50,758 bases of DNA, from positions 1 to 50,758 of the forward strand of contig JAFGIE010000069.1 in the NCBI GenBank assembly GCA_016929775.1, read 5' to 3'. Position 1 is the first letter of the stretch, and every line of letters starts with the position of its first letter. Shown in pieces: positions 1 through 50,758 of the stretch. Made by a program: the position numbers and the translations under genes. The notes beneath the pieces were generated by a model. That model did not search any database and was not told the DNA's origin. It saw nothing but the letters and a program-made list of their open reading frames with translations. Source of the stretch: Anaerolineae bacterium. GTDB taxonomy: Bacteria > Chloroflexota > Anaerolineae > JAFGEY01.

Positions 1-338
1 GTATAGCCCCATACCACCACTACGTTCTGGGTGTGCCCGCTCGGAAAGCCCCCGCCCGTCGCCTCGTCCAATGCAAGCACACGCGCATCGTACTCTGCCG
101 GCCTCGGCTGGGCAGCGAGCACCTTGGCGACAGCGTTCAGGTACGTCGACAGCATCAGCCACACGGTCAGGCGCACCCCCATGCGGTAGTCCAGGCACAG
201 GTACACGAACGGCAGGAGAAGCAGGTAGAACTCGGTGTCGCTGAACGTGGTCAGCGCCGTGAATACCCGATCGAGCGCAGGGCTGAACTGCTGTAGAGCC
301 AGTATCGCGTCCACCCCCCACTCCAACAGCCTCTCCAC
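1..338 (-). CDS. PAP2-family membrane phosphatase, C-terminus cut by window edge
   Basis: About 112 N-terminal residues are visible. PAP2 proteins remove phosphate from lipid phosphates such as phosphatidic acid or undecaprenyl diphosphate at the membrane. Motif 1 (K-x6-RP) is KVLAAQPRP at residues 72-80, and motif 2 (PSGH) is at 99-102 within GFPSGHTQN. Hydrophobic stretches at about 37-49 and 55-70 fit membrane helices. The third motif, with the catalytic His, lies beyond the window. I chose GTG at 338 because AAGGAG (347-352) stands 8 nt upstream; another GTG in frame at 356 has no such site. It is the last gene of the minus-strand run with the GH3 enzyme, 74 bp behind it. The motifs make the family secure; the lipid substrate is unknown. 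Confidence 0.8.
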   Translation of the reverse strand, partial: MERLLEWGVDAILALQQFSPALDRVFTALTTFSDTEFYLLLLPFVYLCLDYRMGVRLTVWLMLSTYLNAVAKVLAAQPRPAEYDARVLALDEATGGGFPSGHTQNVVVVWGY

Positions 339-412
339 GTCCAGGTCTCCTTCCACTCCGCGCCGATCGCGCCCAGAGACACGAGACGGCGCACGCTCGC
401 CTGCTTCCCTGC

Positions 413-2575
413 CTAGCCCACGACGCGGAACGTCCCCTTGAGACCCCCTTCGGCGTGGGGCGCGACCCACACCTCAAAGAGCCCAGGCTCGACCTGATAC
501 GCGCAATCGCGCCCGTGAAACCCGAGCTGGTCGACCGGCACGCAAAAGCGTACCTCCGCCCCCTCGCCTGGGCCCAGTGAGACGCGCTGGAAGGCCTTCA
601 ACTCCCTCACCGGTCGCGTCACGCTGCCCACCAGGTCGCGCACGTACAGCTGTACCACTTGATCCCCGGCGCGATCGCCAGTGTTGGTGACCGTAGCCCG
701 CACAACGAGCGTGTCTGCCCGTGCTACCTCGGGCGTCTCGACCACCAGGTCCGTATACTCGAAGGTCGTGTAGCTCAGCCCATACCCAAAGGGGTAGAGC
801 GGGCGGTTGGACTCGTCGATATAGTTCGACCGGAAAGCTTGCTCGAACTGGAGCGTGCCCTCGCCCTGGAAGGGTCGCCCCGTGTTCTTGTGCGCATAGT
901 AGACCGGGATCTGCCCAACTGCGCGTGGAAAGCTGATCGCCAGCCTGCCCGAGGGATTGACCTGGCCAAACAGCACCTCGGCGATCGCGCGCCCGCCCCG
1001 GATCCCGCCATGCCAAGCCTGCACGATCGCCGGCACACGGTCGGCAAAGGGGGCCAAAACCAGCGGGCGGCCCGTCATGAGCACGCATACGGTCGGCGTG
1101 CCCGTCGCCAGCACAGCTTCAAGCAGACGGCGCTGCGCGCCCGGCAGGCCAAGATGCGCACGGCAGCGCGCTTCCCCGCTCATGCGATCGCTCTCCCCCA
1201 GCGCCAGGACCGCCACTTCGGCCCGCCGCGCGGCATCCACGGCGTCTGCGATCTCGTCGAGGCTGTCGTCCGCGATCGTGCAGCCCCGCACCAACTCGAT
1301 CTCGCAACTGGGTCGTACGGCGCGCATGCCCGCGGCGAGGCTCTCCACGTCGTCCTGCTGCCCCGCACAGTGCCAACATCCGAGCAGCGCCTGCCGCTCG
1401 TCCGCCAGAGGTCCAAGCAACGCGATCCGGTCGGCGCGGAGCGGCAGGAGCCCACCTTCGTTCCGCAAGAGCACGATCGACCGGCGGGCGACCTCCAATG
1501 CGATAGCCGCGTGGTTCTCGCGCCCCAAGACCGCGCTTTCGTGCCCCGGATCGGCGTAGGGTCGCTCGAACAACCCGAGCGCGACCTTCAGGCACAGGAT
1601 CCGGCGCACCGCTTCGTCCACGACCTCGGTTGGGACCGTGCCGGCTCGGACCAGCGCCGCGAGGTAAACCTCGAACGCGTGCCCCATCATGTCCATGTCG
1701 ACGCCCGCCAACACGCTTTCCCGCGCTGCATCCGCGAGGTCGGCGACAAAGCCGTGCGCGATCAGCTCTGCCAGTGCGTTATAGTCGCTCAGCACCACGC
1801 CTTCGAACCCCCACTCCTCGCGCAGGACCTGGCGCAGCGTGAAGCGGTTTGCCGAAGCCGGCACCCCGCTGAGCTCGTTGAAAGCGGACATCACGCTTCC
1901 GGCGCCTTCGCCGAGCGCTGCGTGGAAGGGCGGCAGGTACACGTCCCGCAGCGTGCGCTCCGAGATGTCCACCGTGTTATAGTCCTTGCCCGCCTCCGTT
2001 GCGCCATAGGCGACATAGTGCTTTGGGCAGGCGGCGAGCCTGCGCCCGCCCGCCAATCCCAGCCCCTGGAACCCGCGCACCTGAGCCCGCGCCATCGCCT
2101 GCCCCAGCACAGGGTCCTCGCCCGCACCTTCCGCCACGCGCCCCCATCTCGGGTCACGGCAGATGTCGACCATCGGCGCAAAGATCCAGTCCGTCCCACA
2201 TGCTGCCGCCTCGTCCGCCGCCATGCGCGCCGCATCCTCGACCAACGCCGGGTCCCACGTGCACGCCGCAGCGAGCGGGATCGGATAGATCGTCCGGAAC
2301 CCGTGGACCACGTCGTTGCCGACCAGGAGCGGGATCCCAAGCCGTGTCTCTTGCACTGCCACGCGCTGCAGGGCATTGATCCGCTGCACATCGTGTAGGC
2401 TCAGGATCGAGCCCACCGCGCCCTTCCGTATCTGTTCCTCGATGTCGCCCGTCCACCGCGGGTCGATCTGGTTCATCTGCCCGACCTTCTCGTCGAGCGT
2501 CATCTGGGCCAACAGCGCTTCCGCGCGCGCTACCGTCTCGCGATCGAACGTGTCCAGCCGCGTCCACTCGCCCAT
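413..2575 (-). CDS. Glycoside hydrolase family 3 (beta-glucosidase/beta-xylosidase type)
   Basis: This exo-acting hydrolase releases beta-linked sugars from the non-reducing end of oligosaccharides. With the start at 2575 it is 720 residues long. The N-terminal TIM barrel holds the KHYVAYG block (about 185-191) and the nucleophile Asp264 in GVVLSDYNA. The alpha/beta sandwich holds the likely acid/base Glu468 in SGEARCR, and a fibronectin-III-like domain ends the chain, the usual BglX-type order. There is no signal peptide, so it should act in the cytoplasm on imported sugars. The open frame extends upstream to 2680, but that overlaps the isomerase gene by 55 bp; ATG 2575 leaves a 50-bp gap. 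Domain layout is certain, the exact start is not. The beta-sugar released (Glc, Xyl or GlcNAc) cannot be read from sequence. Confidence 0.9.
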   Translation of the reverse strand: MGEWTRLDTFDRETVARAEALLAQMTLDEKVGQMNQIDPRWTGDIEEQIRKGAVGSILSLHDVQRINALQRVAVQETRLGIPLLVGNDVVHGFRTIYPIPLAAACTWDPALVEDAARMAADEAAACGTDWIFAPMVDICRDPRWGRVAEGAGEDPVLGQAMARAQVRGFQGLGLAGGRRLAACPKHYVAYGATEAGKDYNTVDISERTLRDVYLPPFHAALGEGAGSVMSAFNELSGVPASANRFTLRQVLREEWGFEGVVLSDYNALAELIAHGFVADLADAARESVLAGVDMDMMGHAFEVYLAALVRAGTVPTEVVDEAVRRILCLKVALGLFERPYADPGHESAVLGRENHAAIALEVARRSIVLLRNEGGLLPLRADRIALLGPLADERQALLGCWHCAGQQDDVESLAAGMRAVRPSCEIELVRGCTIADDSLDEIADAVDAARRAEVAVLALGESDRMSGEARCRAHLGLPGAQRRLLEAVLATGTPTVCVLMTGRPLVLAPFADRVPAIVQAWHGGIRGGRAIAEVLFGQVNPSGRLAISFPRAVGQIPVYYAHKNTGRPFQGEGTLQFEQAFRSNYIDESNRPLYPFGYGLSYTTFEYTDLVVETPEVARADTLVVRATVTNTGDRAGDQVVQLYVRDLVGSVTRPVRELKAFQRVSLGPGEGAEVRFCVPVDQLGFHGRDCAYQVEPGLFEVWVAPHAEGGLKGTFRVVG

Positions 2576-2625
2576 GTGCCTCACCACGCTTTCCCGGTCG
2601 CACTTGACCGATCTGCGAAGCGGCT

Positions 2626-3492
2626 CTAGCAGCCGCTCAGGAAACGCGCCCCCTGTAGGATCCCCACCTTCTCCGACCACTCCTCGCCGTTAAAGCTGGC
2701 GTCCTCCAGCTCGATCGACACACAACCCGCATAGCCGAGCTGCGCCAGGATCGCGAACGCCGCAGGCCACCGCATCACGCCATGCCCCGGGATCGTGTAG
2801 CGCCACGCCATGCCGCCGTAGGCAAAGCGTCTCGCAAATGTGGGCGGCTGCTCGTGCCCGTACTCGTACAGGTTCTCGGGGATCAGCTCGGTGTCCTTGC
2901 CGTGCACGTGATGCACCCGCTCGCCGAATTCGCGCAGAAACCGGATCGGGTCGATTCCCTGCCGGATCAGGTGCGAGGGGTCATAGTTGATGCCCATCGC
3001 CCCAGAGGGCAGCTCGCGGAACAGGGCGCGGTATCCCTCCGGCGTACAGCACAGCACCCCCGTCCCAGGCCAACCCTCCACCACCAGGTGGGCGCCCGCC
3101 TCCTCCAGCACCGGCACGAGCTGCGCATAGCTTTCGACCATGTACCCAAAGCTCTCGGCACGGGGCAGCGCGGAATCATCCGCTTGCATCGTCACAAAGT
3201 GGTTCATCGCCCCGTACGCAGCGCAGGCGCGGACGTACGCCGCGTTGCGCGCGACCGCATCCGCGCGGCGCCCGGCGTCTGGCGACAGCATACCTCTCTT
3301 TTCGGGCAGGTCGATCGATCCGAGCCGGATCCCTGCCTCCACGTAGGCGCCTCCGCTCACGTCCGCGTCGTCGCCCAGATCGATCACGCCGAGCTCGTTC
3401 TCGCGCATCCACGCGATCATGCCCTCGGCATCGCGCCGCCATCCCCCGCCCTGACGGAATCCGATCGGGAATCCCCCGGTCCGCGTCTTCAT
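2626..3492 (-). CDS. Sugar phosphate isomerase/epimerase (xylose isomerase-like TIM barrel)
   Basis: A 288-residue protein of the AP-endonuclease-2/xylose-isomerase-like barrel superfamily, whose members isomerise or epimerise sugars with divalent metals. Family-like blocks include GVIDLGDD near the N-terminus, VVEGWPGTG in the middle, INYDPSHLIRQG as a metal-site strand, HVHGKDTEL and VSIELEDASFNGEEW near the end. ATG 3492 has GAGGAGG about 5 nt upstream. It is the first gene after the promoter at 3603-3631, followed by the GH3 gene 50 bp on, which suggests joint use in sugar breakdown. A second, shorter relative lies at 22419-23198. Substrate unknown; the family call is firm. Confidence 0.85.
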   Translation of the reverse strand: MKTRTGGFPIGFRQGGGWRRDAEGMIAWMRENELGVIDLGDDADVSGGAYVEAGIRLGSIDLPEKRGMLSPDAGRRADAVARNAAYVRACAAYGAMNHFVTMQADDSALPRAESFGYMVESYAQLVPVLEEAGAHLVVEGWPGTGVLCCTPEGYRALFRELPSGAMGINYDPSHLIRQGIDPIRFLREFGERVHHVHGKDTELIPENLYEYGHEQPPTFARRFAYGGMAWRYTIPGHGVMRWPAAFAILAQLGYAGCVSIELEDASFNGEEWSEKVGILQGARFLSGC

Positions 3493-3602
3493 CCACCCCT
3501 CCTCAACATAGCACTCATCCGGCGCTGCCGCCGGTCGTCACGCTTCCAGCAGGCACCGTGCGGCGGGAATGCGCTCCTCCCTCGGGTGCCCGAACGGAGC
3601 CC

Positions 3603-3631
3603 ATTATAGACCCACGCCTGGCAGCGGACAA
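3603..3631 (-). promoter_or_regulatory. Sigma70-type promoter for the isomerase-GH3-PAP2 run
   Basis: On the minus strand TTGTCC (3631-3626) and a perfect TATAAT (3608-3603) are separated by 17 bp, about 110 nt before ATG 3492. It lies back to back with the recJ promoter. Confidence 0.7.
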
Positions 3632-3645
3632 ATGCCCGCCCCTGG

Positions 3646-3674
3646 TTGACAGCCTCTCGGCTCTGCACTACAAT
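3646..3674 (+). promoter_or_regulatory. Near-consensus sigma70 promoter of recJ
   Basis: TTGACA (3646-3651), a 17-bp spacer and TACAAT (3669-3674). Transcription should start near 3681, only about 20 nt before the TTG start codon at 3703. The upstream TTG that would give a longer recJ frame is the -35 box itself. Confidence 0.85.
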
Positions 3675-3702
3675 ACCCGCAACCCACCCCCGGAGGGATG
3701 TC

Positions 3703-5478
3703 TTGCACAAAAAGTGGCAGGTCAGGGCGCCTGTGCCCGCCGCACATCTGGACCAGTTTCCAACGCGCTCGCCCCTGCTCGTGCAGGTGCTGCACAACCG
3801 CCGACTGTGCGACGCGTCCGCGGCGGAACGCTTCCTGGCGCGCCGCTGGTCGGATGACGACCCCTACCTCCTGCCCGACATGGAGCGCGCCGTCGATGTC
3901 CTGATCCGCGCGATCCACCGCAAGGAGCGCATTGCCGTGTATGGCGACTTTGACGCCGACGGAGTGACGGCAACGGTACTGCTCGTGCAGACACTGGCAG
4001 GCCTCGGCGCAGACGTGATCCCTCACATCCCCAACCGCAGCGAGGGCTATGGCCTCAATCAGAGCGCGTTGCAGGAGCTCTTTGCACAGAGCGTACGCCT
4101 GGTTGTCACCGTCGACTGCGGCATCCGGGCAGTGGACGAGATCGCCAGGGCCAACCGGAGCCTCGAGTTCATCGTCACCGACCATCACTCCGTCGGCCCC
4201 CGGTTGCCGCCCGCCTCGGCGGTCATCAACCCCAAGCGCGCCGATTCGGCCTACCCGGGCAAGCCGCTATCCGGCGTCGGCGTGGCGTACAAGCTCGCCC
4301 AAGCTGTCATCCGCGCGGCGCCGCAGCGGCTGGTCAGGGCGGGACGCGTCGAGGAGCGCGACCTGCTTGACCTGGTCGCCCTCGGAACCGTCGCCGACCT
4401 GGTCCCGCTCATGGACGAGAACCGCGCCCTCGTGCATGCTGGTCTGGAGGTGATCAACGAGGCCAAGCGCCCGGGCTTGCGCGCCCTGCTGCAAGTCGCG
4501 GGCGTGCGCCCCGGTGAGGTAAACGCCGCCACGATCGGCTTCGCCCTCGGTCCACGAATCAACGCCGCGAGCCGGATGGAAGAAGCTGTGCTGGACGAGG
4601 ACTCAGTCCGTACAGGCGAGGGCGACCAGGCCCCAGAAGGCGACGCAGCAGATCCTGCGAAAGGGGCGATGCTGAGCTACGAGCTGCTCTCAGGTGGGGC
4701 GGATGCCCCGGTCGGCGAGCGCGCACGGGAGCTCGACGAACTCAACCGCAGGCGGCGCGCGCTGACGGAACAGGCCTACGAGATCGCCCAGGAACGGGCT
4801 CTCGCGCGCGGCGATCGCCCGCTTCTCCTCTACGCCGCGCACGACTCCTTCCAAGCTGGCGTCGTCGGGCTCGTCGCCGGGCGCCTCGTCGAGGGGCACT
4901 ATCGGCCCGCCATCGTCGTGTCGTACGGCGAGGGGCAGAGCAGAGGGTCGTGTCGCAGCATCCTCGAGTTCGACATCACTGCGGCGCTCGACGAATGCAA
5001 GGACCTACTCGTTCGGCATGGGGGGCACGCCGCAGCAGCCGGCTTTACGGTGCGCAACAGCGAACTCGACGCCCTGGTGGAGCGCCTCGACCAGATCGCA
5101 GAGCGGGAGTTGGGCGAGCTCGAACTCGCGCCTACCCTCGACATCGACGCCGAGGTCCCGCTCGCCGAGCTGGACTGGGCCACTGCCGAGTGGCTCGCCC
5201 AGCTTGAGCCCTGCGGCACCGACAACCCCACGCCGCTCTTTCTCAGCCGGGGCGTGCACATCCGAGAGGCGCACACGGTCGGTCGCGAGGGGCAGCACCT
5301 CAAGCTCACCTTGGATGAGCGCGCTCCCGTCCACGATGCTATCGCCTTCCGGATGGGCGACCGGTGCACGCAGCTGGGCAGGCGCGTCGACCTCGTCTAC
5401 CACTTTGAGGTCAACCACTGGAACGGCGAGCGGCGCCTGCAGCTGAACGTGCAGGACCTGCGTCCGACACAGGACTGA
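3703..5478 (+). CDS. recJ: Single-stranded-DNA-specific 5'-3' exonuclease RecJ
   Basis: RecJ degrades single-stranded DNA 5'-3' in recombination and mismatch repair. The 591-residue product has the DHH-superfamily metal motifs: VYGDFDADG (Asp82, 84, 86), VTVDCG (Asp138), TDHH (160-162), then GVAYKLAQA and GPRINAASRMEEA. The DHHA1 part has GGHAAAAGF, and an OB-type C-terminal part follows. I start at TTG 3703 because GGAGG (3692-3696) is 6 nt upstream and upstream in-frame codons overlap the promoter. An acidic low-complexity insert of about 25 residues (nt 4596-4670) interrupts the stretch after RMEEA, where typical RecJ runs straight on. It is divergent from the GH3 run and convergent with the nuclease gene at 5508. 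Confidence 0.93.
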   Translation: MHKKWQVRAPVPAAHLDQFPTRSPLLVQVLHNRRLCDASAAERFLARRWSDDDPYLLPDMERAVDVLIRAIHRKERIAVYGDFDADGVTATVLLVQTLAGLGADVIPHIPNRSEGYGLNQSALQELFAQSVRLVVTVDCGIRAVDEIARANRSLEFIVTDHHSVGPRLPPASAVINPKRADSAYPGKPLSGVGVAYKLAQAVIRAAPQRLVRAGRVEERDLLDLVALGTVADLVPLMDENRALVHAGLEVINEAKRPGLRALLQVAGVRPGEVNAATIGFALGPRINAASRMEEAVLDEDSVRTGEGDQAPEGDAADPAKGAMLSYELLSGGADAPVGERARELDELNRRRRALTEQAYEIAQERALARGDRPLLLYAAHDSFQAGVVGLVAGRLVEGHYRPAIVVSYGEGQSRGSCRSILEFDITAALDECKDLLVRHGGHAAAAGFTVRNSELDALVERLDQIAERELGELELAPTLDIDAEVPLAELDWATAEWLAQLEPCGTDNPTPLFLSRGVHIREAHTVGREGQHLKLTLDERAPVHDAIAFRMGDRCTQLGRRVDLVYHFEVNHWNGERRLQLNVQDLRPTQD

Positions 5479-5507
5479 GCGCAGCCATCTCCCGCAGTGA
5501 GGCTCGC

Positions 5508-6326
5508 CTAGAACTCGATCTCGGCGATCTGCTCCAGGTCCACGTCGAACACATCCTCGTCACGCGCCGGCTCTGGCGCATCTTCGCCCTGCGCCCCCTC
5601 GCGACCACACAGCGTCTGATAGGCGCAGTAGGCGCAGGCTGCCTCCTTGTCCGTCAGAGGCCACTCTGTCGGAGGCAGCGCCGCGATCTCGCGCACCAGC
5701 GCGGCGAGCCGCGCGCCGACTTCGGCATGCTCCGCTGCGCTGTAGGAAAACCGCTCCGGCTGCCTTCCGCCCGCAAACCAGTACAGCAACGAGACCTGCC
5801 GCGGAGCGATCGACTCGCCGCCGGTGACCGACGCCCCCGCCTCCGCCAGCACCCAGCGGTACACCAGGGTCTGCATGCGCCGTTCGAGCCACGCCCTGCT
5901 CTGCTTTGCTGAGCCAGTCTTCCAATCGACGATCGCGGCGCTTTGGCCCGCGTCCACCGCCAGCAGATCGTATCGTGCCGTGAGGCGATAGCCGGCAAGC
6001 GGCGCCGTCAGCGCGATCTCTACGCGCCGGATCTCGGTTGGCAGATCCTGCGGTGGAGCCCGCAGGTAGGTCTGCCACCAATCGACCACCCCCGCAGCCT
6101 CTGCAAAGGCGTCAAGCTGTGCGCGCGGGATCCCGGCTTCGTGCTGTTGGACCAAGCGATGAAAGGCCGCGCCCTGCCGCGCGCGCTGCTCCCACTCGCC
6201 CGCGGGCCCGCGTTCTACCACGGGCCACCGCACATTGCGCACGTATCGCAACTGGAAGCGACGCGCGCAGTCCACATAGTCCTGCAGCGAGGACTGGCTG
6301 AAAGTGAAGCGAGTCGGCAGCGTCAT
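5508..6326 (-). CDS. PD-(D/E)XK nuclease with Fe-S cluster cysteines (AddB/RecB C-terminal or Cas4-like)
   Basis: A 272-residue stand-alone nuclease domain. Visible motifs in order: Cys20 (DYVDCARRF), His56, Asp120 (TARYD), the core Asp134-Trp-Lys136 (IVDWKTG), Gln152-xxx-Tyr156 and CAYCAYQTLC giving Cys231, 234 and 240. One early and three late cysteines are the [4Fe-4S] pattern of AddB and Cas4, placing it in the RecB-nuclease family of DNA-end processing enzymes. No cas gene is nearby, but a UvrD-type helicase lies two genes upstream, so a helicase-nuclease pair is likelier than Cas4. ATG 6326 has GGAG 6 nt upstream; the longer frame to 6488 overlaps the neighbouring gene. The Asp/Glu-rich C-terminus (about 248-272) has no recognised role. 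Confidence 0.85.
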   Translation of the reverse strand: MTLPTRFTFSQSSLQDYVDCARRFQLRYVRNVRWPVVERGPAGEWEQRARQGAAFHRLVQQHEAGIPRAQLDAFAEAAGVVDWWQTYLRAPPQDLPTEIRRVEIALTAPLAGYRLTARYDLLAVDAGQSAAIVDWKTGSAKQSRAWLERRMQTLVYRWVLAEAGASVTGGESIAPRQVSLLYWFAGGRQPERFSYSAAEHAEVGARLAALVREIAALPPTEWPLTDKEAACAYCAYQTLCGREGAQGEDAPEPARDEDVFDVDLEQIAEIEF

Positions 6327-6390
6327 CCCTGGCTCCACATCCCGGCGGCAGCTTGCCCCGACCAAGCCGCGCCACTGCACGCACGCAATC

Positions 6391-7194
6391 CTATCCGCGC
6401 GCCCGTAGGCTCTGCTCCAGCAGGCGCACGTCCTCCGCCGCCATATCGGGCTTGTCCTTGGTATACATGCCCACGCACACGGCGTCATTCGACCGCAGGT
6501 GCTGGCTCACGAACGCCAGGGCCGAGGCGGGATCGTTGCGTCCCGCGGCGAAGACCTTATAGTGGACCACCGGCTTGCTCAACTGCGCGATCGTGCGCAC
6601 CATGGCATCCCGGTCCTCCGCGCGAAAGCGTTCCTCGGACCCCGCGACGTGCTCGGCGTTCTGGGCGCGCGGGGTCGGGTTGTAGTAGGAGCACATGTGA
6701 AAGTCGATGTCCAGGTGCTCCGCCGCCCACTCGTGGACGCGCGGAGTGTGACCTGCCACTCCAGCTGCCAGGCCAGCGGCTTTGATCATCGCGATGTTCT
6801 CTCGGGCCTCGTCGGTCGCGCCCTGCGCAACCCAATAGTCCATCTGTCCGCCGTGAATATAGCTCCCTGCCGCCCCGCCGTGGATTGCGTTGGCGATCCC
6901 GCGCGCGTGAGGCGCGAACTCGGGACAAGTCTGGGCGAACCACTGGATCTTGCCCCCTTCGTCCCAGTACTCCATCAGCAAGCGCACGATGTGCCTGTCT
7001 GCGCGCCCAAAGAAGGTATTGATCCCTGCCGCCTCTGCTTCGCGGAAGGTCTGCTTGATCCGTGCTGTCGTATAGTACCGGCGCATCTCGTCATCGCGCT
7101 GCGGCGTCTGGTGCGAGAAACCGCTGAACGGATTCCCGCCCAGCACCATCCGGCTCACCGATACCCCGCCCAGCTCTACTCTGCCAAGTGCCAT
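6391..7194 (-). CDS. Aldo/keto reductase-like TIM-barrel protein
   Basis: 267 residues. The opening VSRMVLGGNPF and the later GINTFFGRADRHIVRLL resemble the first strands of aldo/keto reductases, but the usual Asp of the fDTA..Y block is missing and no clear Asp-Tyr-Lys-His set can be seen. It may be a related barrel with another activity rather than an NADPH reductase. GGAGGAG lies 8 nt before ATG 7194 and a promoter lies at 7262-7290. The nuclease gene follows 64 bp later, so the two are probably cotranscribed, though no functional link is evident. I cannot assign a substrate. Confidence 0.5.
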   Translation of the reverse strand: MALGRVELGGVSVSRMVLGGNPFSGFSHQTPQRDDEMRRYYTTARIKQTFREAEAAGINTFFGRADRHIVRLLMEYWDEGGKIQWFAQTCPEFAPHARGIANAIHGGAAGSYIHGGQMDYWVAQGATDEARENIAMIKAAGLAAGVAGHTPRVHEWAAEHLDIDFHMCSYYNPTPRAQNAEHVAGSEERFRAEDRDAMVRTIAQLSKPVVHYKVFAAGRNDPASALAFVSQHLRSNDAVCVGMYTKDKPDMAAEDVRLLEQSLRARG

Positions 7195-7261
7195 CTGTTG
7201 CGCTCCTCCATCGTGTCTGTGCAGCGAGTCAGCCCGTGCTCGGGCCGTTCTAGATACCTCG

Positions 7262-7290
7262 ATTATACCGGGAAACGAGCCCGCTCACAA
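7262..7290 (-). promoter_or_regulatory. Sigma70-type promoter for the AKR-like/nuclease pair
   Basis: Minus-strand TTGTGA (7290-7285), 17 bp, TATAAT (7267-7262), about 70 nt before ATG 7194. It lies just after the stop of the upstream helicase gene, so the pair can be transcribed apart from the helicase. Confidence 0.7.
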
Positions 7291-7302
7291 CACCTCGCAG
7301 GC

Positions 7303-9636
7303 TCACGTAGGTCCGCCGTGTGGCGGCGCGGACCCACCATCGTACGTGTCCCTCTCGCTCGCCCACCACGTGCGCAAAGCGATAAAGGGCACAGCCATCT
7401 GCTTCGCCTCGCGGCTGCGGCCCGTGTTCCACGTCATCACCAGCTCGCGCCGCGCACGCGTGATGCCGACGTACAGCAGTCGCAGTCGCTCTGCCACATA
7501 CTCCAATCGCGCCTCGCGCGTCGCCGGTCCCTCCGCGTAATCGGCGCCGTCCCTGAGAGCGCGCAGTTGGCCCAGCGCCTCCGCCTCTAGGTTGAGCCGG
7601 TCGCGCACGAACCATCGCTCGGCGATGTACTCGTCGTACGGTTCGGCGGACGGAAAGTTATAGTTGTTGACCGACATCACATAGACCCGATCCCACTCCA
7701 GTCCCTTCGCCTTGTGCAGCGTCGACACAGTCACCTTGCCGTCCTCCGCCGTGATCCCTTCGTCCTCCTCGGCGAAGCCCAGGAACCGCCTCTGGTTCTT
7801 GGCGATGACTGCCAGCTCTTGCGTCAGCTCCGGCAGCCGCCAGTCGGGGTTGTTGTCGCTCGCCGCGCGCAGCATGATTGCCAGCTTGTGACTGAGCGCC
7901 AGATCGCCCGCCTCCCTGAACAGGTCCTGGGCGATCGTCAGCACGAGCTGGTCGATCGGCAGCACGGTTGCCCCCTGCCATCGCCGTACCAGGTCGCGGA
8001 ACGCCGCGAGCAGCGCTGCGTCCGCCTCGCCCGACAGCCCGTCGTCCACGCTGCCGCCCGGCTCGCCCGCCCCCGTCGGCAGTGGCTGCGTGTCCTCCAG
8101 TCCAGCTAACTCCGCCAGCCAGTCTTGCCCCGCTCTGGGCCACAGGAACGTCTCGACGTGACCGCACCTGCGGATCGCCGCCGCCAGGCGGCGCATCCGC
8201 AGCGCCCGCCCCGCATCCTCGCGATCCTCCCTGCGCCACACCTCGAACACCCGCGCCAACCCGGACGCAGAAGATGGATCCGCCAGGTACTGCAGTATGT
8301 TGCCCAGTGCGCCCGCCGTCTTCCTGGTCGACGTCGTGGACCGCAGCAGCTCGATGTACGGCACGCCCGCCCGTCGCAGCGCGTCGGTGACCTCGAACCC
8401 CCGCTGGTTGCGCGGGACCAGGATCGCTGCCTGCCCCTGCGGATGCTCGTCGAGCCAGCGCGCCACAGAGCCAACCACGACCTCGATCTCGCGTTCCGGC
8501 GAGTACCGCTCGGGGACCACGTGCACGACCGAGCTGTTGGTAGCCGGGTTCGGCTGGGGATCCCCGGGCGGCGTCGGCTCGATGTACGGTGGCGCACTGA
8601 GCGCCGTGCGCACGGCGCGCTCTGGGTGCGCGTCCATCGTCCAGCGCACGAGATAGTTCGCGAGGTCCAGGATGCACTGCTGGGAGCGCCCCGAGTGATG
8701 GAGCGGCAGCGAAGTGACCCCCTCCTCTTCAAGGAACGCGCGCAGAAGCCGGGGGTCAGCTGTGGTGAACGTGGTATTGATCGCCTGGTTCGGGTCGCCA
8801 ACCCGGACCCAGTTGCCACCTCGACCGGCGAGCAGGCGCAGGATCTTTTCCTGCAACCGGCTCGAGTCCTGCGCCTCATCCTCCAGGATGTAGGGCCAAC
8901 GCGCCCGCAGGCGGGTGAGCAGGTCCTGGTCCTGCTCGAGCGCCTGCAGCGCGAGCCGGATCAGGTCGTCAAAGTCTACGACGCCGCGCAGGTGCAGTGC
9001 GCGCTGGTACAGGGCATAGATCTCGCTCGCCGCCCGGGCCAAGGCAAGCATCCCTCCATCCGCCCGCTCCGAAAGCCGCACCTGTAGCACCTCGGGCGAC
9101 AGGCTCCAGTCCTTTGCTCGCCTGACGTAGGCGCCTGCTAGGCTCAAGAGCGCTTCGGGCCACTGGGTGCTCTCTGCCCACTGCCGCTGTCCCTCGTTCA
9201 GGCTGGGCTCCAGGAATGGCTCTCCTGCGCCCGGATTGCTGCGCACCCACACGTCAACCGCTTCCTCAAGCGCGCGCTGCGCCTCGCGCTCGTCGATGAT
9301 GCGAAAGTCGTCTGCCAGGCCAACCAGTCCAGGGTGCTCGTGCACGATGTCGTTCGCCAGCCCGTGCAGTGTACGCACCCGGTACCCGACACTTGCGAGC
9401 AAGCCCTCGCGACCGACAAAGCTGCCGATCCTGGCGCGCACGTTCTCGACCGCCGAGTTGACCAAGGTGACGACCAGCACCTCCTGCCCATCGCCGATCG
9501 CCGTCCTGACCAACTGGGCAGCCAACGCCGCCAGGGTTACCGTCTTGCCTGCACCTGGGACGGCGCTGATCCCCATGCGTCCGCCAGAGTAGGCAAGGAT
9601 CTCTAGCTGGGTTGGTCGGGGCCGAAAGTCGTCCAT
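7303..9636 (-). CDS. UvrD/Rep-family ATP-dependent DNA helicase
   Basis: A superfamily 1A 3'-5' helicase of 777 residues for DNA repair or recombination. Motif I is AVPGAGKT (Lys31), DFDDL precedes motif II DEAQDSS (253-259), then RVGDPNQAI (motif III), KGLEWDRVYVMSVNN (motif V) and LLYVGITRARRELVMTW (motif VI). The Q-motif-like RPTQLEILAYSGG opens the protein. I chose ATG 9636 because AGAGGG stands about 5 nt upstream and the protein then begins right before the Q motif; 25 further codons to 9711 are open but look non-coding. It has no nuclease domain, unlike AddA/RecB. A separate AddB/Cas4-like nuclease gene lies two genes downstream, which suggests a split helicase-nuclease. Confidence 0.93.
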   Translation of the reverse strand: MDDFRPRPTQLEILAYSGGRMGISAVPGAGKTVTLAALAAQLVRTAIGDGQEVLVVTLVNSAVENVRARIGSFVGREGLLASVGYRVRTLHGLANDIVHEHPGLVGLADDFRIIDEREAQRALEEAVDVWVRSNPGAGEPFLEPSLNEGQRQWAESTQWPEALLSLAGAYVRRAKDWSLSPEVLQVRLSERADGGMLALARAASEIYALYQRALHLRGVVDFDDLIRLALQALEQDQDLLTRLRARWPYILEDEAQDSSRLQEKILRLLAGRGGNWVRVGDPNQAINTTFTTADPRLLRAFLEEEGVTSLPLHHSGRSQQCILDLANYLVRWTMDAHPERAVRTALSAPPYIEPTPPGDPQPNPATNSSVVHVVPERYSPEREIEVVVGSVARWLDEHPQGQAAILVPRNQRGFEVTDALRRAGVPYIELLRSTTSTRKTAGALGNILQYLADPSSASGLARVFEVWRREDREDAGRALRMRRLAAAIRRCGHVETFLWPRAGQDWLAELAGLEDTQPLPTGAGEPGGSVDDGLSGEADAALLAAFRDLVRRWQGATVLPIDQLVLTIAQDLFREAGDLALSHKLAIMLRAASDNNPDWRLPELTQELAVIAKNQRRFLGFAEEDEGITAEDGKVTVSTLHKAKGLEWDRVYVMSVNNYNFPSAEPYDEYIAERWFVRDRLNLEAEALGQLRALRDGADYAEGPATREARLEYVAERLRLLYVGITRARRELVMTWNTGRSREAKQMAVPFIALRTWWASERDTYDGGSAPPHGGPT

Positions 9637-9716
9637 GGCGCCCTCTCGGGCAGACGGGACGGTGAGTCCTGTCGTGCGCTGCGCTGTCCCTGCACGTCGT
9701 GCTCGAATCACCTCGC

Positions 9717-9744
9717 ATCATAGCATACATACGCGCAGACGCAA
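9717..9744 (-). promoter_or_regulatory. Possible promoter of the helicase gene
   Basis: Minus-strand TTGCGT (9744-9739), 16 bp, TATGAT (9722-9717), about 80 nt before ATG 9636. Both boxes are weaker than most in this window. Confidence 0.5.
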
Positions 9745-9864
9745 AACGCCGTGCGCAGCCCAGCGCCGGATCCTCTGCGGATCGGGCAAGGTGAGCGCCC
9801 GCAGTACGAGTGCGAGCGTCTGCCTGGCAAGGTCGCGCACATATCCCTCGCCACGGTTCACGTT

Positions 9865-9892
9865 TTGAGGGGATGGCGTCCCGGTGTATAAT
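9865..9892 (+). promoter_or_regulatory. Sigma70-type promoter of the TPR protein gene
   Basis: TTGAGG (9865-9870), 16 bp, perfect TATAAT (9887-9892). Transcription should start near 9899, some 27 nt before ATG 9926. Confidence 0.7.
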
Positions 9893-9925
9893 GCGCGTTC
9901 AGCACATCTGGATCCGGAGGAACGG

Positions 9926-11269
9926 ATGTACATCGGCCCACGAAAACCGAGGCGCACGGACTCGCCATGGCGGGTGCTGATTCTCGTGGTGCTGATCGTC
10001 GGTGCGCTGTATGTGCTCCGCGAGCAGCTCAGCGGCGCCAGCTGGACGCGCCCTTTCGACCCGACGCCATCTCCGACACGGTCGTCCGAGTCCTATTTCG
10101 ACGAGGCAGAGGCTCTCTACCAGGAGGGGGTCCTCGATCGGGCGATCGACGCGTACCGCGGCGCCTTTCGTGCCGACCCACAGGACAACGTCGCGCTCTC
10201 GCGCCTGGCGCGTCTCCTGACCTACCGGCAGCGCACTGGCGAGGTGCTCGAGCTGTATGGTGCGCGGCTTCAGGACGAGAACCTCGGCGATGCGCGTACG
10301 CTCGCCGTTCTTGGGATGGCCCTCGACTGGCACGCGGTTCACAATAGCGAGGACATGCTCCCCGTGTACGTGGCGCTGGAGGTCATCGACGAGCAAGAGA
10401 TCCAGGACGAGGAGTGGGTATACAGCGTCGAGCGGGTTACCGACCAGCTCTATCGCGCAGCGCAAAAGGTGTGCGAGCGCGCCCTCCGGCAGGATCCCAA
10501 CCTGCCCGAGGCGTATGGCTATCTCGCCGAGGCCCTAGCCGATCGCGAGCGCTATGACGAGGCGCTTGTCGCCGCACAGACGGGGGTCGACCTGAACCCG
10601 AATGTGCCTGACACGCAGCGCGCCCTCGCTTTCGTGCACGAGAAGCAGGGCCACTATGAACAGGCGATCGAGGCCTATCAGGCGGCGACCGCAGCGCACC
10701 CCAGGCTCAGTTTCCTGCACATCGCCCTCGGCAAGAACTACCGCGCGATCGGGTACCGCCTCAACCTCGAGGGGCGCTGGGATGCCGCCACGCCCTACTT
10801 TGAGCAAGCGGTCCTCGCCTTCGAGCAGGCGATCGCCCTGGACCCCGGCAACCCCGAAAGCTATGACGAGATCGGATGGACCTACGGTCACTTTATGGGC
10901 GAGGAACGTGAGACCAAGCAGCGGGGCGTCGACTATCTCGAGGAGGCGATCGCCCAGAACCCCGAGTACGCCATGGCCCACCGGCACCTGGGTCAGGTCT
11001 ACTATGACCTGCGGAACTATGAGGAAGCGATCCCGGCGCTCGAGCAGGGCCTCGCGCTGGGCGGGCTCCCTGCCGCCGACGTCGTCCTATCTCACATCAT
11101 GGTCGGTTGGAGCTACTACGTCCTCGATCGGGCAGACAGTGACGTGGAGGACCCGTGCGCCAACGCGCTACCCCACTTCCAGGCGGCTGCCGACGTGCTG
11201 GTGCATCTCCCGCAGCGCGAATTGGGCCTGGAAGCGCTGGCAGAGCAGGGGTTGGACACCTGCCAGTAG
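9926..11269 (+). CDS. Membrane-anchored tetratricopeptide repeat protein
   Basis: 447 residues. A basic N-terminus is followed by one hydrophobic segment (about 17-33, VLILVVLIVGALYVL), then a short linker and TPR units to the end. Clear repeats begin with EAEALYQEGVLDRAIDAYR, PEAYGYLAEALADRERYDEA, ALAFVHEKQGHYEQAIEAYQ and AMAHRHLGQVYYDLRNYEEA. Such proteins are protein-interaction scaffolds; here the repeats would face outward if the anchor is N-in. ATG 9926 has GGAGG 5 nt upstream; the 14 upstream in-frame codons run into the promoter. The gene ends 13 bp before the first CIRCE-like element of groESL. Partner proteins cannot be inferred. Confidence 0.85.
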   Translation: MYIGPRKPRRTDSPWRVLILVVLIVGALYVLREQLSGASWTRPFDPTPSPTRSSESYFDEAEALYQEGVLDRAIDAYRGAFRADPQDNVALSRLARLLTYRQRTGEVLELYGARLQDENLGDARTLAVLGMALDWHAVHNSEDMLPVYVALEVIDEQEIQDEEWVYSVERVTDQLYRAAQKVCERALRQDPNLPEAYGYLAEALADRERYDEALVAAQTGVDLNPNVPDTQRALAFVHEKQGHYEQAIEAYQAATAAHPRLSFLHIALGKNYRAIGYRLNLEGRWDAATPYFEQAVLAFEQAIALDPGNPESYDEIGWTYGHFMGEERETKQRGVDYLEEAIAQNPEYAMAHRHLGQVYYDLRNYEEAIPALEQGLALGGLPAADVVLSHIMVGWSYYVLDRADSDVEDPCANALPHFQAAADVLVHLPQRELGLEALAEQGLDTCQ

Positions 11270-11282
11270 CGGTGGGGAGGCG

Positions 11283-11309
11283 TTATCAGTCTCTCCCCGA
11301 GAGTGCTAA
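11283..11309 (+). promoter_or_regulatory. Second, degenerate CIRCE operator upstream of the groESL -35 box
   Basis: TTATCAGTC (11283-11291), exactly 9 bp, then a perfect right half GAGTGCTAA (11301-11309). The left half matches TTAGCACTC at 7 of 9 positions. It ends 7 bp before the -35 box. Its centre is 73 bp from that of the perfect CIRCE, close to seven helical turns. Confidence 0.6.
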
Positions 11310-11316
11310 TTGGGAC

Positions 11317-11345
11317 TTGACGCGCCATCAAAAGTGTGGTAAAAT
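11317..11345 (+). promoter_or_regulatory. Sigma70-type promoter of groESL
   Basis: TTGACG (11317-11322), 17 bp, TAAAAT (11340-11345). The start point near 11352 falls at the left edge of the CIRCE palindrome, so bound HrcA would block initiation. Confidence 0.85.
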
Positions 11346-11392
11346 CTGGGCTGTGTTAGCACTCTCTACAATCGAGTGCTAACACAGCCCAG
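11346..11392 (+). promoter_or_regulatory. CIRCE operator (HrcA site) within a 19-bp extended palindrome
   Basis: The canonical TTAGCACTC-N9-GAGTGCTAA lies at 11356-11382. The symmetry continues perfectly for 10 more bases on each side, giving 19-bp arms (11346-11364 and 11374-11392) around a 9-nt loop, and a run of T follows (11393-11398). In RNA this would be a very stable 5' hairpin with a U-tract, so it could also act as a leader attenuator or stabiliser. HrcA binding to CIRCE is established; the RNA role is inference. Confidence 0.92.
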
Positions 11393-11440
11393 TTTTTTGC
11401 AATTCGTACAAAACCACAACACTGTCGAGGAGGTATGCAA

Positions 11441-11737
11441 ATGGTGAACCTCAAGCCATTGGGAGACCGTCTGGTCGTCGAGCCGATCGAGGGCGAAGAG
11501 ACCACGGCTGGGGGCATCCTGCTGCCCGAAACGGCCAAGGAGAAGCCGCAAGAGGGCAAGGTGATCGCCGCAGGCCCAGGTCGCGTCGACGAGAATGGCA
11601 ACCGGGTCAAGATGGAAGTCAAGGTTGGCGACCGCGTTCTCTATGCCAAGTACGCGGGCACAGAGATCAAGCTCGAAGGCGATCGCAAAGTGCTCATCCT
11701 CAAGGAAAGCGACATACTGGCGCTGGTTGAGGACTAG
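11441..11737 (+). CDS. groS: Co-chaperonin GroES (Hsp10)
   Basis: 98 residues from ATG 11441. GroES forms the seven-subunit lid of the GroEL folding chamber in the cytoplasm. The sequence has the standard start ([16 protein letters not shown]), the mobile loop region [17 protein letters not shown], the [17 protein letters not shown] strand and the closing [13 protein letters not shown]. The ribosome site GAGGAGGT (11427-11434) is 6 nt from ATG 11441 but touches the ATG at 11435, so the inner start is preferred. It is followed by groEL after 40 bp, forms one operon with it, and is under CIRCE control. Confidence 0.97.
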
Positions 11738-11762
11738 TCAGTCACACCTGTACACACTGTAA

Positions 11763-13418
<1,656 letters not shown>

Positions 13419-13428
13419 GTCTACAGCC

Positions 13429-13457
13429 AAAGAGCCCCCTCTCCGAGGGGGCTCTTT
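13429..13457 (+). terminator. Intrinsic terminator after groEL
   Basis: Perfect stem AGAGCCCCCTC/GAGGGGGCTCT (13431-13441 and 13445-13455) with a 3-nt loop, extended by two A-T pairs and followed by TTTTTC. The A-run on the other side lets it also serve the convergent GT39 gene. Confidence 0.93.
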
Positions 13458-13490
13458 TTCTTTCCAGCTCCGGGGCTCTGACGTCGATCG

Positions 13491-15425
13491 TTAGCGGCTT
13501 CCCGCCCGCTCGATCTGCACATCCGTCAGGATGGCGCGTCCATCGCTCGTCGCAGCGCCGCTGACAGGCCAATACGCGTCATCTGCCGCGCCCCGGACCC
13601 CGACGCGAATGTGATAGGCGCCGCTTGGTGTAGCCGGGTTCAGGTTGATGTCATAGTCATCCCGGATCAACGTGCCCGGGGTCCACTGCACGGGCGGGTA
13701 GAAGGCAAGCGTACCGCGCGGCTGATCTAGCTTGCCGCCCCACACCCCGCCCTGGTCATCCGTCATCTCGACCACGGTCTCGAAGGCGTCCACGAGCGGC
13801 TGGTCAACCTGCCAGTAGAGGGTGACATGGATCCAGTTGCTCGGTGGATGCAGCCGGTGTGAGTCGGGACGAAGCCGCGTCTGGTCGAGCGCATAGCCCA
13901 CCAAACGCAGGCGGCTGCCGTATCCGATCCGCGCCGCGTGCGCCGCTGCGGGCAGGCTGTCCAGCCGGTAGCGCAGTGCAAAGGCCACGATCGACATCCC
14001 GACCGGATACTGCTCCGTCACCACGGGCCCTCGCGCGGCGAACCACGCCTCGACCACGTGTTGGGGGTCAGTGTTGTGCTCCTGCGACTGTACCAGCCAC
14101 AGCACGTCGGCGCCCGCGTACGGCTGCAGCAGTACATCCAGATCCTCCGGCGCCGAGGGACGGCTCCCCAAGGGCGCCGCTACTGGGGCTGCCCCTCGGT
14201 AGTAGTACTCGAAGGGCGTGCGCGCATAGTGCAGGTGCACAAAGACCTGGTCCTGCTCCGTGGCTCGCTGTGCGACATACTGCGCCCCCGTTCGCCAGTC
14301 CTCGCGCAGCGCCTCGGTGCTCCACACATAGCGCCATCCCATCCCCGCCAGCACCAGCGCCGGCGCCACGAGCGGGGCAACCATCCACCGCCGCCCGCCC
14401 GCGACGCGCACGATGCCTGCCGCCACCGCGATCCAGAACGCAGGTACGACCGGCATCAGGTACTTGGCATTGAACGCCGGTCGCCGCGCGTTGATCCACA
14501 GGAAGGCGAGCACCGGGAGCACCAACCAAGCGAAGAGCAGGGACCCTGGCGCGCCTGCGCGCGCCCGTGCCTTGCCCCTGGGCCACAGGGCGACCGGGAT
14601 CGCCAGCAGCACGAGCAGAAGCGGAACCCAGACCCAGCTTGGGGTCTGCTGCGGCATCGCTCGCAGCGTAAAGCTCTCTGCGAGCGCGTACAGCTGCTCG
14701 GGGAGGTCGAACCGCGGGTAGACGTTGATCTCGGGCGCGACCTTGCCTGCCTCCCACGCGTTCCGCGCGTAGGGCAGATAGCCAAGCGCCACGATCCCCA
14801 CTGCGATGGCGCCCCACAGCCACAAGCGGCGCTGCTTCCAGCTGCGGACCACCAGGTACAGCGCGCCCACCGGCAAGAGCAGCGCCGCAAAGAGATGGCA
14901 GTACGCAGCTGACAGCGCCAGCGCGACATACCCCACCCACCAGCCCCATCGCCGGTCGTCCACAGCACGGAGCAGGCAGTAGATCGAAGCCAGGCCCAGC
15001 GCCGCAACCGCCGCATACATGCGCGTCTCCTGCGAGACCCAGACCATCAGCGGGTTGGCGGCGCTCAACCCCTCCGCGACGAGGCCCGTCCAAGGCCCGT
15101 ACAGCCGGCGCCCGACCATGTAGATCAGCCCGACCGTCGCCGTGCCCAGTAGGGCAGACAGGAGACGCACAGAGCGCTCGCCGCTCCCCAGCAGCATCGT
15201 CCAGCCCTTCAGCAGGACATAGTAACCTGGTGGATGGGGATCCCATGACAAGTTGAGCGTGTTCCGGATCAGCTCCAGCAGCGGTTTCTTTGACAGCCAT
15301 ACGCTGTATGACTCGTCGAGGTCCAGGCTGTGGTAGTTAAGGTTCGCGAGCCGCAGGCCCGCCCCCAACGCGAGCACCGCCACTGCGGCTCCAAGTATCC
15401 ATCCTTTGCGCGTCGCGTTGTCCAT
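13491..15425 (-). CDS. GT39-type membrane glycosyltransferase with C-terminal beta domain
   Basis: 644 residues. The N-terminal two thirds are hydrophobic with about ten membrane helices and carry GT-C signatures: an acidic pair in the first outer loop (SLDLDESYSVW, Asp37-Glu38), DPHPPGYYVLLKGW, and SQETRMYAAVAALG in a later loop. Such enzymes move a sugar from a polyprenyl-phosphate donor to protein or envelope polymers on the outer face of the membrane. The last 180 residues form a soluble, strand-rich domain (VTLYWQVDQPL ... GAYHIRVGVRG). GGAGG is about 4 nt before ATG 15425. It follows two DUF4230 genes after 62 bp and is probably cotranscribed. Acceptor and donor are unknown. Confidence 0.85.
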   Translation of the reverse strand: MDNATRKGWILGAAVAVLALGAGLRLANLNYHSLDLDESYSVWLSKKPLLELIRNTLNLSWDPHPPGYYVLLKGWTMLLGSGERSVRLLSALLGTATVGLIYMVGRRLYGPWTGLVAEGLSAANPLMVWVSQETRMYAAVAALGLASIYCLLRAVDDRRWGWWVGYVALALSAAYCHLFAALLLPVGALYLVVRSWKQRRLWLWGAIAVGIVALGYLPYARNAWEAGKVAPEINVYPRFDLPEQLYALAESFTLRAMPQQTPSWVWVPLLLVLLAIPVALWPRGKARARAGAPGSLLFAWLVLPVLAFLWINARRPAFNAKYLMPVVPAFWIAVAAGIVRVAGGRRWMVAPLVAPALVLAGMGWRYVWSTEALREDWRTGAQYVAQRATEQDQVFVHLHYARTPFEYYYRGAAPVAAPLGSRPSAPEDLDVLLQPYAGADVLWLVQSQEHNTDPQHVVEAWFAARGPVVTEQYPVGMSIVAFALRYRLDSLPAAAHAARIGYGSRLRLVGYALDQTRLRPDSHRLHPPSNWIHVTLYWQVDQPLVDAFETVVEMTDDQGGVWGGKLDQPRGTLAFYPPVQWTPGTLIRDDYDINLNPATPSGAYHIRVGVRGAADDAYWPVSGAATSDGRAILTDVQIERAGSR

Positions 15426-15487
15426 ATGCCTCCAAGGGACCCGCCTGTACGCTCGGCGCGCGCCACGACACAGCCCGCGCGGCGCGT

Positions 15488-16120
15488 CTAGTCGATGATG
15501 ATCTGTACTTCGGTGAACCCCATCGAATAGAACCAGCTGCTAAAGAACGCCTCGCCGTAGCGCCGCGCCTGGTAGAGCAAGTCGCTGTCCAGCGCTGCCT
15601 CGCGGATCGCTTCCTCCGCCTCGGCGCGCGCGCGCCCCTCCAGATCGAGGTCGCGCTCCACCAAGAACGAGCGGGCATAGTACACGATGTGTGTGCGCTC
15701 GTTGTCCAGCCGCGTGTACAGGATCTCAGGCGATGGCAAGTGCAGCTGTACGCGGGCGCCATCGGTCCACAGGTCATCCTCGCCTAGCTTGCTCAGGTCA
15801 AACCCCGCCGCGACTTCCCCGTACGCGATCAGCACGATCTCTTCGCGCACGCCCAGCAGCTGCCGCAGATCGTCGGGCACCCTCGTGCTGGTAATGTCGG
15901 TGCTCATCGTCGACTTGACCGTCGCCAGTTCCGCTGCCTGCCGGATCTGCTCGACGTGCACCACCGGCGGCGGCACAGGAGTCGGCGTCGGGGGAGTGAG
16001 CAGCTCTGTCACCCGGTACCCGAGCCAGCACGCCCCGCCGCCGATCGCCGCGACCGCGGCGACGAGGACGATCCCCAATGTCAGCAGCAGCCGCTTCATA
16101 GGCTGTCCGCTCTCACTCAT
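15488..16120 (-). CDS. DUF4230-type membrane-anchored protein (copy B)
   Basis: 210 residues. One N-terminal membrane helix (about 9-30) is followed by a Pro/Thr stretch (TPPTPTPVPPP) and the conserved domain with YGEVAAGFDLSKL, LHLPSPEILYTRLDNERTH and a C-terminal helix pair ending SMGFTEVQIIID. These are the marks of DUF4230, a family of unknown function, usually anchored outside the cytoplasm. The start ATG 16120 overlaps the end of copy A by 8 bp with GGAGGT 5 nt upstream, so translation is coupled. Copies A and B share the same motif order and are clearly duplicates. Confidence 0.85.
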   Translation of the reverse strand: MSESGQPMKRLLLTLGIVLVAAVAAIGGGACWLGYRVTELLTPPTPTPVPPPVVHVEQIRQAAELATVKSTMSTDITSTRVPDDLRQLLGVREEIVLIAYGEVAAGFDLSKLGEDDLWTDGARVQLHLPSPEILYTRLDNERTHIVYYARSFLVERDLDLEGRARAEAEEAIREAALDSDLLYQARRYGEAFFSSWFYSMGFTEVQIIID

Positions 16121-16886
16121 CCGCGACCTCCACGACGACCTCGGTGAACCCCAGGGAGCGCAGGTACCCCTCGACCTGCATGCGTCCGCTCGCCTCTGCC
16201 TGCGTCAGGATCCCGCCCCGCAGTGCCCGGTCCCGCATCGCCTCCTCCGCGAGTTGGCGCGCCTCGCCCTCGAGCCGCACATCCGGGGATCGGAACAGGC
16301 CCGACGTTCGCTCATAGACGTACGTCCGCTCGTTGTCCACCCGGCTGTACAGGATCTCTGGACAGGGCAATACGACCCGTACCCAGTCACCGCGTACCTC
16401 AATGTCAGCCCTTTGCAGCTTGGACAGGTCAAAGCCCGCCACCACCTCTCCGCTCGCCACCAGCAGGAGCTGATCGGTGCCAAAGATCTGCTGCCAGACG
16501 TTCTCGGGGCGCTGCCCGACGTCGATCACCGTTTCCAGCAGGTACGTGCTCGTCTCGAGACGACCTAGGGACCGGATCTCGACGATCACCACCCGGGGTG
16601 TTGGCGTGGGCGTCGGAGTTGGCGTCGGCGTACGCGTGGGCGTCGCCGTGCGCGTGGGGGTGCGCGTCGGCGCGGACGTAGCCGTCTGTGATGGGCGCGG
16701 CGTCGCCGTCGCCGTGTTGCGCACCGGAAAGGGCAGCGTTGCCGTCACGACTGGCGTGGGCCTGGTCCGTGCGCCGATCTGGCGCCCGATCACAAAAGAC
16801 GCTGTCCCGCCGGCGATCGTCAGCAGCACCACGACGACCGCCGCGACGATCAGCCAGAGGGTCGACCTAGGGGATGGATTTGGCAT
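16113..16886 (-). CDS. DUF4230-type membrane-anchored protein (copy A) with long Thr/Pro linker
   Basis: 257 residues from ATG 16886. A membrane helix (about 9-34) is followed by a Thr/Pro/Arg linker (about 45-98) made of PTRTPT-type units. The DUF4230 domain then has ASGEVVAGFDLSKL, VLPCPEILYSRVDNERTY and a C-terminal RSLGFTEVVVEV. The linker looks like a cell-wall or periplasm spacer and is rich in possible O-glycosylation sites. That is suggestive because a GT39 enzyme, the family of protein O-mannosyltransferases, is encoded two genes downstream. An in-frame TTG at 16934 would add 16 charged residues; AAAGG before ATG 16886 favours the shorter form. Function unknown. Confidence 0.83.
   Translation of the reverse strand: MPNPSPRSTLWLIVAAVVVVLLTIAGGTASFVIGRQIGARTRPTPVVTATLPFPVRNTATATPRPSQTATSAPTRTPTRTATPTRTPTPTPTPTPTPRVVIVEIRSLGRLETSTYLLETVIDVGQRPENVWQQIFGTDQLLLVASGEVVAGFDLSKLQRADIEVRGDWVRVVLPCPEILYSRVDNERTYVYERTSGLFRSPDVRLEGEARQLAEEAMRDRALRGGILTQAEASGRMQVEGYLRSLGFTEVVVEVADE
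16575..16740 (-). repeat. Low-complexity Thr/Pro codon repeat inside DUF4230 copy A
   Basis: Tandem ACG/CCC/CGC-type codons produce alternating Thr-Pro and Thr-Arg-Thr units. It is the only obvious in-gene repeat in the window and a likely site of length variation. Confidence 0.7.
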
Positions 16887-16993
16887 TTGCTTGCCTTTGC
16901 GCGCCTCCGCGCCACGCTCTCTCTTTGCCAGCAATGCAGTACTACGCTATACGTCGCCGTTCACCGCGTGGTTGCAGGCAGCCCGTAGGCGCG

Positions 16994-17022
16994 ATTATAC
17001 CCGGCGGTCTCTTGCGTGTCAA
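16994..17022 (-). promoter_or_regulatory. Perfect-consensus sigma70 promoter of the DUF4230-GT39 operon
   Basis: Minus-strand TTGACA (17022-17017), exactly 17 bp, TATAAT (16999-16994): both hexamers and the spacer match the ideal. Transcription should start near 16987, about 100 nt before ATG 16886. This implies high or strongly repressed expression. Confidence 0.9.
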
Positions 17023-17062
17023 CGACGACTTGGGCGTTGCGCTATCGCCGCGCGCATGGGCG

Positions 17063-17091
17063 TTGACGTCGCGTGGCGAACAGTGTATAAT
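17063..17091 (+). promoter_or_regulatory. Near-consensus promoter of the small membrane protein/GerW pair
   Basis: TTGACG (17063-17068), 17 bp, TATAAT (17086-17091). It is divergent from the perfect promoter at 16994-17022; the two -35 boxes are 40 bp apart. Confidence 0.87.
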
Positions 17092-17153
17092 CGCAGCCGG
17101 TTCAGAGCGCCCACGTCACGCGTTCATCGCGCCGAGGAGCAGGGAGGTGGGAC

Positions 17154-17489
17154 ATGGGACACGCTACGCCGCACAGAGTCGTCACATGCCAGGGTGAGCC
17201 AGTACGCGTGCTCGGGCGCACGCTCACGCCGGTTGCCCGCGTGCTCTCCAGGGCACGGCATCACGGCACGGTGCGCGAGCATGCAGTAGACGGACATGGC
17301 TGGGTTACCGTGCATGCGCGTCCCATCCGGGTGATCGAGACGCACGAGGGACAGGAACGCGTGCTCGCCATCCCCGACGCTACGCGCGCCGCCATACTCC
17401 AGATGGCGCTGGTATCACTCGCCGTCTCGCTCGCATCCATTGCCCTGATCGCCCTTGCACAGTGGCTATGGCGGCGGGAGACCGGGTAG
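17154..17489 (+). CDS. Small single-pass membrane protein, family not recognised
   Basis: 111 residues. The first 75 are soluble with strand-like segments (TPVARVLSRARHHGTVREH, GWVTVHARPIRVIE, GQERVLAIPD), then one membrane helix (about 80-103) ends in WLWRRETG. There is no signal peptide, so the N-terminal part should be cytoplasmic. GGGAGG lies 6 nt before ATG 17154. The GerW-like gene starts 18 bp after its stop under the same promoter, so the two probably act together at the membrane. I do not recognise a family. Confidence 0.75.
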   Translation: MGHATPHRVVTCQGEPVRVLGRTLTPVARVLSRARHHGTVREHAVDGHGWVTVHARPIRVIETHEGQERVLAIPDATRAAILQMALVSLAVSLASIALIALAQWLWRRETG

Positions 17490-17506
17490 GAGACAGGAGG
17501 TACATC

Positions 17507-17893
17507 GTGGCTTTGGATAGGATGTTCGCAAGTATCGAGAACCTGCGAGGCACAGCCTCGGCAGGTGCCACCTTTGGCGATCCGGAAGAGGTAGAGGGCA
17601 GGGTCCTGATCCCGGTTGCCTCAGTCTCCACTGGCTTTGGCGTGGGCTTTGGTCAATCCCCCATACCCGATCTGGCAGAGGGCCAAGAGCAGGAGACACC
17701 GTCCAACGCAGGCGGCGGCGCCGGCGGCAGGGCAAAGGCGCGACCGGTCGCCGTGATCGAGGTATCCGCCGAGGGAACCACGATCAGACCGATCGTCGAC
17801 GAGACCAGAGTAGCCCTCGCCGGGATCGGCATGGTTGCCTGGGTCATCTTTTGGATCGGCGCCACGCTGCGTGCCCTGTTTGGCAGACACTGA
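17507..17893 (+). CDS. GerW/YtfJ-family protein with C-terminal membrane helix
   Basis: 128 residues from GTG 17507. It has the family features: opening FASIENLRGTASAGATFGDP, a strand VEGRVLIPVASVSTGFGVGFG, a Gly-rich middle (GGGAGGRAK), then RPVAVIEVSAEGTTIRPI. Family members in spore formers are needed for germination; relatives elsewhere have no assigned role. Here a C-terminal helix (about 102-124) is added, so it should be membrane-bound. GTG 17507 has AGGAGG 6 nt upstream, whereas the longer frame to 17462 overlaps the preceding gene. No other sporulation gene is in the window. Family call good, role unknown. Confidence 0.8.
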   Translation: MALDRMFASIENLRGTASAGATFGDPEEVEGRVLIPVASVSTGFGVGFGQSPIPDLAEGQEQETPSNAGGGAGGRAKARPVAVIEVSAEGTTIRPIVDETRVALAGIGMVAWVIFWIGATLRALFGRH

Positions 17894-18044
17894 GTAGACC
17901 ATCGGCATGTGCCGCGCGCATAGGAGGGACGCCGACGCCAAGCACGGTGTCCGGCGACAGCGCGTCTGCCCGGTGGATGGCCCTTGCCGCCAACCTATCC
18001 TGGCTCGTGCGTCAGCCCTGTCCCTAGAAAGGCATTCCGGTCAC

Positions 18045-19307
18045 ATGCACGTACACCTCGCCTACGGAAGGAATGGGCTGGACGTCGCCCTTCCCGACCA
18101 CGCCGAGATCGTCGTCCTGGAACCGACCTACACACCCGGCTTGGCGGACGAGACCACGTCGCTGGCTAACGCCCTGCGCCACCCCACCGGGACTCCGCCG
18201 ATCCGCGACCTCGTCCGTCGTGACAGCACGGTGGCGATCGTCTTCAGTGACTTGACCCGCCCCCAGCCGCGCGAGCGGATGCTTCCCGTGCTGCTCGACG
18301 AGATCGCGATCGTCCCGCCGGAGCAGATCACGCTGATCAATGGCCTCGGTACACATCGTCCCAACACAGATGCCGAGCTGCGGTCTATGCTCGGGGATCA
18401 GATCGTTGACCGCTATCGGCTCGTGCAGCACGATACGACCGACGCCGCGCAGATGGCGTGCGTTGGGCAGACGAGCCAAGGACACGACGCCTGGATCAAC
18501 CGCGCGTACCTTGACGCGGACTGCAAGATACTGACTGGGTTCATCGAGCCGCACATCTTTGCCGGCTATAGCGGCGGACCCAAGGCGGTGCTGCCCGCCG
18601 TCGCCGGCGCCGAGATCATCCTCGATAACCACAGCGGTCGTCTCTTGTCCAGCCCGCAGGCCACCTGGGGTGTGACCTATGGCAATCCCGTCTGGGAAGA
18701 GATGCTCGAGGTGGCGCTCATGACAGCGCCCAACTTGCTCTTCAACGTCACCCTGAACCGCGCAAAAGAGATCACGGGCGTCTTTGCCGGGGACTTGGTC
18801 GAGGCCCACCGGGCGGGCACGGAGCACGTGCGTGGTTCTGCCATGGTCGCTGTCGACGCACCCTTTGACGTGGCGCTCACGACCAATGCCGGTTACCCGC
18901 TCGACCTAAACCTATACCAGACGGTCAAGGGCATCTCTGCCGCGGCGCAAGTCGTGCGCAAGGGCGGCGCTATCCTCGTCGCCAGCGAGTGCTGGGACGG
19001 CATCCCCGAGCACGGCAACTACCGCGATCTGCTGTACGCAGCCGAGTCGCCCCAGTCCCTGTGGGACCGAGTCACGGCGCCCGGTCTGCGCGTCCTGGAC
19101 CAGTGGGAAGCCTTCCTGCACGCGCGCCTGTGCCTGCACGCCGACATCCACATCTATGCCGAAGGTCTGACAGACGAGCAGATCCGGCGTGCGATGCTCT
19201 CGCCGTGTCACGACATTGCCGCCCGCCTGCGCGAGTTGGTCGACCAGTACGGTCCGCGGCTCTGCGTCCTACCGCAGGGACCGATGACCATCCCCTACCT
19301 CGCGTGA
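18045..19307 (+). CDS. LarA-family nickel-pincer racemase/epimerase (DUF2088)
   Basis: 420 residues. The lactate racemase LarA family uses a nickel-pincer nucleotide bound to a lysine to invert 2-hydroxyacids. The key residues align well with LarA (His108, His174, Lys184): His104 in GTHRP, His170 in EPHIFAGYSGGPK and Lys180, a constant offset of four. Known relatives include lactate and malate racemases and a gluconate 2-epimerase, so the substrate here need not be lactate. The cofactor genes larB, larC and larE are not in the window. I start at ATG 18045 since the 46 upstream codons look non-coding; no strong ribosome site is seen. A GH38 mannosidase gene follows after 34 bp, suggesting use on a sugar acid. 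Confidence 0.87.
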   Translation: MHVHLAYGRNGLDVALPDHAEIVVLEPTYTPGLADETTSLANALRHPTGTPPIRDLVRRDSTVAIVFSDLTRPQPRERMLPVLLDEIAIVPPEQITLINGLGTHRPNTDAELRSMLGDQIVDRYRLVQHDTTDAAQMACVGQTSQGHDAWINRAYLDADCKILTGFIEPHIFAGYSGGPKAVLPAVAGAEIILDNHSGRLLSSPQATWGVTYGNPVWEEMLEVALMTAPNLLFNVTLNRAKEITGVFAGDLVEAHRAGTEHVRGSAMVAVDAPFDVALTTNAGYPLDLNLYQTVKGISAAAQVVRKGGAILVASECWDGIPEHGNYRDLLYAAESPQSLWDRVTAPGLRVLDQWEAFLHARLCLHADIHIYAEGLTDEQIRRAMLSPCHDIAARLRELVDQYGPRLCVLPQGPMTIPYLA

Positions 19308-19341
19308 GCCCCTCCTCCCCATCCATACAGGAGACGACGAC

Positions 19342-21777
19342 ATGACCACCCATCCCACCCCGACCCGCGACGAAGGCGCACTGCGCCGGTCGCTGGGCAT
19401 CCCATCCGACGCAGACCGGGTCATGATCTTTGCCGAGTCGAGCCATTGGGATCCCAACTGGCTGATGACCTCCGAGGGATATTACGAGCGCTTTGTGCGC
19501 CGGAACCTCGATCTCGCGATCGCCGAGCTCGGGCAACAGCCGCGCCGCGTCTACTCGATCGAGTGTGTGTTCTTCCTGCGCATGTACTGGGATCGGCATC
19601 CCGAGCAGCAGGGCGCGGTGCGCGCCCTCGTGAACGAGCGCCGCCTGCGGCTCACCGGGAGCGGCGTGACGACCGCCGACACGCTTCTGCCCTCCCCCGA
19701 GGCCCTCCTTCGCGACTGGCTCGTCGGGCAGGAATGGCTGCGCGCGCAGGGCATGGAACAGGAACCCACGCTCGCCTACTTTGCCGACAGCTTTGGCGCT
19801 TCGCCTGCGATCCCATCGCTGCTCCGCGCCGCAGGCTTTGATCGCACCGCGATCACGCGCGTCGATGGGATGAGCTCCATGGGCGCCGACTATGAGACTC
19901 CGTCACACTTTCCAAGGCCCGGCTCGACAGCCGAGCGCCTGCTCGAACAGGAGCGGACGCTCGACTTTTACTGGCGCGACGCGGCAGGTGCGCAGGTCCT
20001 GTGTCATTGGAATGCCTTCACTTACGGTCAGGGCGATCTGCTCGCCTCGCGCGGCGTGAGTCGCCTCTACTTGGTACCGCTCTTTCTGCCTGACGCTTCC
20101 GAGCGGAACGTCGCGCGCCGGATCGCCAGCTATGTGCGCCAGCTCGAGCCCTACCGCCGCACCCCGTACATGCTCTGCCCGATCGGATACGACTTTGTGC
20201 CGCCCATCCCGGACCTCGTCGGGCTCCTCGACCGCTACAACCGCATCCGCTATCCTGAGACAGGCGTGTGGACGGTCAACGCCGGCATCGACGACTACCT
20301 GGACCTGATCGGCTTCTATCCGCACGCCCTCCCTGTCTTCGAGATCGATCCGAACCCATACTGGATGGGGTTCTACACTGCGCGCCCTGCCCTGAAGGAG
20401 CGCTGCTACGCCCTCGTCGATGCCCTCCTCCTGGCAGAGGGACTGGGACACCTCCCCGACAACGCGGACACGCGCGGCGCTCTGGCAGAAGAGCTCGCCG
20501 CGCCCTGGTGGGAGGCGGTGACGGCGAACCACCACGATCTGATCACGGGCACGTCGCCCGACCACGTCGTCGATGCCGAACAGATGCCGGCGCTGCAGCG
20601 CGCCCAGCGCGCTGTCGCAGCCAGCATAGAAGCGCGTGCCGCGCGCACCGGCAGCGCGCGTCCTGCCGCCCAACCGTCGGGCAAGCTGGCGTGGCGGCGC
20701 GAGGGAACCTTGCTCACCGCGCACACGCCGCACCTCGCCCTCGAACTCGACGCCCAGTCTGGCGGCGTCATCGCCCGCGCTTGGGAACCGGGAACCGGGC
20801 GACCGCTCCTCAATGCGCCCTCTGCGGACGTGGTACGCTACCGCGGATCGGGTGGTCCCTACCGGATGGGGCACGAGTTCCTCGGCGGATGGTACCGGCA
20901 GGAGGGGCGCGCGTCGACCGCGCCCGCCGAGCTCTCCGTGCGCGAGGTCGACGGTGGGCTCGAGATCGCCGCCCAGGTCGAGGTCGCTGGCGATCGCTGC
21001 CGGCGGATCCTGTGGCTCCCCCCCGATGCGCCCGCGATCCACGTCTGCCTAGAGGCGAGCGCCCCGGACCGCCGCACGATCGCGCTCCGCTTCGACCCGG
21101 TCGTTTGGACACAGGACCTGGTGATGGACGCGCCAGGAGGCATGGTCGTGCGTTCCCCCAAAAGGTGGTACGACCCGACATTCTGGCCGATCCAGCACCT
21201 GCTCTTCCTACGTGAGATGCCAGACGGCGCCGGACTGGCGTTCTGGCAGCGCCGCCCGGGCGCCGTCTCCTACGCGCCTGACGCGGGCCTCGAGGCGATC
21301 GCGGTCCGCAACGCGACGCGCGAGCGCGTCCTGGGCATCTTTCCGCTCCCGGCGAATCCGGCGACCGCACACGATCGAGGCGTACATGCCTTTCACTGCG
21401 CGCTCCTCTTTACGCCCCCCGGAGCGGGCCTGCCCGCCGACATCCAAGCCGCCCTCGGCAGCGCCAGCCCGCCCTGGCTCCGGGCTGCGCCGCAGACGCT
21501 GCGTGATATCGCACCCGCGCTGGTCAAGGTGGGAGAGCCTGCCGTACGCGTCCTGGCGATCAAGCCAGCCTCTCGGGGCGAGGGGACCATCGTCCGCCTC
21601 TACGCACCCCGACCGCCCTCAGACCCGGTCGCCCTCTCCTTCCCGTGCTGGTCCATCCGCGCGGCAGTGCGCTGCGACGCGCGCGAGCGCGACCTAGAGC
21701 CCCTAGCTGTCGAGGGCAAGATCGTCCGACTGTCGATGGAGGGCACGATCGCCACCCTGCGTCTGCTGACGCGCTGA
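19342..21777 (+). CDS. Glycoside hydrolase family 38 alpha-mannosidase
   Basis: 811 residues. GH38 enzymes release alpha-mannose from N-glycan or other mannosides and use a zinc ion. The zinc/substrate motif HxDxxW is HWDPNW (His35, Asp37, Trp40). The nucleophile block is YFADSFGAS (Asp149), and the later NHHDLITGTSPDHVV gives further metal and substrate residues. The second half is strand-rich, as in the family. There is no signal peptide, so it should work in the cytoplasm on imported fragments. GGAGA stands about 10 nt before ATG 19342. It is cotranscribed with the LarA-family gene. A relation to mannosylglycerate hydrolases of the same family cannot be excluded. Confidence 0.88.
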   Translation: MTTHPTPTRDEGALRRSLGIPSDADRVMIFAESSHWDPNWLMTSEGYYERFVRRNLDLAIAELGQQPRRVYSIECVFFLRMYWDRHPEQQGAVRALVNERRLRLTGSGVTTADTLLPSPEALLRDWLVGQEWLRAQGMEQEPTLAYFADSFGASPAIPSLLRAAGFDRTAITRVDGMSSMGADYETPSHFPRPGSTAERLLEQERTLDFYWRDAAGAQVLCHWNAFTYGQGDLLASRGVSRLYLVPLFLPDASERNVARRIASYVRQLEPYRRTPYMLCPIGYDFVPPIPDLVGLLDRYNRIRYPETGVWTVNAGIDDYLDLIGFYPHALPVFEIDPNPYWMGFYTARPALKERCYALVDALLLAEGLGHLPDNADTRGALAEELAAPWWEAVTANHHDLITGTSPDHVVDAEQMPALQRAQRAVAASIEARAARTGSARPAAQPSGKLAWRREGTLLTAHTPHLALELDAQSGGVIARAWEPGTGRPLLNAPSADVVRYRGSGGPYRMGHEFLGGWYRQEGRASTAPAELSVREVDGGLEIAAQVEVAGDRCRRILWLPPDAPAIHVCLEASAPDRRTIALRFDPVVWTQDLVMDAPGGMVVRSPKRWYDPTFWPIQHLLFLREMPDGAGLAFWQRRPGAVSYAPDAGLEAIAVRNATRERVLGIFPLPANPATAHDRGVHAFHCALLFTPPGAGLPADIQAALGSASPPWLRAAPQTLRDIAPALVKVGEPAVRVLAIKPASRGEGTIVRLYAPRPPSDPVALSFPCWSIRAAVRCDARERDLEPLAVEGKIVRLSMEGTIATLRLLTR

Positions 21778-21800
21778 GACTGGAAACCGGGTTGCGCGGT

Positions 21801-21829
21801 TTGACTTTTGCCCGGACCTCTGATATACT
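21801..21829 (+). promoter_or_regulatory. Promoter of the tRNA cluster
   Basis: TTGACT (21801-21806), 17 bp, TATACT (21824-21829), 35 bp before the first tRNA. Confidence 0.85.
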
Positions 21830-21863
21830 AGCGTTCGCGTCGGACGGAGACGGGGCCAGACCT

Positions 21864-21950
21864 GGAGGGATGGCCGAGTGGACGATGGCGACGGTCTTGA
21901 AAACCGTTGTAGCCGTAAGGTTACCGGGGGTTCGAATCCCTCTCCCTCCG
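21864..21950 (+). tRNA. tRNA-Ser(UGA)
   Basis: 87 nt with acceptor stem GGAGGGA/TCCCTCC, discriminator G, anticodon loop CTTGAAA (TGA at 21898-21900), a long variable arm typical of serine tRNA and T-loop GGTTCGAATCC. CCA is not encoded. Confidence 0.96.
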
Positions 21951-21964
21951 CTGCATACACGCTA

Positions 21965-22054
21965 GGGGAGGTGCCAGAGTGGACGAATGGGGCCGCCTGC
22001 TAAGCGGTTAAGGGGTCAAAAGCTCCTTCCAGGGTTCGAATCCCTGCCTCCCCG
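21965..22054 (+). tRNA. tRNA-Ser(GCU)
   Basis: 90 nt with acceptor GGGGAGG/CCTCCCC, anticodon loop CTGCTAA (GCT at 21999-22001), a long variable arm and T-loop GGTTCGAATCC. It follows tRNA-Ser(UGA) after 14 bp. Confidence 0.96.
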
Positions 22055-22069
22055 CTCATCGGTACGTAC

Positions 22070-22142
22070 GCGCCCGTAGCTCAATGGATAGAGCACCGCT
22101 CTACGAAAGCGAAGGTTGTGGGTTCGAGTCCCGCTGGGCGCG
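22070..22142 (+). tRNA. tRNA-Arg(ACG)
   Basis: 73 nt with acceptor GCGCCCG/TGGGCGC (one G-U), anticodon loop CTACGAA (ACG at 22103-22105; A34 would become inosine) and T-loop GGTTCGAGTCC. The first anticodon-stem pair is a C-A mismatch. CCA is not encoded. Confidence 0.95.
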
Positions 22143-22147
22143 CCAAA

Positions 22148-22185
22148 GCTCCCGCCTAGGATCTCCTGGGCGGGAGCCGCCTTTT
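22148..22185 (+). terminator. Intrinsic terminator of the tRNA operon
   Basis: Perfect stem GCTCCCGCC/GGCGGGAGC (22148-22156 and 22169-22177), extendable by five inner pairs, followed by CGCCTTTTCC. It begins 6 nt after tRNA-Arg. Confidence 0.87.
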
Positions 22186-22300
22186 CCGGCGCACTTGAGG
22201 CGCGCGAGCCCACTCGCCCAGCCTACCGGGCGCTATCCGTACACGCGAGGCCCTCCGCCACGAGTCCGCCCAGTCGCACCGCACACTCCGGAACACACGT

Positions 22301-22329
22301 TTGCCGGGCGTGCGCCATGATGGTACAAT
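22301..22329 (+). promoter_or_regulatory. Promoter of the isomerase/aldolase run
   Basis: TTGCCG (22301-22306), 17 bp, TACAAT (22324-22329), about 85 nt before ATG 22419. Confidence 0.7.
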
Positions 22330-22418
22330 GCGCGCACGGGAACGACGCAAGCCGCGGCGCATCCGGGCGCCACCGCCCCGTCGAACGCCAGACCAACCAA
22401 ACCAGGAGGACCGACCAC

Positions 22419-23198
22419 ATGGCAGGAACCACGCAGAAGGCACCCATTGGACTCCAGCTCTACTCTGTCCGCGCCGAGTGCGGCGAAAAGCTGCCCGCCA
22501 CGCTCGAGGCGATCGCCGAGATCGGGTACGTCGGCGTCGAACCGTGGGGCTACCAAGGCGACCAGCTCGCCTGGCAGGGGTGGTCCGCCCGCGACCTGCG
22601 CGCGATGCTCGACGACAACGCTCTCACCTGCTGCGGCATGCATCTCGCTACAGGCGCCCTGCTCGGCGACAACCTCTCGCGGACGATCGAGCTCAACCAG
22701 ACACTCGGCAACACCTTCCTGATCATCGCCGCCGACAGCCAGCGGATGAAGGCACTCGACACGATCATGGAACTCGCCGGCATCCTCAACCACGCCGCCG
22801 AGGTGCTCAAGCCGCTCGGCATGTGGACCGGCTACCACGCCCACGGCTTTGACTTTGCCCGGGTCGGCGAGCAGACCGCTTGGGAGACCCTGTTCGAGAA
22901 CACCGACGACGCAGTCGTGATGCAGCTCGACATCGGCAACTGCGTCAGCGGCGGCGGGGACCCGATCGCGATGCTGGAAAAGTTTCCCGGTCGCGCGCGA
23001 TCGGTACATCTCAAGGACTATGGTGGCCCTCCAGGCTCCGTGATCGGCGAGGGCAAGGCCGACTGGACGCGCATCTTTCACCTCTGCGACACGCTGCACC
23101 AGCCTCAGTGGTACGTCGTCGAGGAAGGCAGCGCGGACGGGACCGGCTTGGAGATCCCCGCGCGCAGCCTGCAGGCCCTCAAGGCGATGGGCAGGTAA
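22419..23198 (+). CDS. Sugar phosphate isomerase/epimerase (xylose isomerase-like TIM barrel)
   Basis: 259 residues. It opens with the family phrase IGLQLYSVRAECGEKLPATLE, continues with IGYVGVEPWGYQG, then YHAHGFDF, QLDIGNCVSGGGDP and SVHLKDYGG, the metal-binding strands of this barrel. Members interconvert ketoses, inosose-type sugars or their derivatives. AGGAGG (22404-22409) lies 9 nt before ATG 22419, and the longer open frame to 22116 runs back through the tRNA terminator. The HpcH aldolase gene follows after 129 bp that contain a large hairpin. It is shorter than the relative at 2626-3492 and not a recent copy. Substrate unknown. Confidence 0.87.
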   Translation: MAGTTQKAPIGLQLYSVRAECGEKLPATLEAIAEIGYVGVEPWGYQGDQLAWQGWSARDLRAMLDDNALTCCGMHLATGALLGDNLSRTIELNQTLGNTFLIIAADSQRMKALDTIMELAGILNHAAEVLKPLGMWTGYHAHGFDFARVGEQTAWETLFENTDDAVVMQLDIGNCVSGGGDPIAMLEKFPGRARSVHLKDYGGPPGSVIGEGKADWTRIFHLCDTLHQPQWYVVEEGSADGTGLEIPARSLQALKAMGR

Positions 23199-23211
23199 GG
23201 ACTCCTTCAGC

Positions 23212-23247
23212 CAGGCGGCGCGGGGGCGCTAGGGCCCGCGCCGCCTG
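23212..23247 (+). other. Intercistronic GC hairpin
   Basis: A perfect 13-bp stem: AGGCGGCGCGGG (23213-23224) pairs with CCCGCGCCGCCT (23235-23246), plus one outer C-G pair. No U-tract follows, so it is more likely a processing or mRNA-stability element than a terminator. Confidence 0.6.
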
Positions 23248-23327
23248 CTCGCGTTGCAGAGGCGGCGGGCGTCAGGGAGCAGCGCTTCCGTGTGCTGCAT
23301 CCGCGTGCCGCAAGGAGGTCGCCGCAA

Positions 23328-24104
23328 ATGGACGATTCGTTTCGTCGTGCGCTGCTGGAGCGGAAGGTTGTGCTCGGCACCTGGCTCCAGATCAACAACC
23401 CGACCGCAGCAGAAGTGCTTGCCAACACCGGCTACGACTGGATCGCGATCGACATCGAGCACACAGACATCGACGTCACTTCGCTGACTGCGCTCCTGCG
23501 CGGCATGCACGGACGAGGTCCCGCTCCCATCGCCCGGGTCGCGACCAACAACGTCATGGACATCCGCCGCGCACTGGACGTCGGCGCCGCCGGCGTCCTG
23601 GTCCCCTTTGTACACACCGCCGATCAGGCGCGCCATGCCGTCGCTGCCGCCAAGTACCCGCCAACCGGCGTGCGCGGCTTTTCCTTCTCTCGTGCCAACG
23701 ACTGGGGCGTTGGGTTCGAGGCCGATGCCACACACGCCAACGACCAGACCGCCGTGATCGTCATGATCGAGAGCCGCCAAGGCGTCGAGAACGTCGAGCA
23801 GATCGTCGCTGTCCCGGGCGTGGATGCCCTCTTTATCGGGCCCTACGATCTCTCTGGTTCGTACGGCATCCCCGGGCAGACACAGGCGCCGGTCGTCCGC
23901 GATGCGTGCCAGCGCGTGGTCGACGCCTGCCGCCGCGCGAACCGATCCGTGGGCTTGCTGATCGTCCACCCCACGCAGGAGGCCCTGCGCCAAGCCGTAG
24001 GGGACGGCTACAACCTGCTCTGCCTGGGCATCGACACTGTGTTCCTCGACGAGGGGGCGCGCGCCGCGCGGCAGCGCGCCCTATCCGCCCTCGCGGAGCG
24101 CTGA
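23328..24104 (+). CDS. HpcH/HpaI-type class II aldolase (2-keto-3-deoxy sugar acid aldolase)
   Basis: 258 residues. These metal-dependent enzymes cleave 2-keto-3-deoxy acids to pyruvate and an aldehyde. Family blocks: VLGTWLQINNPTAAEVLANTG, DWIAIDIEH (Asp42, Glu44, His45), GVLVPFVHTADQA, VIVMIESRQGVENVEQI and DALFIGPYDLSGSYG. Citrate lyase beta subunits share the fold, but the short length and the IGPYDLS block favour the sugar-acid aldolase branch (YfaU, GarL). AAGGAGGT (23312-23319) is 8 nt before ATG 23328. The GH99-like lipoprotein gene starts 8 bp after the stop. Likely substrates are 2-keto-3-deoxygluconate, -rhamnonate or -glucarate. Confidence 0.87.
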   Translation: MDDSFRRALLERKVVLGTWLQINNPTAAEVLANTGYDWIAIDIEHTDIDVTSLTALLRGMHGRGPAPIARVATNNVMDIRRALDVGAAGVLVPFVHTADQARHAVAAAKYPPTGVRGFSFSRANDWGVGFEADATHANDQTAVIVMIESRQGVENVEQIVAVPGVDALFIGPYDLSGSYGIPGQTQAPVVRDACQRVVDACRRANRSVGLLIVHPTQEALRQAVGDGYNLLCLGIDTVFLDEGARAARQRALSALAER

Positions 24105-24112
24105 GCCCAGCC

Positions 24113-25300
24113 ATGGCGATCCGTGCATGGCGAGGGTCGCAGCCCGTGCCACGCTGGTTCGCGGCGTTGGTGCGCTGCGCGTCCGGACTCGCGGGCCTGC
24201 TCGTAGCCTGTGAGAGCGCCACGATCCCTCCTCCGTTGCCGGCGACGGAACCAGCTCCCATCGCCTCGCCTGTACCAGCGGCGACCGAACTGCCCGTCCT
24301 GCTTCCCGTTCCCTACCAGCGGCAGATGGGCTCCACGGTGGACCGCGACGCCATCCTGGTAGGCGCATACTGGTATCCCTGGTATGGCATTGAACGGCAC
24401 TGGGACGAGGGCTACCTCGGTACGCCAACCCTGGGCGAATACGACATGACGCGCCCCGAGGTCATCGATCGTCACATCGACTGGGCGACCGGGTATGGCG
24501 TGGACTTTTTCATCGCCAGCTGGTGGGGCCCGGGGTCATTCGAGGACCAAGTGCTGCGTACCGCCCTCCCTGCGGCATCGCTGTGCGACGAGATGCGGTT
24601 TGCTGTGCTCTATGAGACGATGGGACAGCTCGAGATGCGCGGCGGCAGGGTCGATCTCACGGACCCGGCGAATCGAGACCAGCTGCTTGCCGACGTGCGC
24701 TATCTCGCCGAGACCTACTTTCGCCGCCCCACGTACTTGACGATCCAGGGGCGACCGGTCCTGTTCGTATACCTGACCCGCGTCTTCGCCGGTGACGTCG
24801 AGGGCGCCTTCCAGGACGTACGAAACGCCGTACGCGAGACGACGGGACAGGACGTCTTTATCGTCGGCGACCAGGTGTACTGGCATGCCCCTCGCGTCGC
24901 GGAGGTCCTGCCATATGACGCCGTGACCGCCTACAACATGCATACCTCCGTTCCTACCATCGCCGATGGCTTTGCGGGCTATGTCCTGGGCCAGTACGCA
25001 CGCTGGGCGGACGTCTGTGCCGAGGCGGGGGTCGCGTTCATCCCCGGCGTGTTGCCCGGCTTTGACGACAGTGCGGTTCGGCCCCAAGCCCGGCACCCTC
25101 CGATCCCGCGCAGCCTGGAGCTGTTCGGCGAGCAGCTTGGCGGAGCGCTGGACATGGTCGACCCGCGCGTGCCCATCCTGACCATCACGTCCTGGAACGA
25201 GTGGCACGAGTACACGTCGATCGAGCCCGCGCACGAGTACGGCGAGGCCTACCTCCAGCTGCTGCGCCAGGCGCTCGACGAGCACGCATCGACCCCATAG
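24113..25300 (+). CDS. GH99-like glycoside hydrolase, predicted lipoprotein
   Basis: 395 residues. A hydrophobic N-terminus ends in a lipobox (LLVAC, Cys33), followed by a Pro/Ala-rich spacer (about 36-64), so the enzyme should be tethered outside the membrane. The domain begins GAYWYPWYGIERHW and contains DWATGYGVDFFIASWWGPG, GRPVLFVYLTRVF, YDAVTAYNMH and the closing ILTITSWNEWHEYTSIEP. These resemble the GH99 (endo-alpha-mannosidase) and WbsX-like families, whose barrel cuts inside mannose chains. It sits between a sugar-acid aldolase and a peptide/oligosaccharide importer. ATG 24113 is 8 bp after the aldolase stop; no clear ribosome site. GH99-like is probable, mannan activity is inference. 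Confidence 0.75.
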   Translation: MAIRAWRGSQPVPRWFAALVRCASGLAGLLVACESATIPPPLPATEPAPIASPVPAATELPVLLPVPYQRQMGSTVDRDAILVGAYWYPWYGIERHWDEGYLGTPTLGEYDMTRPEVIDRHIDWATGYGVDFFIASWWGPGSFEDQVLRTALPAASLCDEMRFAVLYETMGQLEMRGGRVDLTDPANRDQLLADVRYLAETYFRRPTYLTIQGRPVLFVYLTRVFAGDVEGAFQDVRNAVRETTGQDVFIVGDQVYWHAPRVAEVLPYDAVTAYNMHTSVPTIADGFAGYVLGQYARWADVCAEAGVAFIPGVLPGFDDSAVRPQARHPPIPRSLELFGEQLGGALDMVDPRVPILTITSWNEWHEYTSIEPAHEYGEAYLQLLRQALDEHASTP

Positions 25301-25314
25301 CGCAAACCGCGCAT

Positions 25315-25342
25315 TTGCATCCCCTCTCGTTACAAGTACAAT
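25315..25342 (+). promoter_or_regulatory. Promoter of the peptide-type ABC importer run
   Basis: TTGCAT (25315-25320), 16 bp, TACAAT (25337-25342), about 120 nt before ATG 25466. Confidence 0.6.
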
Positions 25343-25465
25343 ACAGCGTGCACAGCGTCACGCGCCCTACTCGATGTGATACGAGACGCTGTCATGGACT
25401 CGGGAGCCTAGTGTGGGACCTGGGCAGGACCTCCGCCCTCGGTGAACCCAGTGGAGAAGAACACG

Positions 25466-27049
25466 ATGGCCCGCTTCCGCTTCGCTACGCTGACTTGCCT
25501 TGCCCTTGCGACGCTCTTAATCGCGTGCCGGTCAGCGCCGGGACAGGATCGCCTGGTCTACGGCTTGACCCTCTCGCCCTCCAACATCGACCCACACGTG
25601 GGCGCATCTTCGGAACTGGGCATCCCGCTGACGAGCGTCTATGACCCGCTGGTCTGGCGCGCGCCCGACGGATCGTTTGTGCCAGGCCTCGCCGCGCGCT
25701 GGGAAGTGTCGGACGACGGCACGGCGTACACGTTCTTCCTGCGCGATGACGTCCAGTTCCACGACGGCACGCCCTTCAACGCCGAAGCCGTCTGCTTCAA
25801 CCTGGAGCGCATCGCCGACCCCGAGACGCGCTCAGCCAAGGCTGCGAGCCTCCTTGGGCCATTCGAGGACTGCGAAGTCCGGGACACGTACACCGCCATC
25901 GTGCGCTTCCAGTCCCCACATGCCCCCTTCCTCGACGCTGCCAGCCAGGTGTACCTGGCGATGGCATCCCCTTCAGCGGTCAGACAGTGGGGAGAGGACT
26001 ACCAGTTCCACCAGGTCGGCACGGGTCCCTTCACCTTTGTGGAATACGTGCCCAAGGATCATCTCACGCTGCAGCGCAACGCCGACTATGACTGGGCGCC
26101 CCCCTTCTTCGCACACCAGGGACCGGCGCACCTCCAAGAAGTCGTGTTCAGGTTCTATGTCGATCCTGCCACCCGCTCCCCAGCCCTCGAATCGGGCGAG
26201 GTGCAGGTCATGGGCGAGATCTCTCCCGCTGACGCGGCGCGCATTGACGCCGACCCGGAGCTGGAGCTGCTCGCGGTGCCGATCCCGGGCCAACCGCTCC
26301 AGATGTACGTCAACACCTCTCGCGCCCCGACGGACGACCTGCGCGTGCGCCAGGCCCTGCTCTACGCCGTGGATCGCCAGGCGATCATCGATGCGGTGTT
26401 TGCCGGTTTCTCCCCGCCTGCCTACGGGCCTTTGGCGCGAACGACGTGGGCCTACGACCCGCTGGTCGAGACGCTGTACCCCTACGACCCAGCCCAGGCG
26501 GGCCAGTTGCTCGAGGCTGCGGGCTGGCGCGACAGCGACGGCGACGGCATCCGTGACCGAGACGGACAGCCGCTCGCCCTCGAGACGGTGCTGACCAGCT
26601 GGGGCCTGCTCCCGGAGGTCGGCCAAGTACTCCAAGAGCAGTATCGCCAGGTGGGCGTACGGCTCGAGATGCAGACCATCGCTGCCTACCCGGCAGTGGT
26701 CCAGGCAGCCGCCGAGGGCAGCTACCATCTCATCCCCTTCAACCTGTCCGCCAGCGATCCGCACATCCTGCGCACTGCCTTCCACTCGTCCAACGTCGAC
26801 GGAGGGTTCAACTGGTCCAAGGTCCGTGACCCAGAGCTGGACCGCCTGCTCGACCAGGGAACGCAGACGCTGGATGAGGAAACGCGCGCGGACATCTACC
26901 GTCAGGTCCAGCAGCGCGTGATGGCGCAGGCTCTCGTGATCCCGATCCGCGACTATGTGAACCTCAACGGCGCCTCCGGACAGGTCACGGGCCTGCGATA
27001 CGATGCACAGGGTTGGTTCCCGTGGCTGTACGACGTCCGGATCCGGTGA
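25466..27049 (+). CDS. ABC importer substrate-binding lipoprotein, family 5 (peptide/oligosaccharide)
   Basis: 527 residues. The signal peptide ends in lipobox LIAC (Cys21), so the mature protein is lipid-anchored outside. Family-5 blocks are clear: YGLTLSPSNIDPHVGASSE, VYDPLVWRAPDGSFVPGLA, DDVQFHDGTPFNAEAVCFNL, RNADYDWAPPFF and VRQALLYAVDRQAIID. These proteins bind di/oligopeptides, oligosaccharides or nickel. GGAG stands about 9 nt before ATG 25466; the 8 upstream in-frame codons are unlikely to be translated. Two permease genes follow at once. The neighbouring GH99-like enzyme and aspartylglucosaminidase hint at glycopeptides as cargo. Confidence 0.92.
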   Translation: MARFRFATLTCLALATLLIACRSAPGQDRLVYGLTLSPSNIDPHVGASSELGIPLTSVYDPLVWRAPDGSFVPGLAARWEVSDDGTAYTFFLRDDVQFHDGTPFNAEAVCFNLERIADPETRSAKAASLLGPFEDCEVRDTYTAIVRFQSPHAPFLDAASQVYLAMASPSAVRQWGEDYQFHQVGTGPFTFVEYVPKDHLTLQRNADYDWAPPFFAHQGPAHLQEVVFRFYVDPATRSPALESGEVQVMGEISPADAARIDADPELELLAVPIPGQPLQMYVNTSRAPTDDLRVRQALLYAVDRQAIIDAVFAGFSPPAYGPLARTTWAYDPLVETLYPYDPAQAGQLLEAAGWRDSDGDGIRDRDGQPLALETVLTSWGLLPEVGQVLQEQYRQVGVRLEMQTIAAYPAVVQAAAEGSYHLIPFNLSASDPHILRTAFHSSNVDGGFNWSKVRDPELDRLLDQGTQTLDEETRADIYRQVQQRVMAQALVIPIRDYVNLNGASGQVTGLRYDAQGWFPWLYDVRIR

Positions 27050-27117
27050 GGGTCAGCCGATGACCCTGCGGCTGTTGGCGGTACCGGCGCGTATAGCACG
27101 AGACGGGCGGTAGCTCA

Positions 27118-28041
27118 GTGCGTCACTTTCTGGTCCAGCGCGTCCTGAGCGCCCTGCCCGCATTGCTCGGGATCGCAACGGTCGTGTTTGTCTTTGTGCG
27201 CATCCTCCCGGGCGACCCAACTGCCGTGCTCGCCGCACAGAGTGGCGGCTCGGCAGCCGACCTCGCGCAGCTGCGCGCCGCCTATGGCCTCGACCGGCCC
27301 CTCGGCATCCAGTACGTCTCCTATCTCGCGGGTCTGGTGCGGCTCGACTTGGGCAGATCGATCTTTACGGGCCAATCTGTCGTCGAGGTCATCTGGCAGC
27401 AGGCGCCGGAGACGATCGCGCTCGCTCTTGCCAGCATCGGCTTTGCCGTGCTGCTGGGCCTGCCGCTGGGCGTCGCCGCTGCTGCGCGCCAGGGCTCGTG
27501 GCTCGATCGCGTATGCATGGGCGCCTCGGTCCTCGGCGTCTCGATCCCGATCGCCATCTCGGGCCTGCTCCTCGTGCTCCTCTTCAGCCTGACCTTGCGC
27601 TGGCTCCCTGCCACGGGCCAGGGCACGCCGCTTCACTTGCTGATGCCCGCCGCAGCCACCGGCTTTGCCTCTGCCGGCAGCATCGCGCGCGTCGTTCGCA
27701 CCCAGCTGGTCGAGGTGCTGGAGCGCGACTACATCCAGGTCGCCCGCGCCAAGGGACTCAGCGAGCGCCACGTCCTCTTCCGCCACGCCCTGCGCAGCAC
27801 GTGGCCCGCTGTGCTCACCCTCGTCGGCTTGCAGTTCGGGTTCATGCTCAGCGGCGCGGTGGTCACCGAGAGCGTCTTTGCCCGCCAGGGCCTCGGTCGC
27901 ACTCTGGTCGACGCCATTCTCTACCAGGACTACCCTGTCGTGCAGGGAGTAGTCCTCGTCACTGCCGCGCTGTACGTGTGCATCAACATCGTGGTTGACC
28001 TTGTCAACTGTTATGCAGACCCGAGGACCTGCCGGATCTAG
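27118..28041 (+). CDS. ABC importer permease, DppB type
   Basis: 307 residues, GTG start. Six membrane helices and the usual DppB/OppB features: N-terminal ALPALLGIATVVFVFVRILP, GDPTAVLAA, DRPLGIQYVSYLAGLVRLDLG with GRSI, and the ATPase-contact loop ARAKGLSERHVLFRHALR near residues 210-230. The closing VTESVFARQGLGRTLVDAI also fits. With the next gene it forms the membrane channel for the family-5 binding protein. A short inverted repeat (27050-27066) lies in the 68-bp gap after the binding-protein gene. No ATPase gene is present in this run. Confidence 0.92.
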   Translation: MRHFLVQRVLSALPALLGIATVVFVFVRILPGDPTAVLAAQSGGSAADLAQLRAAYGLDRPLGIQYVSYLAGLVRLDLGRSIFTGQSVVEVIWQQAPETIALALASIGFAVLLGLPLGVAAAARQGSWLDRVCMGASVLGVSIPIAISGLLLVLLFSLTLRWLPATGQGTPLHLLMPAAATGFASAGSIARVVRTQLVEVLERDYIQVARAKGLSERHVLFRHALRSTWPAVLTLVGLQFGFMLSGAVVTESVFARQGLGRTLVDAILYQDYPVVQGVVLVTAALYVCINIVVDLVNCYADPRTCRI

Positions 28042-28043
28042 CC

Positions 28044-28943
28044 ATGGCAAAGCCACCGCCCGTTCGCGCTTATCCCATCCCGACTCGCAGGCATCCGCCC
28101 CATCGCGTCGTCCCTCTGCTGCCGCGGCGCCGCGCGTGGTACCAGGTGCCGAGCGTAGTGACTGGCGCCGCCCTGCTCGCCCTGATCGCACTGCTGTCGC
28201 TGGCGGTACCGGCTGTTGTAGGCTGCAGCGCGATCGACATGGACATCGCCTCTCGCCTCGAGGCTCCATCGCGCCAGCATTGGTTGGGCACGGACGCCTT
28301 TGGGCGGGACGTCCTATGTCGCACCCTGCAGGGTGGGCGTGTCTCTCTGCCCGTGGGCCTGCTCGCAGTCTGCACGTCCGTGGTACCAGGCTTGGCCCTC
28401 GGTCTCCTCGCCGGCTATTACCGGGGCTGGCTGGACACAAGCGTGTCTACGCTCACGGACCTCCTCCTCGCCTTCCCCAGCATCTTGATGGCCCTCCTGG
28501 TCATCGCCTGGTTGGGTGTCGGGGTGGGCAACGCCATGCTCGCCATCGGGTTGGCAGGGATTCCGCGCTACACGCGCCTCGTGCGCGCCAATGCCCTGCA
28601 CCTGGAGCGGTCCTGGTTCGTGCGGGCTGCGCGTACCGTAGGCTGCACAGATGCGCGCATCCTGATCCGTCACATCCTGCCCAACGTCCTGCCTACCGTC
28701 TTGGCCCTCGCCGCAGTCGATGTCGCGTGGGCGATCCTGAACGCCGCAGCCCTCAGCTTCCTGGGCCTGGGCGCTCAGCCGCCGACGCCCGAGTGGGGCG
28801 CGATCATCAACGAGGGGCGCGGGTTCCTGCGCCAAGCCCCGTGGATCACGCTCGCTCCGGGGGCAATGTTGACGCTAACCGCACTGGCGATCAACCTGCT
28901 CGGCGATGGGCTGCGCGAGGGACTGGACCCAAAGTCGCGTTGA
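28044..28943 (+). CDS. ABC importer permease, DppC type
   Basis: 299 residues, starting 2 bp after the DppB-type stop. An Arg/Pro-rich cytoplasmic N-terminus precedes the first helix (about 36-58). DppC features: RQHWLGTDAFGRDVLCRTLQGGR, LGLLAGYYRGWLDT, LLLAFPSILMALLVI, the ATPase-contact loop VRAARTVGCTDARILIRHILP and LSFLGLGAQPPTPEWGAII. It pairs with the preceding permease to carry substrate into the cytoplasm. The stop lies 25 bp before the aspartylglucosaminidase-type gene, so all are probably one transcript. Confidence 0.92.
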   Translation: MAKPPPVRAYPIPTRRHPPHRVVPLLPRRRAWYQVPSVVTGAALLALIALLSLAVPAVVGCSAIDMDIASRLEAPSRQHWLGTDAFGRDVLCRTLQGGRVSLPVGLLAVCTSVVPGLALGLLAGYYRGWLDTSVSTLTDLLLAFPSILMALLVIAWLGVGVGNAMLAIGLAGIPRYTRLVRANALHLERSWFVRAARTVGCTDARILIRHILPNVLPTVLALAAVDVAWAILNAAALSFLGLGAQPPTPEWGAIINEGRGFLRQAPWITLAPGAMLTLTALAINLLGDGLREGLDPKSR

Positions 28944-28968
28944 CGACGCACACCTCAGGGAGGAGTCG

Positions 28969-29910
28969 ATGATCGTTCTAGGAAGCACGACCGCAGAGCC
29001 CGGCATGGAAGCCGCGATCGACCTGATCCGCCATGGCGCACACGCGCTAGATGCCGTCGAGGCTGGTCTGCGCCTCGTCGAGCGTGCCCCCGACGTCCAC
29101 AGCGTCGGTCAAGACGCGTGGCCCAACCTGCTGGGCGAACACGAGCTCGATGCCAGCATCATGGACGGGCGCACGATGGAAGCCGGTGCGGTCGCTGCGC
29201 TGCACGGGTACATCCATCCCATCTCCGTAGCGCGCAAGGTCATGGAAGAGCTCCCGCACGCCTTCCTGGTCGGCGAGGGCGCGGCGCGTTTCGCACGCGA
29301 GACAAGCGCCGAGGCAGGCGACCTGATGGGCGATCAGGTCCGCGCCGGATGGGCGCGCTGGGTCCAGGAGCACACCACCCCACAGCAGTGGGCCGAGTGG
29401 CCTCCTGCGGCTCTCGCCCCCTGGGCAAGGCTGACCGCCGACCCCGAGACCGCGCACGGCACGGTGACACTCATGGTACGGGACAGCTACGGCGACATCG
29501 CAAGCGGCGTAAGCACGAGCGGATGGGCGTGGAAGTATCCGGGGCGGGTCGGCGACTCGCCCGTCATTGGCGCCGGCAACTATGCCGACAATCGCTTCGG
29601 GGCGAGCTCGTGCACCGGCTTTGGTGAGATGACCATCCGCGCCAGCTCAGCGCGCAGCGTGCTCCTGTACGTCAAGCAGGGACTCGCCTTGCCCGCAGCC
29701 GTCCGCGCCGCCGTCGACGACCTACACGCCTTGACCTGGCGCTATCGCGGCGGGGTGACGCTGTATGCCTTTGACTGCGCTGAGCATCACTGTGTGGTCA
29801 GCTATGCACGCGGCACAGAGGGACGGTGTGCGTACCAGTTCTGGGTGGACGGCATGCCGGGACACGAGCGCAGGGAAGGCACAGTCATCACCCAGCAGGA
29901 GCTGGGATAG
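28969..29910 (+). CDS. Aspartylglucosaminidase-type N-terminal nucleophile hydrolase
   Basis: 313 residues. The asparaginase-2 family contains enzymes that cut GlcNAc-Asn, plain asparagine or isoaspartyl peptides; the precursor splits itself just before a catalytic Thr. Here Thr165 in AHGTVTL takes that place (HDT in most relatives, so Asp is Gly here). Downstream blocks GVSTSGWAWKYPGRVGDSPVIGAGNYAD and TGFGEM match the substrate pocket. Upstream, LDASIMDGRTMEAGAVAAL and VARKVMEELPHAFLVGEGA are closer to human/bacterial aspartylglucosaminidase than to isoaspartyl peptidase. GGGAGGAG lies close to ATG 28969. It ends the importer operon, consistent with cytosolic cleavage of imported glycoasparagine. 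Glycoasparagine specificity is inference. Confidence 0.85.
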   Translation: MIVLGSTTAEPGMEAAIDLIRHGAHALDAVEAGLRLVERAPDVHSVGQDAWPNLLGEHELDASIMDGRTMEAGAVAALHGYIHPISVARKVMEELPHAFLVGEGAARFARETSAEAGDLMGDQVRAGWARWVQEHTTPQQWAEWPPAALAPWARLTADPETAHGTVTLMVRDSYGDIASGVSTSGWAWKYPGRVGDSPVIGAGNYADNRFGASSCTGFGEMTIRASSARSVLLYVKQGLALPAAVRAAVDDLHALTWRYRGGVTLYAFDCAEHHCVVSYARGTEGRCAYQFWVDGMPGHERREGTVITQQELG

Positions 29911-29927
29911 ACGCACCCCCTGCCGAG

Positions 29928-30923
29928 CTACACGAAAAGCTCCTTGGGGACATCTCTGGGCAGGATCACGTTGAGCGCATGGGGCACCACGCGTATCGTC
30001 ACCGGCGTGTGCGCAAACGGCTCATCGTCGACGTGCACGAGCAGCGGCTTTTCCGCTTGCACGACGATCTCTTGCCCCTGGTAGTACTCGATGTTGGGGT
30101 CATCGACGTGCTGGCGCGACGCGATCCGCAGCACGTGCTGTAGGTAGACCGCGATCCCCTCACCGTGGAACACGCACACGTCCAGCTTGCCATCGTTCAC
30201 GGCGGCGCGTGCTCCGAGCGGCAGGATCCCGCCGTAGAGCTGGATGTTGCTCACGATGATCAACGCAGTGTTGACCCGTCGCGACTGTCCGTCGATCACC
30301 AGGGTCACGTCCACGCTCTTGTAGTCACGCAGCGTATCGAACGTCGTCCCGACAAAGGCGAGAGGCCCAAGCTGCCGTTTCTGCTCGGGCGTCACGTTCT
30401 CCGTCACCTCTGCGTCCAGTCCGATTCCCGACCACAGCAAAAAGTGCCGGTCATTGGTCTGTCCCACGTCGACCCGAACGGTCTGACCCTCAACCAGGAC
30501 CTTGGCAGCATTCAGCAGTACCGACCGGTACTGCGTCTGGGCGACCCGCCGGTCGATCCGCTCTCCCAGGTCCGACAGCAGGCGCGCCAGTCGTGTGTTC
30601 ACGCCGATCGGGTTCAGGGCGGGGATGTGCATCTGGATCGCCCACACGTTGGTCGTTCCCACCGGCAGGACGCCCAGGGCAGTCTCTGTGCCCACTAACC
30701 CGCACGCAACCTCGTTCACCGTACCATCGCCGCCCACTGCCACCGCCGCATCGAACCCCTGTGCAGCGGCATCCCGCGCCAGCTGGGTCGCCATACCGGA
30801 CGCCGAGGTCTCTGCGAGTGCGACCTCGCACCCCTTGCCCTCCAGGTAGTCCTTGACCGACTCAATCTCAGGACGGACCTGCACTGGACCCGCATGGGCG
30901 TTGTAGATCAACTGCAGCCGCAT
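29928..30923 (-). CDS. Diacylglycerol kinase-family lipid kinase (YegS/BmrU type)
   Basis: 331 residues. The catalytic domain opens with LIYNAHAGP and has the nucleotide loop GGDGTVNEV (64-72), then GVLPVGTTNVWA (GTxN motif) and WSGIGLDAEV. The strand-rich C-terminal half (DVTLVIDGQ ... ILPLGARAAVNDGKLDVCVF ... VHVDDEPF) is typical. Such enzymes phosphorylate diacylglycerol, sphingoid bases or phosphatidylglycerol at the inner membrane. ATG 30923 has GGAG close upstream; the 71 further codons to 31136 are leader sequence containing the promoter. It is convergent with the aspartylglucosaminidase-type gene, 17 bp away. Confidence 0.9.
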   Translation of the reverse strand: MRLQLIYNAHAGPVQVRPEIESVKDYLEGKGCEVALAETSASGMATQLARDAAAQGFDAAVAVGGDGTVNEVACGLVGTETALGVLPVGTTNVWAIQMHIPALNPIGVNTRLARLLSDLGERIDRRVAQTQYRSVLLNAAKVLVEGQTVRVDVGQTNDRHFLLWSGIGLDAEVTENVTPEQKRQLGPLAFVGTTFDTLRDYKSVDVTLVIDGQSRRVNTALIIVSNIQLYGGILPLGARAAVNDGKLDVCVFHGEGIAVYLQHVLRIASRQHVDDPNIEYYQGQEIVVQAEKPLLVHVDDEPFAHTPVTIRVVPHALNVILPRDVPKELFV

Positions 30924-31005
30924 CGCTTCTCCATACCTCGTGGTGTAGGCTACATACGCGGACCAGCGCCGGTTCGCGGCGACTCCCGTACCACCAGATG
31001 CGCCT

Positions 31006-31034
31006 ATTGTAGCCTGTTTGCGCTCGCTCCGCAA
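31006..31034 (-). promoter_or_regulatory. Promoter of the lipid kinase gene
   Basis: Minus-strand TTGCGG (31034-31029), 17 bp, TACAAT (31011-31006), about 85 nt before ATG 30923; divergent from the malQ promoter. Confidence 0.72.
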
Positions 31035-31078
31035 CCCGCGCCCACCTGGCGCACTGCACAACTCCACATAGGGCGTGA

Positions 31079-31107
31079 TTGACGGTAGGCGCAATCTGGT
31101 GTAGAAT
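31079..31107 (+). promoter_or_regulatory. Promoter of malQ
   Basis: TTGACG (31079-31084), 17 bp, TAGAAT (31102-31107), about 105 nt before ATG 31212. Confidence 0.78.
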
Positions 31108-31211
31108 CCCCTTATTCGGCCCCAACGGGTGACCATGTGGCCCCCAACACGCTACCCGTGATGCCTGGCGCGCGCAGCGCAGCCGCGCGCCACATACCAG
31201 GAGACAGACAC

Positions 31212-32720
31212 ATGAAGCGTCCCCGACACAGCGGTGTGCTCTTGCACCCTACCTCCTTCCCGGGCCCGTATGGCATCGGGGACCTCGGCGCAGAGGCTTA
31301 CCGCTTTGTCGATTTCCTTGCCTCAGCCAAGCAGAGCTACTGGCAAGTCCTGCCTCTCGGCCCAACTGGCTACGCTGACTCGCCCTATGCCTCCTTTTCA
31401 TCCCACGCCGGCAACCCGCTGCTGATCGATCTGTGGCAGGTGGTGCACGAGGGGGACCTCGCGTCCGAAGAGCTGGCGTCTGCGCCCGCCTTCCCCTCCG
31501 ATTACGTGGACTATGGCGTCGTGATCGACTGGAAGACCCGCGTACTCCAAGAAGCTGCATCGCGCTTCCAGCAGGGCGCGTCGCCCGACCGACGGCGCGC
31601 GTTCGATCGCTTCTGTGCGGACAAGCAACACTGGCTCGATGACTTTGCGCTCTTTATGGCGCTCAAGGCGGCGCACGGTGGCGCCATGTGGAACACGTGG
31701 GAGCTGCCGCTTGTCCAGCGCGATCCCGCCGCACTCCAAAGCTGGGGCGCGCTCCTCTCCGACCAGGTGTACTTGCACAAGTACACGCAGTGGGTGTTCT
31801 ACCGCCAGTGGACGGCCTTGCGCCGCTACGCAAATGAGCGAGGGATCCAGATCATCGGCGACATCCCGATCTTTGTCGCGCCAGACAGCGCCGATGCCTG
31901 GGCTGCCCCGGAGATCTTTTACATGGACGACCGGGGGCAGTTGACCGCAGTTGCCGGCGTCCCTCCCGACTACTTTAGCGCCACCGGGCAGCGCTGGGGC
32001 AACCCACTCTATCGCTGGGACGTGATCGCCGCCGATGGGTTCCGCTGGTGGATCCGGCGCTTGGAGTCGGCTTTGGCGCTGGTCGACGTCGTGCGCATCG
32101 ACCATTTCCGGGGCCTAGAGGCATACTGGGAGATCCCGGCGGAAGAGCCGACGGCGGTCGTCGGGCGCTGGGTCCCAGGACCTGGCAACGCGTTCTTTGA
32201 CGCCTTGCAGGACGCCCTCGGCGCCGAGCTGCCGATCATCGCCGAGGACTTGGGCCTGATCACCAAGCAGGTCCGCGCCCTTCGCAAGCGCGTCGGGCTG
32301 CCGGGGATGGTGGTTCTGCACTTTGCCTTCTCCGGCGACCCTGATCACGAGTACCTGCCGCACAACTACAGCCCCGACTGTGTCGTCTACCTGGGCACGC
32401 ACGACAATGACACCACTGTCGGCTGGTTCGCCAGTCGCGGAGAAGAGGAGCGGAACGCCGTCCTGCGCTACCTGGGACGCGACGAGCGCGACATTGTCTG
32501 GTCGCTGATGCAAGTGGCCTTCATGTCCGTCGCCGAGACGGCGATCGTCACCGCTCAGGACCTGCTCAAGCTGGGAACAGAGGCGCGCATGAACACGCCG
32601 GGCGTGACGGGCGGCAATTGGCAGTGGCGCTACCAGGCAGGCGCCCTCCACGACGGGATCGCAGACTGGCTCCGTGCCCTGACCGAGACCTACGGTCGCG
32701 CGCCGCACGAGAAGGAGTGA
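31212..32720 (+). CDS. malQ: 4-alpha-glucanotransferase (amylomaltase, GH77)
   Basis: 502 residues, the normal length for bacterial MalQ. It transfers alpha-1,4-glucan segments between maltodextrins and frees glucose in the cytoplasm. Conserved blocks: GVLLHPTSFPGPYGIGDLG at the start, QVLPLGPTGYADSPYASFS, nucleophile Asp297 in VVRIDHFRG, acid/base Glu345 in IIAEDLG, and the third acid in LGTHDNDT (about 395-401). AGGAGA is about 9 nt before ATG 31212. The M55 peptidase gene starts 3 bp after its stop, with its ribosome site inside the end of malQ, so they are translated from one mRNA. Confidence 0.96.
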   Translation: MKRPRHSGVLLHPTSFPGPYGIGDLGAEAYRFVDFLASAKQSYWQVLPLGPTGYADSPYASFSSHAGNPLLIDLWQVVHEGDLASEELASAPAFPSDYVDYGVVIDWKTRVLQEAASRFQQGASPDRRRAFDRFCADKQHWLDDFALFMALKAAHGGAMWNTWELPLVQRDPAALQSWGALLSDQVYLHKYTQWVFYRQWTALRRYANERGIQIIGDIPIFVAPDSADAWAAPEIFYMDDRGQLTAVAGVPPDYFSATGQRWGNPLYRWDVIAADGFRWWIRRLESALALVDVVRIDHFRGLEAYWEIPAEEPTAVVGRWVPGPGNAFFDALQDALGAELPIIAEDLGLITKQVRALRKRVGLPGMVVLHFAFSGDPDHEYLPHNYSPDCVVYLGTHDNDTTVGWFASRGEEERNAVLRYLGRDERDIVWSLMQVAFMSVAETAIVTAQDLLKLGTEARMNTPGVTGGNWQWRYQAGALHDGIADWLRALTETYGRAPHEKE

Positions 32721-32723
32721 CCA

Positions 32724-33500
32724 GTGAGAGCCTACATCCTGACAGACCTAGAGGGCGTCGCGTGCGTCCAGTCCTGGCAGCAGACGCGTGAGGCGGGCCC
32801 TCTCTACGAGCAAGCCAAGCGCCTGCTCAGCGCCGAGGTTGGGGCTGCGGTTGACGGCATCCTCGACGTCGAACCGAGCGCCGAGATCGTCGTCTGGGAT
32901 GGGCACGGCAGCGGTGGGCTCGATCTGGAGGCGCTCCATCCCTCGATCAGCCTCATCCCACGTGGCCCCATCGCCGCGCCCTACTACCTCGATGAGGGCG
33001 TCGACGCGCTCTACTTTGTGGGACAGCATGCCATGGCAGGCACCCCGGCAGCGCCGCTCAGCCATACCTACAGCTCGCGGACGATCGAGTACTACAAGCT
33101 CAACGGGATCGCTATGGGTGAGTTCGGCTGCCGCGCCGCCCTCGCCGGGAGCCTTGGCATTCCCACCCTGTTCATCTCGGGCGACGACAAAGCCGTTGCC
33201 GAGGCGCGGGCGCTCGTCCCCCAGATCTACGGCGCTGCAGTCAAGCAGGGACGAGGGATCGAGTCAGCGATCCACCTCTCCCCACAACGCGCCCGCCAGC
33301 TGATCCGGACGGTCGCCGCCGAGGCCACGCGCCACGTCGGGGACATCGATCCGTATGTGCTCGAGCCGCCCTACACACTCGAGATCCGCGTGCTCCGCAA
33401 CGTCGACGTGACGCCCTACCTACAGAGGCCTGGCGCCGAGAGGATAGACGATCGTACTATTCTGCTGCGCAGCGACAACCTGATCGACCTCAGGCTGTGA
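32724..33500 (+). CDS. M55-family D-aminopeptidase (DppA type)
   Basis: 258 residues, GTG start with AAGGAG 6 nt upstream. Zinc and catalytic residues of DppA are in place: Asp8 and Glu10 (TDLEG), His61 (WDGHGSG), His102 (GQHAM), His114 (LSHTYSS) and Glu133 (GEFG). DppA removes N-terminal D-amino acids and is thought to help use peptidoglycan-derived peptides. Here it is cotranscribed with malQ, not with the peptide importer at 25466-28943. It ends before the promoter of the BMP-type importer. Confidence 0.92.
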   Translation: MRAYILTDLEGVACVQSWQQTREAGPLYEQAKRLLSAEVGAAVDGILDVEPSAEIVVWDGHGSGGLDLEALHPSISLIPRGPIAAPYYLDEGVDALYFVGQHAMAGTPAAPLSHTYSSRTIEYYKLNGIAMGEFGCRAALAGSLGIPTLFISGDDKAVAEARALVPQIYGAAVKQGRGIESAIHLSPQRARQLIRTVAAEATRHVGDIDPYVLEPPYTLEIRVLRNVDVTPYLQRPGAERIDDRTILLRSDNLIDLRL

Positions 33501-33534
33501 CGTGCATACCGCTACGCCCCTGACACGCCCCCGG

Positions 33535-33570
33535 TTGGCACGTTCGCGGCTTGTCGGCTATAATCGACAA
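33535..33570 (+). promoter_or_regulatory. Promoter of the BMP-type importer operon with a palindrome over the -10 box
   Basis: TTGGCA (33535-33540), 18 bp, TATAAT (33559-33564). The -10 box is flanked by an inverted repeat, TTGTCG (33551-33556) and CGACAA (33565-33570). This would suit a repressor or activator that senses the imported substrate. The leader to ATG 33703 is about 130 nt. Confidence 0.7.
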
Positions 33571-33702
33571 CTGTGGGAGCATTCGCTCGGTTAGCCCTGC
33601 ACCGGATCTGGCAACACCACAAAGGAGGTGAAACGGGGCGCATACGCCAGGAGAACCGCACAGCACATAGCACCTTGGTCAACACACGCTAGGGAGGAAA
33701 AG

Positions 33703-34908
33703 ATGCTTTCAAAGAGATTCGGCGTCATCGTTGCCGTCATCGCGCTGTTCTCGCTGCTGCTCAGCGCGTGCCAGGAAAAGCCGGAGGTCGTGGGCGGCTT
33801 TGAGATCCCCGTCACCCAGCGGAACAAGTTCAACGTCGCCATGGTGCTGATTGGCCCACACGACGATGGTGGCTGGAGCCAAGCACACTATGAGGGCCTG
33901 GAGTACGTCCAGGAGAACGTGGACGACGTACACATCGCCTACATCGAGAACGTGCCGGAGGGAGCGGACTCGGAACAGGTCTTCCGAAGCCTTTCGCGCA
34001 AGGGCTTTGACCTGATCTTTGGCACCTCCTTCGGCTACATGGACGCCATGGAGACCGTCGCCGCCGAGTTCCCCGACACAACCTACATCCATACCAGCGG
34101 CTACAAGTCGAACATGGAGAACTTTGGCAACCTCTTCGGCGCTATGGAGGACATGAAGTACCTGGCGGGCATGCTCGCGGGTTCGCGCGCCAAGCTCGAC
34201 GGCAACCCCAGGCTGGGCTACATGGCGACGTTCCCGATCCCGGAGGAGATCCGGCTGGGCAACGCGATCGCCCTCGGCATGAAGGCCACTTGCCCCGAGT
34301 GCACGCTTGACGTGCGCTGGATCAACACCTGGCACGACCCGACCATCGAAAAGCAAGCCGCCGCCTCCCTCTTTGATGCCGGTGCGCAGGTCGTCTTTAC
34401 CGGCGCTGATACCCCCGCTGTCGCCGACGTGGCCCAGGAAAAGGGCAAGTGGGGCGTGACCTATGACTGGGCTGGCTCGTGCAAGGTCGATGCCTGCCTG
34501 ACCGCGCCCTACTGGATCTGGGGACCGGTCTACGTCGAGATCACCGAGGGCGTGCGCGACGGCACCTACCAAGTCGGTTGGCACTACTTTGACGCTGACA
34601 CTGGCGGCATGGGGCTCTTTGGGTTCATGGAGGGCGAGTCCATGCAGCCCGGCGTCGCGGACCTCCCGGCTGAGGATGTCCAGCTGGTCAAGGACACCCT
34701 CGCCAGGATGCTCGCCGGTGAGTTCGACCGCTTCGACGTCTTTGCCGGCCCAATCGAGGACAACCAGGGCAACGTGATCGTGCCCGCCGGCGAGAAGATG
34801 GAGCAGAGCGACCTCGACCAGTTCCCGCCTGGTGCTCCAGGCCTCGAGTGCGAGTACTGCATGTACTGGTGGGCCGAGGGCATCACGGCAGAACTGCCAG
34901 AGCAGTAA
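33703..34908 (+). CDS. BMP-family ABC importer substrate-binding lipoprotein
   Basis: 401 residues. The signal peptide ends in LLSAC (Cys23), so it is lipid-anchored. The BMP/Med domain shows FNVAMVLIGPHDDGGWSQAH, YIENVPEGADSEQVFRSL, GFDLIFGTSFGYMDAM, YIHTSGYKSNMENFG and the GAMEDMKYLAGMLAG block. Relatives bind nucleosides (PnrA, BmpA) or other small molecules. A C-terminal Cys pair (ECEYCMYWW) near residues 386-389 is unusual. GGGAGG lies 6-7 nt before ATG 33703. The ATPase and two permease genes follow. Nucleoside uptake is likely but not proven. Confidence 0.9.
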   Translation: MLSKRFGVIVAVIALFSLLLSACQEKPEVVGGFEIPVTQRNKFNVAMVLIGPHDDGGWSQAHYEGLEYVQENVDDVHIAYIENVPEGADSEQVFRSLSRKGFDLIFGTSFGYMDAMETVAAEFPDTTYIHTSGYKSNMENFGNLFGAMEDMKYLAGMLAGSRAKLDGNPRLGYMATFPIPEEIRLGNAIALGMKATCPECTLDVRWINTWHDPTIEKQAAASLFDAGAQVVFTGADTPAVADVAQEKGKWGVTYDWAGSCKVDACLTAPYWIWGPVYVEITEGVRDGTYQVGWHYFDADTGGMGLFGFMEGESMQPGVADLPAEDVQLVKDTLARMLAGEFDRFDVFAGPIEDNQGNVIVPAGEKMEQSDLDQFPPGAPGLECEYCMYWWAEGITAELPEQ

Positions 34909-34932
34909 GCACCCTCGGGCACACGACCCCGA

Positions 34933-34969
34933 CTGGGGGGCTCGGCACAGCGCTCGCCTAGCCCCCCAG
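34933..34969 (+). other. Intercistronic hairpin between binding protein and ATPase genes
   Basis: Perfect 10-bp stem CTGGGGGGCT/AGCCCCCCAG (34933-34942 and 34960-34969), 17-nt loop, no U-tract. Such hairpins after binding-protein genes often protect the upstream mRNA so that more binding protein than transporter is made. Confidence 0.65.
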
Positions 34970-35027
34970 ACATGCGCGCCGTGCCGCGCACAACGGGTCG
35001 ACACGGCGCGCATCCGAAAGGCCACCC

Positions 35028-36575
35028 ATGCAAGATGCATCCCAGCCGGCGCACGCTGTCCAGATGTACGGCATCGTCAAGCGGTTCCCGGGCGTCCTCG
35101 CCGTCGACCATGTCGACCTGGACCTGCGACAGGGCGAGATCCACGCGCTGCTCGGCGAGAACGGGGCGGGCAAGAGCACGCTCATGAACGTGCTCGCCGG
35201 TCTTTACCGGGCGGACGAGGGCCAGATCCTCGTCCACGACCAGAGCGCCGACCTCCGGTCGCCGCGCGACGCGATCGCGCTGGGGATTGGCATGGTGCAC
35301 CAGCACTTTATGCTCGTCCCCTCCCAGTCGGTGACCGAGAACATCCTCCTCGGACTGGACGAGCCCCGGTTCTTCATGCGCCTCTCCCAGTACGACCAGC
35401 AGATCGCCGAGCTGGGAAGACGTTTCGGGCTCCGCGTCGACCCCAGGGCCAAGATCTGGCAGCTCTCCGTGGGCGAGCAGCAGCGTGTCGAGATCCTCAA
35501 GATGCTCTACCGGGGCACGGACGTCCTGATCATGGACGAGCCGACCGCTGTGCTGGCGCCCCAAGAGATCGAGGAGCTCTTTACGACCCTCCATGCCATG
35601 ACCGAGCAAGGCAAGTCGATCATCTTTATCAGCCACAAGCTGCGCGAGGTCATGCAGGTCGCCGATCGCGTCACCGTCCTCCGTAAAGGATGCGTCACCG
35701 CTGCCGGCATCCCCGTCGATCAGACGACCACCGACGAGCTGGCTCGGCTGATGGTTGGTCGCGAGGTCCTGTTCCGCGTCGAAAAGACCGCGTGCGAACC
35801 GGGCGAGGTTGTCCTGTCCGTCGAGGGAGTCTATGCGGACAACGACAAGGGGCTGCCCGCGCTGCGCGACGTCTCCCTCCAAGTGCGTTCGGGCGAGATC
35901 GTGGGCCTAGCCGGGATCGCCGGGAACGGTCAGCGCGAGCTGGCTCAGGTCATCACGGGCCTGCGCTGCCCAACCGCCGGTCGCGTCCTTCTGTTCGACC
36001 GTGAGCTAGACCCCGGCTGCACCCTGACCGCCATCCGTCAGGGCGTGTCCCACGTCCCCGAGGACCGGACAGAGGTCGGCAGCGCGCCCAACCTCAGCCT
36101 GACCGACAACCTGATCATGAAGCACTACCGCAAGCCGCCCATCGCCCAAGGCTGGGCGATCAGCCAGACCGAGGCTCGCGCCTGGGCGACAGACCTCAAG
36201 GACGAATACGAGATCGTTGCGCCCTCGATCGAGACGCCCGCCCGGCTCCTGTCTGGCGGGAACCTGCAGCGCCTGATCCTGGCACGCGAGATCGCCGCCG
36301 GTCCTCGCCTCTTTGTTGCCGTACAGCCTACGCGCGGGCTTGACGTCGGCGCCATCGAGGGCGTGCAGCGCCTCCTCCTCGCCCAGCGGGATGCGGGCGC
36401 TGCGATCTTGCTCATCTCGGAGGAGCTCGACGAGCTGTTTGCGCTGAGTGACTGGATCGCCGTGATCTATGAGGGACGGATCGTCGGCGAACTGAGGGCT
36501 GAGGACCGGCGCACGGTGGGCCTGATGATGACCGGACAGTGGCGACCGGATCACATAGAGAGTGGAGCGTCATGA
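35028..36575 (+). CDS. ABC importer ATPase with two nucleotide-binding domains (sugar/nucleoside type)
   Basis: 515 residues, the size of the fused RbsA/NupA-type ATPases. The first domain has Walker A GENGAGKST (Lys49), signature LSVGEQQRVEI and Walker B VLIMDEPTAVL. In the second the P-loop is degenerate (GIAGNGQRELAQ, no Lys), while signature LLSGGNLQRLILARE and Walker B LFVAVQPTRGLDVG remain, as usual for the family. It drives the two permeases that follow. AAAGG is about 7 nt before ATG 35028. Its stop overlaps the first permease start (ATGA). Confidence 0.95.
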   Translation: MQDASQPAHAVQMYGIVKRFPGVLAVDHVDLDLRQGEIHALLGENGAGKSTLMNVLAGLYRADEGQILVHDQSADLRSPRDAIALGIGMVHQHFMLVPSQSVTENILLGLDEPRFFMRLSQYDQQIAELGRRFGLRVDPRAKIWQLSVGEQQRVEILKMLYRGTDVLIMDEPTAVLAPQEIEELFTTLHAMTEQGKSIIFISHKLREVMQVADRVTVLRKGCVTAAGIPVDQTTTDELARLMVGREVLFRVEKTACEPGEVVLSVEGVYADNDKGLPALRDVSLQVRSGEIVGLAGIAGNGQRELAQVITGLRCPTAGRVLLFDRELDPGCTLTAIRQGVSHVPEDRTEVGSAPNLSLTDNLIMKHYRKPPIAQGWAISQTEARAWATDLKDEYEIVAPSIETPARLLSGGNLQRLILAREIAAGPRLFVAVQPTRGLDVGAIEGVQRLLLAQRDAGAAILLISEELDELFALSDWIAVIYEGRIVGELRAEDRRTVGLMMTGQWRPDHIESGAS

Positions 36576-37699
36576 GCGGAGCCATCGGCAGCAAAGCGCG
36601 TCTCCGCATCCCCTACCGGATCGAGATGGTCCCCCGCCTGAGCGAGGTACCCCGCTGGATGCCGCTCCTGACGTCACTCGGGGCAGTCGTCGTCGCCCTC
36701 GTGATCGGCGGCATCATCCTGGCGGCGGTCGGCGGCAACCCATTCACCACCTACGCCCACATCGCCCGCGCCTCCTTTGGAAGCCTGGGCGTGTTCTCTG
36801 ACACACTCGTCAAGGCTACGCCGCTCTTGCTGATCGGCTTGGCCTGTTCGATCGCCTTTCGCATGCGCCTCTGGAACATCGGCGCCGAAGGGCAGTTCAT
36901 GATCGGCGCCTTTGGCGCCAGCGCCGTCGTCCTTGTCCCGCTCCTCTCTGAACACGCCCCGCGCCCGCTCATGCTCCTGGCGATGATGGTCGCCGGCATC
37001 GCCGCGGGCGCGCTGTGGGGCCTGATCCCGGGCTTTCTCAAGGCCAAACTCAACGTCAACGAGATCATCACCACGCTGATGCTCAACTATATCGCCATCT
37101 CGTGGAACCACTTTTTCATCTTTGCCATCTGGAGCGAGGGCGGCTTTGAGATGAGCAAGGTCTTCCCGCGCAATGCGTGGCTGCCTCGTCTGACGGACTA
37201 TGCGGCGCAATTCCCCATCCTGCGGGGACTGACCACCCACTTTGGCCTGGTATTCGGCCTGCTGGCGGCGGGCCTGATCTGGTTCATCATGTACCGCAGC
37301 CGGTGGGGCTATGAGATCAGGCTGATCGGCGACAACGCGCGCGCTGCCAAGTACGCCGGGATCCCGATCGTGCGCAACACGATCCTGGTCATGATGCTCT
37401 CCGGCGGGCTGGCTGGCCTCGCAGGCATGTCCGAGATCTCGGGCGTGGTTCACCGCTTCCAGGGCACCATCTCACCCGGCTATGGGTTCACCGGCATCAT
37501 CGTGGCTTGGCTTGCCAAGCTCAACCCGCTTGCCGTGATCCTCGTCTCCGTCCTCTTTGGATCGCTGATCCTCGCCGGACGCGAGATCCAGCCCTCTGGC
37601 ATCCCCAAGCTGATCCAGGGCATCATTCTGTTTGCCATCATCGCGAGTGACGTGCTCTTGCGCTACCGCATCCGCATCGTCCGCGTGCAGGAGGCCTGA
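36572..37699 (+). CDS. ABC importer permease 1 (BMP/nucleoside type)
   Basis: 375 residues. ATG 36572 overlaps the ATPase stop by four bases, with GGAG 4 nt upstream. About nine membrane helices; family blocks include TPLLLIGLACSIAFRMRLWNIG, AEGQFMIGAFGA, LKAKLNVNEIITTLMLNYIA, the ATPase-contact region IRLIGDNARAAKYAGIP and GGLAGLAGMSEISG. It is the longer of the two permeases, as in nupP/yufP operons. It forms the membrane channel with permease 2. Confidence 0.93.
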   Translation: MSGAIGSKARLRIPYRIEMVPRLSEVPRWMPLLTSLGAVVVALVIGGIILAAVGGNPFTTYAHIARASFGSLGVFSDTLVKATPLLLIGLACSIAFRMRLWNIGAEGQFMIGAFGASAVVLVPLLSEHAPRPLMLLAMMVAGIAAGALWGLIPGFLKAKLNVNEIITTLMLNYIAISWNHFFIFAIWSEGGFEMSKVFPRNAWLPRLTDYAAQFPILRGLTTHFGLVFGLLAAGLIWFIMYRSRWGYEIRLIGDNARAAKYAGIPIVRNTILVMMLSGGLAGLAGMSEISGVVHRFQGTISPGYGFTGIIVAWLAKLNPLAVILVSVLFGSLILAGREIQPSGIPKLIQGIILFAIIASDVLLRYRIRIVRVQEA

Positions 37700-37700
37700 G

Positions 37701-38666
37701 ATGGATCTGCTGACCGTCCTGCACTCCGGGATCGCCACCGGCACGGTCCTGCTCTTTGCCACCATCGGCGAGATCCTGTGCGAGCGTGCGGGCATCCTCA
37801 ACCTTGGCGTCGAGGGCATGATGCTCATGGGCGCCATGAGTGGCTTTAGCACTGCGGTTGCCACGGGCAACCCGTGGCTTGGCTTGCTGGTCGCGATGTG
37901 CGTTGCCGGGTTGGTCAGCCTGCTCCACGCGTTCGTGTCCATCCACCTCCAAGCCGATCAGGTCGTAAGTGGCCTTTCGCTGACCTTTCTCGGCACGGGG
38001 CTGAGCCTGATCTTCGGGGAGGGCCTAAGCAAGGCGGGCACGATCTCGATGCTGCCCGTCTTTGGCATTCCCCTCCTGGAGCGCATCCCCTACCTGGGTG
38101 AGGTCATGTTCGCTGACCAGAGCATCCTGGTCTACCTGGGCTACCTGCTGATTCCGCTGGTGTGGTTCTATGTCAACCGCACTCGCCCAGGGTTGCACCT
38201 CCGCGCCGTGGGCGAGCATCCCGCCGCTGCCGACGCGCTCGGGATCCAGGTCTACAGGCTGCGCTATCTCTACGTCTTTGCTGGCGGCACGCTCGCCGGA
38301 CTGGCGGGCGCGACGATCAGCCTTGCCGTCTCGCCAGGCTGGTTCAGCGAGATGACCACCTCCGGACAGGGCTGGATCGCCGTCGGTCTCGTCATCTTTG
38401 CCCAGTGGAACCCAGTCCGCGCTGCCGTGGGTTCCTACACCTTTGGGGCACTGCGGAGGCTGATCCTAGACCTCCAAGGACCAACGACTCTACTCGGGCT
38501 GCGCAACCCGTTCTTCTACAACCCCTATCTCGGGTTCTTTTTGCAGATGGTGCCCTATGCCTTTACCATCACGGTCCTGATCGTCGGCTCGCGCGAGGCC
38601 ATGCGCCGCCGCATCGGCGCCCCAGCCGCGCTAGGCGTGCCCTTTGTGCGAGAGGAGCGGGGCTAG
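37701..38666 (+). CDS. ABC importer permease 2 (BMP/nucleoside type)
   Basis: 321 residues. ATG 37701 comes 1 bp after the permease 1 stop, with GGAGG at the end of that gene. Family blocks: TGTVLLFATIGEILCERAGILN, LGVEGMMLMGAMSGF, ADQVVSGLSLTFLGTGLS and the contact loop LRAVGEHPAAADALGIQVYR. About eight helices are likely. It is the usual shorter partner (nupQ/yufQ type). The operon seems to end or pause here; the next gene starts 90 bp later. Confidence 0.93.
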   Translation: MDLLTVLHSGIATGTVLLFATIGEILCERAGILNLGVEGMMLMGAMSGFSTAVATGNPWLGLLVAMCVAGLVSLLHAFVSIHLQADQVVSGLSLTFLGTGLSLIFGEGLSKAGTISMLPVFGIPLLERIPYLGEVMFADQSILVYLGYLLIPLVWFYVNRTRPGLHLRAVGEHPAAADALGIQVYRLRYLYVFAGGTLAGLAGATISLAVSPGWFSEMTTSGQGWIAVGLVIFAQWNPVRAAVGSYTFGALRRLILDLQGPTTLLGLRNPFFYNPYLGFFLQMVPYAFTITVLIVGSREAMRRRIGAPAALGVPFVREERG

Positions 38667-38755
38667 GCGCACCGGCGTCCGCGGCGTGCGGTCGCGAGGA
38701 GCGACAGGTCTTGCTCCGAGCAGTCCCCCCATCGCGGTGTCCCATGGAGGCAGAC

Positions 38756-39883
38756 ATGAAGATCACCATCCTCGGCGCCGGTCGTGTCGGCAGTGCCATC
38801 GCCCGGGACCTCGCTGCGGATCCCACATTCCAGGTCACCGTCGTGGACCGCGACGCAGGAGCCCTCGACCGTGCGTGCTCCCAGGCCCCGCTCCAGCCGC
38901 ACGTGTGCGACCTCGCGTCTGGGTACGCCCTCCGCCAGGCCTTGGCGGAGGCGGATCTCGCCGTCTCGGCAGTGCCGGGACACATGGGCTTTGCCACGCT
39001 GGAACACGTCATCCGCGCGGGCGTCGACGTTGTCGACATCTCTTTCTTTGCCGAGGACCCCTTCCTGCTCGACGCACTGGCGCGCGAACGTGGCGTGACG
39101 GCGGTGGTCGACTGCGGGGTCGCGCCCGGGCTGTGCAACATCCTTGCCGGACACGTGGCCGCGTCGCTCGACACCCTCAGCAGCTACCTCTGCTACGTCG
39201 GGGGGCTGCCACAGGTCCGCCAGTGGCCCTTCGAGTACGCCGCGGTTTTCTCACCGCTTGACGTGATCGAGGAGTACACGCGCCCGGCACGGCTCGTCGA
39301 GAACGGGCAACTCGCCGTCCGCCCCGCGCTCTCGGACCTGGAGCTGATCGACATGCCGGAGATCGGCACACTGGAGGCATTCAACACCGACGGGCTGCGC
39401 ACGCTTTTGCGGACGCTCGACTGCCCCTCCATGCGCGAGAAGACGCTGCGCTACCCGGGTCACGCCGAACGGATGCGCGTCTTTCGCGAGAGCGGCTTCT
39501 TCGATCGGGAGCCTGTCCAGATCGGCGAGCAGGCTGTCCGCCCGATCGACCTGACTGCCCATCTGCTCGCGCGCGCGTGGACGCTTGTCGATCCGCGCGA
39601 CCTGACCGTGCTGCGGGTGGTGATCGGGGGGACACAGGGCGGGCAGCAGCGTACCTACACCTATGACCTCCTCGACCGCTACGATGCCGCCAGCGGCGCC
39701 AGCGCCATGGCGCGCACCACCGGCTACACCTGCGCGATCGTGGCGCGCCAGCTCGCACGTGGCTTGTTTCGGCCCGGCGGCGTCTGCGCGCCGGAAACCC
39801 TCGGGCGCCGGGCGGACTGCTACGAGGACCTGCTGGCAGGCCTTGCCGCGCGCGGCGTCACGCTGAGAGAGACCATCGACTAG
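38756..39883 (+). CDS. Saccharopine dehydrogenase-family oxidoreductase
   Basis: 375 residues. A Rossmann domain opens with ITILGAGRVGSAIARDL (GxGxxG at 7-12); VTVVDRD follows the second strand, and SAVPGHMGFATLEHVIRAGVDVVDISFF and TAVVDCGVAPGLCNILAG are family marks. This group includes saccharopine dehydrogenases and lysine 6-dehydrogenase, which oxidise or form lysine-linked amines with NAD(P). The length and the VAPG block are closest to the lysine 6-dehydrogenase-like branch. GGAGG lies 5 nt before ATG 38756; ATG 38744 is an alternative. It lies 90 bp behind the importer operon. Substrate not established. Confidence 0.85.
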   Translation: MKITILGAGRVGSAIARDLAADPTFQVTVVDRDAGALDRACSQAPLQPHVCDLASGYALRQALAEADLAVSAVPGHMGFATLEHVIRAGVDVVDISFFAEDPFLLDALARERGVTAVVDCGVAPGLCNILAGHVAASLDTLSSYLCYVGGLPQVRQWPFEYAAVFSPLDVIEEYTRPARLVENGQLAVRPALSDLELIDMPEIGTLEAFNTDGLRTLLRTLDCPSMREKTLRYPGHAERMRVFRESGFFDREPVQIGEQAVRPIDLTAHLLARAWTLVDPRDLTVLRVVIGGTQGGQQRTYTYDLLDRYDAASGASAMARTTGYTCAIVARQLARGLFRPGGVCAPETLGRRADCYEDLLAGLAARGVTLRETID

Positions 39884-39918
39884 CCATCGCGCGCCGCCGC
39901 GGACCCACCAGGTTGGCA

Positions 39919-39952
39919 ATGGCCCTGGGAGCGCGTGCGCCTCCAGGGCCAT
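39919..39952. terminator. Hairpin between convergent genes
   Basis: Perfect stem ATGGCCCTGG/CCAGGGCCAT (39919-39928 and 39943-39952) between two converging genes. No T-run on either side, so an intrinsic terminator is possible but not typical. Confidence 0.5.
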
Positions 39953-39979
39953 GTGTGTCTATCGAGCGAGGGCGACTGG

Positions 39980-41914
39980 CTATCCGCCCAGTTCCTCGGC
40001 GAGACGGCGATAGGCCTCGATCATCCGGCGGTAGTGTCCGGCGCTCCCCTCTTCCAGCCCACCGATGCGGTTGCGCGCCATCCAAAGCGACTGGTGCTCC
40101 GCCAGGATGCACCGCATGTCTTCCGCCAGCGAAGCCGCCTGTGCTGCGAGCGACGCTCTCTGCGCCGCGCTAGCCGACGCCCGGCCCGCCAGGCCGATCT
40201 TGAACATCCCCAGATCGCAAGCGTGAAGCAACAAGCGCGCCGTCTGCTCGTACTCGCGCCGGATCAACGACGCGTCCGCCCCGGTCATACGGGCGCCGGG
40301 AAGGTGAGCCATCGCTGCCTCGATCGCCGCACGTCCTTCGCTGAACAGCTCCGGCGCGACCTCTGCCCAGTCGATCCCCCGGCTACGCGTTGCCTCGACG
40401 GGCGCATAGAGAACTCCCACCAGGTAGTTGGTGTTGTGGATCCGGTTGCCCGTCAGCCGCTCGTAGACCGTGTACACGTTGCCCAGGTCGTACGCCACCT
40501 GGCCCATCGTCCCGGTCCCGTCCTCGAACACCTGCAAGCTCAATGCGGGCGTCCACTCTGCCTCCGCGTTGGCCTCGTACGCCCACGAGACCGCTGCCCC
40601 GTATGCGTACCCGAGGTAGGACACGGGCAGGTACTGCCAGTGCCCATTGTCGCCCCAGTCCGTGTTCAGATAGCCGATCGCCCCGTGCTTGAGCCCATTC
40701 TCGGCGGCGTTCCGCATGTTGCCGATCGCATTGTCCGTCCGCCCGGAGAGCGAGTTCCAGCTTGACGTACCCGGGCACACGTAGAACGGCACGCCCGCCT
40801 TGGCAAACGCACGGCATCGCCCGTCAAAGTCGTGGTCGCGCTCGTAGCCCCATTCCAGCGCGATCGCGTCCTTGGGCAGCTCTGGGATCAGGTCAGGCTC
40901 GTGCAGGATGATGTCGCCCCAAAACTGCATGGTCCGCCCGCGTTCGCGCGCCAGCTCATAGATCTGCAGCAAAAAGTCGAGGTAGACGCGATGCACACCC
41001 CGCGCCTCACACACCTCCTTGCTCCGCCCCTGCCCTAGATCGTGCGTCTCATCGCACCCCACATTGAGCAACTTGCTGCTAAAGTGGGGCAGCAGGTCGT
41101 CGAACATGCTGCGTACCAGGTCGAGGCTAGCGGGATCGGTCGGGTTGAGCGAGAAGGGACCGTCGCTCCGCCCGCCCCACAGCCACTCAAAGCCATCCGG
41201 GCACTCTGCGAGGTGGCTGTACTTGGGATGCTCCAGCCACGGGCGCAGGTGTCCGAACGAGTTCTGGTTCGGGACGAGGTCGATGTGCCGTTCGCGGCAG
41301 TATGCGTCGAGGATCAGGATCTCTTGGCCCGTGATCGGCGACGCGTTGGCCCACACCTCTCGGTGCTCCCGGTAGGCAAACGTGTGCTCGGTGTACAGCT
41401 GCAGTTCGTTGATCTTGAGCCCCGCCAGCCGATCGGTCAGGGACAAGAGCGTCTCCAGCGTCGGCACCTTGGACCGGCTCACGTCGAGCATCACTCCGCG
41501 CGCGGGCAAGTCGGGATAGTCCGTGATGCGCAGGCACGGCATCCTGCCGCCGAACTGCCGCAGCAGCTGGATCAGCGTGCAGACCCCATAGAACGCGCCG
41601 GCGGGATCGTGTCCCACGATCGACACGCGCCCGTCCTCGACCTCGAGCACGTAGCCTTGCGCTTCCTCAGCCCGTTGCGGGTCGATCGAGAGGGTCACCG
41701 CGACCAACGCGGGGTCGCCTACCTCGCCGACCACGACGCTCAACGTGACCCCTGCCTGCGCAGCCGCATCGCGCAGACGAAACGCCGCGCCGCAAAGCGC
41801 GCCTACGTGCTGTGTGTCGATCGCCACCTCTCCCGCCGTCGGCAGCGCGAGCCATCCGGGCAGGTGCTCCACGCACCGGGGCATCGGAACCAACATCAGT
41901 CTTTGCTCATCCAT
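39980..41914 (-). CDS. Glycoside hydrolase family 20 beta-N-acetylhexosaminidase
   Basis: 644 residues. GH20 enzymes remove terminal beta-GlcNAc or beta-GalNAc by substrate-assisted catalysis. An N-terminal alpha/beta domain (to about 125) precedes the barrel, which starts at PARGVMLDVSRSKVP. The catalytic Asp-Glu pair is Asp288-Glu289 in LNVGCDETHDLG. PNQNSFGHLRPWLEHP and YLNTDWGDNGHWQ complete the pocket. There is no signal peptide, so it acts in the cytoplasm. The C-terminal 140 residues are helical and of unknown role. It is divergent from the Gfo/Idh/MocA gene with promoters back to back. Confidence 0.9.
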   Translation of the reverse strand: MDEQRLMLVPMPRCVEHLPGWLALPTAGEVAIDTQHVGALCGAAFRLRDAAAQAGVTLSVVVGEVGDPALVAVTLSIDPQRAEEAQGYVLEVEDGRVSIVGHDPAGAFYGVCTLIQLLRQFGGRMPCLRITDYPDLPARGVMLDVSRSKVPTLETLLSLTDRLAGLKINELQLYTEHTFAYREHREVWANASPITGQEILILDAYCRERHIDLVPNQNSFGHLRPWLEHPKYSHLAECPDGFEWLWGGRSDGPFSLNPTDPASLDLVRSMFDDLLPHFSSKLLNVGCDETHDLGQGRSKEVCEARGVHRVYLDFLLQIYELARERGRTMQFWGDIILHEPDLIPELPKDAIALEWGYERDHDFDGRCRAFAKAGVPFYVCPGTSSWNSLSGRTDNAIGNMRNAAENGLKHGAIGYLNTDWGDNGHWQYLPVSYLGYAYGAAVSWAYEANAEAEWTPALSLQVFEDGTGTMGQVAYDLGNVYTVYERLTGNRIHNTNYLVGVLYAPVEATRSRGIDWAEVAPELFSEGRAAIEAAMAHLPGARMTGADASLIRREYEQTARLLLHACDLGMFKIGLAGRASASAAQRASLAAQAASLAEDMRCILAEHQSLWMARNRIGGLEEGSAGHYRRMIEAYRRLAEELGG

Positions 41915-41967
41915 CGTTTCCTCCCGTCATTGGGCATGTCGATCCCCTATCTTTCCTCACACCAGGC

Positions 41968-41996
41968 ATTATACCCCAAACGCCCCCGCACGGAAA
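41968..41996 (-). promoter_or_regulatory. Promoter of the GH20 gene
   Basis: Minus-strand TTTCCG (41996-41991), 17 bp, perfect TATAAT (41973-41968). Its -35 box directly abuts the -35 box of the divergent promoter. Confidence 0.62.
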
Positions 41997-42025
41997 TTGA
42001 CAGCCCATGGTGGCTGTGGTACACT
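41997..42025 (+). promoter_or_regulatory. Promoter of the Gfo/Idh/MocA gene
   Basis: TTGACA (41997-42002), 17 bp, TACACT (42020-42025), about 37 nt before ATG 42062. Confidence 0.85.
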
Positions 42026-42061
42026 CGACTCCGTCTGTCACACCACCTCCAGGAGAGTGGC

Positions 42062-43216
42062 ATGAACACACACGACCTGCTCCGTTTCGCCGTGGTTGGC
42101 GTCAAAGGGTACTCCCGTTCGCACCTCAGGTTCGTCCAGCACCTGGCGGACGTGGGTAGAGGGCGCCTGGGAGCCTCGATGATGATCGACATGGCCGATC
42201 ACCCCGACGTCGTCGACGCGTTCACCGCTGCAAGAGTGCGCGTCTACGGCGACTACCAAGCAATGCTCGACGGGTGCCGTGGCGCGGTGGACGTTGTCAC
42301 GCTGCCCGTGCCGATCTACCTGCACGCTCCCATGACGGTCGCAGCCCTCGAGGCGGGCTACCACGTCCTGGTCGAAAAGCCCGTCGCCGGCAGCCTCGAC
42401 GAGGTCGATCGCATGATCCGCGCCCGGCAGGAGAGCGGACGGCAGTGCGCCGTGGGCTTTCAGCAGATCTACTCGCCCGTCTTCCAGGGCCTCAAGCAGC
42501 TGATCGTCGAGGGACGCCTCGGACCGGTCCACGAGATCCGGATCATCGCCCTCTGGCCCCGCGATCCCGCCTATTATGGGCGCAACGAGTGGGCGGGACG
42601 TCTCACGTGCGGGGGAAGGCCTGTCTTCGATTCCCCCTTCAACAACGCATTGGCGCACCAGATCATGAACATGCTCTACCTCGCCAGCCCTGAACGAGGA
42701 CGGGCGGCACAGGTGGTGCACGTCGACGCAGAGCTCTATCGTGCGTACGACATCGAGAGCTTTGACACAGGCTGTATGCGCGCGCACACAGACAGCGGCG
42801 CCGACGTCCTGTTTGCCGCCACCCATGCCTGCGCGCAGACGCTCAACCCGATCATGCAGCTCGTCGCCCGCGACGCGCGCGTCGACTGGCAGATCGGGGG
42901 AAACGCCACCGTGCGCTATGCCGACGGTCGGTACGACGAGATCGAGGAGGGCGCGCCGCACACGCACATGATCGAGAACATCGCCGACGCTGTCACCGGC
43001 GCAGTTGACGCGCCGCACTGCACGCTCGAGGTCGGGCGCGCGCACGTGGCGTGCATCGATGCGCTGCACCGTGCAGCACAGATCCGGACCGTCCCCCCCG
43101 CACGCGTCTCCACGCTCGCCGGAGGGCAGCGCGTCATCGCCGGCGTCGAGGACGCGATCCGGCGCGTCTACGACACGGGTCAGCTCTTCTCGGAGCTTGG
43201 CGTCGAGTTGGCCTAG
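42062..43216 (+). CDS. Gfo/Idh/MocA-family oxidoreductase
   Basis: 384 residues. The N-terminal NAD(P)-binding domain has FAVVGVKGYSRSHL, DVVTLPVPIYLHAPMTVAALEAGYHV and the signature VEKPVAG (Glu105-Lys106-Pro107). The C-terminal part has GFQQIYSPVFQGLKQLIVEGRLG and the DSPFNNALAHQIMNML strand with the likely catalytic His. Family members oxidise or reduce sugar or inositol hydroxyls. GGAG is about 5 nt before ATG 42062. It shares a control region with the GH20 gene, which suggests work on an amino-sugar or related glycoside. Confidence 0.9.
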   Translation: MNTHDLLRFAVVGVKGYSRSHLRFVQHLADVGRGRLGASMMIDMADHPDVVDAFTAARVRVYGDYQAMLDGCRGAVDVVTLPVPIYLHAPMTVAALEAGYHVLVEKPVAGSLDEVDRMIRARQESGRQCAVGFQQIYSPVFQGLKQLIVEGRLGPVHEIRIIALWPRDPAYYGRNEWAGRLTCGGRPVFDSPFNNALAHQIMNMLYLASPERGRAAQVVHVDAELYRAYDIESFDTGCMRAHTDSGADVLFAATHACAQTLNPIMQLVARDARVDWQIGGNATVRYADGRYDEIEEGAPHTHMIENIADAVTGAVDAPHCTLEVGRAHVACIDALHRAAQIRTVPPARVSTLAGGQRVIAGVEDAIRRVYDTGQLFSELGVELA

Positions 43217-43324
43217 CGTTTGGGTTCTGTAGTGCGAGCGGTCTGGAACCACTATCCGGGAGACATGGACAGGACGGCGCGGCTGAACGCAAGCCCCCTC
43301 GCCTAGGCCTCCCAGGTCGTTCGC

Positions 43325-43921
43325 TCAGCGCTCGATCGTGCCCGCAGCGGGCACAGGTGGGCTCAGCTGGGCGTGCACGCCATCCTTGGCTTGCTTGAGA
43401 TCCTCGATCAGCGGCTGCAGGTCAATGCTGTCCAGCGAGACCTGCACCGGCACCTTGACCTGTACGGGGACGTCGATCGCCACTTCCTGTGCCACGTCCA
43501 TCTTGACCGTCACCGTGTTGCCCCCCGCGATCTGCATCGTGGCGCTCTCGCCGATCAGCTGCCCCGCGCCGTTGCGCAGGTAGATCGTGATCTGTCCCGT
43601 GTCGAGCTGGTTCGTCCCGACCAGGGCGAGGCTCGTGTCGCTGGGGTTCAGCCGCACGGTAAACGTGACCGGCACAGTGTGGTCGATCTCGACCTCTGTG
43701 ACCAGCTTGGCGTCCTGGATGCGCTGCAGCGACGCGCTGGTCAAGTCAAAGAGCGGGTCGAGATGCTCGGGGCCCACCGTTCGTGGCGCCTCGATCTCGA
43801 GGTCCGTGATCGCATCGTAGATCAGCACCACGCCGACGATCAGCGTCAGCGTTGCCACGAACGAGAACAAGAGCGCGAACTTTTCAAAGGCGGTCCACAG
43901 GAGATCGAGTCTCTTCCACAT
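43325..43921 (-). CDS. Single-pass membrane protein, family not recognised
   Basis: 198 residues from ATG 43921. One membrane helix (about 14-35) comes after a short charged N-terminus, followed by a strand-rich outer domain with VEIDHTVPVTFTVRLNPSD, LVGTNQLDTGQITIYLRNG and a run of alternating Val in VAIDVPVQVKVPVQVSLDS. The regular strands suggest a beta-sandwich outside the membrane. GGAGG 5 nt before ATG 43921 favours this start over 43933 or longer forms. It has its own promoter at 44003-44031. No family recognised. Confidence 0.75.
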   Translation of the reverse strand: MWKRLDLLWTAFEKFALLFSFVATLTLIVGVVLIYDAITDLEIEAPRTVGPEHLDPLFDLTSASLQRIQDAKLVTEVEIDHTVPVTFTVRLNPSDTSLALVGTNQLDTGQITIYLRNGAGQLIGESATMQIAGGNTVTVKMDVAQEVAIDVPVQVKVPVQVSLDSIDLQPLIEDLKQAKDGVHAQLSPPVPAAGTIER

Positions 43922-44002
43922 TTCGCCCTCCATCTGGGGACGTCTGCATCTCGGCGGGCGCCAGGGGCACACGTCTCCCTCGATAACGTGCACGCTGCCA
44001 TC

Positions 44003-44031
44003 ATTATACCTGCCCAGGCGCACACGTGCAA
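44003..44031 (-). promoter_or_regulatory. Promoter of the 198-residue membrane protein gene
   Basis: Minus-strand TTGCAC (44031-44026), 17 bp, TATAAT (44008-44003), about 82 nt before ATG 43921. Confidence 0.75.
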
Positions 44032-44042
44032 GGCCTTCCACG

Positions 44043-44078
44043 CGCGAGATCCCCTGCCGCACGAGCGACAGGGGATCT
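44043..44078 (-). terminator. Hairpin after the RIO kinase gene
   Basis: Perfect 12-bp stem CGAGATCCCCTG/CAGGGGATCTCG with a 12-nt loop (44055-44066), 9 bp after the kinase stop. No U-tract on the minus strand, so it may stop transcription weakly or protect the 3' end. Confidence 0.6.
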
Positions 44079-44087
44079 CGTTACCTG

Positions 44088-45116
44088 CTACAGCGCCTCG
44101 AGGATCGCGCTCTCTTCCGCTGCACGCCACATCGCGGGTGGACCGTACTTGGCCCACAGCTGGTCCGTGAGCGAGATCGGGTCGCAGAGCGCGCCTTGCC
44201 GCTGGAAGTATGCGCACACGCGCGCGATGTCGCGCCCCAGCAGCGCGCGGGCCTCGCCGTTGCCATACACATCTACGACCTGGGGAAAGTCGATCAGGAC
44301 GACCTGCCCCTCCCAGTAGAGGATGTTGTAGGCCGATAGGTCGCCGTGCACCATCTCGTGCTCCAGCATCAGCTCCACGTTGCGCATCACCTCCGCAAAG
44401 AGCGGCGCCGCCTCCTGTGGGTCGAGGCGTACGTCGTTCAGGATCGGCGCGGCGAGCTGGTCAGCCCCGCAGTACCCCATCAGGATCGCGTTCTCGCTGG
44501 ACGCGATCGGGGCGGGGACAGCGCCTCCTGCCCGGTACAGCCGCTGTAGCGCGACGTACTCGTGCATGAGCCACGACGTGTGGCTCACCTGCACGCCAAA
44601 GTCGGTCTTTTTGCCGATCGCGCGCATGATCCGGTGGTCGCTCTTGTTGATGGGACGTCCGTCTCCTCCCAGGATCTGCCGTCCCTGGCGGTACAGCTTG
44701 TCATTGCTCAAGTTGCGGAACCGACGCGGGCGATAGACCTTGGCTGCCAGCAGCGCTACGCCGGTCGACGGATGGGCTTGGCAGAGATAGACGCTTGCCT
44801 CCTTGCCACCCTTGATCTGCGACAGCACGTCCACGATCAGTCCCTCGTTGTAGAAGGCCCGCAGCGAGTCGAGCAGCCATCCCTCTTCGTGGCGCCCTGG
44901 CACGTAGGTCGGCTTGAACCCACCCTCCAGTCCCGCCAGCTCGCCCAGCTCGGCGATCACCTCCTCTTCCGCGACCTTGGGAATGTGCCGTGTCACCGGC
45001 TTGCGCTTCCGGCGCGCGCGGCGATCGTGCTGCAGCGGATCGAACATCCGCTCATAGTACTCGTACTCGTCCTCGTGCCGTTCCTCTTGGCCCCAGCTGA
45101 GTGAATCTCGGTTCAC
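44088..45116 (-). CDS. RIO-family serine/threonine protein kinase
   Basis: 342 residues from GTG 45116. RIO kinases are atypical protein kinases/ATPases best known from ribosome maturation in archaea and eukaryotes; bacterial members exist but are little studied. Motifs are complete: ATP strand IKGGKEASVYLC, Lys126 (AAKVYRPRR), hinge LMHEYVAL, catalytic Asp259 and Asn264 in VHGDLSAYNIL and metal Asp276 in LIDFPQVVD. The N-terminus is acidic then very basic (DRRARRKRKP). In-frame GTGs at 45140 and 45134 are possible starts; AAAGGA about 9 nt before 45116 favours that one. TGA precedes 45140, so nothing longer is open. The gene stands behind a leader of about 440 nt. Confidence 0.9.
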   Translation of the reverse strand: MNRDSLSWGQEERHEDEYEYYERMFDPLQHDRRARRKRKPVTRHIPKVAEEEVIAELGELAGLEGGFKPTYVPGRHEEGWLLDSLRAFYNEGLIVDVLSQIKGGKEASVYLCQAHPSTGVALLAAKVYRPRRFRNLSNDKLYRQGRQILGGDGRPINKSDHRIMRAIGKKTDFGVQVSHTSWLMHEYVALQRLYRAGGAVPAPIASSENAILMGYCGADQLAAPILNDVRLDPQEAAPLFAEVMRNVELMLEHEMVHGDLSAYNILYWEGQVVLIDFPQVVDVYGNGEARALLGRDIARVCAYFQRQGALCDPISLTDQLWAKYGPPAMWRAAEESAILEAL

Positions 45117-45195
45117 CGTTGGCTGTCCTTTCACAGACACTCAAACCGGATACGCTGTTCCTCCGAACGTGGCACCTCACACCCGATTCCTCCAC
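45052..45195 (-). CDS. Possible 47-codon leader ORF overlapping the RIO kinase start
   Basis: GTG 45195 has a full Shine-Dalgarno AAAGGAGGT (45208-45200) 4 nt upstream, stronger than anything before the kinase itself. The frame runs 47 codons and ends at TGA 45054-45052, inside the kinase gene in another frame (the kinase lies +1 relative to it). The peptide is Arg/Ser-rich with two Cys and resembles nothing I know. It may serve translational coupling; it may also be chance. Confidence 0.35.
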   Translation of the reverse strand: MEESGVRCHVRRNSVSGLSVCERTANGEPRFTQLGPRGTARGRVRVL

Positions 45196-45247
45196 AGCGA
45201 CCTCCTTTCCCTCACGGATCCGCAGCCTGCACTGCCCTCAGGCATGC

Positions 45248-45279
45248 AAAACGGCCACGGGCTGCGACCCCGTGGCCGT
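45248..45279 (-). terminator. Leader hairpin 2 of the RIO kinase transcript, terminator-like
   Basis: Minus-strand stem ACGGCCACGGG/CCCGTGGCCGT (11 bp, 7-nt loop), followed by TTTTGC. It lies between the hairpin at 45326-45361 and the kinase start. Confidence 0.75.
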
Positions 45280-45325
45280 ACTTCCGTCGTGCCATCGCCC
45301 ATCGACCGGGAGGGACGGCACAACG

Positions 45326-45361
45326 AAAAACGGCCGCGGAGCTGAACGCACCCGCGGCCGT
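45326..45361 (-). terminator. Leader hairpin 1 of the RIO kinase transcript, terminator-like
   Basis: Minus-strand stem ACGGCCGCGG/CCGCGGCCGT (10 bp, 12-nt loop), followed by TTTTTCG. It comes about 27 nt after the stop of the 24-codon ORF. Its arms nearly equal those of hairpin 2, so the two can cross-pair. Confidence 0.8.
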
Positions 45362-45387
45362 GTCTATGCAGACCTGATCTACTGGAT

Positions 45388-45462
45388 CTAGCTACACACG
45401 CAACTCGGTAGGGCGCGTTCTATGCGGTTGATCACATGGATTGAGCAGGTGACCTGCGCCAT
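45388..45462 (-). CDS. 24-residue leader peptide or microprotein upstream of the RIO kinase
   Basis: ATG 45462 has AAAGGAGG 8 nt upstream, among the best ribosome sites in the window. The peptide begins MAQVTCSIHV and ends LPSCVCS, with three Cys, the last two one residue apart just before the stop. It lies about 90 nt after the mapped promoter and is followed within 30 nt by the first terminator-like hairpin, the classic place of an attenuator leader peptide. No family is recognised. The alternative is a secreted or metal-binding microprotein gene with its own terminator. Confidence 0.55.
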   Translation of the reverse strand: MAQVTCSIHVINRIERALPSCVCS

Positions 45463-45559
45463 ATCGCACCCTCCTTTGGCCTACGCGTGCCCGGGTGGGT
45501 GGGGTCCTGCGCCCTCGCGCTTCCCCCGTCCTGCCTGGGTCGTCTGATCCGATAACCAG

Positions 45560-45588
45560 AGTGTATCACATCTTTGGCGAGGCGTCAA
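45560..45588 (-). promoter_or_regulatory. Near-consensus promoter of the RIO kinase leader
   Basis: Minus-strand TTGACG (45588-45583), 17 bp, TACACT (45565-45560). The -35 box overlaps the stop codon of the upstream PfkB gene. Predicted start near 45553 gives a leader of about 440 nt to GTG 45116. Confidence 0.85.
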
Positions 45589-46598
45589 ATGCCGCGTTCA
45601 GGATACGAGCCGCTCGCCGCCAGGAATGCCGCGACCTGCGCCGCACTGGGCAGCGCCGGGATCCCGCCCCGCGTCATCGACGTCAGTGCCCCGACCGCAT
45701 TCGCATAGCGCAGCGCGTCGCGCAAGACAGGCGGCGAGGGCCTGGCGCCCGCTCCGCCCGCCACCAGCCGGCACAGCAGGCCCGCCACGAACGCATCCCC
45801 GCACCCGGTCGCGTCCACTGTCTCGACCTGGAACCCCGGCACGCATCCTCCCCCTGCAGCCGTCCGGAACGCGCACCCCGCCCGTCCCAGGGTAACCACG
45901 CACAGCCCCGGTCCCAGCTCCAGGATGTGCTCCGCCGCTGCCAGGATCGCGTCACTCCCCGCCCACGGATCGGCCAACCCTGTCGCGCCGCGCGTGAGCA
46001 GTGCGAGCTCGGTCTCATTCACCTTGACCACGTCGGCGAACGCGATCGCCTCGCGGATCCGATCGTATGCTGTCCGCGCGCTGGGCCACAGCGTGGGCCG
46101 ATAGTTGACGTCGAGGGACACCATCGCCCCGCCCGCGTGCGCGGTTCGCACAGCCTCGACGGTCGCGCTGCGGACCGGCTCGTCGATCATGCTGATCGAG
46201 CCGAAATGAAACACCTTGGCCTCCGCGATCAACGCCTGGTCCAGCTCGTCTGCGCGCAGCATCATGTCTGCGCCCGGATTGCGGTAGAAGGCAAACTCGG
46301 AGGTGTTCTCGTCGGGCTGCGCGATGAAAGCCAGCGTCGTCCGGGCCTCGTGGTCCAGCCGCATGCCGCGCACGTCCACCCCCTCCCGCCGCAGGACCTC
46401 GATCAAGCGATGCCCGAACGCCTCGTCTCCCACCTTGCCGATGAACGCGCTCCTGGCGCCTAGGCGCGCCGCCGCCACCGCGACGTTTGCCGGCGCGCCA
46501 CCCGGCTTTGGGTAAAAGGCCGAGACGTCTGCGAGCCGCCGGCCAAGCTCTGCCGGAAAGAGGTCGATCAGCACCTCGCCCATGCACACGATATCCAT
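45585..46598 (-). CDS. PfkB-family carbohydrate kinase (fructokinase-like)
   Basis: 337 residues. Ribokinase/PfkB kinases phosphorylate sugars with ATP. The first signature is GGAPANVAVAAARLG (33-47), with SAFIGKVGDEAFGH close behind. The second is DATGCGDAFVAGLL, with catalytic base Asp268. MGEVLIDLFP at the start and VSLDVNYRPTLW are typical of fructokinases and relatives. It has its own promoter at 46679-46707 and is divergent from the alcohol dehydrogenase operon. Exact sugar unknown. Confidence 0.92.
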   Translation of the reverse strand: MDIVCMGEVLIDLFPAELGRRLADVSAFYPKPGGAPANVAVAAARLGARSAFIGKVGDEAFGHRLIEVLRREGVDVRGMRLDHEARTTLAFIAQPDENTSEFAFYRNPGADMMLRADELDQALIAEAKVFHFGSISMIDEPVRSATVEAVRTAHAGGAMVSLDVNYRPTLWPSARTAYDRIREAIAFADVVKVNETELALLTRGATGLADPWAGSDAILAAAEHILELGPGLCVVTLGRAGCAFRTAAGGGCVPGFQVETVDATGCGDAFVAGLLCRLVAGGAGARPSPPVLRDALRYANAVGALTSMTRGGIPALPSAAQVAAFLAASGSYPERGI

Positions 46599-46678
46599 GC
46601 GCTCCCCTCCGATTGGCCGTCCATTCGAGCTGCGCCCCCTCCCCGTGGGGTCAGGCGTGTCCCGAGCACACGGCGCTC

Positions 46679-46707
46679 ATCATAACACTGCCTCCTACCC
46701 CTGTCAA
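46679..46707 (-). promoter_or_regulatory. Promoter of the PfkB gene
   Basis: Minus-strand TTGACA (46707-46702), 17 bp, TATGAT (46684-46679), about 80 nt before ATG 46598. Confidence 0.82.
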
Positions 46708-46744
46708 GCGTTCACTCTTGGATTCGGTCGTGAGTGGGTATCGT

Positions 46745-46773
46745 TTGCGCGCCCCAGCCCTTTCAGGTACAAT
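46745..46773 (+). promoter_or_regulatory. Promoter of the alcohol dehydrogenase-MFS-rluA operon
   Basis: TTGCGC (46745-46750), 17 bp, TACAAT (46768-46773), about 55 nt before TTG 46827. Confidence 0.68.
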
Positions 46774-46826
46774 CCACAGTCACGCTCAGCTGCCCGGCGC
46801 AGACGCCGCAGAGAGGAGACCACATC

Positions 46827-47855
46827 TTGAAAGCCATCCGCCTCGTGCAGATCGGCATGCCGCTGCAGGCGCAAGAGATCGCAGTACCCGCGATCGGCAG
46901 CACGGACGTACTGGTCCGCGTGCACGCCGCGGGCATCTGCCACTCGGATGCACACTACCGCGCCGGGACATCCCCTGTGGCCTACACGCCCCTCACGCTG
47001 GGCCACGAGGTCGCCGGCGTGATCGAGCAGGTTGGCGCCCAGGTCCAGCAGGTCAGCCCTGGCGACCGCGTCGGCGTGCACTATCTCATCACGTGCGGCG
47101 AGTGCACCTACTGCCGCCTCGGTCACGAGCAGTTCTGTCTCAACGGGCGCATGATCGGCAAGCACCGGGACGGTGGGTACGCAGAGTACATCGCCGTCCC
47201 CGCGCGCAGCGTCGTGCCGCTCCCGCCCGAGATCCCGTTTGCGGTGGGAGCGATCATGATGTGCTCCACCGCGACGTCGTTCCACGCCCTGCGCAAGGCC
47301 CGGCTGCAGCCGGGCGAGTCGGTCGCCGTCTACGGCGCCGGTGGGCTGGGCATGTCGGCCCTCCAGCTGGCACGCGCCTGCGGTGCGCTGCACGTCTATG
47401 CGGTCGACATCGACCTGCACAAGCTGGCGATGGCAGAGCGCTTGGGGGCGATTCCGATCGACGCGCGCTCGGTCGACCCGGTAGCCGAGATCGTGCGGCA
47501 CACCGGCGGGCATGGCGTCGACGTGGCCCTCGACCTCGTAGGACTCCCCGAGGTCACGCAGCAAGCGGTCCGCTGCCTGAAGGTGATGGGGCGCGCCGTC
47601 CTCGTCGGGATCACCGACCGGTCCTTCTCGGTCCACGGCTACACCGAGGTCTTGGGGAAGGAGACCGAGATCATCGGCGCCTCCGACCACCTCCTGCTCG
47701 AACTGCCCATTCTCTTCGAACTCGTACGGCAGCGACGCATCGACCTGTCGCACGTCGTCGCCCGGCACGTGCCGCTCGAGCCCGACCCAGTCAACCATGT
47801 CCTGGACGACCTGGACGCGTTCGGCGCGGACGTGCGTACGGTGATCGTCCCATGA
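46827..47855 (+). CDS. Zinc-dependent alcohol dehydrogenase (MDR family)
   Basis: 342 residues, TTG start with GAGAGGAGA about 7 nt upstream. Catalytic zinc ligands: Cys38 in GICHSDAH and His60-Glu61 in GHEVAG. The structural zinc has all four Cys in CGECTYCRLGHEQFC (90, 93, 96, 104). The NAD(P) site is AVYGAGGLGMSALQLA. Such enzymes oxidise alcohols or polyols. The stop overlaps the MFS start in ATGA, so translation is coupled. Substrate unknown; the coupled transporter suggests a dedicated uptake-oxidation pair. Confidence 0.92.
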   Translation: MKAIRLVQIGMPLQAQEIAVPAIGSTDVLVRVHAAGICHSDAHYRAGTSPVAYTPLTLGHEVAGVIEQVGAQVQQVSPGDRVGVHYLITCGECTYCRLGHEQFCLNGRMIGKHRDGGYAEYIAVPARSVVPLPPEIPFAVGAIMMCSTATSFHALRKARLQPGESVAVYGAGGLGMSALQLARACGALHVYAVDIDLHKLAMAERLGAIPIDARSVDPVAEIVRHTGGHGVDVALDLVGLPEVTQQAVRCLKVMGRAVLVGITDRSFSVHGYTEVLGKETEIIGASDHLLLELPILFELVRQRRIDLSHVVARHVPLEPDPVNHVLDDLDAFGADVRTVIVP

Positions 47856-49201
47856 CACAGCTCGTACGTGGAGAGAACGCGCCCCACACGCGCTCCACTG
47901 TGCTGGTGTTTCTGATCAACAACGCACTGATGACCCTGGGCTTTGGGCTCTGGCAGGCCATCTTTAACAACTTTGCCGTCGAGGAGCTCGGCGTACGCGC
48001 TGACCAGATCGGGCTGATCCAGTCCATCCGCGAGGTGCCGGGCTTGATCGGGTTTGTGGTCGGCCTGCTCGCCCTCGTCCTGGTCGAAGTGCGCATCGCG
48101 GGCCTCGCCGCGATGCTGATGGGGCTCGGCATCTACCTCACCGCCTACACGCACGACGTGTTCTGGCTGGTCGCCGCCACCCTGCTCATGAGCACGGGCT
48201 TTCACTTTTTCTACTCGAGCAACTCGTCTGCACTCCTGCTGACCGTCGACCGCAAGGACGGGCCCCAGGCCCTTGGACTCCTGAACAGCGTGGGCGCCAT
48301 GGCAACCGTCGCCAGCACGGTGCTCATCTTTGCCACGCTCGACGCGTGGGGCTACCGCACCCTGTTCCGCGTTGCCGGGCTCATGGTCATCGTCGGCAAC
48401 GTGATCCTGTGGCCCTTTGCGCGGCAGTCCAGGCACGGGCAGCAGCGCCGCCAGCGCACGCCGATCAGGCGCACCTACTGGCTCTACTACGCCCTGCAGT
48501 TCCTGAATGGAAGCCGGCGTCACATCGTCACCACGTTCGCCCTGTTTCTGCTCGTCCGCGAGTACAACGTCAGCGCCCAGATCGTGACCCTCCTCTTTCT
48601 GATCAACAGCCTGATCGGCACCTATCTCCACCGCGCCTTTGGCCGGATCGTCGCTCGTTTTGGCGAGCGACGGGTGCTGCTCGCCAACTATGCCATCGTC
48701 TTGGTCATCTTTGTCGCCTACGCCGTCATCCCCTCTGCTCGGGCCCTCAATGTGCGCGCGTTCCTCGTCCCCGCCTTTAGCATCGGCCCGTGGACCATCT
48801 TCCCGGCTTTCTCGGCGACGATCGGCCTGATCGCGTTGCTGGTCGTGTTTATCGTCGACCGCACCCTGATCGGGTTCTCGATCGCGGTCGAGTCATACAT
48901 GCAAAAGATCGCCCTCTCGCCACAAGAGATCACTGGAAACGTGGCTCTGGGCCAGACGATCAACCACATTGCCGCCGTCATCGTGCCGATCGCCGGCGGC
49001 GTAGTCTGGGAGAGCATGGGGTCGCGGTTCACCTTCTTGGCGGGAATGGCGATCGTGCTGGTGGCGTTCGTCCTTGCCACGCGGATGCGCATAGAGACCC
49101 AGTCCGCGCCGCAGCCCATCCTCGCCGGCGCGCCGCTCGTCGCAGCGCCGACGCCCGCCGAGGGGACCGCGGCGCCCCCAGGCGCGCGAGACCCGCCGTG
49201 A
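47852..49201 (+). CDS. MFS transporter
   Basis: 449 residues. About twelve membrane helices with the short cytoplasmic loop FGRIVARFGERRVLLANY, a form of the MFS motif A in the second half. A basic central loop (RQSRHGQQRRQR) separates the two halves. The last 30 residues are Ala/Pro-rich. It begins in the ATGA overlap with the dehydrogenase and ends in a GTGA overlap with rluA. Substrate cannot be read; sugar or multidrug types are both possible. Confidence 0.87.
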   Translation: MTQLVRGENAPHTRSTVLVFLINNALMTLGFGLWQAIFNNFAVEELGVRADQIGLIQSIREVPGLIGFVVGLLALVLVEVRIAGLAAMLMGLGIYLTAYTHDVFWLVAATLLMSTGFHFFYSSNSSALLLTVDRKDGPQALGLLNSVGAMATVASTVLIFATLDAWGYRTLFRVAGLMVIVGNVILWPFARQSRHGQQRRQRTPIRRTYWLYYALQFLNGSRRHIVTTFALFLLVREYNVSAQIVTLLFLINSLIGTYLHRAFGRIVARFGERRVLLANYAIVLVIFVAYAVIPSARALNVRAFLVPAFSIGPWTIFPAFSATIGLIALLVVFIVDRTLIGFSIAVESYMQKIALSPQEITGNVALGQTINHIAAVIVPIAGGVVWESMGSRFTFLAGMAIVLVAFVLATRMRIETQSAPQPILAGAPLVAAPTPAEGTAAPPGARDPP

Positions 49202-49905
49202 GCGAGCTGCCGCCCTGCGCCATCTTGTCGTGGGACGAGGCAATCGTCGTGGTGGACAAGCCGGCGGGCCTGTTGGTGATCCGCGGCGGCTACGTCCAAG
49301 ATCCCTACCTGACACAGCTCTTGGAACCGACCTTCGGCCGCCTATGGGTCGTCCACCGGCTGGACCGCGATACGAGCGGCGTGCTTGTCCTGGCGCGCAG
49401 CGCTGCGGCGCACCGCGCGCTGAACGCCCAGTTCGAGCAGCGTCGCGTGCACAAGGTTTACCACGCACTCGTGGTCGGTGCACCGACCTGGACCGAGCAG
49501 ACGGTCGACCTGCCGCTGCGGCGCGATGGCGACCGGCGCCACCGCACCGTCGTGGACCTGCTGCGAGGCAAACACGCCGTGACGCGGTTCAGGGTCCTCG
49601 AGCGCTTTGGCTGCTGCGCGTTGGTCGAGGCCCTGCCCATGACCGGGCGCACCCACCAGATCCGGGCCCACCTTGCCGCCCTCGGGCTGCCCTTGGCAGG
49701 GGATCCGCTGTACCACGTGCCACGCGATCACCCAGCGGCGAGCGCCGCCGGAGGCGGTGCACAACCCCCCCTGATCGCACGTACAGCCCTGCACGCGCTG
49801 GCGCTCACCTTCTACCATCCCAGCAGCGGCGAGGAGACGACCTGCCGTGCTCCCTATCCCGCGGACCTGAGCGCCGCGATCGACCGGCTTTGCCAGTCTG
49901 GCTAG
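49198..49905 (+). CDS. RluA-family pseudouridine synthase
   Basis: 235 residues, GTG start in a four-base overlap with the MFS stop. RluA-type enzymes turn specific uridines in rRNA or tRNA into pseudouridine. The catalytic motif is VVHRLDRDTSGVLV (Asp56), preceded by VVVDKPAGLLV and followed by KVYHALV and MTGRTHQIRAHLAALGLPLAGDPLY, the full family set. There is no N-terminal S4 domain, as in RluA itself. It is convergent with the next gene; the stop codons overlap. Confidence 0.92.
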   Translation: MSELPPCAILSWDEAIVVVDKPAGLLVIRGGYVQDPYLTQLLEPTFGRLWVVHRLDRDTSGVLVLARSAAAHRALNAQFEQRRVHKVYHALVVGAPTWTEQTVDLPLRRDGDRRHRTVVDLLRGKHAVTRFRVLERFGCCALVEALPMTGRTHQIRAHLAALGLPLAGDPLYHVPRDHPAASAAGGGAQPPLIARTALHALALTFYHPSSGEETTCRAPYPADLSAAIDRLCQSG

Positions 49906-50588
49906 GGGTGAGCGTACTTGAGCGCGTACAGCTCGCTGTCGTACGGCGCCCGGCGCCCAGGGCAGTGCACGCGCGCACACAGCTGGCAGCTCTCAAAGCT
50001 CTCCACCGTCGGGAAACGGATCCCAGAGATCGATTTGGCGGGCGTCATCAGCATGCTGTCCGTGAGCGTCACGCCGATCGCCTCGCGCACGTTGCCCAAG
50101 CTCGCAAATAGGGCCCGCTGCTCGCTCAAAGGCCACTCACTCAACGACCCTGGCGCCATCGTCGCCGTCTTGCCAGGTTGGTGGCGCTCGACGAGCGCGC
50201 GGTGGAGCGCCCGAGACGCGGAGCGGAGCGCGCTCTCCTGGATTGCGTCCGCCCAGTACCGGTGCAGCAGGTCGTCGAGCCCCTGCGCCCAGCGCTCGAT
50301 CTCGGCGCCACACGTCGCAACATAGAGAAAGACCCGATGCACTTCTGCCAGGTTCACGGTCAGGATACGGCTCCGGAAGGTCGTGCCATCGACCACGACA
50401 TAGTCGTCTCCGCGCTCGTCGATGAACCCGAGCCTGTACAGCGCCTTGGGGCGCGCCACTGCCTCGGCGCCCGCGACCAGGCGATCGAACTCGTGCGCAT
50501 GTTCGCTGTCTGCGGCGATGCGCAACCGCTGCGCAAGCGCCGCACGGTCCGCCCGGAATGGGATGTCGTCAATGATCACACTGTCCAT
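49902..50588 (-). CDS. B12-dependent methionine synthase activation-domain protein
   Basis: 228 residues from ATG 50588 (AAGGA 6 nt upstream). In MetH the C-terminal activation domain binds S-adenosylmethionine and helps re-methylate oxidised cobalamin; here it is a separate protein. Supporting blocks: FLYVATCGAEIERW, YWADAIQESALRSASRALH, and the SAM-site region SMLMTPAKSISGIRFPT, followed by FESCQLCARVHCPGRRAPYD. That closing block holds a Cys cluster (CxxC, then C) not typical of MetH and common in the stand-alone relatives of anaerobes. The last gene of the window runs towards it on the same strand, 100 bp upstream. Confidence 0.85.
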   Translation of the reverse strand: MDSVIIDDIPFRADRAALAQRLRIAADSEHAHEFDRLVAGAEAVARPKALYRLGFIDERGDDYVVVDGTTFRSRILTVNLAEVHRVFLYVATCGAEIERWAQGLDDLLHRYWADAIQESALRSASRALHRALVERHQPGKTATMAPGSLSEWPLSEQRALFASLGNVREAIGVTLTDSMLMTPAKSISGIRFPTVESFESCQLCARVHCPGRRAPYDSELYALKYAHP

Positions 50589-50628
50589 GGTGCGTCCTTG
50601 GCCTACGTTTCGTGGGTATAGGGCGAGC

Positions 50629-50657
50629 AGTATAGCATATGTCACCGGGGCGCACAA
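50629..50657 (-). promoter_or_regulatory. Promoter of the methionine synthase activation-domain gene
   Basis: Minus-strand TTGTGC (50657-50652), 17 bp, TATACT (50634-50629), about 35 nt before ATG 50588. Confidence 0.75.
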
Positions 50658-50687
50658 GCTACGGATGCGCAGAGAGGGCAATCGCAT

Positions 50688-50758
50688 TTAAATGCTGCAG
50701 AGGACCTGAGCGAGGTAGTCCTCGTCCCAACCTGCTTTGAGGCGCTTGCCCCGGATAC
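50688..50758 (-). CDS. C-terminal end of a protein, rest beyond the window
   Basis: The minus-strand frame entering from the right edge gives 22 residues ending KAGWDEDYLAQVLCSI before TAA (50690-50688). It has normal residue mix and an open frame to the edge, with the next gene's promoter just after it. Too short to name. Confidence 0.4.
   Translation of the reverse strand, partial: IRGKRLKAGWDEDYLAQVLCSI

Follow-up and report, generated by a model that had tools for sequence, protein, structure and literature searches.

What controls the RIO1-family kinase gene of this Anaerolineae bacterium, and can the long leader in front of it act as a switch? In the window, which is the whole 50,758-nucleotide stretch of DNA analysed, the minus strand reads from a pfkB-type sugar kinase gene (45585-46598), the upstream neighbour of the leader, through a promoter-like site, a short ORF, and two hairpins to the RIO1-family kinase gene (44088..45116). 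The kinase has 342 aa from a GTG at 45116, matches PF01163 with an E-value of 3e-35, and carries the HGDLSAYN and IDFPQ motifs in a 33-sequence alignment. The sigma-70-like promoter TTGACG-17-TACACT (45560..45588, minus strand) has a TG preceding its -10 element and abuts the stop codon of the pfkB-type gene. It is the sole promoter-like site found in a scan of 43500-46500 (shuffle mean 0.3), and several relatives' leaders have comparable -35/-10 words upstream, as judged by eye. The short upstream ORF, MAQVTCSIHVINRIERALPSCVCS (45388..45462, minus strand), starts with ATG, has 24 codons plus a stop, and is preceded by a strong Shine-Dalgarno (SD) sequence, AAAGGAGG. Terminator 1, the R3/R4 hairpin (45330..45361, minus strand; -25.4 kcal/mol), is followed by TTTTC, and terminator 2, the R5/R6 hairpin (45251..45279, minus strand; -23.6 kcal/mol), by TTTG. 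An earlier sequence-only reading had described a minus-strand promoter, a 24-codon ORF with a strong ribosome site, and two GC hairpins, each with a U-run, and we found all of these in place.

Three segments of the leader, all on the minus strand, can pair in mutually exclusive ways. R1 (AGGGTGCG, 45465..45472) is part of the SD region, R2 (GAACGCGCCCT, 45410..45420) lies within the short ORF, towards its 3' end, and R3 (GGGTGCGTTC, 45344..45353) comprises the upper 5' arm and the loop of terminator 1. R2 pairs with R1 to give a putative anti-antiterminator (8 bp, -18.7 kcal/mol), or with R3 to give a putative antiterminator. In the latter, R2 residues GAACGCGCCC (45420-45411) and R3 (45353-45344) form 10 bp with one G-U at -22.4 kcal/mol, versus a mean of -11.7 kcal/mol with the arms of other leaders. 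None of 100 shuffles folds as well as the entire window leader (z -3.9). A simple terminator scan returned one site against a shuffle mean of 1.0, which is chance level, so the case rests on conservation. Rfam yielded zero matches at gathering score in the window leader. Three weak matches were taken as chance because their scores are far below gathering: scr5239 at E 0.085 and, on the opposite strand, two miRNA families at E 0.58 and 0.9. In 15 relatives' loci, the single Rfam match is a T-box, which lies in L001 outside the element.

We then collected relatives of the kinase. The protein search scored 7998 candidates and gave 5051 relatives at E <= 1e-20; the species-genome scan found 283 stretches encoding relatives, the best 80 of which were used, and the record titles of these best 80 of 283 are mostly Anaerolineae or other Chloroflexota. 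Within Anaerolineae, the class of L001, 95 of 298 genomes have a kinase match at E <= 1e-30; from these matches 30 loci and 40 further upstream regions were taken, and the 25 weakest were left out. L098 was omitted as the same place as L034. The 150 upstream pieces, including the window, were reduced by 4 that were too short and 14 duplicates to 132 distinct ones, with sequences mostly from MAGs. Within 600 nt, at least one terminator-like hairpin is present in 86 of the 132 RIO-kinase upstream regions and at least two in 41, and none was found in 46. The ordered set of a short ATG ORF, an SD that can pair with the ORF's own end, and then a hairpin occurs in 56 of the 132 under the filters used. 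The hairpins and ORF are thus conserved upstream of relatives' kinases, the point on which the sequence-only reading had staked its proposal, and judged by sequence comparison their recurrence is more than chance. A strict DNA pattern search, run on 13 genomes, matched in five, three of the matches being RIO leaders and the two others L081 and L082; viral contigs gave six pattern matches and zero relatives.

Pairing was evaluated with a swap test, in which segments are exchanged between leaders and other segment pairs of like composition serve as controls. Thinning by DNA identity merged unrelated leaders, so we instead kept one leader per kinase-protein cluster (40 clusters at <60% identity, from 56 leaders); the kinase-cluster tests thin for relatedness, and no swap test models phylogeny. 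In the 40 clusters, R2:R3, which played no part in leader selection, is stronger within leaders than in swaps with a z of -10.2, and four controls give -1.1, 0.9, -0.9, and 0.6. The corresponding z for R1:R2 is -8.1, a statistic that is partly circular because the 56 leaders had been chosen for that very pairing. With leaders again limited to one per kinase cluster, R3:R4 has a z of -14 and further controls 1.1, -0.5, and -0.5. The R2:R3 signal has a z of -5.5 with 28 clusters at 50% identity and of -3.8 with the 8 clusters of the DNA-identity thinning. In 14 of the 56 leaders the own R2:R3 is no better than the mean with others' arms, and one more ties. For the flanks of the R2:R3 core in 21 DNA clusters (20 usable), 222, 135, 241, 385, 1110, and 1435 of 2000 swaps reach at the six positions of the 5' side and 372 to 1727 of 2000 on the 3' side, in what is a weak test.

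Covariation was inspected in an alignment of 14 leaders, window excluded. For R2:R3, 86.4% of cells are paired (shuffle mean 79.5%) and 17 cells have changed on both sides (shuffle mean 6.6), with 0 of 500 shuffles reaching in either case; sliding the register drops the paired cells to 27-61%. R1:R2 and R3:R4 together have 94.7% of cells paired and 27 both-side cells versus 10.5, again with 0 of 500 reaching. Counts by pair are not above shuffles: R2:R3 has 5 pairs with both-side change versus 3.8 (153 of 500 reach) and 17 pair types versus 15.2 (103 of 500 reach), and R1:R2 plus R3:R4 has 7 pairs with both-side change versus 4.9 (57 of 500 reach), its pair types being reached by 500 of 500 shuffles. 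The freest variation is on the loop side of R2:R3, where columns 83/156, outside those pairing with the SD, hold AU 4, GC 3, UA 2, CG 1, and other 4. Swaps and covariation show R1 and R3 as predicted competitors for R2, and R3:R4 as the predicted terminator. An attenuator-like leader with mutually exclusive pairings had been proposed earlier, and R1:R2 versus R2:R3 is such an alternation, conserved in relatives.

The element is found beyond RIO kinase genes. We built a covariance model from 14 leaders other than the window's; it was trained on RIO leaders only, lacks R2:R3 in its structure, and gives rough E-values. It recovered the core attenuator element of the window, from the SD to the U-run of terminator 1 (45328..45477, minus strand), at E 1.1e-8 as the only match at E <= 1 in 50,758 bases. 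In the class genomes it gave 93 matches at E <= 1e-4, distributed over 69 of 298 genomes. These precede genes for RIO kinase (31), ABC proteins (29), acetyltransferases (16), RsgA (9), MFS proteins (2), and others (6). The 31 RIO assignments were made by position relative to the kinase matches and the other 62 by reading the next gene, which was not found for one of the 62. The six others comprise one RIO-like protein (by eye; PF01163 not listed), one HAD hydrolase, and four unclear cases. Pfam assigned the 61 proteins ABC_tran (29), RsgA_GTPase (9), Acetyltransf_1 (11) plus other GNAT models, MFS_1 (2), and ABC_tran_Xtn (2), the last of which we take to be typical of ABC-F. In NCBIfam, RsgA was above cut-off in three of three tested, and the best matches of three ABC proteins were DrrA (2) and MsbA (1), all below cut-off. 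Ten of the 16 GNAT-type proteins were tested singly, and nine had a GNAT match; L173 had no NCBIfam match, and its GNAT-type assignment rests on its cluster with L213. Hence, the notion of a leader peculiar to RIO kinase, our own first idea, is overturned by matches before ABC, GNAT, RsgA, and MFS genes.

The antiterminator pairing recurs in this wider set. In 26 non-RIO elements (16 loci and 10 further places, L175 not among them), R2:R3 has a z of -5.7 with 0 of 5000 swaps reaching, and the controls are -0.6, -0.3, and -1.1; this set was not thinned. Across the phylum, the model matched in 18 of 301 genomes, of which the class sample had already covered 15, and the matches in the three additional genomes precede two ABC exporters and one RIO kinase (by eye). 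In the phylum of an Armatimonadota-labelled genome the model matched 0 of 151 genomes, and it found no match in six single genomes, including that of L057. The RIO leader of L057 looked similar by eye; the model therefore misses some members, and its empty answers are weak. One match, L183 (E 0.00125), was left out as likely false, since it directly follows what looks by eye like an rplA gene, a place in which one expects an L10 leader. The second-strand matches of L132 and L152 (2 of 69 matches) are probably noise.

We next consider the short ORF. Its median length is 21 aa in the 56 RIO-kinase leaders, with a median of 16 nt from the end of R2 to the end of the stop codon. Of the 62 non-RIO elements, 60 have an SD and a start; in 52 of these the ORF runs across R2 and ends ahead of terminator 1, as compared with 11 and 27 of 60 in the other two frames. 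The frame is kept and the peptide content varies, so the position of the ribosome seems to be what counts. The peptides of the 56 leaders share common residues only, with Cys in 27, Trp in 4, and His in 21, and the GCC core of R2 occurs in all three ORF frames (18, 14, and 4 of the 36 placed). These data bear on an amino-acid attenuator of the trp/his type, the logic invoked by the sequence-only reading, in which the ribosome stalls at particular hungry leader codons. A leader peptide and terminators are present, and the window's peptide has three Cys codons; however, the 56 peptides hold no runs of codons for a regulated amino acid, and the downstream genes are not those for biosynthesis or transport of one. 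Since both the peptide and the R2 frame are variable, we regard this type of attenuator as extremely improbable. An SD that the 3' end of its own ORF is able to mask would also suit a functional micropeptide with translational self-control, followed by ordinary tandem terminators, the kinase being expressed from another promoter. Yet the peptide is not conserved, R2:R3 is, and the same module precedes unrelated genes, which leaves this explanation very little room.

R3 has its centre at the loop and the upper arm of terminator 1, a position from which R2 and the loop could form a pseudoknot that tunes termination instead of preventing it. Against this, R2:R3 occupies a median of 9 of the 12 terminator-1 pairs in the RIO and non-RIO sets alike when the best duplexes, internal loops included, are considered, and the lower pairs left number a median of one (RIO) or none (non-RIO). 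We consider a pseudoknot unlikely and read R2:R3 as an antiterminator.

The second hairpin raises the question of how two terminators would be passed. R4 (CCGCGGCCGT, 45330..45339, minus strand) is the 3' arm of terminator 1 and can pair with R5 (ACGGCCACGG, 45270..45279, minus strand), the 5' arm of terminator 2. In 19 of 56 RIO and 34 of 62 non-RIO leaders, terminator 1 is followed by a second terminator no more than 140 nt away, and in 37 of 56 and 28 of 62, respectively, none was found in that range. The sequence-only reading had noted an 11-bp cross-pairing of the hairpin arms with one G-U, which is correct by sequence, and had proposed that the outer arms (R3:R6) form one long-range structure breaking both terminators. 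Within the window this form has merit: R3:R6 is stabler than R4:R5 (-30.5 versus -22.9 kcal/mol), and the free minimum-energy fold of the leader is the long-range form, holding both R3:R6 and R4:R5. As near-copy hairpins are cross-complementary by nature, R4:R5 was compared with R3:R6 across the family. In 55 leaders, not thinned for relatedness, R4:R5 beats swaps with a z of -10.9 (mean -19.5 kcal/mol) and R3:R6 with a z of -6.2 (mean -17.7 kcal/mol); same-sense controls show no effect or the reverse. In 32 of the 55 (9 of 20 RIO, 23 of 35 non-RIO) R4:R5 is the stabler of the two, and across different leaders of one genome it has -16.6 versus -20.4 within (10 ordered pairs). R3:R6, moreover, requires that terminator 1 has already been passed, leaves R2 without a role though R2:R3 is conserved, and has no counterpart in the many leaders where the next 140 nt hold no second terminator. 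Across the family, the data lean towards a putative R4:R5 relay, with duplication or the R3:R6 form as less probable accounts. The long form is the window's minimum-energy fold, but is improbable as the main switch, for which the conserved, ORF-linked alternative is R2:R3.

Folding displays the predicted switch in part: it is seen with an incomplete terminator arm and absent with complete hairpins. Folded to the end of terminator 2, the window adopts the long form (R3:R6 plus R4:R5) as its minimum energy whatever is masked. In the ensemble from the predicted start site with the arm lacking 3 nt, the probability of terminator 1 is 0.98 free, 0.05 with R1/SD and start masked, and 0.96 with the stop masked. 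With 5 nt lacking, the values are 0.56 free, 0.00 start-masked, and 0.02 stop-masked. With the complete arm and the full 5' leader the probability is 0.97 free, start-masked, and stop-masked alike. Because the complete terminator 1 is unmoved by R1 masking, the switch would have to be kinetic. Among the 56 leaders with 3 nt missing, the probability of terminator 1 falls below 0.5 in 8 free, 27 start-masked, and 9 stop-masked; with 5 nt missing, 15 of 56 switch as predicted and 3 of 56 the wrong way. Terminator 1 is stabler than R2:R3 in 35 of 56 RIO and 38 of 62 non-RIO leaders.

Taken as a whole, the leader is likely a cis-acting, uORF-based transcription attenuator of the vmlR type, with an anti-antiterminator, an antiterminator, and a terminator. 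The uORF is enclosed by the anti-antiterminator hairpin, as seen from pairing and covariation and partly selected for in the RIO set, and the antiterminator overlaps both the anti-antiterminator and the intrinsic terminator, as seen from swaps, covariation, and overlap. The leader looks like a conserved switch that would turn the kinase on when ribosomes stall while starting the short ORF. Specifically, when no ribosome is present, R1:R2 would form and the terminators would halt RNA polymerase. A ribosome reaching the stop codon would cover R2, and termination would follow too. If a ribosome is held on the start codon or close to it, R1 would be hidden, so that R2 is free to invade R3 before R4 is made; once R2:R3 has formed, terminator 1 would fail. 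The freed R4 could then take R5 and disarm terminator 2, a relay that is the least certain step. With both terminators passed, transcription would reach the RIO kinase gene. The modelled pairings predict that a start-stalled ribosome on the uORF would cause read-through. Under this mechanism the leader would sense initiation and early elongation that are slowed or blocked, irrespective of the peptide encoded. The earlier suggestion that translation status might control the kinase is plausible in light of the conserved ORF-linked pairings.

Several known systems resemble parts of the module. The trp-type attenuators alternate pairings 1:2, 2:3, and 3:4, as the Chloroflexota module would, but the latter has no regulatory codons and uses the SD as strand 1. 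WhiB7 is a single regulator acting in trans, whereas the Chloroflexota module is an RNA repeated before each gene. The actinobacterial whiB7 uORF attenuator is described as responding to several ribosome drugs (PMC12121999); in both cases uORF sensing would feed a translation-stress response. In E. coli toiL/topAI, a single uORF is described as sensing ribosomes stalled in many ways, among them at the start codon (PMC12121999). The single uORF is a shared feature; toiL differs in controlling translation and Rho-dependent termination, and the Chloroflexota module would use intrinsic terminators.

The vmlR leader of Bacillus subtilis combines a uORF inside an anti-antiterminator hairpin with an antiterminator that overlaps and with a terminator, and it responds to drugs that would be expected to stall ribosomes at initiation (PMC9226507). 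Shared with the Chloroflexota module are the uORF within the anti-antiterminator hairpin, the antiterminator overlapping an intrinsic terminator, and the initiation-stalled ribosome as the proposed signal. The vmlR product is an ABC-F resistance factor, and ABC-F proteins and exporters are among the Chloroflexota targets. The vmlR uORF has three codons, as opposed to a median of 21 codons here. The Chloroflexota module also differs in taking the SD as its strand 1, in frequently carrying two terminators that an R4:R5 relay may link, and in being reused before RIO kinase and RsgA. The likeness to vmlR is an analogy of mechanism only. Among the literature matches listed, and in the portions accessible, none names an attenuator of a RIO kinase or rsgA gene or a Chloroflexota uORF attenuator, subscription journals being mostly uncovered, and strand-relay attenuation of tandem terminators was likewise not met there.

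Since the module also stands before RsgA, ABC exporter, ABC-F, GNAT, and MFS genes, our preferred interpretation is a candidate translation-stress regulon in Anaerolineae-type Chloroflexota that takes in small-subunit maturation factors. The role of bacterial RIO kinases is, to our knowledge, unsettled; their archaeal and eukaryotic relatives act in small-subunit maturation. RsgA assists late 30S assembly (PMC4436671), and RIO kinases are described as acting in pre-40S assembly and in the biogenesis of ribosomes (PMC6501643, PMC5374425). The candidate regulon would join the bacterial RIO kinase with 30S maturation. A fuller picture, which we hold to be possible rather than probable, is that in Anaerolineae-type Chloroflexota one RNA module before at least five gene families constitutes a translation-stress regulon that has no regulator acting in trans, that its tandem terminators are disarmed in sequence (R2:R3, then R4:R5), that stress induces the bacterial RIO kinase as a small-subunit factor working alongside RsgA, and that low kinase may itself trigger the switch via ribosomes stuck at initiation. 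The mechanism would extend uORF attenuation to Chloroflexota, offer a reason for near-copy tandem terminators, and give a marker for ribosome-stress genes in uncultured bacteria. Sharing a switch with RsgA, a GTPase of 30S maturation, gives an independent, testable hint on the role of the bacterial RIO kinase: it suggests by association, and does not prove, that this kinase acts in small-subunit maturation.

Between terminator 2 of the leader and the RIO1-family kinase gene, by-eye reading of the window finds a second strong Shine-Dalgarno (SD) sequence, AAAGGAGG, followed by a GTG open reading frame (ORF) of about 43 codons (SD and ORF at 45208-45055, minus strand). The ORF overlaps the kinase start in a different frame, an arrangement in which translational coupling is possible. 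An SD-led ATG occupies the corresponding place in some relatives (loci L019, L064, L065, and L079). Directly downstream of the kinase, gene prediction places a protein-coding gene at 43325-44062 on the minus strand, and its product had no match in Pfam or NCBIfam at an E-value threshold of 0.001. Elsewhere in the window, three tRNA genes lie side by side at 21864-22142 on the plus strand, and a 261-aa protein encoded at 49902-50687 on the minus strand partially matches Met_synt_B12 (E 2e-6), the B12-dependent methionine synthase activation domain.

Two matches of the strict DNA pattern for the leader, at loci L081 and L082, were not identified as RIO leaders. The covariance-model matches in L173, L188, and L195 span just 87-89 nt; their SD/ORF portion appears truncated, while a terminator and some pairing between the ORF 3' end (R2) and the 5' arm and loop of terminator 1 (R3) are kept. 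In L001, Rfam family RF00230 identifies a T-box leader at 3198-3440 on the minus strand (E 8e-25), about 0.6 kb away from the RIO kinase match of the same locus.

Upstream of the kinase, a subgroup of seven loci (L108, L109, L110, L111, L112, L114, and L116) has GCTCCATA as the strand behind the SD. This strand pairs at the ORF end with TATGGAGC or a near copy of it. The R2:R3 pairing, which is the proposed antiterminator, is weak in the five members tested, so an antiterminator other than R2:R3 may serve that clade.
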